Part shown: piece after piece, positions 1 to 33,054 of the stretch | Numbering within the stretch: position 1 is the first letter of the stretch | Layout: each line of letters begins with the position of its first letter | Virus record (IMG/VR): IMGVR_UViG_3300017740_000034 | Location: 1 to 33,054 of that record | Strand: one strand, 5' to 3' | Source of the DNA: a virus | DNA length: 33,054 nt | Notes under the pieces: generated by a model | What the model was told of the DNA's origin: nothing | Database searches by the model: none | Seen by the model: the letters and a program-made list of their open reading frames with translations, nothing else | Translations under genes and position numbers: made by a program

Positions 1-1
1 A

Positions 2-88
2 AAGCGAACCCGTAATAACCTATCAAAGATGTTTAAGGATGGTTCTTGGGATGGTTCCCTTGACAGTCTTTTGCCATCTTCTGAGTGA
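2..88 (+). CDS. C-terminal end of an upstream protein (partial)
   Basis: Frame 2 is open from the window edge for 28 codons and ends in TGA, reading KRTRNNLSKMFKDGSWDGS and then a short Leu/Ser/Glu tail. A polar C-terminal tail followed by about 60 untranslated bases and a terminator-like hairpin is what the end of an upstream operon would look like. The fragment is too short to assign a family, and an open frame of this length can arise by chance. Confidence 0.35.
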   Translation, partial: KRTRNNLSKMFKDGSWDGSLDSLLPSSE

Positions 89-110
89 AGTTAGAGCGAT
101 TAACTGCTTG

Positions 111-127
111 CTTAGTTAATAACTAAG
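111..127. repeat. 8-bp palindrome in untranslated gap
   Basis: CTTAGTTA, one A, then TAACTAAG forms a perfect inverted repeat upstream of the terminator hairpin. It may be a protein-binding palindrome or part of the folded 3' end of the preceding transcript. Nothing else marks a function. Confidence 0.3.
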
Positions 128-148
128 AACACCTTAAATGGTGAAGCC

Positions 149-188
149 GAAACATTGGGGGGTTCGCCCCCCTTTGTTTCTTTTTTTT
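149..188 (+). terminator. Hairpin with TTCG loop followed by T8
   Basis: GAAAC at 149-153 pairs with GTTTC at 176-180. Inside, six G (157-162) pair with six C (167-172) around a TTCG tetraloop. Eight T follow at 181-188. This is the shape of an intrinsic terminator, and archaeal RNA polymerase also stops at U-tracts. It separates the upstream gene from the gene at 204. Confidence 0.7.
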
Positions 189-203
189 ACTTATGGTGAT
201 TAA

Positions 204-452
204 ATGAGACTAATAGAAGAAGTATATCTAAAAGCGGACAAAGATGAGATTTGTCAGAAATGCGGAGTAGATATTGCTGAAGGCTCTAATCACCTTTTAG
301 AAAGTTATATTCATAAAGGGGTTATTCTTTCAAATACTTATTGTTTGAAGAAAAGATGTAACCCTATCAACAATCTAAGATTAAGACTATTTTGGGGAGC
401 AATAACTCTTTCAATGGCTTCTTGGATTATTTACGGTATATGGTTCAAATAA
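204..452 (+). CDS. Small zinc-binding, membrane-anchored protein, unknown
   Basis: 82 aa. CxxC at residues 17-20 with later cysteines (C47, C52) could bind one zinc ion. The C-terminus holds one hydrophobic segment (about residues 62-80, FWGAITLSMASWIIYGIWF) ending in Lys, typical of a tail anchor. The start is supported by GGTGATTAA just before the ATG. It is first after the terminator and is followed by a long structured gap, so it may be its own unit. The function is not recognised. Confidence 0.7.
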   Translation: MRLIEEVYLKADKDEICQKCGVDIAEGSNHLLESYIHKGVILSNTYCLKKRCNPINNLRLRLFWGAITLSMASWIIYGIWFK

Positions 453-463
453 GAATCTTTACC

Positions 464-549
464 GTCTGTTCAATCAAAGGTTGTCGTGGTGGCCCGACAC
501 CTTATACGGCTGGCGGTGGTTCCTAGTGAATCAAGTGCCTAATACAGAC
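464..549 (+). ncRNA. Candidate folded RNA A (upstream gap)
   Basis: GTCTGT (464-469) pairs with ACAGAC (544-549), closing about 74 bases. Inside, TGTCG (482-486) pairs with CGACA (495-499), extended by GGT/ACC with one bulged T. A second weak hairpin GGTTC/GAATC lies near 515-530. It begins 12 bases after a stop codon, in a stretch of about 375 bases with no supported + strand gene. It does not match tRNA or box C/D RNA. Whether it is a separate RNA or the 3' UTR of the gene at 204 cannot be told. Confidence 0.35.
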
Positions 550-628
550 ATTTGCACAAACAACACTAATTAATATCAATTACATTAACTCAATCAAATA
601 CAAATTATATTCGCTTACAACGCCAAAC

Positions 629-665
629 TTATCTAGTGGAGGAAGACAGAAATTGTCTTAGATAA
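629..665 (+). ncRNA. Hairpin B with an SD-like bulge
   Basis: TTATCT (629-634) pairs with AGATAA (660-665). AAGACA (643-648) pairs with TGTCTT (654-659) around a GAAAT loop. The one-sided bulge between them contains GTGGAGG, a ribosome-binding-like sequence with no usable start codon in position. It sits between fold A and the long hairpin C in the helicase leader. It could be part of one composite RNA with them. Confidence 0.45.
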
Positions 666-685
666 TAGATTAGATTGGTTGCTTA

Positions 686-790
686 ACACACATGGGAGAA
701 GTCGAGGAAAGGGGCATTAACGATGAATACAATAGAAGGTTTCACTACCTCCTACCGACTATTGTTTCCTCCTTCTCCCGCCTTGTGTGT
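686..790 (+). ncRNA. Long structured RNA hairpin C upstream of helicase
   Basis: Four stacked helices fold these 105 bases into one long arm: ACACACA (686-692) with TGTGTGT (784-790); GGGAGAAG (694-701) with CTTCTCCC (772-779); GAGGAAA (704-710) with TTTCCTC (765-771); and CAATAG (730-735) with CTATTG (759-764). An apical AGGT/ACCT stem caps it. About 30 base pairs in 105 bases, in a gap with no gene, is hard to explain by chance in AT-rich DNA. It ends 37 bases before the helicase start, so it is either a stable small RNA or a regulatory leader. It does not resemble tRNA, and I could not match it to RNase P RNA. Confidence 0.65.
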
Positions 791-827
791 AAATAAATTC
801 AATTAATAAGAATAAGGAGGAATAAGA

Positions 828-2261
828 ATGATAACAGGAACAGCACAACAACAAGCAATATGGGAAGCCATAACAGAGACAGATGACCATGTATTCGTTA
901 ATGCAGGGGCAGGAACAGGAAAAACCTTTACAATAGTAGAAGGGGCAAATAGAATAGATAACAACTTAAAGGCAGCGTTTTTAGCCTTCAATAAATCTAT
1001 TGCCACTGAATTAGAGAAAAGGTTGCCAGAAGGTGTAGATGCAAAAACATTTCACGCATTTGGTTTTGCTGCAATTAGAGCAGCAGGAATTAGAACTAAA
1101 GTAAACAACTTTAAGATGAATAACATCATTAAAGAATTACTTGGTAAAGACTATTATGTTGCTCCACTAAAGAAATTAGTATCTCTAATTAAAGGTTCCA
1201 TGATTAATGGGACAGATACGAAATCTATTCTAAGTCTAATAGATGAATATAACATCAACTTTGAATCAGACAGAGAAGAAAAGATAGCATTAGAATCAAT
1301 ACCTGCTATCCTAACACTATGTCGTACCCAAACTCATTTGATTGATTTCGATGATATGATATGGCTACCATTGGTAAATAACTATCCTTTACCTACTTAT
1401 GATATTCTTTTTGTTGATGAAGCACAAGATTTTAATGAAGCACAGAGAGAACTAATCAGTAGATGCGTTAATGGCGGCAGATGTGTAATTGTTGGTGATA
1501 AAAACCAAGCAATTTACGGATTCCGTGGAGCAGATAGTAACTCAATTAGCATGTTTTATGACAGGCTTTCTTCAGGAGATAGGAAAATAAGCCAATTTCC
1601 TCTCAGTATTTCGTGGCGTTGTCCTAACACAGTAGTTAAGGAAGCGAATAGATTCGTAAAAGACTTCCATGCTCATAAAGACGCTATTAATGGAGCAGTA
1701 ATAGAAAAAGCACCATTTAGCCCTCAACATAATGATATGGTTTTATGCAGATATAATGCACCATTAGTAGGGGCTTTCTATGATTTAATTAGTCAAGGTA
1801 AATCAGCCTATATTCTAGGAAGAGATATGACTCAAGGATTAATTACAGCAGTTCAAAAGGTAACTAAGAACACTAATATGGGGTCTGAAGAGTTTTGGGA
1901 TTTATTTATGACCGATTATCATTTTAATTATAATCGTCTTATGTCTCAGGATAAAGTAAATCAAGCACTTGCTCTTGAAGATAAGAAGGATTGTATCAGT
2001 ATCTTTGTTGATAAAGCAACAACAGTTGGTGGAATTATTGAAGAGATTAAGCGAGTATTCGATAATCCTGATGTCGGAGAGATAATGTTATCTACTGTTC
2101 ATAAGGCTAAAGGTCTTGAAGCGGATAATGTTTATATTCTAGCAACTGATAGAATGCCTCACCCACTGGGAGGCAAAGAAGAGAATAACATTTGTTATGT
2201 AGCAATTACAAGAGCAAAGAAGAATTTGTTTTATTGTGGGCCAAGGCCCCAATTAAACTGA
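828..2261 (+). CDS. SF1A (UvrD/PcrA-like) DNA helicase
   Basis: 477 aa, an ATP-driven 3'-5' DNA translocase of the UvrD/Rep class by motif. Walker A is NAGAGTGKT at 25-33, motif II DEAQD at 197-201 and motif III GDKNQAIYGFRGA at 223-235. WRCP of motif IV follows, then VHKAKGLEADNV (motif V) and YVAITRAKKNL (motif VI) near the C-terminus. It is shorter than cellular UvrD (about 700 aa), as in many viral versions, with reduced accessory domains. GGAGGAATAAGA before ATG sets the start. It sits downstream of the hairpin RNAs and upstream of a further structured gap. A role in viral replication or repair is likely; which one is inferred. Confidence 0.9.
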   Translation: MITGTAQQQAIWEAITETDDHVFVNAGAGTGKTFTIVEGANRIDNNLKAAFLAFNKSIATELEKRLPEGVDAKTFHAFGFAAIRAAGIRTKVNNFKMNNIIKELLGKDYYVAPLKKLVSLIKGSMINGTDTKSILSLIDEYNINFESDREEKIALESIPAILTLCRTQTHLIDFDDMIWLPLVNNYPLPTYDILFVDEAQDFNEAQRELISRCVNGGRCVIVGDKNQAIYGFRGADSNSISMFYDRLSSGDRKISQFPLSISWRCPNTVVKEANRFVKDFHAHKDAINGAVIEKAPFSPQHNDMVLCRYNAPLVGAFYDLISQGKSAYILGRDMTQGLITAVQKVTKNTNMGSEEFWDLFMTDYHFNYNRLMSQDKVNQALALEDKKDCISIFVDKATTVGGIIEEIKRVFDNPDVGEIMLSTVHKAKGLEADNVYILATDRMPHPLGGKEENNICYVAITRAKKNLFYCGPRPQLN

Positions 2262-2305
2262 TATTCACTTGGCAACATACGGCCATTTGATAGTAAGTTT
2301 ATAGA

Positions 2306-2374
2306 GTAAAAAGAAAGAAAATCCGTTAAACGGTAAAAGGTCAGGTAACTTTCGTATTCGCTTTCTTTTCTTAC
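2306..2374 (+). ncRNA. Candidate stem in gap after helicase
   Basis: The 216 bases between 2261 and 2478 hold no convincing gene. GTAA (2306-2309) pairs with TTAC (2371-2374) and AAAGAAAG (2310-2317) with CTTTCTTT (2361-2368), with two bases bulged. Inside is the tight inverted repeat CCGTTAAACGG (2323-2333). A pyrimidine run, TTTTTCCTCCGCCTTTTT (2449-2466), lies just before the next ribosome-binding site and could act as a termination U-tract. The A/T-rich outer stem makes this weaker than fold C. Confidence 0.35.
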
Positions 2375-2477
2375 ACAGGGGGTTTCTCCATTAAAAATAA
2401 TATGTTTGGTTTCACAGCCGGAGTAGTGCTTCTTAGTTTGCATTAATTATTTTTCCTCCGCCTTTTTAGGTGATGAT

Positions 2478-2756
2478 ATGATAGAATGGATAAAGAGTTT
2501 CTTTGTTGTCAAAGAAAAAGAAAAAGGAAGACCTAAATGCACAATATGTGGATTAGGTGCTAAGTACCATATGTTAGTAGAGTTTAAGACTCTTGACTTA
2601 AAAGAAATAGAAGATAAAATATTAATAAAAATATGTGATGGTTGTTATGAAGAAGTATATGAGAGATATAATCCCGAAAGGAAACCACCGACAATACAAA
2701 GCGGAGTTTTTGAATCGCAGTTGGGATTTAGAACAGAAAAGAATAAAAATATTTAA
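2478..2756 (+). CDS. Small zinc-ribbon-like protein, unknown
   Basis: 92 aa. Two CxxC pairs (CTIC near 21-24 and CDGC near 53-56), about 30 residues apart, form a probable zinc ribbon or treble clef. The rest is charged and ends in a Lys/Asn-rich tail. AGGTGA lies four bases before the ATG. Its 3' third overlaps another open frame that runs on to 2826. The function is unknown; it belongs to the many small zinc proteins in this window. Confidence 0.65.
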   Translation: MIEWIKSFFVVKEKEKGRPKCTICGLGAKYHMLVEFKTLDLKEIEDKILIKICDGCYEEVYERYNPERKPPTIQSGVFESQLGFRTEKNKNI

Positions 2757-2826
2757 AGAACTAAATGCGTTAGGTATGCCGCACTACAATGCATATCAAA
2801 TATCAATAAGGAGAATGAAAATATGA
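2635..2826 (+). CDS. Possible small basic protein overlapping its neighbour
   Basis: 63 codons from the first ATG, overlapping the preceding gene by 122 bases in another frame. Only the part after 2757 is not shared, and it reads like protein (ELNALGMPHYNAYQISIRR). The first ATG lacks a clear ribosome-binding site. A TTG at 2710 behind GGAG is an alternative start, giving about 38 aa. The frame runs into the ATGA start of the next gene, as neighbouring genes do. A frameshifted extension of the preceding protein is also possible. Confidence 0.35.
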   Translation: MMVVMKKYMRDIIPKGNHRQYKAEFLNRSWDLEQKRIKIFKELNALGMPHYNAYQISIRRMKI

Positions 2827-3479
2827 ATATATTCGCACTATCAAAGTGTCCCAAAGAATCAGCACAGCAAATGATTGACAAGCATGTAATTAAGATGCCG
2901 ACTGAAACATGTCAAATGTTACATACTAACATTCTTTACATGCAATATGTTCAAGAACACGATAAAGAACCCCAATTGAAAGATTTAAAGGCTTTTCATC
3001 AAGCCACCGGCTCAAAATTAATGAAGCCAGCGATGCTAAACCACCCCTCAACCATTTGGGCGAGGCAATCTATTGCTAACTTTGAGTGGTTATATGCACA
3101 TGGAAGTGCATTATGCCGTGAATACACTTATCGCTACGATAAAGAACATGGTTCACATAAAAGACTACATCAATGTCACGATAATAAAGAAACTGTATTT
3201 GCTCATCAATTTCCTGTTAGTGGATTAACTCCAGTAACTATTGCTATGGATGATTCATACAGAATTAAAAATACATTCGATGATGAGTGGGATTTTGTAA
3301 TTAAATCCTATCGCCACTATTACCTTGAAGGTAAATGGAAAATGGCGGATTGGAAACGAGAAGAACGCAGACCTAATTGGTTTCCCACTAATTGGTTTGC
3401 TATAAAGCATAATAAGTATGTAAGGGCTTATAATGCAGCAGAAGAAAGAAAATACCCCTTACCACTAATGGAGGAATAA
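2823..3479 (+). CDS. Conserved phage-type protein of unknown function
   Basis: 218 aa. The N-terminus MNIFALSKCPKESAQQ followed by DKHVIKMPTETCQML matches the pattern of a family I recall in many marine and other tailed phages (MNIF...CP..AAQ..CDKHVVKM..ETAQ). The conserved His, Lys and Glu suggest an enzyme or nucleic-acid-binding fold, but I know of no proven activity. The rest is rich in Trp, Tyr and His, also typical of that family. GGAGAATGAAAAT precedes the ATG. Family membership is from memory. Confidence 0.75.
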   Translation: MNIFALSKCPKESAQQMIDKHVIKMPTETCQMLHTNILYMQYVQEHDKEPQLKDLKAFHQATGSKLMKPAMLNHPSTIWARQSIANFEWLYAHGSALCREYTYRYDKEHGSHKRLHQCHDNKETVFAHQFPVSGLTPVTIAMDDSYRIKNTFDDEWDFVIKSYRHYYLEGKWKMADWKREERRPNWFPTNWFAIKHNKYVRAYNAAEERKYPLPLMEE

Positions 3480-3481
3480 AA

Positions 3482-3601
3482 ATGAAACAATATAGATGCC
3501 CAAGTTGTAATGGAACAATGTTTGAATGGGAGACAGAAAATTATGAAGGAGTCCAATGTAAAGATTGTGGCTATAATGAGCAAAGTTATAAAAATTATTA
3601 G
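3482..3601 (+). CDS. Mini zinc ribbon protein
   Basis: 39 aa. The pairs CPSC (6-9) and CKDC (26-29) are spaced as in a classic zinc ribbon, and almost nothing lies outside it. GGAGGAATAAA before ATG is a strong ribosome-binding site. Such stand-alone ribbons may be adaptor or nucleic-acid-binding proteins; no partner is visible. Confidence 0.7.
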   Translation: MKQYRCPSCNGTMFEWETENYEGVQCKDCGYNEQSYKNY

Positions 3602-3612
3602 GAGGAATAAAT

Positions 3613-3753
3613 ATGGAATATAAATATAGAATGACATGTGATTGCGGGGCTTCCGCAGGATATAATAATACAGAATCAACCGTAGTGTATGTTGATACAC
3701 TTAGAACATTAAGGGCTAAATGCACTTGCTCACAAGAAGTAGGAGGAATATGA
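3613..3753 (+). CDS. Small cysteine-pair protein
   Basis: 46 aa. CDC near residues 9-11 and CTC near 37-39 give four cysteines in two CxC pairs, a possible metal site. GGAGGAATAAAT precedes the ATG. The stop TGA is followed directly by the next ATG, and the last codons encode that gene's ribosome-binding site (AGGAGGAATA). No family is recognised. Confidence 0.6.
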   Translation: MEYKYRMTCDCGASAGYNNTESTVVYVDTLRTLRAKCTCSQEVGGI

Positions 3754-4008
3754 ATGAGTTTTAGTAAAGTAGAAGAAACAATAATAGATGTTTTAAAAGA
3801 ACAATATGGCCCTGTATGGAAAAAAGAGATGTGTGAAGTTGTAGAAGATAAAAGAACAACTAGCAAAGAAATGTATGATAAAACGGTGCTTCAGTTTGCT
3901 GATAATCAATCAGCACAGAATTATAATTTGTTGATAGCCGCAATGTTATCATTACAGTATTGGAATCAAAAGAAAATCATGAATTTTTCTACCGAGGTGG
4001 ATTTCTAA
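3754..4008 (+). CDS. Small hypothetical protein
   Basis: 84 aa, largely helical in composition, without cysteine pairs or signal sequence. It starts immediately after the preceding stop and has a strong GGAGG site inside that gene's end. Its stop overlaps the next ATG by one base. Translational coupling is likely. The function is unknown. Confidence 0.65.
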   Translation: MSFSKVEETIIDVLKEQYGPVWKKEMCEVVEDKRTTSKEMYDKTVLQFADNQSAQNYNLLIAAMLSLQYWNQKKIMNFSTEVDF

Positions 4009-4151
4009 TGAATACTTTAGCAAGAGCAGTAAAAGCGATTGAAATGTGCAGTAAAGCCGAAAAAAATTGGCTTAGATTGTGGATGAATGGTGAGTTTAAC
4101 ATGCTTGCTTTGGAAGAAGCGAAAAAAGAAATGGATGGGGAGAATAAATGA
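4008..4151 (+). CDS. Small helical protein
   Basis: 47 aa from the ATG that overlaps the preceding stop by one base, behind GAGGTGG. A longer frame upstream from 3960 would sit inside the preceding gene without its own ribosome-binding site, so the shorter start is preferred. The sequence (MNTLARAVKAIEMCSKAEKN) suggests one amphipathic helix. The function is unknown. Confidence 0.6.
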   Translation: MNTLARAVKAIEMCSKAEKNWLRLWMNGEFNMLALEEAKKEMDGENK

Positions 4152-4462
4152 GTAAAGATTGTGATAAGTGCGAAGGTAATATGTATTATCTAGTACCTAA
4201 CTATCAACATGATGTTATGGAAAGAATAGAGTGTTGGGATTGCATTAGTGAAATGCAATATCAAGATGATATTAAAGACAGAATGACTAAATTATTAGTA
4301 ACTTGTAGTCCTCAACAGTTAGCACAAATAGTTGCTGAAATGGCAGTTAATTCAGTAGTTAAAGACCATAGCGGAAACCTAAGCAGGTTTGAGACTATGT
4401 TAGCCACCAAAAACACAAGAGAGGCTATAGTTTTATCTAGTATGTATGCGGAGGCTATTTAA
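4148..4462 (+). CDS. Zinc-binding protein, unknown
   Basis: 104 aa. CDKC (5-8) and CWDC (about 29-32) form a zinc ribbon-like N-terminus. A helical C-terminal half follows (SPQQLAQIVAEMAVNSVV). It overlaps both neighbours by the ATGA or ATG pattern, pointing to one translationally coupled operon. No family is assigned. Confidence 0.7.
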   Translation: MSKDCDKCEGNMYYLVPNYQHDVMERIECWDCISEMQYQDDIKDRMTKLLVTCSPQQLAQIVAEMAVNSVVKDHSGNLSRFETMLATKNTREAIVLSSMYAEAI

Positions 4463-4821
4463 TGTTCACAGTCGAAGAAACTCAAGAAATGACCGTTTTA
4501 AACGCTTTAATGTCAGAAGGTTCTATTGTTTTTTCAGACATATATAAGTATATGTTTGAACATTATGAACCCCCTGAAGCGTTAGATATTAGAGAAGCAA
4601 TTAGAAAACTATGTAATAGTTTAAAAAAGCAGTTTAATAAACTGGGTATTAGGTTGTTTGAACAAACTGTAATGGGTCATCGTTATACTATTACTGAAGA
4701 AGCAAGGCAGTTTTGTATGGAGAACTTATATGAAGTATTATTCGATGAATATGGAGAAACAGTAGGGGCGTTCTTTCAACACCCTTTGTCATTATCAGAA
4801 GAAAGGAAGGAATTAATATGA
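4462..4821 (+). CDS. Hypothetical, possibly winged-helix
   Basis: 119 aa. An N-terminal helical part (LNALMSEGSIVFSDIYKYMF) and a middle segment resembling a helix plus wing (IREAIRKLCNSLKKQFNK, then GHRYTITEEARQF) suggest a winged helix DNA-binding fold. This is a pattern impression only. The end is acidic. GGAGG lies shortly before the ATG. Confidence 0.65.
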   Translation: MFTVEETQEMTVLNALMSEGSIVFSDIYKYMFEHYEPPEALDIREAIRKLCNSLKKQFNKLGIRLFEQTVMGHRYTITEEARQFCMENLYEVLFDEYGETVGAFFQHPLSLSEERKELI

Positions 4822-5078
4822 GTAAAGTAAATGTAGAATTTAGAATAATAGATGCTGAAGATATGCCACCTTTGGTTATATCTCAGAATGAAATAGAAGA
4901 ACCTAAAGTAGTAATTAATACTTATCATAAATTATGGATAAGTTTAAATAGACAAACTATCGCTGGTATTATAGAGGCACTCCAAGAAAAGATGGATATG
5001 ATTCTAACAAGTTATTTAGAAGAACAATATGCTTTTGAACAACAGGATAGAGTTGACCTTAAAAAGATGGGTGAATAA
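4818..5078 (+). CDS. Small hypothetical protein
   Basis: 86 aa. A beta-rich N-terminal half is followed by a helical, acidic C-terminal half. The start overlaps the preceding stop (ATGA) behind GAAAGGAAGG. It lacks cysteine pairs, unlike several neighbours. Not recognised. Confidence 0.65.
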   Translation: MSKVNVEFRIIDAEDMPPLVISQNEIEEPKVVINTYHKLWISLNRQTIAGIIEALQEKMDMILTSYLEEQYAFEQQDRVDLKKMGE

Positions 5079-5080
5079 AC

Positions 5081-6388
5081 ATGGCAGAAACAATAGTAGC
5101 AAAAAGAAACTTAGGCAACGGTAAATGGGATAAAGTCCTAAAACGCCGAATGGTAGAGTTATCTGTTGCTGACAACTATGATGAGGCTAAAGAAGAATGG
5201 ATAGCCACTGGTGAAGTTTGGTGGGGTCAAAATGATAATATCCCTGAATGGGTTAGGAACTCACAAATGGGAACAGGTAAATGTCTATGTGGGCACATAG
5301 TAGTATATCACTTTGAAATCATTAATACAGAAAATGGTATTAGAGAATGCGTTGGTAGTGACCACATTAATACTTATCTAATTATGCGAGCAATTGCTGA
5401 AGATAAAGGATTGCCTATTGATGCAATTACCGATAGACAAATTCAAGAATGGATTGATGTAAGAGTTAAATCAATGAAACAAGAGGCATGGTGGAAAGAT
5501 AGCGGTGCTTCTTTTGAAATGATGTTTGATGCAGTAAAAGAAATGGATTTACATTATAATACCCGTACAGTTGATTGGGTATGGGATAATGAACTGGATA
5601 GAACAGAACCAGTAAAAAAATTAGTTAAGAAAGGGAAAGGTAGGTTTGGTGCAAATAACTATAAAATGGCTTCTATTGTTTGGAGATGGAATCATCCCGA
5701 TAATGTTAAAGCACAAATTAATACCAGAGGTTATCCTAATGATAAGTTAATGCAAGATTTGGCATTATTTTTCGTTAAGTCCCAAGGTCTTAAGCCAGAC
5801 TTTACTAAATACAAAGTGGAAAGGGCAGAAAGAAAAGACAAGATAATTAAGGCAAAGGCAGCAAGAATAGCAAAGCGTGACGCAGAAAATCTTAGGATAA
5901 AATTGGAAAAAGAAGAACAACATCGTATTTACAATCTTCCTGAAAATGTTGAAAAGCGCAGAATTGAAGAAGTTAAACGACAAGAAGAAAGACAGAAGCA
6001 GAGAGAAATAGCGATTCGTCAGCGAGAGGAAAGAGAAGAAGCAAGACTAATAAAACTAGAACAAGCAAGAAGAAGGGCTAATACTATTTTAACTGAGCAA
6101 AGCCAAGAATTTGACTTTGCTTGTGCTAATTACGGAATAGAACCTTTCGATGCTTCTTTAGCCCAAGGCCCATGGGAATTACAATTCTTGGTAGATATTA
6201 AAGAAAGAATGTTAATTAGAAAGACATTAACACCTAACCAATTAGGTAAGTTGGTAAATATTCTACAAAGAAACAAGCCAACTCAAAAACAACTAGATTA
6301 CTTAAAAGACTTGGGGTATGAAGGAGAAGTTAATAATAGAAAACAAGCAAGTGAATTAATAAATAAATTAAAAGGTGAACAAATATGA
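5081..6388 (+). CDS. Large coiled-coil protein with zinc motif and Q-[KR]-QL module
   Basis: 435 aa. An N-terminal region has GKCLCGH (67-73) and a further conserved Cys (IRECVGSDH), probably a metal site as in small phage domains. A highly charged Lys/Glu/Arg/Gln coiled coil spans about 250-345. The C-terminus carries PTQKQLDYLKDLGYEGEV, a short helical module found at the ends of many phage proteins. A related module (TRRQLKYLLSL) is in the protein at 13337. It may be a scaffold or nucleic-acid-binding factor. No enzyme motif is visible. Confidence 0.75.
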   Translation: MAETIVAKRNLGNGKWDKVLKRRMVELSVADNYDEAKEEWIATGEVWWGQNDNIPEWVRNSQMGTGKCLCGHIVVYHFEIINTENGIRECVGSDHINTYLIMRAIAEDKGLPIDAITDRQIQEWIDVRVKSMKQEAWWKDSGASFEMMFDAVKEMDLHYNTRTVDWVWDNELDRTEPVKKLVKKGKGRFGANNYKMASIVWRWNHPDNVKAQINTRGYPNDKLMQDLALFFVKSQGLKPDFTKYKVERAERKDKIIKAKAARIAKRDAENLRIKLEKEEQHRIYNLPENVEKRRIEEVKRQEERQKQREIAIRQREEREEARLIKLEQARRRANTILTEQSQEFDFACANYGIEPFDASLAQGPWELQFLVDIKERMLIRKTLTPNQLGKLVNILQRNKPTQKQLDYLKDLGYEGEVNNRKQASELINKLKGEQI

Positions 6389-6498
6389 TAGGAAGAATAA
6401 TTTTTGGAACAATGTGGATAATGATGTGGATATTTTTATTTGCATCAGGATTAGGATTAATTGCATTATTGGCAGACGGAGACTACCCTCTAGAGTAG
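6385..6498 (+). CDS. Single-pass membrane micro-protein
   Basis: 37 aa. Nearly the whole chain is one hydrophobic segment (IIFGTMWIMMWIFLFASGLG and on) followed by a short acidic tail (DGDYPLE). Its ATG overlaps the preceding TGA, with GGTGA upstream. It is the last gene before the TATA-like box at 6504, closing the operon. A role at the host membrane is inferred from composition only. Confidence 0.6.
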   Translation: MIGRIIFGTMWIMMWIFLFASGLGLIALLADGDYPLE

Positions 6499-6503
6499 GG
6501 TGG

Positions 6504-6511
6504 TTTATATA
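6504..6511 (+). promoter_or_regulatory. Archaeal TATA-box promoter for the Ubl gene
   Basis: TTTATATA matches the archaeal TATA consensus and lies 38 bases before the ATG at 6549. Transcription would start about 23-26 bases downstream of it, leaving a leader of roughly 15 bases with AAGGAGAG as ribosome-binding site. It sits in the only non-coding stretch between the coiled-coil operon and the Ubl gene. The placement is good, but a TATA-like octamer in AT-rich DNA can be chance. Confidence 0.6.
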
Positions 6512-6548
6512 GAGAATAGGAACTAGGAAGAACAAGGAGAGATTAGAA

Positions 6549-6755
6549 ATGATTAAATTACGGATTATAAATGATAGCGGACATACAGATTTAGTGCTTG
6601 AAGCAACAGGTATTATAGAACAGATAGATACACACCCGACCCATTGGGCCTTTATTAACGGCGAAATGGTAGCAAGGGAAGAGATTACTAACATCAATTG
6701 GGATGAAGTTACGAAAGTGGACTTAATGCCAGCAATTGTTGGAGGAAACTATTGA
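6549..6755 (+). CDS. ThiS/MoaD-like ubiquitin-fold (beta-grasp) protein with GG-NY tail
   Basis: 68 aa. The C-terminal half reads like ThiS/MoaD: FINGEMVAREEI at 35-46 (compare the family pattern VNGE.V.R), DEVTKVDLMPAIVGG at 52-66 (compare GDEV...P.V.GG). The chain ends two residues after the di-glycine (NY). Active ThiS, MoaD and Urm1 proteins end at GG, so a protease would have to remove NY before an E1 enzyme could adenylate it. A JAMM protease and an E1-like enzyme are encoded at 14394 and 12395. The gene stands alone between a TATA-like box and a strong terminator. Alternatives are a sulfur carrier or a lambda gpI-like tail factor. Confidence 0.7.
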   Translation: MIKLRIINDSGHTDLVLEATGIIEQIDTHPTHWAFINGEMVAREEITNINWDEVTKVDLMPAIVGGNY

Positions 6756-6784
6756 TTGAACATTAATAGTTTCTATACTCTTTT

Positions 6785-6828
6785 GGGGGAGTTGGCAAGT
6801 TTAATTACTTGCTGGCTTCCCCTTTTTT
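6785..6828 (+). terminator. 16-bp hairpin with T6 after the Ubl gene
   Basis: Bases 6785-6800 pair with 6807-6822 without a mismatch. Four of the 16 pairs are G-U wobbles, and the loop is TTAATT. Six T follow at 6823-6828. The wobbles are pairs only in RNA copied in the + direction; the other strand would have A-C mismatches, so it fits a + strand transcript. It ends the Ubl unit, and the next gene starts four bases after the T-run. Confidence 0.8.
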
Positions 6829-6832
6829 GGGT

Positions 6833-7219
6833 ATGAAGCCCGATTTACTTAATTTTATTCACGAAAACGCCCTTCAAATAATGTTAGATTTGAAAGGATG
6901 GACATATTCTAAAAATGCAGTTTTATTGAACGGTATAGCCGTTGTGAAACCGGATTTTTATGCTAACAATCATATCCTTGCGACAGGTCGTAAGGGTTAC
7001 ATTTATGCGTGTGGCGAGACTCGCATAGATTACGCAGGGAAAGAGTATTCTTCAACAGAAGATTTGCTCTCTGAATGCGGTACTGAAGCCTTAGATGACT
7101 TCAGTAATTGGAAGTTTCTAATTGAAAAAGAATGGGTAGTTACTGATGGTAGTGACCATTTCCTCATTTCTTTTTCTACTTTAGATAAACTTCCTAAAAG
7201 AACAACTTTTAGGTGTTAA
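6833..7219 (+). CDS. Hypothetical protein before NrdJ
   Basis: 128 aa from the ATG at 6833. A TTG at 6809 would extend it but lies in the terminator stem, so the shorter start is preferred. No ribosome-binding site is apparent, which suggests a leaderless transcript or read-through. Mixed alpha/beta composition with a conserved-looking middle (GRKGYIYACGETRIDYAGKE). It ends three bases before the NrdJ start. No family is recognised. Confidence 0.65.
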   Translation: MKPDLLNFIHENALQIMLDLKGWTYSKNAVLLNGIAVVKPDFYANNHILATGRKGYIYACGETRIDYAGKEYSSTEDLLSECGTEALDDFSNWKFLIEKEWVVTDGSDHFLISFSTLDKLPKRTTFRC

Positions 7220-7221
7220 AC

Positions 7222-9084
7222 ATGACAAGCCCCAATATTAAAATATTATCAGATATTACTGTGCATATGAAATATGCAAAGTATAAGCCAGAATTAGAAA
7301 GAAGAGAAACATGGGAGGAAATAGTTGAGCGTAATATGAATATGCACATTAAAACCTATCCTCAATTAGAAGCCGATATTAGAAATGTTTACGAGTATTT
7401 CGTAAAGACTAAACAAATATTGCCATCTATGCGTTCAATGCAATTTGGTGGCAAGCCAGTTGAAATTAGCCCTAATAGAGTATATAATTGTGCATATATG
7501 CCAATAGATTCCCATATAGCATTTAGTGAGGCTATGTTTCTATTACTAGGTGGAACAGGAGTGGGTTATTCTGTTCAAAGACACCATGTTGAATTGATGA
7601 AAGAGATTCATCAACCTAATGCAAATCGTCAGCGAAGATATTTAATTGCTGATTCAATAGAAGGTTGGGCTGATTCCATTAAAGTATTAATGGAGTGTTA
7701 CACAGGTATTAGAACCTCTACTCCTATATTTGATTATTCAGATATTAGACCTAAAGGAAGTTTATTAAAAACTTCTGGGGGAAAAGCACCCGGAAGTCAA
7801 CCATTAAGAGAATGTTTAGTTAAAGTAGAAGGTATTTTACAAAATATTCCTAATGGAACTAAATTAAGTCCTATTCAAGCACACGATATAATGTGCCATA
7901 TTGCAGATGCAGTATTAAGTGGCGGTATTCGGAGAGCCGCTATGATTAGTTTATTCTCCGCAGATGATATGGAAATGATTTCATCTAAGTCTGGTAAATG
8001 GTGGGAAAATAACCCGCAAAGAGGAAGGTCAAATAATTCAGCAGTTCTATTAAGACATAGAGTAACTAAAGAGTTCTTTATGGATTTATGGGAACGAATT
8101 AAAGCAAGTGGTAGCGGAGAACCCGGAATTTATTTTAATAATGATAAAGATTGGGGAACCAATCCATGTTGTGAAATAGCATTAAGGCCATATCAGTTCT
8201 GTAATTTAACAGAAGTTAATGCTTCTGATGTTAAAGACCAAGCCGATTTAGAATCGAGAGTTTCAGCAGCAGCCTTTTTAGGAACATTACAAGCAGGATA
8301 TACTGATTTCCATTATTTAAGAGAAGTATGGAGAAAGAACACTGAGAAAGATGCTCTATTAGGAGTGTCTATGACTGGTATTGCTTCAAATGTTGTTGAG
8401 CATTTAGATTTAGAAATGGCTGCTTTTGAAGTAAAGAAAGAAAACGAAAGGGTTGCTAAGTTAATTGGTATTAATCCGGCTTCAAGAACTACTTGTGTTA
8501 AACCTGCTGGAACCACTTCATTAGTATTGGGTACTTCTAGTGGTATTCATGCTTGGCATAACGATTATTACATTCGCAGATTAAGAGTAGGTAAGAATGA
8601 AGCAATCTATTCTTATCTATTAAATAATCATCCTGAATTAGTAGAAGATGAATTCTTTAATCCATTAGAACAGGCAGTTATTAGTATTCCACAGAAAGCA
8701 CCTAATGACTCTATTACTCGTCATGAGTCAGTATTTGACTTATTAGAAAGAGTAAAGAACTTTAGCATTCGTTGGGTAAGAGCAGGACATAAAGACGGGT
8801 TGAACACCCATAATGTTTCAGCCACAATTTCTATTAAAGAAGGAGAATGGGAGAAAGTTTCAGAATGGATGTGGTTAAATAGACATTATTATAATGGTCT
8901 GTCTGTATTGCCTTACGATGGGGGAACATATCAACAAGCCCCATTTGAGGATTGTAATATGAATACCTATACACAACTAAGTCAATCATTAACTACAATT
9001 GATTTAACTAAAGTTGTTGAAACTCAAGACAATACTGACCTATCGGGCGAAATAGCCTGTGCTGGCGGGTTGTGTGAAATTTAG
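7222..9084 (+). CDS. nrdJ: Adenosylcobalamin-dependent ribonucleotide reductase, class II
   Basis: 620 aa. It reduces ribonucleotides to deoxyribonucleotides with a B12 radical. The family cysteines are all present: C90 (VYNCAYMPID) and C327 (FCNLTEVN) as the active-site redox pair, C316 (NPCCEIAL) as thiyl-radical residue with E318, and the C-terminal relay pair C613/C618 (CAGGLC). GGTGVGYSVQ (110-119) and GGIRRAA (234-240) are also typical. It is shorter than the about 740 aa of the Lactobacillus enzyme. The start follows AGGTG at 7211. With MazG downstream it serves the dNTP pool. B12 must come from the host or environment. Confidence 0.95.
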   Translation: MTSPNIKILSDITVHMKYAKYKPELERRETWEEIVERNMNMHIKTYPQLEADIRNVYEYFVKTKQILPSMRSMQFGGKPVEISPNRVYNCAYMPIDSHIAFSEAMFLLLGGTGVGYSVQRHHVELMKEIHQPNANRQRRYLIADSIEGWADSIKVLMECYTGIRTSTPIFDYSDIRPKGSLLKTSGGKAPGSQPLRECLVKVEGILQNIPNGTKLSPIQAHDIMCHIADAVLSGGIRRAAMISLFSADDMEMISSKSGKWWENNPQRGRSNNSAVLLRHRVTKEFFMDLWERIKASGSGEPGIYFNNDKDWGTNPCCEIALRPYQFCNLTEVNASDVKDQADLESRVSAAAFLGTLQAGYTDFHYLREVWRKNTEKDALLGVSMTGIASNVVEHLDLEMAAFEVKKENERVAKLIGINPASRTTCVKPAGTTSLVLGTSSGIHAWHNDYYIRRLRVGKNEAIYSYLLNNHPELVEDEFFNPLEQAVISIPQKAPNDSITRHESVFDLLERVKNFSIRWVRAGHKDGLNTHNVSATISIKEGEWEKVSEWMWLNRHYYNGLSVLPYDGGTYQQAPFEDCNMNTYTQLSQSLTTIDLTKVVETQDNTDLSGEIACAGGLCEI

Positions 9085-9092
9085 GTGAGAGT

Positions 9093-9467
9093 ATGAGTAA
9101 ACTCTTCAAGAATTACGAAGAGTGTGAATCAGTAATAATAATAATGAGTGAGGACTTATCAGATAAGTCTTTAAAGAATATAGTATTAGCAATGAATGTC
9201 TCGGCATCTCTATTAGATGACAAAGATAAAATATATAGATTAACACAAACATACAGAAGCGCATTATGGGATATTCCCGAAGCAATAAGTCAAGGGTTTC
9301 ATAAATATTTAAGAATTAATGCTGAAGAAACAAAGAAAATGTTATCATATCATAAAAAACATTGTCCTAAAGATACAACTTGTAAAGTCTGTTCAAATAA
9401 AAATAAAATGTTAATTAGAATGAGGAATGTCAATGAAAGAAAAGAACCCCAAATATATAATAAATAA
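9093..9467 (+). CDS. Hypothetical helical protein with C-terminal zinc site
   Basis: 124 aa. The first 85 residues look helical. The end carries HKKHCPKDTTCKVCSN, a compact His/Cys cluster that could hold zinc. It follows NrdJ by eight bases with GGTGAGAGT before ATG. Its end overlaps the next small gene by 35 bases. No family is recognised. Confidence 0.65.
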   Translation: MSKLFKNYEECESVIIIMSEDLSDKSLKNIVLAMNVSASLLDDKDKIYRLTQTYRSALWDIPEAISQGFHKYLRINAEETKKMLSYHKKHCPKDTTCKVCSNKNKMLIRMRNVNERKEPQIYNK

Positions 9468-9594
9468 GCGAAAAAATAGCAAAATAGCCACAAGGTGTAG
9501 GGTCTGTGGTAAGCAACTTATGGTTGCTGAAGAGATAAAAAACGAGATTCATGAATCTTGTGATAATGATAATAAGAATGTATATGTGATGTGA
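9433..9594 (+). CDS. Basic mini zinc-finger protein
   Basis: 53 aa. A very basic N-terminus (about residues 2-18) is followed by CRVCGKQL and a later Cys (ESC), a likely zinc knuckle. The start has TGAGGA upstream and overlaps the preceding gene by 35 bases. It ends four bases before the next ATG. Charge and ribbon suggest nucleic acid binding. Confidence 0.55.
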   Translation: MKEKNPKYIINKRKNSKIATRCRVCGKQLMVAEEIKNEIHESCDNDNKNVYVM

Positions 9595-9598
9595 GATT

Positions 9599-10777
9599 AT
9601 GGGAAGATTAAGTATTAGAAAACCGGATGATTCAGGAGACTATTATAAAACCGTTATTGAATGTGAGACTTTTGATTTCGCTACTGATTCAGTAATGTCG
9701 GATAGAAGCCACAAAGACCCTCTTCAAGCAGCATTAACTTCTTGGTGGAAGAATAAAATTCAATATAATAAAAGAACTAGGTATAACCGAAGAAAAGTAA
9801 GTTTTGATAAAACCTTTAGTCATTTAGTTAGAATAAATGGTTGTCCTGTTCTTCTTAGTAGAGAGGGAGTTAGGTATTCGATTAATGGTAAATCCTATAA
9901 TCTGATAGGTATATCAGAAGCATTAGCAAGATTAACTTTTAAATCTTGTTTTGAGGATGACCCTGCTGTATTATTATCTACTCTGTATTCTACTCTGCAA
10001 CTGCCAGAAAATGTTAAGTATTGTCTAGAAAATAGACTACCTTATCATTGGTATGATATTCATAGAGAAGGAGTAAATAAAATAGAAGTAAGGCTAAACT
10101 GCAAACAAATAAGTGATAGTGAAATAGCCATAGAAATTAGTGATGGGGTTTGGGGAACTATGACTCTTAAACAATTAGATGTATTTTGTAATTTTTACAA
10201 GAACGGTATGGAGAGAGGAAGTTGGAAGAATACTTCTCCGATGGAGTTATTTTACAAAACAGTTGGTAGAATGCCGAAACCTTCTGAAATGGAAGTAATG
10301 AAAGCATTTCTGCAACAAAACAGAACACAGGACTTAGTTGAGTCTAGGGCTATTGATTTGGTTAATGAAATGCTGGAAGAATATTCTGATAGACTGAAAG
10401 GGGTCTGGGAGAATGATAAATTAATAGAATTATATGTTAGAGGAAAGGATTATGATTGGAAACTAACTAATAATGGTTATAAAACGGATATTCAAATGGT
10501 TTCAACATATGTTTGGCAAACTATTACTGACAGGAAAAAAACCAATGAGCATGATGAAAACGGTAATGTTATTTACGAAGAACAAGAATCCGAACCCGAT
10601 TGGCAAGGGCCGATTTGTATAGATAATATGGCTGGTGGTTCTTCATTAGGCGACCAATTTGCTGCTAGGGCATTAGCACTACTAAATGATAGATTCACAA
10701 TAACAATAGTAAATACCATTAAAAGGTATTTAAATGCAAAACCAAATACTAATAGAGTTGATATGAATGCTATGTGA
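9599..10777 (+). CDS. Large hypothetical protein upstream of TFB
   Basis: 392 aa, soluble, without an enzyme motif I can name. Noticeable patches are a basic N-terminal region (RTRYNRRKVSF near 60), a Trp/Lys-rich middle (ERGSWKNTSPMELFYKT) and a C-terminal stretch GPICIDNMAGGSSLGDQF, which could be a conserved loop. It overlaps the TFB gene by 11 bases, so the two are probably made together. No family is assigned; a profile search would decide. Confidence 0.75.
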   Translation: MGRLSIRKPDDSGDYYKTVIECETFDFATDSVMSDRSHKDPLQAALTSWWKNKIQYNKRTRYNRRKVSFDKTFSHLVRINGCPVLLSREGVRYSINGKSYNLIGISEALARLTFKSCFEDDPAVLLSTLYSTLQLPENVKYCLENRLPYHWYDIHREGVNKIEVRLNCKQISDSEIAIEISDGVWGTMTLKQLDVFCNFYKNGMERGSWKNTSPMELFYKTVGRMPKPSEMEVMKAFLQQNRTQDLVESRAIDLVNEMLEEYSDRLKGVWENDKLIELYVRGKDYDWKLTNNGYKTDIQMVSTYVWQTITDRKKTNEHDENGNVIYEEQESEPDWQGPICIDNMAGGSSLGDQFAARALALLNDRFTITIVNTIKRYLNAKPNTNRVDMNAM

Positions 10778-11606
10778 CGAATGCGGAAGTAATGAAACAG
10801 AATTTAATGAAAGGTTAGGGGAAACCTGCTGTGTTGAGTGTGGGTTAGTTATTCAAACGGAGATGTTTGAAGAAACGACGCATATATTAAACTCGCAGGG
10901 TGAATTAGTCCATTCATCTGATAGAAGAGGACTAGGTTCTGTTATAACTGGTAAAGGTGCATTTAAATATAATGCTCATGGGAAGGCTTCGGTTCTTCCT
11001 AAAAAAATATTAGAAGGCCTTATACATTGTAATATGGTTCTAACTAATGTAGCACCTCAAATGGGTCTAAGAGATAGAGTAGAAGAAATATATATTCGCT
11101 TTATGAATAAAAACCTCTTTGGTAAAACTACTTATGAGGCAAGAGCAACTGCCACTGTTTATTACGCTTTACTAGAGAACGGTACAGAGTATTCTATTAA
11201 GGAAGTAAGTGAAGAATTTCCTGATTCTCTCAAGTCTGCTAGAAAGTTAGTTAAGAAAATAAAAACAGCAGTAGGAGTAAGTAACTTACCTTACAACCCT
11301 AATTTTAGATTAAACAGAACCGCTAAACTAATAACAAATGATTTAGTATTTATCGCAGAAGCGGAAGCGGCTTTAGTATTCTTTGAAACTAAAATAGCCA
11401 ATAGTGATTACACTAAAAGCCCTGCGTACTATACAGCAATATGCTGGATAACTGCTAAAAGAATGGTTCATCCAACTATACTAAGAAAAACAATAGCAGA
11501 AAAAACAAAAACAAATGTTAAGACTATCTATGTAGAAACTAGAAAACTATTAGCATTAATAGGATATAATAATATAAACGAAATAAAAGGAAAAAGAATA
11601 TGGTGA
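10767..11606 (+). CDS. tfb: Transcription factor B (TFIIB-like)
   Basis: 279 aa. The N-terminal zinc ribbon has C3, C6, C22 and C25, including TCCVECGLVIQ as in archaeal TFB and eukaryotic TFIIB. The following segment (DRRGLGSVI) fits the B-finger/linker region. Two helical repeats of about 90 residues fit the cyclin folds, with ARATATVYYALLENG as the usual repeat helix. TFB recruits RNA polymerase to TBP-bound promoters. A viral copy could redirect host polymerase to viral promoters such as TTTATATA at 6504. It is slightly shorter than cellular TFB (about 300-310 aa). Confidence 0.88.
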   Translation: MLCDECGSNETEFNERLGETCCVECGLVIQTEMFEETTHILNSQGELVHSSDRRGLGSVITGKGAFKYNAHGKASVLPKKILEGLIHCNMVLTNVAPQMGLRDRVEEIYIRFMNKNLFGKTTYEARATATVYYALLENGTEYSIKEVSEEFPDSLKSARKLVKKIKTAVGVSNLPYNPNFRLNRTAKLITNDLVFIAEAEAALVFFETKIANSDYTKSPAYYTAICWITAKRMVHPTILRKTIAEKTKTNVKTIYVETRKLLALIGYNNINEIKGKRIW

Positions 11607-11611
11607 TTTAA

Positions 11612-11836
11612 ATGGTAGGAATAAATAATATGGAAAGTAAGAAAGAAAACTGTACCCAATGTGGTAAAAGACAAGGAGTAACTAATTGCGATAAGTGTCA
11701 TAAAAATACTTGTAGTGATTGTTTAACTATTATGCCCGTTGCTGAAAGCATTTCAACAACGATGATTAAGGTTTTACATACTAAGTGTGCGCCAGCAAAA
11801 CATCTTGCTAAATTAAATGGAAGTGAAGCAGAATGA
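11612..11836 (+). CDS. Small zinc-finger protein (B-box/LIM-like spacing)
   Basis: 74 aa. CTQCGKRQGVTNCDKCHKNT continues to CSDC and a later HTKC, giving cysteine and histidine ligands for two zinc ions in a cross-brace-like arrangement. This resembles B-box or RING-like adaptors, but the similarity is only in spacing. ATG at 11612 follows GGTGATTTAA. A second ATG at 11630 is also plausible. It lies between TFB and MazG, about 560 bases before the E1-like gene. Confidence 0.65.
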   Translation: MVGINNMESKKENCTQCGKRQGVTNCDKCHKNTCSDCLTIMPVAESISTTMIKVLHTKCAPAKHLAKLNGSEAE

Positions 11837-12159
11837 GTTTTGAAAAACAATGGGATAAAGTAGCGAAGCAAATTTACAAGAATGCAGTTGAACATGGTTT
11901 TTGGAAAGGAGAAGTAAATGATGGAGAAAGAATGGCTCTTATTCATGCAGAGATTAGTGAAGCATTAGAAGCATTAAGAGAAGGAAACCCCTCATCAAAT
12001 AAGATAATGGAGTTTTCTAATCTAGAAGAAGAATTAGCAGATGCAGTAATTCGTATAATGGATTATGCGTTTGGTAAGGATTTAGATGTAGCAGGTGCGA
12101 TTCTCGCTAAGATTGAATATAACAAAGACCGTGAGTTTATGCATGGTAAAACATTTTAG
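11833..12159 (+). CDS. MazG-like nucleotide pyrophosphohydrolase
   Basis: 108 aa, the length of a single-domain all-alpha NTP pyrophosphatase. The metal site pattern ExxE...ExxD is present: E40/E43 in HAEISEALEALR and E67/D70 in EEELADAVIRIMD. Such enzymes hydrolyse (d)NTPs to monophosphates and pyrophosphate, clearing non-canonical nucleotides or adjusting pools. They are common in phages with NrdJ. ATGA overlap with the preceding gene. Confidence 0.88.
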   Translation: MSFEKQWDKVAKQIYKNAVEHGFWKGEVNDGERMALIHAEISEALEALREGNPSSNKIMEFSNLEEELADAVIRIMDYAFGKDLDVAGAILAKIEYNKDREFMHGKTF

Positions 12160-12170
12160 GAGTGAGTAGA

Positions 12171-12398
12171 ATGAACAGTACAAGAGTATTAAGCAATAGG
12201 CTTTTAGATATGGCCTTCGTGGAAAGAGGCAAACAATATAATCATATCGTGCAAACAACAAAACAATTACACCAATTGGCAATAGATGCGGAATCAACCG
12301 ATGTCTTAAATGTAAATGATTGGGTGCTTATGCAGTTTCTAATGATGCATATGGCAATGGATGAAGGAAAATTAGTAATGAAAGAGGAATTACAATGA
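12171..12398 (+). CDS. Small helical protein, unknown
   Basis: 75 aa from the ATG behind TAGGAGTGAG. An upstream in-frame GTG at 12162 lies in the ribosome-binding site and is rejected. Entirely helical in appearance, with a Met-rich C-terminal helix (VLMQFLMMHMAMDEG). It overlaps the E1-like gene by four bases and is probably coupled to it. The function is unknown. Confidence 0.65.
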   Translation: MNSTRVLSNRLLDMAFVERGKQYNHIVQTTKQLHQLAIDAESTDVLNVNDWVLMQFLMMHMAMDEGKLVMKEELQ

Positions 12399-12952
12399 GA
12401 AAAATATTAATTATAGGAACAGGCGGAATTGGGTCATTTTTGGTTCAGTTTTTAGATAAGGTAAAGTTATATGATATTCATGTGGCTGACCCTGATATTG
12501 TAGAAGACAAGAATCTACCTTATCAAAACTTTAGATTAGGTCATGTTGGTCAAAATAAGGCTAGTGTTATGATGGATTCTTATTCTTCTGTTAATTCTTT
12601 TAGTAAATACCCTGTTTTAACTGAAAAACAAATGAAAGGTTATGATTTGGTAATTTGCTGTGTAGATAACTTAGGAGTAAGAAGAACCTTATACAACACA
12701 AGTATTAAATGGCTTGACTTACGAGCGCAAGGCAGGAATGCCGCACTTGTGAGCCATAAGGCCGACCCTAAAATGTATGATATGCTTTTAGCAGGGCCGG
12801 ATGGTTCATTTAGTTGTCAAGGAGATTCATGGGATGGGACAAATAAGAATGTTCAAATGATGCAAATAGCAATTGCAGGATTAGGCGCACAATGGATTCA
12901 AAGATGGTTCAATAATGAAGAAGTGAAAGAATATATGGTGATAAATATATGA
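12395..12952 (+). CDS. E1-like (ThiF/MoeB/HesA) adenylyltransferase
   Basis: 185 aa, a single Rossmann domain of the E1 superfamily. GTGGIGS (8-14) binds ATP. DPDIVEDKNLPYQNF (32-46) matches the family pattern D.D.VE..NL.RQ, with Tyr for Arg. GQNKA (52-56) supplies the conserved Lys. CCVDNLGVRR (88-97) carries the Asp-Asn pair. DLRAQGRN and SCQGDS (140-145) resemble phage ThiF proteins; C141 may be the thioester or a metal Cys. E1 enzymes adenylate the C-terminal glycine of a Ubl, for which the protein at 6549 is the candidate. It is shorter than MoeB (about 250 aa). Activity is not shown by sequence. Confidence 0.8.
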   Translation: MRKILIIGTGGIGSFLVQFLDKVKLYDIHVADPDIVEDKNLPYQNFRLGHVGQNKASVMMDSYSSVNSFSKYPVLTEKQMKGYDLVICCVDNLGVRRTLYNTSIKWLDLRAQGRNAALVSHKADPKMYDMLLAGPDGSFSCQGDSWDGTNKNVQMMQIAIAGLGAQWIQRWFNNEEVKEYMVINI

Positions 12953-13122
12953 AGTGCATACATGACAATTATATTATTACAGCAGAAGATATTTCTGGCT
13001 ATCAAGAATGTGCCTGTCCTATATTATCAATCATGGTTATATGTGAAGATTGTGGAATTACAGGTCGCTTCACAAGAAATACTTGTGAATGTGAAGAAGA
13101 AATAGAATGGGAGGTTTCGTAA
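12949..13122 (+). CDS. Cysteine-rich mini protein
   Basis: 57 aa with seven cysteines (C3, CAC at 21-23, CEDC at 32-35, CEC at 46-48), probably zinc-bound. ATGA overlap with the E1-like gene indicates coupled translation. The acidic end EEEIEWEVS contains the next gene's GGGAGGT site. It could be an adaptor of the E1 or simply one of the many zinc micro-proteins here. Confidence 0.6.
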   Translation: MKCIHDNYIITAEDISGYQECACPILSIMVICEDCGITGRFTRNTCECEEEIEWEVS

Positions 13123-13334
13123 TGGAATTTACAGAAGATAATATCGGAGATATTATAGAATATAATGATGATAAAGGCTCTTATTTTGAAGAGAGAGTCG
13201 TTCTCGCTTATTGTCAGGTTTGTGGGGCTAGATTTATTGGCCCTATTAGAGAAGCAGGTGGTTTTCTAGGTGGCCACGAAGTATTTCACACTTGGGAATT
13301 TAAGATGGAAATGAATCAAGATTTGGAGGCATAA
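13122..13334 (+). CDS. Small zinc-finger-like protein
   Basis: 70 aa from ATG at 13122, eight bases after GGGAGG. An earlier in-frame ATG at 13107 overlaps that site and is less likely. YCQVCGARFIGPIREAGG with two later His (GGHEVFHTW) resembles a C2H2-type knuckle. An acidic N-terminus precedes it. It lies between the E1-like gene and the basic HTH protein. The function is unknown. Confidence 0.65.
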   Translation: MEFTEDNIGDIIEYNDDKGSYFEERVVLAYCQVCGARFIGPIREAGGFLGGHEVFHTWEFKMEMNQDLEA

Positions 13335-13336
13335 AT

Positions 13337-14392
13337 ATGAATAAAAAATGGACAAAGGAAATGGAAGCATATATAATAGTTAAACGAAGTATGAAAGTAC
13401 CTTACAAGAAGTTGCTTATTTCTTTTAATAACAAGTTTATGGCAGATGCAAGTCTTTCTGACTTACATCAAAAAGCATTTAAATTAGGAGTAACCAAACC
13501 AACAGCACCAAAACCGTACAGAAAGAAAAAGACTTTACCTGTTAAAAGCCCTGTTGTTGTGAAGAAAACTAAGAAAGTAGTGACAGGTAAATACTCTAAA
13601 AAGGAGATAGAGATTTTGTTGAATTGTAAATCTGTTGAAGAAGCAAAAAACTCTGGCTTAAATAGAAAGGAGAGTTCATTGGTTCAAAAGTATTATTCTT
13701 TGAAAAGAAAAACTACTAAGAAAACAACCAAAAAGAAAAGCACCGTAACTAAAAAGAAATTGAATAGTGATAGTAGCATACTATTTACAGAAAAAGGATT
13801 AGATTGGAGAGATGAGCCAGCCACACGAAGGCAATTAAAGTATTTATTGTCTCTTACTAATGCTGATTTGGGATACCAAGAAAGAAAGGATATGGTAAAA
13901 GTTTTATTTGGTAAAACAACTAAGAAAGAAGCCTGTGATGGCATAGAAGCAGCACTCGCTGCTCTTGATAAGCAAGAACTAAATCCTTTAGATAAAGCAG
14001 AAGAGATTGAAGAATATCTAAAACCTCAACAATCAGTTTCTTATGTAGCAGAAACTATGTGGACTAAAGAAGAGGATTTTGATATTCTTTGTAACTTTTA
14101 TGAGTATTCTATTGACGAAGCAAGAAATCATTTTAATACACCTTATTCAGTTATCGCAAGTCGTTTAGAAAGCCTTGTTGATAGCACAGAACCCGAACAT
14201 ATTGAATTACTTATGGAGGCTTCTAAGGTAATTAAAGCAAGAAAGGCACTGGCGGCTAGAGAGGCTAAGACTGGCTTTTGGAAGCGTAGAAAACTGCGAA
14301 AACAGGCTAAGAAAGCGGCTAAGAAACAAGCAAAGTTGGATAGAGAAATCGCTAAGGTTGAAAAGAAATTAAATAAACTGAAAGGTGAATAA
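13337..14392 (+). CDS. Lys-rich DNA-binding protein with SANT/Myb-like modules
   Basis: 351 aa, strongly basic. Three stretches begin with an aromatic/Lys pattern typical of SANT/Myb helices: KKWTKEMEAYIIVKRSM (3-19), KYSKKEIEILLNC (about 85-97) and MWTKEEDFDILCNFYEYS (about 235-252). Between them are Thr/Lys-rich linkers (TTKKTTKKKS) and a TRRQLKYLLSL module shared with the protein at 5081. The end is an Ala/Lys-rich helix (RKQAKKAAKKQAKLDREI). This mix suggests a chromatin or nucleoid protein, or a regulator binding repeated sites. It directly precedes the JAMM gene. Confidence 0.7.
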   Translation: MNKKWTKEMEAYIIVKRSMKVPYKKLLISFNNKFMADASLSDLHQKAFKLGVTKPTAPKPYRKKKTLPVKSPVVVKKTKKVVTGKYSKKEIEILLNCKSVEEAKNSGLNRKESSLVQKYYSLKRKTTKKTTKKKSTVTKKKLNSDSSILFTEKGLDWRDEPATRRQLKYLLSLTNADLGYQERKDMVKVLFGKTTKKEACDGIEAALAALDKQELNPLDKAEEIEEYLKPQQSVSYVAETMWTKEEDFDILCNFYEYSIDEARNHFNTPYSVIASRLESLVDSTEPEHIELLMEASKVIKARKALAAREAKTGFWKRRKLRKQAKKAAKKQAKLDREIAKVEKKLNKLKGE

Positions 14393-14393
14393 A

Positions 14394-14939
14394 ATGGGAA
14401 GACTGAAAGACCACTATTTTGATGAGATTAATAATGATGATGATGGATATGATAAGTATGTTTCTGAATTGGAAATAGCAAGAGCAGAAGCAGAACAACA
14501 TATTGATGCGTATTATGAGCAAGGTATGGAGATAAAAGAATTGTTTGAGCATATATGGTATGCTTCAACTGAAATACTACCTAAACTTGAAGTGCAAGTA
14601 GTTATTGATGGTAAAGATGCTATTCATATTTCAACGGGTTCAGCAAGTTATGTCGGTGCAGATTGGGAAACAGGATTTAATTTACCAAAAAAGGTAACAA
14701 TTCCGATTAAGTGTTGGATTCATACACACCCATTTGGTCGTGCTTATTTCAGTGGTACTGATATTAGAACAGTAACTCGTTGGGGAACATATGTGGACAA
14801 TATGAAAGAAGCCTATGTATTAGGCGGCGAAGGCCACTATGGTTATTGGAGTCAAGAAACTCCTAACGAATTACAGATTTATACTGATAATAAATATGAA
14901 GAAACCCAAGTATGGCATAGAGGGAGAGAGGAAGAATGA
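14394..14939 (+). CDS. JAMM/JAB-family metalloprotease
   Basis: 181 aa. The zinc motif HxHPx7SxxD is complete: H110, H112, P113, S120, D123 in WIHTHPFGRAYFSGTDIRT. The usual upstream Glu cannot be placed with confidence. JAB enzymes cleave after the Gly-Gly of ubiquitin-like proteins. In phages they also occur in tail assembly and in defence or counter-defence loci. A protein 8 kb upstream ends GG-NY, an apt substrate. The long N-terminal part (1-60) is acidic and helical. The start follows GGTGA; a GTG at 14385 overlaps that site and is rejected. Deubiquitinase-like action is inferred. Confidence 0.82.
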   Translation: MGRLKDHYFDEINNDDDGYDKYVSELEIARAEAEQHIDAYYEQGMEIKELFEHIWYASTEILPKLEVQVVIDGKDAIHISTGSASYVGADWETGFNLPKKVTIPIKCWIHTHPFGRAYFSGTDIRTVTRWGTYVDNMKEAYVLGGEGHYGYWSQETPNELQIYTDNKYEETQVWHRGREEE

Positions 14940-15271
14940 AAGAAGGATTAAGCACAGCAAAACAATATAAAGGCAAATCAATGAAAATGGTAACTGTTTT
15001 TACTAAAAATAGCGAAGGTAAGGTACGAGGTAATTTAGTACCTATTCCTCAAACAACTATATTAGAAGCAAGAAGACAGCATATGCTTAGGCATCCTAAT
15101 GATAAGAACACACCAAGAAAAAACAAGGGTGTTATCTGGGGAAAGAAGACAGAAAAAGATAAAGAGTTAGATTTGTTTTACAAACAACATATCTATACCT
15201 TTGTTGATGAAAATGATTTGTCTAAGAAACAATGGGTTCGTATTAGTGGATTTGAAGGTGATGATGAATGA
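14936..15271 (+). CDS. Basic hypothetical protein
   Basis: 111 aa, Lys/Arg-rich up to about residue 85, with an acidic end (GFEGDDE). No catalytic or zinc motif is seen. It overlaps both JAMM and GroES-like genes by four bases (ATGA), so it is made with them. Unknown. Confidence 0.65.
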   Translation: MKEGLSTAKQYKGKSMKMVTVFTKNSEGKVRGNLVPIPQTTILEARRQHMLRHPNDKNTPRKNKGVIWGKKTEKDKELDLFYKQHIYTFVDENDLSKKQWVRISGFEGDDE

Positions 15272-15486
15272 AGGCAGTAGGAAGATTTGCTCTTATTAGG
15301 ATAGAAGAAACAGTCAGTAATAGCGGAATAGCAGTAAAAAATGACGGAGTAGGTACTTGTGTATCTTGTCCTGAAATGGCTGAATTAGAAGGCTTAGTAG
15401 TTGTTTATGATACAGGCCCAAAACATGAAGAATACGACGGGCATCTTATTATGGATAATAAACATATAATGGCGGTGATAGAATGA
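15268..15486 (+). CDS. GroES-like co-chaperonin (Cpn10), divergent and short
   Basis: 72 aa; cellular GroES is about 97 aa. The order of strands fits Cpn10: GRFALIRIEE (5-14) corresponds to the first strand (family D.V.V...), SGIAV to the SGGI motif before the mobile loop, LEGLVVVYDTGP to GEV.AVG.G, and KHIMAVIE at the end to the ILAVIE-type final strand. The mobile loop region (KNDGVGTCVSCPEM) is short. It precedes and overlaps the GroEL-like gene, the usual groES-groEL order. It should cap that chaperonin. The identity rests on pattern plus context. Confidence 0.7.
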   Translation: MKAVGRFALIRIEETVSNSGIAVKNDGVGTCVSCPEMAELEGLVVVYDTGPKHEEYDGHLIMDNKHIMAVIE

Positions 15487-16994
15487 TTATACAAGGGAAA
15501 GAAGTTAAAGAGAAACTATTACAAGGGATTGATTTAGTAGCAAATACAGTTAAACCAACACTAGGGCCACAGGCTAAGACAGTTATTTTACAGAATAACC
15601 CTCCGGTCATTATTAATGACGGTGTAACCATTACTAAGTATATTAATCATGAAGACCCTTATGTTCAAATGGGTATTCAAATGGTTCAAAACTTAGCAAG
15701 TCAAGCACAAGATAAATCAGGAGATGGTACTACTACTGCTTGTATTCTTGCTCAATGGATTTGTCATGGTTTAATGGCATTTGAAGGAGAATCCACATAT
15801 ACTATGAATAATACTTTAGAAGGCTTGAAACTTAAAATAATTAAAGAGTTAGAAAGAAGAACTATACCTGTAAAGGATGATGAAATTCTAAATGTTGCTA
15901 CAATTGCGGCAAACAATGATGAACACTTAGGTTCTTTAATACAAGATGCTTTGAACATAGTGGGTCGAGATGGAATAGTAACTGTTGAAGAATCTAATGG
16001 TTATGAAACTAAATTAGTTCATAGAGAAGGAATGGAAATAGCCGAAGGTTACATCAGTCATTTAATGTGTAATACAGAAGAAGGAAAGGTTGAGTTTAAT
16101 GAACCTCTTATCTTTGTATCTAATATTCCTTTTAGAGCATTTAAAGATTTATTACCTATGTTGGAGTATGCTTCTTCTCAAGGTAAACAACTTCTTATTA
16201 TCTGTAAAGGTATGGAGGGTGCGGCTCTTAACAATTTAGTAATGAATTTAATTAACAAAACTGTTGAATGTGCAGTAATTCTTGCGCCTAACTTTGGTGA
16301 TGCCCAAATAGATGAATTGGGTGATATACAATCATTAATAGGTGGTAATATCTTTAATGCTGAAAGTAAAGACGACCCAACTAATGTTACTGCTTCTGAT
16401 TTTGCTACTTGTCAAAAGGTAGTTATTACTAAAGAGAACACTACTTTTATTGGCGGTGATGGTGACACTAATAATAAAATATCTATTCTTAAAGATACAT
16501 TAAAGGATATGAAAGGTCACGATGCTGCTAGGATTAAATCTCGTATTGCTAGATTAAAGGGCGGAGTAGCGACAATTAAGGTTGGGGCTTCTTCTTCTAT
16601 GGAAATGAGAGAAACTAAAGAAAGACTTGATGATGCGCTTAATGCAACTAAAGCGGCATTGGAATCTGGTATTGTTCTTGGTGGGGGTATGGCACTATTT
16701 GAAATAGTAACTGAAGAAGATATTCCAACATGGTTTGGTAACGCCTTAATTAAGCCCTTTGAAACTCTAAAAGAAAATGGTGGATATAAAGAAGATGTTC
16801 TATGCAAGAAAATTAAATCTTTGCGAAAGCAAAACCCAAACATGGGTTATAATGCACTAACAAATACATATAGTGATTTGCACGAAGCAGGAGTTTATGA
16901 CCCTGTAAAGGTAACTGCGAATAGTTTCCTTGCGGCTATGTCTATTGCTCAATTGTTTTATTCAACAGATGTTGCAGTATTGGTGGAGGAATGA
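15483..16994 (+). CDS. groEL: Group I chaperonin (GroEL/Hsp60)
   Basis: 503 aa, a group I chaperonin rather than an archaeal thermosome. TLGPQAKTVIL (26-36) matches TLGPKGRNVVL, NDGVTI (45-50) the KDGV site, and DKSGDGTTTACILA (77-90) the ATP-binding loop with catalytic Asp81. Downstream GGVATIKVGAS and ALESGIVLGGGMAL are diagnostic of GroEL. It lacks the GGM-repeat tail and ends LVEE, and is shorter than GroEL (548 aa). With the GroES-like gene upstream it can form a folding chamber for viral proteins such as capsid. Chaperonins of this kind are known in some phages. Confidence 0.93.
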   Translation: MIIQGKEVKEKLLQGIDLVANTVKPTLGPQAKTVILQNNPPVIINDGVTITKYINHEDPYVQMGIQMVQNLASQAQDKSGDGTTTACILAQWICHGLMAFEGESTYTMNNTLEGLKLKIIKELERRTIPVKDDEILNVATIAANNDEHLGSLIQDALNIVGRDGIVTVEESNGYETKLVHREGMEIAEGYISHLMCNTEEGKVEFNEPLIFVSNIPFRAFKDLLPMLEYASSQGKQLLIICKGMEGAALNNLVMNLINKTVECAVILAPNFGDAQIDELGDIQSLIGGNIFNAESKDDPTNVTASDFATCQKVVITKENTTFIGGDGDTNNKISILKDTLKDMKGHDAARIKSRIARLKGGVATIKVGASSSMEMRETKERLDDALNATKAALESGIVLGGGMALFEIVTEEDIPTWFGNALIKPFETLKENGGYKEDVLCKKIKSLRKQNPNMGYNALTNTYSDLHEAGVYDPVKVTANSFLAAMSIAQLFYSTDVAVLVEE

Positions 16995-16996
16995 AT

Positions 16997-17125
16997 ATGC
17001 ACATTAGAGACGAAATTAAATTTGCAGAAGATATGAAAAAATATTCTAAAGAAGAATTAATTCAAAAAATGATTAATATGCGTAGTTTTTTACTTGAGTT
17101 ATTGGGGGAATATAAGCGTGTTTGA
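16997..17125 (+). CDS. Small helical protein
   Basis: 42 aa from the second ATG, seven bases after GGAGG. The first ATG (16991) is too close to that site. Predicted as one long charged helix (KYSKEELIQKMINMRSFLLE). It is followed with overlap by another tiny gene. Unknown. Confidence 0.5.
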   Translation: MHIRDEIKFAEDMKKYSKEELIQKMINMRSFLLELLGEYKRV

Positions 17126-17234
17126 TGATAAAGACATTGTAAGAATGACTATTGTTTACAAAGACGGTTCTATGATTATTCTTAAAAAAGAAAAGAACGG
17201 TATGCTTAGTGTTGATAGGAGAGAAAAACCATGA
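17118..17234 (+). CDS. Tiny hypothetical protein, GTG start
   Basis: 38 aa from GTG, nine bases after GGGGG. Beta-hairpin-like composition (IVRMTIVYKDGSMIILKKE). It overlaps the gene before by eight bases and the gene after by ATGA, and its end supplies the next gene's AGGAGAG site. The coupling supports it being real. Confidence 0.5.
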   Translation: MFDDKDIVRMTIVYKDGSMIILKKEKNGMLSVDRREKP

Positions 17235-17632
17235 AAAAGAAAGCAATTACAGTAACATTACCTGCGCCACATAAAGCACAAATACATTGTCCTATTTGTA
17301 AAGGAAATAAATGCATTGTTTGTAATATGACAGGTTCTCTTAAAATAGATGTGGCCCCTAAAATACCAATTCAAAGAGCGCATATTATTAAGTATGTTGT
17401 TGAGAACATACATGATATAGCAAGAGAAATTACTCGTAAATATGGATTAGTGCCTGAAGTTAATACTTTAGAAGTTATAGAGATTAATGGAGGACAATAT
17501 GAAATAGTACAGGTATCCTCTTTAGGAGGGGCCTGTTGGGTAGTAAATCGTTTAGATGAATTAGATACACCAAGATACTTTACTGCTAGAAAAGAATTAG
17601 ATAAATTTAAACAGGGGTGGTTTAGTGAGTGA
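17231..17632 (+). CDS. Protein with DnaJ-like cysteine motif
   Basis: 133 aa. CPICKGNKCIVCNMTG (20-35) resembles a CxxCxGxG repeat of the DnaJ zinc domain, though the spacing (CxxC-x4-CxxC) makes a single small zinc site. Remaining residues are mixed alpha/beta without a J domain. It follows the chaperonin genes closely, so a chaperone-related role is tempting. The motif is also common in plain phage zinc proteins. Confidence 0.65.
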   Translation: MKKKAITVTLPAPHKAQIHCPICKGNKCIVCNMTGSLKIDVAPKIPIQRAHIIKYVVENIHDIAREITRKYGLVPEVNTLEVIEINGGQYEIVQVSSLGGACWVVNRLDELDTPRYFTARKELDKFKQGWFSE

Positions 17633-17837
17633 TGAATTAGAAGTAATAGGAACAATTGTCCGTGATGCTACTACGGAAGTTAAAGTAAAAAAGGGCAAAT
17701 ATTGGAATATCGAAGTCTTAGATATTCGTTGGTTTAGAAATGATAAGCCGACTAACAAAGGTATTCGTTTGAATAGAGAAGAAGCAAAATTATTATTAAG
17801 TATATTAAGGAGAGAGATAGATGAGAAGAGTGAGTGA
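17625..17837 (+). CDS. PC4-like ssDNA-binding transcription cofactor (tentative)
   Basis: 70 aa from GTG, behind GGGGTGG. YWNIEVLDIRWFRNDK followed by TNKGIRLNREEAKLLLSIL matches the PC4 (p15) order: beta strand with DIR, charged loop, KGI.L, then an amphipathic helix. PC4-type proteins bind single-stranded DNA as dimers and act in transcription and repair. Its closeness to the ligase and replication genes fits. The similarity is short, so this needs a profile match. Confidence 0.5.
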   Translation: MSDELEVIGTIVRDATTEVKVKKGKYWNIEVLDIRWFRNDKPTNKGIRLNREEAKLLLSILRREIDEKSE

Positions 17838-18084
17838 AGTCCAATCTAAGATAAGTCTTAGAAAGGCGAATAAAGACAGACAATACGGAAACGGTTCAGT
17901 AAGCAGGTTTGGCACAAGTGCTGGTAAAATAATTGATTTATTTGCTACTTATGTCGAAAGCGAAATGAAAGTCCCGCCTAATGGTGGAAGAGGATGTAGA
18001 GTCCAAAAAGAACATATAGATTTATGCTTTGGTAAGTTTTATCAGGCTATGAGAGAATTTATGGATGGTGAAAAGAATGAATAG
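17821..18084 (+). CDS. Small basic protein, unknown
   Basis: 87 aa, Lys/Arg-rich N-terminus, then a helix (AGKIIDLFATYVESEM) and RVQKEHIDLCFGKFYQAM. The second stretch resembles the end of a histone fold (V..EHI.LA), but the first helix is too short for a good match. It overlaps the preceding gene by 17 bases, with AAGGAGAGAG upstream. Unknown; a histone-like fold is a weak guess. Confidence 0.6.
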   Translation: MRRVSEVQSKISLRKANKDRQYGNGSVSRFGTSAGKIIDLFATYVESEMKVPPNGGRGCRVQKEHIDLCFGKFYQAMREFMDGEKNE

Positions 18085-18541
18085 ATATAATGAAATATTA
18101 GATTGGCTACAAAACGAACACAATGAAGTGTTTAATCAATGGGCGCAAATAGAAGAAGTAATGCGTGTTGAAGAAGAACAAAAACAACAAGAAGAAGAAA
18201 AAGCCCGCTTTGAAAGGCAAGAAGAACATTTAATTGCTCAACACAAGTGGTTTAAAGAAAATTATGATTCTATTCATGCAAGATTAGATATGAAAAAAGC
18301 AGTTATGTTGTCGTTTGACCTTATGTTTGAAGCAGTAAAGACAGGAAGATATGATACTATTCGTAGTTATAAAAGTGCTATTCGTTCACTTACTGCTGAT
18401 TCTAATTTAAGCGTGATGGGCTATCTTAAAGATGGAAGAAGAGTAATTACTCCGTTTAGTCATTGTTGGCCTCATAATCATAGTGATGATGTTAAGTATG
18501 ATTCTAATGCAGAATACGATTGGAGGGATGAAGAAGAATGA
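18077..18541 (+). CDS. Coiled-coil hypothetical protein
   Basis: 154 aa from the ATG six bases after GGTG; an in-frame ATG at 18065 overlaps that site. Residues about 25-60 are Glu/Gln/Lys-rich coiled coil (EVMRVEEEQKQQEEEKARF). The C-terminus has HCWPHNHSDD, a His/Cys patch that may bind metal. It overlaps neighbours on both sides. Not recognised. Confidence 0.65.
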   Translation: MNRYNEILDWLQNEHNEVFNQWAQIEEVMRVEEEQKQQEEEKARFERQEEHLIAQHKWFKENYDSIHARLDMKKAVMLSFDLMFEAVKTGRYDTIRSYKSAIRSLTADSNLSVMGYLKDGRRVITPFSHCWPHNHSDDVKYDSNAEYDWRDEEE

Positions 18542-18987
18542 ATACCAATAAATTATATCTAATAACCGTCAATGACAAGAAGTTTGATGAATGGTGCAAA
18601 GTAATGAAAAAGGATTTGAAAAAGAATCCTTTAGCACTAGACCATTTTAATCAAGGTTATAATGATGTTGCTAGAGGTAATTATTTAGCAAGAGCAACAT
18701 TTGTTTGTTATTGGGAAATACACGGAAACAATGATATTGCTAGATTAGCACCCGCTATAACTCAAGCATCACTAATTCATATGATGCACAGATTTATAGA
18801 ACAAAATAAACAAGAAGAGATAATGATTTGCCAAAATTTGGCCGCAAATTTTTTGAGGCTATTACAGGTATTAAATACAAATAAAGGAGAGAATGAAAAT
18901 GACATGGAAAACAATGGCGAGAATGCTGGAAGCGACAGACCAAATGATACAGACTCAACAAGTAGCGACAATATCAAGAAGCCTTGA
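18538..18987 (+). CDS. Hypothetical protein with disordered acidic tail
   Basis: 149 aa. A folded helical part (1-115) is followed by a low-complexity Asn/Asp/Ser-rich tail. The tail is encoded by the same bases as the start of the ligase in another frame (95-base overlap). Disordered overlapping tails are common in compact viral genomes. Function unknown. Confidence 0.65.
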   Translation: MNTNKLYLITVNDKKFDEWCKVMKKDLKKNPLALDHFNQGYNDVARGNYLARATFVCYWEIHGNNDIARLAPAITQASLIHMMHRFIEQNKQEEIMICQNLAANFLRLLQVLNTNKGENENDMENNGENAGSDRPNDTDSTSSDNIKKP

Positions 18988-20428
18988 AGAGTTTAATAAT
19001 AAAGGGTTAGTATTATCTATCTTAGATAAAGATAGTTTAATGGCTAATAATCTAGGATTAGCGAAGGCTAAGAAATGGATGGCTAAAATCTTTGATGTAT
19101 TCGATGATGAAATAGAAGGATTAATGACCGCCCATAATGATTTAGGTGAGGCTATTTATTACCTTGATGTTTCAGCAGAAACAGAGATTAATACTGGAGT
19201 AATGTCAGTAAAGAGAGCATTAGAATCTAATTGTGGAAAACTAGATTCAGATGCTTTTAGGGTTGTTGAGACTCTTATTGAAAATATGTCAGCCAATGAA
19301 AGACGATGGTTTGTTCGCTATCTTTTAAGAACTCCCCGTAATGGAATGAACATTGGAACAGTAACTAAGATTATTGCTAAACACTATGGAAAGAAGCAAG
19401 CAATTGTAAAGAAACACCTTAACTTCAATTCAGTTGAAGTAGTTTGTTCTTATTATGATAGAGAAGAAAATCCTCCCTGTAACTTAACCTATGGAAAGTT
19501 TGTAGCACCGATGCTTGCTAAGGAAATACCTATGAATAAGTGGCCTAGTGATTTTGTTGTTGATTACAAATATGATGGTAACAGATACCAAATTCATATT
19601 GAGGGCCAGAAAACTATGATTTTCAACCGCAAGGGTAAGATAGTAACTCATCAATTCCCCGATGTTGTTGAAATAGTTCAGGGCTATGGGGTAAAGAATG
19701 CTATTTTAGATGGTGAAATATATCCTATCTTAGAAAATGGCGCACCTGCACCTCATAAACAAATGGGTACTAGGGTTCATTCAAAGAATATTCAAGAGGC
19801 TATGGAAAGAGTCAAGGTAAAATGGGTCATTTTTGATTGTCTTTTACTAAATGATGAAACAATAATGGATATTTCTTATAGTGACAGGCTTGAGAAGATG
19901 AAAGGTTTGCCGAATCAAGCCCACAGAATTACAGAGGGAGATATTTTAGCCTTTTATAATGAAGCAATCAACGAAGGCTTTGAGGGAATCATTGTTAAAG
20001 ATGCCACCGTTCCTTATGATGCTGGCAAAAGAAGCAAATCTTGGGCTAAATATAAACCTCCACAGATAAACCTTGATGTTGTTATCCTATCCGCTAAATA
20101 CGGAGAAGGAAAACGGTCAAGCGTCTTCGGCACTTATGAGTTAGGAGTGAAGGCTAATAATGGTTATCATTCAGTCGGTTGGTGCGGAACAGGATTTAGT
20201 GATACTGATTTAATCAATTTAACTAATACCTTGCGGAGAAACATTGAATCATTTAATAATGGACAATTCTTTGTTTCACCTATTGTTGTTTTAGAAGTAA
20301 AGGCTGATTTAGTTTCAAGAGATGAAAAAGGCAATCTTGGTTTAAGGTTCCCAAGATGTGTCCGTATTCGTGACGATAAGTTTGTTACAGATATTAATAC
20401 CTTAGAAGATGTGGAGAGATTAGAATGA
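18893..20428 (+). CDS. lig: ATP-dependent DNA ligase
   Basis: 511 aa, near the length of archaeal LigI (about 550-600). Motif I KYDGNR gives the adenylated Lys226 (K226-R231); DGEIYP is motif III, EGIIVKD motif IV and SWAKYKP motif V. An N-terminal helical DNA-binding domain (1-200) and C-terminal OB-fold complete it. It seals nicks, for example between Okazaki fragments, and would work with the PCNA-like clamp downstream. Start: ATG 18893 is close to AAAGGAGA; ATG 18899 has better spacing and is equally possible. It overlaps the preceding gene by about 90 bases, the largest overlap between supported genes here besides 2478/2635. Confidence 0.95.
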   Translation: MKMTWKTMARMLEATDQMIQTQQVATISRSLEEFNNKGLVLSILDKDSLMANNLGLAKAKKWMAKIFDVFDDEIEGLMTAHNDLGEAIYYLDVSAETEINTGVMSVKRALESNCGKLDSDAFRVVETLIENMSANERRWFVRYLLRTPRNGMNIGTVTKIIAKHYGKKQAIVKKHLNFNSVEVVCSYYDREENPPCNLTYGKFVAPMLAKEIPMNKWPSDFVVDYKYDGNRYQIHIEGQKTMIFNRKGKIVTHQFPDVVEIVQGYGVKNAILDGEIYPILENGAPAPHKQMGTRVHSKNIQEAMERVKVKWVIFDCLLLNDETIMDISYSDRLEKMKGLPNQAHRITEGDILAFYNEAINEGFEGIIVKDATVPYDAGKRSKSWAKYKPPQINLDVVILSAKYGEGKRSSVFGTYELGVKANNGYHSVGWCGTGFSDTDLINLTNTLRRNIESFNNGQFFVSPIVVLEVKADLVSRDEKGNLGLRFPRCVRIRDDKFVTDINTLEDVERLE

Positions 20429-20784
20429 GTGACAGTGCAAAATGGAATACAGAATATATATCAAATTCAGTAGGTAGAGTATATAAGATTAGTGACTTAG
20501 ACTTAAAGCAAGTCAATTCTTATATTGCTCAGTATAAAAGAAGTATGCATTTATCTAAAGTAATGCTAGAGAAATTATATGAAAAAGCAAGTATTATTAA
20601 AGGAGAACCTATTGATGCAGAGAAGCCGAGAATAAAGATTCTAAAGACTTTAAAGTATAATAAAGAATTTACTGACTCTGATAGAGTAAGGCAAATTATT
20701 CTTCTTGCTTTACAACATCTACAACAAGGCGCAGAACATGCCTTAATCGAGGCCATATTGATACAAGCGAGGGATGATAAATGA
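20425..20784 (+). CDS. Small helical hypothetical protein
   Basis: 119 aa, mostly helical and basic, without a recognisable motif. It overlaps the ligase stop by ATGA and the next gene the same way. Between ligase and a histone-fold protein, it probably belongs to the replication operon. Unknown. Confidence 0.65.
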   Translation: MSDSAKWNTEYISNSVGRVYKISDLDLKQVNSYIAQYKRSMHLSKVMLEKLYEKASIIKGEPIDAEKPRIKILKTLKYNKEFTDSDRVRQIILLALQHLQQGAEHALIEAILIQARDDK

Positions 20785-21224
20785 TTCAACAGGGAGAGAT
20801 GACAATTATAGATGCTATTACTTATAGATGTATTCAAGTGGATATTGAAGGCTATGCTCACTTAAAAAATATATTACATGAGCAAGGTAGGCCAAAGAAG
20901 GTAATGCAGAAGTATTGTCCGTATATTTTAGATGGGCAATTAATTACTCCTGAAAAACCTAAGCCGAAGCCAGCCCCTAGAGTTACTAAGATTAATGTTA
21001 CTCAACTAATCAAAGAGAACACTGACTTAACTATTTCTAATGAGGCAAAGTATTTTCTTAGTGAATGGGTTGAAACTGCAATTGCTAACTTAATAGCCAA
21101 TGCAGAAAAAAATGCTCTTGCTAGAAACGATAAGAGAATAACACCGGCGCATTTGTTTTGGTTAGAGACAAATGAATTACCTGATGGTTTTTGGGTAGAA
21201 AACAACAAATATATGCAGGGATAA
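20781..21224 (+). CDS. Protein with C-terminal histone fold
   Basis: 147 aa. Residues about 71-129 read as a histone fold: short helix (VTQLIKEN), loop (TDLTI), long central helix of about 28 residues (SNEAKYFLSEWVETAIANLI and on), loop with a basic patch (NDKRIT), and a last helix (PAHLFWLE). KRIT..H at the second loop matches archaeal histones (K.V...D). The N-terminal 50 residues are a separate small domain joined by a Pro/Lys linker (EKPKPKPAPR). It could organise viral DNA or pair with a host histone. Assignment is from pattern; a structure prediction would settle it. Confidence 0.6.
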   Translation: MIQQGEMTIIDAITYRCIQVDIEGYAHLKNILHEQGRPKKVMQKYCPYILDGQLITPEKPKPKPAPRVTKINVTQLIKENTDLTISNEAKYFLSEWVETAIANLIANAEKNALARNDKRITPAHLFWLETNELPDGFWVENNKYMQG

Positions 21225-21226
21225 AT

Positions 21227-21625
21227 ATGTTTAGTAAAGATATGTTAATTGGTATAATACTGTCCTCATCTAAAATGGACTTTAATATAGAAAGAGATGA
21301 TAACGCAGAAATAGGCTATCGAGTTAGAATGAAACTCTTATTTAGAGCAGAAGCATCTTTTTTGCATGCTTTAGGTAGGTCTTTAGCCATGCATGGTATA
21401 AGTTTTAAAGAAAAACAAATAGAAAGCAAAGCAAGACCTAGACCTATTTTATCCATAGGTTCTATTAAAGCCCTATTTAAAGTCATTACTTTAGTACCTG
21501 ACAAACTACCAGATGCCAAAGATGAATGGCGTACTTTTAGAAGAGTAGTTAATATGTTGGCAAATCACGAACATAAAACCTCAGAAGGATTAGATAAAAT
21601 TTTTGAATTAAAAGGGGTAATTTAA
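21227..21625 (+). CDS. LAGLIDADG-like fold, probably not an active nuclease
   Basis: 132 aa from the ATG after GCAGGGATAA; an upstream in-frame ATG at 21191 lies inside the preceding gene. The order helix (MLIGIILSSSK), strands with basic residues (GYRVRMKLLF), helix (FLHALGRSLAMHG), strand, RPILSIGSIKALFKVI and a final helical end resembles one LAGLIDADG unit. The usual acidic residue closing the first helix is Ser, so cleavage is unlikely. It may be a domesticated DNA-binding protein. No host gene is interrupted here. Confidence 0.5.
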   Translation: MFSKDMLIGIILSSSKMDFNIERDDNAEIGYRVRMKLLFRAEASFLHALGRSLAMHGISFKEKQIESKARPRPILSIGSIKALFKVITLVPDKLPDAKDEWRTFRRVVNMLANHEHKTSEGLDKIFELKGVI

Positions 21626-22467
21626 TGGGACTAACTAATATTAAACATATACAAACTATATTAATTACAGGTAAAGTAGGAACGGGTAAATCAACAAAGG
21701 CAAAAACCTTTGTAGAAAACCCCATTATTCTATACGCTAATGATATTGATTTTGATGTAGGGGCATTTCCTGTGGAGCATGGTATTATTATTGAAGATGT
21801 TCATTATAAACCAGACAAAAGTTCAATACTTGATATTATTAGAAAATACAGAGGACAAATAGTTCTTACTTCCATTAATCAAAAAAGCGTACCTAAAGAA
21901 ATCTTTGCTATGTGTAAAGTAAAAAGAGCAGGTTCTAAAGATTTCTTAAAAGAACAAATTCAGGAATTAGCCCCTCATTCGGTTGCCCCTGTAACTTGGG
22001 AAAGAGATACTTATTCATTAGTATATGAGTACCTAAAAGAAACAGACAGGGAGTTAATTCGCAATCTTCTTCTTTTTAATAAACCCTCTGATACTCAGAT
22101 TGTTAGTTGGTTAGCAGAAAACATGCACCCTAATAGATTATTATTTATTGATGGAGTAGTTAAGAGAAGATGGAAACAAAGATATTTTTATGAGATGTTA
22201 GCCTATGCTCATGACGGTAATGTAGTAGGTAGATTAAATATGCCTACTAGAAGAAAGTATTCTAAAGTACCTTCTTTGTCTAGAAGACTTAAAGTAAAGA
22301 ATCCACAAGTGTTACAGCAACTTCTTATGGATGAAGACTTCAAAACTTGGGCAAGAAAGAAATTAAATAATGGCGAGTGCAGAATACTAAAAATGGGCGA
22401 AAAGAAAAGAAGGAAAAAAACAACACCAATAATAATAAACCAATCTTCACTGGAGGATTTTATATGA
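21625..22467 (+). CDS. P-loop ATPase with C-terminal PIP box (RFC large-subunit-like)
   Basis: 280 aa. Walker A GKVGTGKST (16-24) begins an AAA+-like domain; a clear Walker B is not seen. A helical region follows. The basic tail ends QSSLEDFI (273-280), a PCNA-interacting peptide (Qxx[LI]xxF-hydrophobic) as found at the end of archaeal RFC large subunits. The RFC small subunit is encoded 500 bases downstream. It is much shorter than cellular RFCL (about 480 aa), so a reduced viral clamp-loader arm is the best reading; another clamp-tethered ATPase is possible. Confidence 0.6.
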   Translation: MGLTNIKHIQTILITGKVGTGKSTKAKTFVENPIILYANDIDFDVGAFPVEHGIIIEDVHYKPDKSSILDIIRKYRGQIVLTSINQKSVPKEIFAMCKVKRAGSKDFLKEQIQELAPHSVAPVTWERDTYSLVYEYLKETDRELIRNLLLFNKPSDTQIVSWLAENMHPNRLLFIDGVVKRRWKQRYFYEMLAYAHDGNVVGRLNMPTRRKYSKVPSLSRRLKVKNPQVLQQLLMDEDFKTWARKKLNNGECRILKMGEKKRRKKTTPIIINQSSLEDFI

Positions 22468-22685
22468 AAAATAGAAAACTAATAGATAAAATGATAATAT
22501 TGATAGGTAACGAAGAGTTATCTAGCGCACAAATAATCCATAGACTTAAAGAGAATGGATATAATAAAAGAGGATATTCGTTTACAAGTCAACAAATATC
22601 TGTAATACTTTCAAAAAATAATAACTTTGAAAGAACTAATAAAAAAGGAAAACTGGCAACATGGAGAAATAGATATGTCAGATAA
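22464..22685 (+). CDS. Small winged-helix-like protein
   Basis: 73 aa from ATG behind TGGAGG. Pattern of helix, helix (SSAQIIHRLKENG), recognition helix (TSQQISVILSKNNNF) and wing (ERTNKKGKLATWRN) fits a winged helix-turn-helix. Basic, so probably DNA-binding. It lies between the two clamp-loader genes. A longer upstream frame from 22377 would overlap the PIP-box coding end and is rejected. Confidence 0.6.
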   Translation: MKNRKLIDKMIILIGNEELSSAQIIHRLKENGYNKRGYSFTSQQISVILSKNNNFERTNKKGKLATWRNRYVR

Positions 22686-22953
22686 ACAAGAAGATTATTC
22701 AAAATGGCATACTTATGGTTCTAGATTTTTAGACCCTACAACTGCTAGAGGTTCACCTATTTTCTGTAAGGAATGTAATAAAAAGGTAAGAACTATGGTT
22801 AGAAATCCTAAGTTTACTACACTTAGAGATGGAACGCCTTATAGAGAATATGATTCTAAATGGGATAGAAAATATGATTGTCCTTGTGGGAAATGGAATA
22901 CCCCATACTTGGATTTAACTGAAGAAGAAATGAAAATATGGAGGAATGAATAA
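22675..22953 (+). CDS. Zinc-binding hypothetical protein
   Basis: 92 aa from ATG nine bases after GGAG. Two cysteine pairs, FCKECNKK and CPCGKW, about 40 residues apart suggest one zinc site. It ends at the first base of the RFC small subunit gene. Acidic C-terminus. Unknown; co-translated with RFC. Confidence 0.65.
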   Translation: MSDKQEDYSKWHTYGSRFLDPTTARGSPIFCKECNKKVRTMVRNPKFTTLRDGTPYREYDSKWDRKYDCPCGKWNTPYLDLTEEEMKIWRNE

Positions 22954-23864
22954 TGTTATGGACAGAAAAATATAGACCCGCTTTACTAAGCGAAATAAAA
23001 GGACAAGAACACTTTACTATGGATGCTAAAAGTTGGGCACAAGAAAAAAACATGCCTAATGTATTAATCTTTGGAAATCCGGGAAATGGGAAAACTACTG
23101 CTGGTATTGTTCTAAGTAAAGAAATACTAGGTGAAACTTTTAGAGATAACTATGTAGAAGTAAATGCTTCTGATGATAGAAGACTAGAGACAGTTAGAAC
23201 TACGATTAAGAATATCGCTCAAAGTGGCACTATTGGAGATGTACCATTTAGAATTGTATTACTAGATGAAATGGATGGTATGACTAATGATGCTCAAAAT
23301 GCATTAAAGCGCATTATGGAAAGATACTCTGCTAATATAAGATTCATTATTACTTGTAATGATAGAAATAAAATTATCTTTGCACTTCAAAGCAGGTGTG
23401 CAAACTATCATTTCAAACCTCTTTCTAATGAAGACATGATTGAAGTAATGACTTCTATTCTTGATAGTGAAGGAATAACTCGATTCTCCCAAGATGAAAT
23501 AGGGTCTTTTATATATGCTATGAACGGTGATATGCGGAGGGCGATTACCGAGTTACAAGCAGCAAAGGCTAGTAATTCAACCCTCAACAAACAAATAGCG
23601 ATTGGTTTAACTGACTATAATAAATTACTAATATCAATAACAAATAAAAATTCTAATTCTTTAGACAGTATTCATAACCTTTTGCACGATGGTAAATCTA
23701 TTAGAGAAATCTGTGTCGGATTACATGAAGCGGTAATTAATTCAGAAGGATTAGACAATAATATTAAATTCAAGTTCTTACGAACAATAGGAGAAAGCGA
23801 ATGGCGTTCCAATACAATGACCCCAAAATTATTAGCCTCTTGGTTAATAGGACAGTTATTGTAG
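22953..23864 (+). CDS. rfcS: Replication factor C small subunit (clamp loader)
   Basis: 303 aa (cellular about 320). N-terminal WTEKYRP is the RFC signature. Walker A GNPGNGKTT (41-49), Walker B LLDEMD (103-108; Met replaces the usual Ala) and SRC with the arginine finger (147-149) are intact. It uses ATP to open and load the PCNA clamp on primed DNA. The clamp gene lies at 27128 and the PIP-box P-loop protein at 21625. The start overlaps the preceding stop, with ATGGAGG upstream. Confidence 0.95.
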   Translation: MLWTEKYRPALLSEIKGQEHFTMDAKSWAQEKNMPNVLIFGNPGNGKTTAGIVLSKEILGETFRDNYVEVNASDDRRLETVRTTIKNIAQSGTIGDVPFRIVLLDEMDGMTNDAQNALKRIMERYSANIRFIITCNDRNKIIFALQSRCANYHFKPLSNEDMIEVMTSILDSEGITRFSQDEIGSFIYAMNGDMRRAITELQAAKASNSTLNKQIAIGLTDYNKLLISITNKNSNSLDSIHNLLHDGKSIREICVGLHEAVINSEGLDNNIKFKFLRTIGESEWRSNTMTPKLLASWLIGQLL

Positions 23865-23897
23865 GAAAAAAAATAAAAAAAATAAAGGTGAAAAAAT

Positions 23898-25115
23898 ATG
23901 GATGAAAATATGAAAAATGAAATACTAAAAGGTGCTGAAGTCATAGGCTTGAGTGCAGAAGAAGGTATGAGTAAGTTTGAAGAGATTTGCTCGGAAAATA
24001 GCATAGAGACAACAAACCCTATATCAAAGGGTCTTTGGCGTAACTTTGTTGCTAATACCCGAAGAAGTCAAAGTAATGATAGTAATAAAGAAGGAAACAG
24101 CGATGATTCCTTTTACAAGTCAGCCTTTGGTTTCTTTGTATCTTTAGATGCAGCAAGAGATATGATGGCATATAATAGGTCGAGAGCGAAAGAAGAGTTT
24201 ATCCGTGATGCGGATAATGCTTTAGAAAAGGGTATTGTTGCAGTAGCAAATCAAAATGCTTTGGGTAAGTGGGTTGTTTCCCGCTATCATAATGGCGAAT
24301 ATGATGAGAAAACTCTAACTACTCTTCCTTCAGGAACAGAAGAAACAGAAGACGGTAGATTCTTTATTCCTCTAGATAATACTCCCGTTTATATGAACGG
24401 TGGTAAGAACAATAACTATGGAAAACCTCTTCCTTCTGAACAAATGAGAAGAAGCGGTATTTTCTATGGTTCTTTAGGAACAGGAGAAATGCAGCCTTAT
24501 TACTTCTCATATAAGAATCAGGGCGGAGTTGATTTCACACCAAATACTTTTGAATGGTGTCATTTCCTTTGTGTTCTTGGTTCTAATGGGACTGATATTT
24601 ATGGTGCTAAACAATTAACTGTTGATAGTTTGACTCTAAATTCAGAAATGGATAAAGAGAATGACTTGTATCGTGATATGTCTAACTATGACTTTGAGGA
24701 TTGTCTAAGAAACAACTTTAGTAGTCACTTAGTTCCTTTGGTTGAAATGGATAGAGCGCATATTCAGAGACAAGCACTTCCTTCTAAGGAAAGATTTGTT
24801 ATTACAGACGGTACAGTTTGTAATATGAATATGACCCCAACTAAAAATGGTAATAGAATCATTAATCTAACTGATTTAAATGCAGAAATATCTTATGATA
24901 ATGATGGCATTACAACTTGTTGGATTCCAAGTCATTTAACTCTTGACTTTGGTATTGGTTCTTCTGTTATTGTTGTTGGTCGTACAAGTCAAAGAACAAC
25001 TGATGAAGGCGTTGAACCTGTAACTATTAATGTAGCAGGGGTTTATTGTGTTATTAAGCATGGTAATGCTGTTGAAGTATCTCAACCGATTGAGGAAGAC
25101 TTTGATTGGTTTTGA
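23898..25115 (+). CDS. Probable ssDNA-binding protein (RPA/SSB-like)
   Basis: 405 aa. The central and C-terminal parts are beta-rich with OB-fold-like strands (IGSSVIVVGRTSQR, then TINVAGVYCVIKHG). The chain ends in an acidic, aromatic tip EEDFDWF, like the SSB tail (DDDIPF) that recruits partners. An N-terminal helical region and a Ser/Asn-rich linker (about 57-70) precede. It directly follows the clamp loader and precedes RecA/PCNA/PolB, the usual place for an SSB. The leader GAAAAAAAAATAAAAAAAATAAAGG could hold a weak promoter. Assignment is inferred from tail, fold impression and context. Confidence 0.5.
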   Translation: MDENMKNEILKGAEVIGLSAEEGMSKFEEICSENSIETTNPISKGLWRNFVANTRRSQSNDSNKEGNSDDSFYKSAFGFFVSLDAARDMMAYNRSRAKEEFIRDADNALEKGIVAVANQNALGKWVVSRYHNGEYDEKTLTTLPSGTEETEDGRFFIPLDNTPVYMNGGKNNNYGKPLPSEQMRRSGIFYGSLGTGEMQPYYFSYKNQGGVDFTPNTFEWCHFLCVLGSNGTDIYGAKQLTVDSLTLNSEMDKENDLYRDMSNYDFEDCLRNNFSSHLVPLVEMDRAHIQRQALPSKERFVITDGTVCNMNMTPTKNGNRIINLTDLNAEISYDNDGITTCWIPSHLTLDFGIGSSVIVVGRTSQRTTDEGVEPVTINVAGVYCVIKHGNAVEVSQPIEEDFDWF

Positions 25116-25127
25116 AATGAAACTCCG

Positions 25128-25224
25128 TCTAATCTCCCCTAGAAATGCCGTACCGTTATTGTTTTCGGTAACATAGTGGGGTATGATGCGTTGGCGACAT
25201 TACAGAATTCATGTCGAGATTAGA
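25128..25224 (+). ncRNA. Multi-branched RNA fold D after SSB-like gene
   Basis: TCTAATCTC (25128-25136) pairs perfectly with GAGATTAGA (25216-25224), closing two hairpins. The first is CC/CTA (25137-25141) with TAG-GG (25174-25179, one bulged T), topped by TACCG/CGGTA (25151-25155/25166-25170). The second is GACAT/ATGTC (25196-25200/25211-25215). It starts 13 bases after a stop codon, in a 191-base gap without a gene. It is a strong candidate for a structured leader or small RNA. The class is not recognised. Confidence 0.55.
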
Positions 25225-25232
25225 AACTTAGC

Positions 25233-25290
25233 AAGGTAAGTGTGACTTGTGGAGCAATTGACACTCAATTAGGTGCGAAGCCTATACCTT
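25233..25290 (+). ncRNA. Three-way-junction RNA E abutting the next start
   Basis: P1 AAGGTA (25233-25238) with TACCTT (25285-25290); P2 AGTGT (25239-25243) with ACACT (25261-25265); P3 TAGG (25270-25273) with CCTA (25281-25284). P1/P2 and P3/P1 are contiguous, so helices can stack coaxially. P1 ends four bases before GGAGG (25294-25298) of the gene at 25307. This is the geometry of a translational switch or a protein-bound leader. No known riboswitch class is matched from memory. Confidence 0.5.
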
Positions 25291-25306
25291 TACGGAGGAA
25301 ATAATA

Positions 25307-25561
25307 ATGAAAGATATTAAAAAAAATAGATATTTACTAAAAAAGAATAGTTATATTATTGACCTGTTTAATGTTGATTTTATAACTTGGAAAGAGAACG
25401 AAAAAGAAGAAGGTACTTACTGGGTTAAGTTACATATGGGCAACAAAGAGGCTAGATATGTAAGCAGAGATATTGATGATTTACAATTGTTATTGATTCA
25501 ATGGACTAATGTAAGAGGCTTAGAAATAGAAATAGAAATAGATGAAATAAAAGGTGATTAA
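25307..25561 (+). CDS. Small hypothetical protein behind RNA folds
   Basis: 84 aa, beta-rich, basic at the N-terminus and acidic at the C-terminus (EIEIEIDEIKGD). GGAGG stands eight bases before the ATG and follows directly on RNA fold E. It is the first gene of the recombinase-PCNA-PolB run. Not recognised. Confidence 0.65.
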   Translation: MKDIKKNRYLLKKNSYIIDLFNVDFITWKENEKEEGTYWVKLHMGNKEARYVSRDIDDLQLLLIQWTNVRGLEIEIEIDEIKGD

Positions 25562-25563
25562 AT

Positions 25564-26385
25564 ATGGGATTAACAAGTAACAATGGTAATACAGCAGTAG
25601 CGAATGATATGCAGAACAATACAAGAGTTTCTGCATTTCAAGATAAACTAAAGAAACAAACGGAAGAAAGGCTTTCTAGAAATAACCGTCTAATTTGCGG
25701 TATTTGGGGCGAACCTAAGACAGTTAAAAGTGGACTGGCTTTAGACTTTCCTAATAAACAAATATATGTTTTAGACTGGGATGATGGTTGCGAACCAACA
25801 TGGCGACAGAATCATGAAATGACTGATAGAATTACCTTATGGAATCCTGAAGTTAGAAACTCTAATGGTGAATTAGATATTCAAAAGTCTGAAGCAAATT
25901 CAGAAGATTTTGTATTGTTTGTTAAGCAACAAATTGAGCAAGGTGAAGATGTTTTGTTTGTATTTGATGGGATAGACAAATGGTTAGATTGTTGCACACT
26001 TCATGTAACAGGTTCTTCTAAGATAGGAAAGCCCCAAAAGATGAAGTTTGAATGGGGTAAAAGAAACGCTCCATTTTATTCATTACTGATGATGTGTAAG
26101 AACCTTAATTGTGACCAAATATATATTACTCATGCTAAAGCAGATTATGGTGCAACTGGTGAAGTAGTAGGTTCTAAACCTAATTGGCACAACTGGGGCG
26201 ATTATCTATATCAGATTATTAATACTCGAAGAACACGCAAAAAGAATGATGTCGTATATAAGTCAGAACTACTTAGTAGTAAGACTAATACCGAATTAGT
26301 CGGTAAGACTTGGGAAACATTAACTGTTGGTTCAGGTAATGTTTCATGGAATGGCATCAAAGAACTAAGAGAGGGATTAATATGA
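25564..26385 (+). CDS. Sak4/RadA-like RecA-fold ATPase
   Basis: 273 aa. The P-loop GEPKTVKS (49-56) has Val before Lys where Gly is usual, a variation seen in phage Sak4-type ATPases. Walker B is VLFVFDG (130-136), with KWLD behind it. The strand YVLDWDDG (68-75) after the P-loop and the late YITHAKAD are also typical. These single-domain RecA relatives aid annealing and recombination. It sits just upstream of ParB-like and PCNA genes. GGTGATTAAAT precedes the start. It lacks a PIP box. Confidence 0.75.
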   Translation: MGLTSNNGNTAVANDMQNNTRVSAFQDKLKKQTEERLSRNNRLICGIWGEPKTVKSGLALDFPNKQIYVLDWDDGCEPTWRQNHEMTDRITLWNPEVRNSNGELDIQKSEANSEDFVLFVKQQIEQGEDVLFVFDGIDKWLDCCTLHVTGSSKIGKPQKMKFEWGKRNAPFYSLLMMCKNLNCDQIYITHAKADYGATGEVVGSKPNWHNWGDYLYQIINTRRTRKKNDVVYKSELLSSKTNTELVGKTWETLTVGSGNVSWNGIKELREGLI

Positions 26386-27122
26386 AAACAAAATATACAT
26401 TAATAGAAATTAAGCCTAATGATAAAATTGGGTTTATTACAGGAAATCGAGAAGTAAATGCTTCTTCTGTTGCTAAACTGAAAACGAGCATGGAAAAATG
26501 GGGTATTTTAACAACTATTACTGTTACTAAGTATAGAAATAGATATTTTATTATTGACGGACAACATAGATATACTGCGGCTAAAGAATTAGGTCTAATA
26601 ATTCCTGCAATTGTGGTTCCTAGAGACAGTCTTAATGTTATTATTGATTTAAATACTATTCAAAAGAATTGGAGTCTAAATAATTATGTGGATTTCTTTG
26701 CATCTAATGATGATAAAAAGTTAGCAGAACCTTATGAAATATTAAAAGATATTCATTTAGAGAGTGGATTAAATTATACTGCTTTATGTAGGATTTATAG
26801 TAAGGGTGGTTTAACTGCCTTTAAAAGAGGCAATCTAGAATTAGATAATATGGAATTTGCTTATAGTTTTATTAATTATCTTGCTGAAATAGCACCATAT
26901 GTTCCTTTTGCTAGAAGTGCAAGATTTATTGATGGTTATATTAGAATAGTTAAGAATGAGAATTATTCCCATAAAAGAATGATGGTTAAATTAAAACTGA
27001 ATGAAAAGAGACAAAAGTATTCTATGGATGGAGAAAGTAAGCCTTCATCTTATGGAAGACTTATGCAAGATATTTATAACCTAAATCAAAGTAAGAACCT
27101 CGTAATGTTCCATAAGTGGTGA
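26382..27122 (+). CDS. ParB/Srx-fold protein
   Basis: 246 aa from ATG after GAGGGATTAAT; an in-frame ATG at 26346 lies in the preceding gene. The ParB-type nucleotide-binding motif is DGQHRYTAAKEL (59-70). Before it, VNASSVAKLKTSMEKWGIL matches the usual 'v..L..SI...G...P' stretch. Downstream is a helical domain of about 170 residues. Viral ParB-fold proteins may act in partition, transcription control or as nucleases; CTP binding is known for true ParB. Which applies cannot be told. Confidence 0.75.
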   Translation: MKTKYTLIEIKPNDKIGFITGNREVNASSVAKLKTSMEKWGILTTITVTKYRNRYFIIDGQHRYTAAKELGLIIPAIVVPRDSLNVIIDLNTIQKNWSLNNYVDFFASNDDKKLAEPYEILKDIHLESGLNYTALCRIYSKGGLTAFKRGNLELDNMEFAYSFINYLAEIAPYVPFARSARFIDGYIRIVKNENYSHKRMMVKLKLNEKRQKYSMDGESKPSSYGRLMQDIYNLNQSKNLVMFHKW

Positions 27123-27127
27123 AATGA

Positions 27128-27898
27128 ATGAAATTTACAGTTGATTGTGATTCACTAAGTAAAGCATTAGATAGCGTACAAGTAAAAGGTAAAGGCTCAA
27201 CAGGAAATGGTTTCGGTAATACTTCTTTTGGAACATACGCTGATATTGTAGTTAGTGGAAATAATTTAAGCGTTTGGAATGCCAATGCTACATTTTGTGC
27301 TAAGGTTGATATTGTTCTAGAAGGTGAAACAATAGATGGAACAGTATGTGTTGATAGCCGTACTATTATTCCTTATCTAAAATCATTTGAAGAAACAGTA
27401 ACCTTTTCTATTGGTGATTTTATTGCTATGAATAGTGATGTTAAAAAGGCATCAGTACCTAGAGTAGTTACTCATCCAAATGCTGATTCTTTGAATAGAT
27501 TAAAAAATATGCTCAATCATATTAGATATGAGATTCGACCCGAAACATTATTTACATTCGGTAATTCTAACTTTGAAGGGGCATTTACTGTTACTCAAAA
27601 ACAACTCAAGGAAGCAATTAAAAATTGTGAAATAGTTAAAAGTGGAATATATAAATTTGATTACAATAACAACCTTCTTACTGTTTCTTCTAGAGAAAAT
27701 GTAATGAATAAGTATGAGGAAGTAATTACTCCTGTATTTCCTATTGGGGAACCAGCAACGGTTGAGTTTAGTAATGCAGTATATTCTTTCTTTGATTCAC
27801 CTCAACTAATAAATATATACATGAGAGATGAGTTTCCGCTATTATTAGTTTCTACTGATAGAGTATTACTCAAAGCACCTACCGTTAACGGGGATTAA
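27128..27898 (+). CDS. pcna: Sliding clamp (PCNA-like)
   Basis: 256 aa, the length of archaeal PCNA (about 250) and not of bacterial DnaN (about 370). The start MKFTVDCDSLSKALDSVQ and the end MRDEFPLLLVSTDRVLLKAP match the clamp pattern of first strand-helix and last strands. Low similarity to cellular PCNA is expected in viruses. It should encircle DNA and bind the PIP boxes ending PolB (QTSLEEWF) and the RFC-like protein (QSSLEDFI). It lies between the ParB-like gene and PolB. Confidence 0.8.
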   Translation: MKFTVDCDSLSKALDSVQVKGKGSTGNGFGNTSFGTYADIVVSGNNLSVWNANATFCAKVDIVLEGETIDGTVCVDSRTIIPYLKSFEETVTFSIGDFIAMNSDVKKASVPRVVTHPNADSLNRLKNMLNHIRYEIRPETLFTFGNSNFEGAFTVTQKQLKEAIKNCEIVKSGIYKFDYNNNLLTVSSRENVMNKYEEVITPVFPIGEPATVEFSNAVYSFFDSPQLINIYMRDEFPLLLVSTDRVLLKAPTVNGD

Positions 27899-27900
27899 TA

Positions 27901-29568
27901 ATGATAATAAATAAGATGAAAGACGGCAAAACCATATATAAGTCTTGGAGAGAAAATGGAGAAAGACGATTTGATATGGTAGAATTTAAACCGTATTTTT
28001 TTGTTGAGGCCGATGTCTTAGAACCAAGAACATATTCTCCTTCTAAGTATCTAACTAGAGATTTTGAGTATGTTACTGGTGATTCAATTAACATTAATAA
28101 AGTACCTCTAAAGAAAGTATATGTAGAAAATTCTTATGATATTAAAGAAGCAAGAAAGTTGTTTTCTAAAACCTATGAAGCAGATGTTCCACTACATTTT
28201 AGATATTGTGTAGATGAAATAGAGGAAATGCCCGAATACAATATGCGTAAGTGGTATTGGGATATGGAATGGCAACAAGGCGGAGAACATCATGATAAGA
28301 TTACTACTATTGTAATGTATGATAATTATGATAAAAACTACTTTCAGTGGGTTTGGTTTCCTGATGAAACGCCTATTGATGATAATGTTTTTGATTCAGC
28401 AAAGTGGAGTAATACTATTATTTTTTCTAACGAAAAAGACATGATTGAAAACTTTATGACAACTATGGTTGTAAAAGACCCCGATATGTTAATTGCTTGG
28501 TTTGGTAATTTTGCTGATGTTCCTAAATTACTTAACAGGGCTTGTATTCTTGGATTAAACCCTTGTGTAATGTCTCCAATCGGTTCAATTAAAGGGGTAA
28601 AGAAGGTGAAGGAAGGCTATTCTTTTGCTTATGCTGAAAAAGGATTCACTCCGATAGAACAGCCCATAGGTGGCCGCATAACCCTTAGTTTAGAAGTAGC
28701 CTTTGAGCGACAATGGAATGATTCTCAAAGGGGTACGCTACCATCTTTAAGTCTTGATTATATCGGTAATATGGTTCTTAATAAAAAGAAACTGGTTTCA
28801 GAAAAGTTTCCTGATACAAATGAATTTTATAGAAAGGCATGGTTAGAAGATACAGAGACTTATTTATCTTATGCTATTAAAGATGTAGAGTTGATTGTTG
28901 AACTAGATGAAACAAATTATTGTAGCGAAGCAATACTTTCATTACAAAGATTACTAAAAGCACCATTCGATGCTTGTTTCTATGCTAGTCATATGGGTTC
29001 TATTTACTTTATGCGTAATGCTTGGTGGAAAGCACCAACAGGTAAAAAGGTTGAGAATAGACAAGAGTATGAAGGAGCCATGATTTATGACCCATTAAGT
29101 GAAGGAACAAACGGATTACATCTTAATGTAGCCGCTTTTGATTTCGCTGGTCTATATCCTAGTATGATGATTTCACGCAATATATCGTTTGAAACTAAGT
29201 CAGAAGAACCAACTGCATTTGGAGTCAATATCTTAACTCCAAGAGATTTCAGCGAAGTTAAGCATGTTAAGATGTTATATTATAAAACAGATGAACTTGG
29301 TTTATTGCCAAAAGCGGTACTTGAATTGAAGGAGTTGCGGAATGAATATAAGCGTCTTATGCGAGAGGCAAGAGAATCAGACAATGGAGAATATGCTAAG
29401 TGGTATAATAATCAAATGGCAGTAAAAAGATTAATGGCCTCATTTTACGGAATTGTTGCCTTTCAAGGCTTTGGATGGGCTGATGTTGATTTAGCCGCAA
29501 GTATAACAGCAAGTGCTAGAGAAGCAATTAGATTAGCGGCATTCAAAGCAAAGGAGATGGAAGTATGA
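27901..29568 (+). CDS. polB: Family B DNA polymerase, N-terminal piece (exonuclease, palm, fingers)
   Basis: 555 aa. Exonuclease sites: Exo I D121/E123 (WYWDMEW), Exo II around NFADVPKL (203-210) and Exo III Y324/D328 (YAIKD). Polymerase motif A is FDFAGLYPS (413-421) and motif B KRLMASFYG (509-517), with Ala where Asn is usual. The chain stops shortly after the fingers, before motif C, which is encoded 0.9 kb downstream in a separate gene (30444). The break is thus at a domain-compatible site. No intein motif is visible at the end (KEMEV). Two chains must assemble for activity. Confidence 0.93.
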   Translation: MIINKMKDGKTIYKSWRENGERRFDMVEFKPYFFVEADVLEPRTYSPSKYLTRDFEYVTGDSININKVPLKKVYVENSYDIKEARKLFSKTYEADVPLHFRYCVDEIEEMPEYNMRKWYWDMEWQQGGEHHDKITTIVMYDNYDKNYFQWVWFPDETPIDDNVFDSAKWSNTIIFSNEKDMIENFMTTMVVKDPDMLIAWFGNFADVPKLLNRACILGLNPCVMSPIGSIKGVKKVKEGYSFAYAEKGFTPIEQPIGGRITLSLEVAFERQWNDSQRGTLPSLSLDYIGNMVLNKKKLVSEKFPDTNEFYRKAWLEDTETYLSYAIKDVELIVELDETNYCSEAILSLQRLLKAPFDACFYASHMGSIYFMRNAWWKAPTGKKVENRQEYEGAMIYDPLSEGTNGLHLNVAAFDFAGLYPSMMISRNISFETKSEEPTAFGVNILTPRDFSEVKHVKMLYYKTDELGLLPKAVLELKELRNEYKRLMREARESDNGEYAKWYNNQMAVKRLMASFYGIVAFQGFGWADVDLAASITASAREAIRLAAFKAKEMEV

Positions 29569-29699
29569 GATGTTTACAATGTAAAGAAGGAACACTTAAA
29601 TTAGTAAAATACGAAGTAAAGAAGAAAGCATCGTATTATCCCGCAGTTAAGAAAGGTTTATTAGAATGTGATAAATGCGGTTATAGGGAGGTATTATAA
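29565..29699 (+). CDS. Mini zinc ribbon inside the polB split
   Basis: 44 aa. CLQC (3-6) and CDKC (35-38) around a Lys-rich middle. ATGA overlap with the polymerase piece shows coupled translation, with AAGGAGATGG as ribosome site. It could be an accessory subunit bridging the polymerase halves, or an unrelated insertion. Confidence 0.65.
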   Translation: MRCLQCKEGTLKLVKYEVKKKASYYPAVKKGLLECDKCGYREVL

Positions 29700-29872
29700 T
29701 GACAATGACAAAATATGTAACAGTAAAAGTATCATACGATACAGAAGAAACTTGGAATACTACTTTACAAGAAATAAAAGAACTATTTCAAATGATGAAT
29801 AACTTAAAGCGTAATGCTATTATTCTTGATATTGAACAAGGTGTTAATAATGATGATGGACAAGACGAATGA
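29699..29872 (+). CDS. Small hypothetical protein inside the polB split
   Basis: 57 aa. The ATG overlaps the preceding TAA by one base, behind AGGGAGGT. A beta strand (KYVTVKVSYD), a helix (TTLQEIKELFQMMNN) and a strand (AIILDIE) suggest a small folded domain with an acidic tail. Unknown. Confidence 0.6.
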   Translation: MTMTKYVTVKVSYDTEETWNTTLQEIKELFQMMNNLKRNAIILDIEQGVNNDDGQDE

Positions 29873-29981
29873 GTTATTAGAAGAATTGCTGGCTATGATA
29901 GCAAGAAGTAACAAGATATTAATGATGGTAAATATCGTAAACATAGCAACCATTATAACAATAGTGACGGTGATAATATGA
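29856..29981 (+). CDS. Membrane micro-protein inside the polB split
   Basis: 41 aa. An acidic/helical start (MDKTNELLEELLAMI) and a hydrophobic end (MMVNIVNIATIITIVTVII) make a tail-anchored membrane peptide. It overlaps the preceding gene by 17 bases and the next by four (ATGA). AAGGTG lies upstream. An odd passenger between polymerase halves. Confidence 0.5.
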   Translation: MDKTNELLEELLAMIARSNKILMMVNIVNIATIITIVTVII

Positions 29982-30247
29982 ATCAATACGAAATAGATAA
30001 ATTAAATAAAGCAGTTGAAAGACTAACAATGGAAAACGAAGCATTAGTGGATAGAATTAACCGGCTAGTAGGTCATCAAGAAGATATTTTAGGGCGAATA
30101 TGGAAATTAGAATCCGAGTTGGTTAATGAATCCGATGTAAAAGATACTCTTAAAATCAATGAGATTGACTCTTGGACTATTAACCATCAGACTATATCTG
30201 ATAAGATAGAAAAAAGAATACTCGCTAAATTGAAGGGATTAGAATGA
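29978..30247 (+). CDS. Coiled-coil protein inside the polB split
   Basis: 89 aa, a heptad-rich helix through the first 50 residues (LNKAVERLTMENEALVDRIN), then a shorter charged helix. GGTGATAAT precedes the ATG. Coupled to both neighbours by four-base overlaps. Function unknown; it may dimerise. Confidence 0.65.
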   Translation: MNQYEIDKLNKAVERLTMENEALVDRINRLVGHQEDILGRIWKLESELVNESDVKDTLKINEIDSWTINHQTISDKIEKRILAKLKGLE

Positions 30248-30447
30248 CTGGTATTGCAGATAAAATAGCAGAAGCGATAATTAAGGATAAGAAAGCATTT
30301 AATAGCATTAAAAAATCTATGTCTTGGAGATTATCCGATATTTTGATAGAAGGGCAAATAAATCTGAGAGATGAAATTAGGGCTATTATAATACAGGAAT
30401 TACCTAATGCTTTTGATATGTGGCTGGCTTCGGGGGAGGAAGAATGA
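30244..30447 (+). CDS. Small helical protein inside the polB split
   Basis: 67 aa, helical, with acidic end (WLASGEEE). Its last codons encode the strong GGGGGAGGA site of the second polymerase gene, and the stop overlaps that ATG. This makes translation of the PolB C-terminal piece dependent on it. Unknown. Confidence 0.6.
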   Translation: MTGIADKIAEAIIKDKKAFNSIKKSMSWRLSDILIEGQINLRDEIRAIIIQELPNAFDMWLASGEEE

Positions 30448-31337
30448 AAGTAGTTTATGGACATACTGATTCAATCTATGTTCAAATAGATTCAGTTGAA
30501 ACTGCTGAAATTGCTATTAAAGAAATAGAAGCATCTGTTAGAGAACACTTCCCTAATGTTATGGGATTAAAAGAACACCCTGTCCAATTAGAATTTGAAA
30601 AGTATTTTTCAGCATTAGGTGTAGGAACCACTAAGAATAGAAATGCTGGTTTAGTATCTTGGGAGGATGGAGTTTGGTTAGATAAGCCAAAATTCACTAT
30701 GACTGGTTTTACTGCTAAAAGAGTGAGTGAAACAAAACTCGCTAAAGCAATACAGATAAAAGCCCTCAATATGTGGGTTGAAAACAAATCAGAAGCAGAA
30801 CTTACTAAGTATCTACATAAAACATATATCTCCGTAATAAACGGAGAAATAGAAGTTAATGATATTATCAAAAGAAGCAGGTTAAGACCTAACAGATTTA
30901 TGGTAAAGTGCCCTGAATGTCGTATGAAATATCATCTTAGGGATTGTATAGAGTTAAAGCATTCAGTATGTAAAAAATGCTCAACAGAAACTAAGCAGTT
31001 TAGGACTCTTGAAGAAAAGAAGCCCTCAATAGGTTCCGGTATAGCCGGAGTATTATATGCTTGGGAGAAAAAAGACTCTATTTTTGATGACTCTTATGTT
31101 TTCTTAAAAGTTAAAGGGGTTAATGACTATTATACTCATCCCCTTACAAGAGAAAGGAAGCCAGTTGATTATGTGTCTGGTACTGAATTAAAAGATTTTG
31201 CTAATTATTCTCCTGATTGGCAACATTATGCGAACCAAGTTATTGATAAAGCCAAGCCGATATACAAGGCTATGGGTTGGGATATATCAAGTATTCGCAC
31301 AGGGAGATTACAAACAAGTTTGGAGGAATGGTTTTGA
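30444..31337 (+). CDS. polB: Family B DNA polymerase, C-terminal piece (motif C, thumb, PIP box)
   Basis: 297 aa, starting at motif C: YGHTDS (5-10). The usual YGDTDS has His for the first Asp; the second Asp (D9), the metal ligand in RB69 polymerase, is kept. TTKNRNAGL (62-70) corresponds to the KKRYAG motif with Asn for Tyr. A four-cysteine insertion (CPEC 156-159, CKKC 176-179) may bind zinc. The end QTSLEEWF (290-297) is a PIP box for the clamp. ATG follows GGGGGAGGA; a longer frame from 30420 is rejected. It must pair with the 27901 product. Confidence 0.92.
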   Translation: MKVVYGHTDSIYVQIDSVETAEIAIKEIEASVREHFPNVMGLKEHPVQLEFEKYFSALGVGTTKNRNAGLVSWEDGVWLDKPKFTMTGFTAKRVSETKLAKAIQIKALNMWVENKSEAELTKYLHKTYISVINGEIEVNDIIKRSRLRPNRFMVKCPECRMKYHLRDCIELKHSVCKKCSTETKQFRTLEEKKPSIGSGIAGVLYAWEKKDSIFDDSYVFLKVKGVNDYYTHPLTRERKPVDYVSGTELKDFANYSPDWQHYANQVIDKAKPIYKAMGWDISSIRTGRLQTSLEEWF

Positions 31338-32263
31338 ATACAGAGGAAAAATATAAAGCGAAGATAGCATCAATGAGAGATTTTACATATAAATGGAATG
31401 CAGAAGGATATACAGACCCTTCTAAACCCATCCTAAAGATTAGTAAGTCTTCATTAGGGTCATTTAATTGGTGTCCACAAAAGTATGTGTATAATTACAT
31501 ACAGAGATTGCCCCAAGACCAAACAGAAGCGATGCGTAAAGGAACAGTTTTACATAATTATCGTGAAGACTTCTTTAATGATTTTGATGTTAAAAAGGCA
31601 GAGACTATGAACAATTCAGAAATAATAGATTATGCTACCGGCCTTATGCCAGTAGATGAGTATTATGACATATCTTTAACAGTGGCGGCTTTTGAAGCAC
31701 AGCGTTTTATTGAGGCTAAGTCTGAAGGTAAGATTGATGAATACTTACCTATTGTTAATGAAGGAATATTTGATTGTGAAGTAACTATTCCTATTGGCCC
31801 ATATAAGGGAGGGGCTTGGAATAATAACGAAGAATGGCAATTAAGTCGCCCTTATACCGTTAGGCTACAAGGAATTATTGACCGTATATTTATTGAAGAC
31901 GGTAAACTTATTCCCTTTGAATATAAGACGGGCGGTTGGAAAGACTATAAGAGAACATCTATGAGACAAGAGATGGCTTTCTATCAACTAATGATAGAAA
32001 ATTGTGATGAAGAAGTTTTGGCTAAACATGGATTAAATAGAGACATGGAAGTAAGTCACTGGGGTTGGTATTATCCAGCCGCTAACCATATAACTGTTGA
32101 ACCAGTAAAGAAAAGGTCAATGAGTTCTGTAATGACTAATATAGCCAAACTCATATATTCTTATGAAAGAGAACAATTTGATGCTAAGTTTTACTATAAG
32201 ACTTGTTCCTTCTGTTCTTATTTTGGAATATGCGAAGCGGCAAACACAGATACATGGTTGTGA
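31328..32263 (+). CDS. PD-(D/E)XK nuclease, Cas4/RecB-like with Fe-S cysteines
   Basis: 311 aa. Metal-binding residues D185 (GIIDRI) and E198-x-K200 (FEYKTG), with RQEMAFYQ (213-220) as the QhxxY motif, define the RecB/Cas4 nuclease fold. C49 (NWCPQKY) and C293/C296/C302 (CSFCSYFGIC) can hold a 4Fe-4S cluster as in Cas4 and AddB. Such enzymes trim DNA ends for recombination or repair. The start overlaps the PolB stop; a TTG at 31334 has better spacing to GGAGG and is an alternative. No CRISPR array is nearby. Confidence 0.88.
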   Translation: MVLNTEEKYKAKIASMRDFTYKWNAEGYTDPSKPILKISKSSLGSFNWCPQKYVYNYIQRLPQDQTEAMRKGTVLHNYREDFFNDFDVKKAETMNNSEIIDYATGLMPVDEYYDISLTVAAFEAQRFIEAKSEGKIDEYLPIVNEGIFDCEVTIPIGPYKGGAWNNNEEWQLSRPYTVRLQGIIDRIFIEDGKLIPFEYKTGGWKDYKRTSMRQEMAFYQLMIENCDEEVLAKHGLNRDMEVSHWGWYYPAANHITVEPVKKRSMSSVMTNIAKLIYSYEREQFDAKFYYKTCSFCSYFGICEAANTDTWL

Positions 32264-32267
32264 TAAA

Positions 32268-32534
32268 ATGATACAATGGACAATTAGAAAAACAATAAAA
32301 ATAATGGGAACAGTATATGTTCTTTTAGATAAGATGCTTAAACATGAAGATGGCCCAATTCTAGGATTAGAAATTGATGATGATTTTCAAAACATGTCAA
32401 GAAAAGAACTATGCAGATATATTGAAGCAAAGTTTGGGTGGGAAGATGATGCGTTTTGGAATCTTGAATCAACTCAAAAGATTAGGTTATGCTGTCAAAT
32501 AGCAAGAAGTAATAAGTTTGAGGTGAAGAAATGA
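32268..32534 (+). CDS. Small hypothetical protein
   Basis: 88 aa from the ATG just after the nuclease stop; the longer upstream frame (from 32163) lies inside the nuclease. N-terminal helix, acidic middle (LEIDDDFQNMSRKEL), and a C-terminal helix. It overlaps the next start by ATGA. Not recognised. Confidence 0.6.
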   Translation: MIQWTIRKTIKIMGTVYVLLDKMLKHEDGPILGLEIDDDFQNMSRKELCRYIEAKFGWEDDAFWNLESTQKIRLCCQIARSNKFEVKK

Positions 32535-32902
32535 AGGAGTTAATTAAAAAGAAAGTGCTTTCTAAGAATTGGACATTTAATGAAATAGCAGACTTAAAAT
32601 CAACAATTACTACAATATGTAATGACCTTGCAGAAGAATTAACTCTCATGGAAAAATTTAATTTAGCCAATGAAGTTAGAATTAAAGAGTCATATGTTGG
32701 GATGGAATTATATCATGTCTTGGGAGATATAGTATATAATACATTACAACTTCAAGTAGCAGAAACAATTAAAGAATTATTAAATACAGCAACAATTGAT
32801 TTTGGAGGTAATAACAATGAAATTTCCACGAATGGTTTGGTCGGGAAGCCAAATAAGAAACGCACCACAGATGAAAAGAAAAAAGATGACACAAAAGAAT
32901 GA
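32531..32902 (+). CDS. Small helical protein with charged tail
   Basis: 123 aa. Helical body and a Lys/Asp-rich disordered end (PNKKRTTDEKKKDDTKE). Its last 86 bases overlap the primase-like gene in another frame, and contain that gene's GGAGG site. Unknown; coupled to its neighbours. Confidence 0.6.
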   Translation: MKELIKKKVLSKNWTFNEIADLKSTITTICNDLAEELTLMEKFNLANEVRIKESYVGMELYHVLGDIVYNTLQLQVAETIKELLNTATIDFGGNNNEISTNGLVGKPNKKRTTDEKKKDDTKE

Positions 32903-33054
32903 CTATATTCAATTTGTTCAGTCTCATAATAATAGAACAAATGTATATACTACTGTTTATGATTTTGAATACTTTACAGAAAAAATGCCAGTTGAAGCAA
33001 GTGTTATTATAGATAGAATATTTTTAGATTTTGATGCCCACGAAGATGAATTAG
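32817..33054 (+). CDS. Probable archaeo-eukaryotic primase, N-terminal part (runs off window)
   Basis: 79 codons from ATG behind TTTGGAGG, open to the edge. After a basic start, NNRTNVYTTVYDF and IIDRIFLDFDAHEDE resemble the first core strands of AEP-type primases, where a hydrophobic-D-h-D pair (LDFDAH) binds metal. The place after PolB and nuclease genes suits a primase. Only the first motif is in view, so helicase-primase fusion or another AEP cannot be separated. Confidence 0.5.
   Translation, partial: MKFPRMVWSGSQIRNAPQMKRKKMTQKNDYIQFVQSHNNRTNVYTTVYDFEYFTEKMPVEASVIIDRIFLDFDAHEDEL

Follow-up and report, generated by a model that had tools for sequence, protein, structure and literature searches.

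Four genes on a magrovirus-like DNA fragment of 33 kb (the window, 33,054 nucleotides) encode a ubiquitin-like modifier (Ubl), an E2-like protein, an E1 and a JAMM protease. On balance, we favor the interpretation that they constitute a self-contained, virus-encoded Ubl conjugation pathway. What was demonstrated comprises the fold, the catalytic residues and the gene order, the strict joint occurrence, and the fusions and operons of the host relatives; the reactions of the enzymes, the function of the E2-like protein and the target proteins are inferred. To date, work on Ubl conjugation in prokaryotes has focused largely on its roles in the cell or in defence. In the present case, a virus lineage seems to hold every enzymatic part among its core genes, a possible means to mark or remodel proteins during infection. 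The following features of the window were considered:

6549..6755, plus strand: Ubl, a 68-residue beta-grasp modifier with the C-terminus AIVGG-NY
9427..9594, plus strand: putative small zinc protein with the pattern CxxC...HxxxC, encoded immediately before the E2-like gene
9599..10777, plus strand: E2-like protein of 392 residues with a predicted UBC-like domain at about residues 243-390 (nt 10325-10768)
10767..11606, plus strand: TFB-like transcription factor with zinc ribbon and cyclin-like sequence
12395..12952, plus strand: E1, a single-domain ThiF/MoeB-like adenylyltransferase of 185 residues with a Pfam ThiF match
14394..14939, plus strand: JAMM/MPN+ metalloprotease of 181 residues with intact motif

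Conservation and surroundings of the gene set

Profile searches identified Ubl, E1 and JAMM each in 35/35 contigs of at least 80 kb from magroviruses, archaeal Caudoviricetes of Poseidoniales. The E2-like gene was likewise found in 35/35. Contigs of this length that were retrieved with independent markers (RFC, PolB) all carried the set as well, and we regard its occurrence as going beyond chance. Ubl, E1 and JAMM were present in a single copy per contig, except for two genes reported as two pieces each, namely the E1 of G013, which is cut by contig ends, and the JAMM of G010, whose neighboring pieces probably reflect a frame break. The order Ubl-E2-E1-JAMM on one strand was constant in all 134 loci carrying the genes, some of which overlap on one contig.

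The TFB-like gene between the E2-like and E1 genes was present in 132 of the 134 loci and also adjoins Ubl/E2-like genes on a Thalassarchaeum contig (L276). It is a neighbor of the set and may belong to it; membership is unproven. The first-pass annotation, made from sequence alone, had described the Ubl, E1 and JAMM genes as separated by others, with several small zinc proteins between them. Separation held in the virus, although the homologues are adjacent or fused in Poseidoniales. Of the zinc proteins, that at 9427..9594 was present in 125/134 syntenic loci. Since in the hosts an N-terminal CxxC...CxxC finger is part of the E2-like chain itself, it is a possible accessory factor, a role that is inferred only. 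Three further ORFs, two for small zinc proteins (11612 and 12949) and one at 12162, were rejected as parts of the system, being poorly conserved in other magroviruses.

The set is surrounded by genes for helicase, RNR, TFB, GroEL, ligase and PCNA in the replication/early half, with the tail genes located elsewhere. A role in maturing the virion or its tail, such as has been suggested for the lambda proteins I (Ubl) and K (JAB-NlpC), could be considered, as tail clusters of caudate phages contain Ubl and JAB genes (Iyer 2006). This is very unlikely for the viral genes, which lie away from the tail genes, encode a JAMM without an NlpC domain and are accompanied by an E1 and an E2-like protein.

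Sequence and structure of the four proteins

The Ubl gene is preceded by a ribosome-binding site. The AF2 model of its product (pLDDT 86.6) shows the beta-grasp topology E-E-H-E-E-(H)-E, and its best PDB alignments, with Z up to 5.6 over 63/68 residues, were mostly to Ubl/MoaD/SUMO proteins, including MoaD, ThiS, TtuB, SUMO and a bacterial Ubl. Foldseek with this model gave no match at E <0.001, nothing significant was obtained with Pfam, PHROGs, NCBIfam or PADLOC profiles, and the Ubl profile found no match in a PDB sequence search. The ThiS profile matched only 2/55 members (best E 0.004). The PinA inhibitor profile matched 28 members (best E 5e-4), which we attribute to chance, because fold and Gly-Gly agree with a Ubl. 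The Gly-Gly was kept in 55/55 non-redundant relatives, followed by a variable tail of 0-2 residues. An exact GG C-terminus, which needs no trimming, was found in 12/55 viral Ubls. As these viruses still keep the JAMM, trimming cannot be its sole job.

The E1 matched Pfam ThiF above the cut-off (E 5e-15), and its PDB matches were UBA5, Cap2, NEDD8 E1 and MoeB. It was closest to models of ThiF; against the NCBIfam equivalog for UbaA it reached 26.7 bits at a cut-off of 450. The Rossmann ATP site (GxGxxG, DxD, Lys, Asp-Asn) is present in full, and GxGGIG (G8-G13), DxD (D32/D34), N40, Q44, K55, D91-N92-xxx-R96 and C141 are invariant. Cys141 (codon 12815-12817), in the motif SCQ, was found in all 61 aligned viral E1s and was kept in all aligned archaeal relatives except one very distant DPANN protein. 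Its C-terminal context resembles that of ThiF C184 and MoeB C187 by eye; the hhalign alignment to MoeB extends only to about residue 100. The usual Arg of NLxRQ is missing, with Tyr43 in all viral E1s and His in the host relatives. Possibly, other invariant arginines (R96, R110, R114) compensate.

In the JAMM, whose translation could also begin at an in-frame GTG (14385), the zinc site H-x-H-x7-S-x2-D is formed by H110-T-H112, S120 and D123 (numbered from 14394). These residues and E66 were invariant across all 74 aligned sequences. The Prok-JAB profile matched with E 6e-4, below the Pfam cut-off, and an AMSH-like profile with E 9e-4; the best PDB matches were AMSH-LP, AMSH, Sst2 and Rpn11-like proteins.

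The product of 9599-10777 is a good E2-like candidate by its predicted model (AF2, pLDDT 90) at moderate structural similarity; its E2 role is inferred. For residues 243-390, VIA-align returned E2s as its 50 best PDB entries, with Z of 4.2-5.6, which is moderate and under 8, and rmsd of about 4. Foldseek gave no confident match for the model in PDB and only three in BFVD, all of them unnamed viral proteins. Cys340 (codon 10616-10618) is the sole invariant cysteine in 56/56 E2-like sequences. It lies in GPICIDN, which resembles the E2 motif GxICLD. In the model it follows the last strand and precedes a helix, as the catalytic cysteine does in E2s. The HPN motif before it is absent. Comparison by hhalign with a small eukaryotic UBC profile, built from five unverified sequences, was not significant (1.5%). 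In contrast, the C-terminal domain is homologous to proteins of Poseidoniales Ubl operons (hhalign 96.1%, E 3e-9).

The Ubl, E1 and JAMM named in the first-pass annotation thus all held, at the positions listed above. Its statement that no E2 was identified is corrected by the candidate at 9599-10777, and its suggestion of a possible complete system is better supported, since an E2-like protein seems to be supplied by the virus itself. The suggestion would have been refuted by lack of a beta-grasp fold, by relatives without the Gly-Gly, or by failure of the three genes to co-occur in related genomes; instead, the fold was predicted, GG was kept in every relative and the three genes occurred together in every long contig. 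Its functional reading, modification of proteins or interference with a host Ubl pathway, is supported, and which of these is the outcome remains inferred.

Poseidoniales counterparts and the proposed pathway

Homologues of the E2-like protein, Ubl, E1 and JAMM are encoded in operons, often contiguous, on Poseidoniales chromosomes. The host Ubl is often tandem with 2-4 copies (poly-Ubl), and Ubl-Ubl-E1 and E1-JAMM fusions were seen. Adjacency and fusion of the homologues indicate that Ubl, E1 and JAMM are one functional unit. About half of the sampled Poseidoniales genomes carry the homologous system: among 194 host-order genomes, Ubl was found in 87, JAMM in 94 and both in 81 (Fisher p 7e-33, uncorrected for phylogeny or genome completeness). 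Genomes without a detected relative were often incomplete. That the viral genes are unrelated and co-occur merely through general conservation of the replication module might be argued from their interruption by other genes in the virus. The adjacent operons, the fusions and the co-occurrence in host-order genomes speak against this explanation, which we consider very improbable.

Viral E1 and viral JAMM form deep branches separate from the host relatives; the JAMM of one host-order locus (G145/L389) is nested within the viral clade. The viral pathway is likely related to the Poseidoniales Ubl system as a separate deep branch. The viral proteins might alternatively serve mainly to sabotage the host Ubl pathway, e.g. 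in counter-defence, by a competing Ubl, E1 poisoning or JAMM stripping. The frequency of the homologous system in the hosts and the nested JAMM would fit such interference. However, a full forward pathway is kept, with invariant cysteines in E1 and the E2-like protein, which exceeds the needs of an inhibitor. Furthermore, the viral E1 and JAMM branches are deeply separate, and the viral set is universal, yet many host-order genomes lack a detected relative. Interference is thus unlikely.

In another reading, the Ubl would act as a thiocarboxylate carrier of the ThiS/MoaD type, for which the E1 provides activation and the JAMM trimming, and would feed viral or host thiolation. MoaD, ThiS and TtuB were among its best structural matches, ThiF models come nearest to the E1, and sulfur operons with Ubl, E1 and JAB are known, e.g. 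QbsCDE (quinolobactin) and PDTC (Iyer 2006, PMC1779556). Against this stand the absence of rhodanese (PF00581) and Ncs6/TtuA-type ATP_bind_3 (PF01171) matches in 29 near-complete magroviruses, the conserved E2-like protein with its invariant cysteine, and the tandem poly-Ubl of the host relatives, typical of modifiers. A sulfur-carrier function therefore seems unlikely. Several points can be held against conjugation: the E2 assignment rests on a predicted model of moderate similarity, the E1 lacks the NLxRQ arginine, the Ubls with an exact GG end need no trimming, a sulfur acceptor could come from the host, and neither an E3 nor a target is known.

In the conjugation pathway that we favor, the JAMM would trim the Ubl tail to expose Gly-Gly, and the E1 would adenylate the C-terminal glycine and probably hold the Ubl on Cys141. 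The Ubl would then be handed to Cys340 of the E2-like protein and joined to amino groups on its targets, from which the JAMM may also detach it. As the genes lie within the replication/early module, host regulatory or viral replication proteins are the likely targets; hand-over to the host proteasome may follow. A bolder reading, which may as readily prove wrong as right, is that an order of abundant marine archaeal viruses universally owns a complete cascade of Ubl, E1, new E2-like family and JAMM deconjugase that tags host or viral proteins during infection, in parallel to the poly-Ubl system of Poseidoniales. All four proteins are directly testable in vitro.

Comparison with known systems

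In the literature searched on ubiquitin in magroviruses, Poseidoniales and crAss-like phages, no account of such a system was found, and the papers on magroviruses or Poseidoniales viruses that it included are silent on it; its scope did not extend to Philosof 2017 or Prabhu 2025, where an earlier mention is possible. Within the literature searched, the viral system and the Poseidoniales loci are likely undescribed.

Bil (BilABCD) and type II CBASS (Cap2 E1-E2, Cap3 JAB) combine a Ubl or C-terminal target with E1, E2 and JAB. PADLOC E1-E2 profiles matched the viral E1 part; PADLOC profiles did not match Ubl, JAMM or the 9599 product. In contrast to these systems, the viral E1 and E2-like proteins are separate, no cGAS or defence neighbors are present, and the set is carried by the virus rather than the defended cell. 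The Haloferax SAMP/UbaA/HvJAMM1 system shares a MoaD-like Ubl, one E1 and a JAMM, there a deconjugase (PMC4443979). It is not known to include an E2, whereas the viral set owns an E2-like protein, and the viral E1 falls far under the UbaA cut-off. ThiS-ThiF, MoaD-MoeB and QbsCDE/PDTC share the beta-grasp GG protein, the ThiF-like E1 and the JAB, but differ by the sulfur-transfer and E2-like features discussed above.

Among phages, crAss-like genomes (crAss001 gp76 ThiF and gp77 Prok-JAB; DAC15) also carry adjoining E1-like and JAB genes in the replication half. However, their proteins are larger, the E1 shares merely some 29% identity, confined to part of the protein, and no relative of the magrovirus Ubl was recognizable. 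Lambda and T1 tail proteins I and K are likewise a phage-encoded Ubl and JAB, but lack E1 and E2, belong to the tail and have the JAB fused to NlpC.

Closest are the Poseidoniales loci, with homologous E1 (hhalign 100%, E 5e-44), Ubl, JAMM and E2-like C-terminal domain, and with the SCQ cysteine and a GG-ended Ubl on both sides. They differ in that the host Ubl is often tandem or E1-fused, the E1 sometimes JAMM-fused and the zinc finger fused to the E2-like protein, and in that host genes are often contiguous and viral genes dispersed. Poseidoniales are among the most abundant archaea of the surface ocean and hold this related poly-Ubl system; the viral and host systems together would inform the evolution of E1-E2-Ubl-JAMM cascades beyond the Asgard/Caldiarchaeum line.

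Gene content and conservation of the viral set

The window (33,054 bases, one coding strand, IMG/VR viral record) encodes an SF1 helicase, a class II RNR, TFB, a GroES-like ORF, GroEL, an ATP-dependent DNA ligase, an RFC small subunit, PCNA and a split PolB. This agrees with the gene set published for magroviruses, a group of tailed Poseidoniales viruses (PMC10768690; PMC5332604), and contigs of 80-97 kb were found to be near-complete relatives. PolB occupies two genes with several small ORFs in between (27901-31337); an aoguangvirus in the ICTV profile is likewise drawn with PolB-NTD and PolB-CTD. A terminator-like element, consisting of a GC-rich hairpin (GGGGGGTTCGCCCCCC) and a T-rich stretch, immediately precedes the first gene (about 150-190). 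An 86-aa protein of unknown function (4818-5078), found in 128 of 134 syntenic loci, is a strong candidate core gene.

Genes considered here
6549-6755 (+), Ubl, 68 aa, C-terminus AIVGG-NY
9599-10777 (+), 392-aa ORF, candidate conjugating enzyme (E2-like)
10767-11606 (+), TFB
12395-12952 (+), E1, single-domain ThiF-like protein, 185 aa
14394-14939 (+), JAMM protease, 181 aa

The first-pass annotation had placed Ubl, E1 and JAMM at these positions, with a GG-NY tail and intact JAMM residues, all of which held. Many close viral relatives were found. In non-redundant alignments, A62-x-V64-G65-G66 was kept in 55 of 55 Ubls, the main E1 ATP-site residues and Cys141 in 61 members (likewise in a 105-row alignment), and E66, H110, H112, S120 and D123 in 74 JAMM members. 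The Ubl GG is followed by two variable residues in 35 of the 55 sequences, one in 8 and none in 12.

The expectation that related viral genomes keep all three genes was also met, as profile searches detected each in 35 of 35 contigs of at least 80 kb. Although the majority of these were originally recovered via these very genes, every contig of this size recovered by RFC or PolB belongs to the carrying set; hence, the co-occurrence is not mere ascertainment.

No family library scanned gave a confident match for the Ubl. Its AlphaFold2 model (55-sequence alignment, mean pLDDT 86.6) shows strand-strand-helix-strand-strand-short helix-strand with an unstructured GG tail, and the top structural matches were MoaD, ThiS, TtuB, SUMO and a bacterial Ubl. 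Scores were individually modest (Z up to 5.6); almost all rows were ubiquitin-like proteins. The beta-grasp fold anticipated earlier is thus supported on a predicted model.

A candidate E2-like component

When all window ORFs were tested for co-conservation, only Ubl, E1, JAMM and 9599-10777 occurred in all 134 region-spanning loci. The first three do so by selection of loci, whereas the fourth was not so selected. It was also present in 35 of 35 contigs of at least 80 kb, and the order Ubl-9599-E1-JAMM on one strand was kept without exception in the 134 loci.

The protein had no confident Pfam, NCBIfam, PADLOC or PDB profile match. AlphaFold2 modelled it with high per-residue confidence (pLDDT 90) and a pTM of 0.59. 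With VIA-align the top 50 PDB entries were ubiquitin-conjugating enzymes or their complexes, including Ube2K, UBE2S, Ubc13, Rad6 and UbcH5, with Z of only 4.2-5.6 and all E2 matches on residues ~243-390; Foldseek alone did not detect this resemblance. C340, the sole invariant residue among seven cysteines, lies in the context W-x-G-P-I-C-I/V-D-N, resembling the E2 signature G-x-I-C-L-D, and is placed as in E2s, after the last strand and before a helix. The HPN motif is absent, and profile comparison with UBC gave no match; therefore, we term the protein E2-like rather than a UBC family member. The model predicts an E2-like fourth component whose activity is inferred. The earlier statement that no E2 is identifiable thus failed in part: a candidate exists, but its UBC family membership is not supported by sequence.

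Host counterparts and evolution

A genome scan with the viral E1 profile recovered Poseidoniales contigs with E1 and JAMM side by side, adjoined in several cases by a Ubl that ends in GG and a protein with an ICID motif. Neighboring genes, among them those for enolase, class II RNR, aminotransferase and glycosyltransferases, point to a chromosomal location of these loci. Host and viral E1s are homologous over their full length (hhalign 100%, E 5e-44), and the C-terminus of the viral E2-like protein has homologues in the ICID proteins (96.1%, E 3e-9). Among 194 genomes of the order, Ubl was found in 87, JAMM in 94 and both in 81. Many of these Ubls consist of 2-4 tandem copies, every one of which ends in GG.

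Tandem and fused proteins by locus (Poseidoniales chromosomes for poly-Ubl, some E1-fused; Poseidoniales-order genomes for natural E1-JAMM fusions)
L381, 5042-6292 (-), tandem poly-Ubl
L382, 5169-6419 (+), tandem poly-Ubl
L386, 5482-6171, tandem poly-Ubl
L387, 5320-6177, tandem poly-Ubl
L384, 5619-6929, E1-JAMM fusion
L385, 857-2104 (-), E1-JAMM fusion
L391, 5696-6901, E1-JAMM fusion
L392, 3623-4858, E1-JAMM fusion

Ubl-E1 fusions occur in L381, L382 and L388. Together with the E1-JAMM fusions they are a classic type of evidence that the parts act together. No description of this poly-Ubl system was found in the literature searched, which did not cover some key magrovirus papers.

Further arrangements were observed. 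Within 8 kb, a Thalassarchaeum MAG contig (L276:271-8203) holds two Ubls and three E2-like proteins with ICID/ICIH motifs, together with TFB, E1 and an AAA ATPase. A Poseidoniales-order contig (L389:5776-8256; G145:C56) carries four genes in succession, for a Ubl ending in FG, not GG, for JAMM, for an E2-like protein with an ICLD motif and for E1. A contig labelled Maricaulis MAG (L258) encodes magrovirus E1, E2-like protein and JAMM and is likely a mis-binned virus contig. Single-domain E1 relatives in Methanoperedens/Methanosarcinales (L264, L266, L274) have the same SCQ motif as the viral E1.

In the E1 tree, long, well-supported branches part viral from host sequences, and a long-branch warning applies; the two crAss-like E1s included also group with the viral sequences; their branch is very long, and we do not trust this position. 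In the JAMM tree, hosts form one side of a fully supported branch, and the JAMM of L389 is nested among viral ones. Thus, the viral set appears to have branched off long ago rather than to be a recent host capture, and the nested JAMM makes at least one virus-to-host exchange likely.

Proposed pathway and known systems

The main residues for trimming, activating, carrying and releasing a Ubl are all conserved in the viral set, and the E2-like protein is always present. A sulfur-carrier role appears unlikely, since searches of 29 near-complete viruses detected no rhodanese or Ncs6/TtuA-type protein; the control genomes were nearly all positive. Interference of the viral set with a host Ubl pathway is considered equally improbable. 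On these grounds we favour, with moderate confidence, forward conjugation, in which a virus-encoded Ubl would be trimmed, activated, carried and released; the enzymatic steps and targets are inferred. Under forward conjugation JAMM would probably also deconjugate, because viruses of the 12 of 55 Ubls ending exactly in GG keep JAMM; this activity is likewise inferred. The viral E1 lacks the Arg of the NLxRQ motif, so Ubl adenylation is only inferred and needs direct evidence.

In 132 of 134 loci the TFB gene separates the E2-like gene from E1; a TFB also adjoins Ubl and E2-like genes in L276, and Haloferax TBP2 bears ubiquitin-like isopeptide bonds (PMC4895103). A transcription factor is hence a reasonable first candidate target, although this remains speculation.

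The literature searched, again without some key magrovirus papers, described no virus order that has a complete Ubl-E1-E2-JAMM set among its core genes. Iyer et al. 2006 (PMC1779556) reported Ubl together with JAB for lambda-type tails, and sulfur operons that combine Ubl, E1 and JAB. In crAss-like phages, ThiF-like E1 and Prok-JAB genes lie side by side at L339 (crAss001 gp76-gp79) and L338 (DAC15), and the crAss001 flanking proteins gp78 and gp79, judged by eye, are possibly E2-like and Ubl-like.
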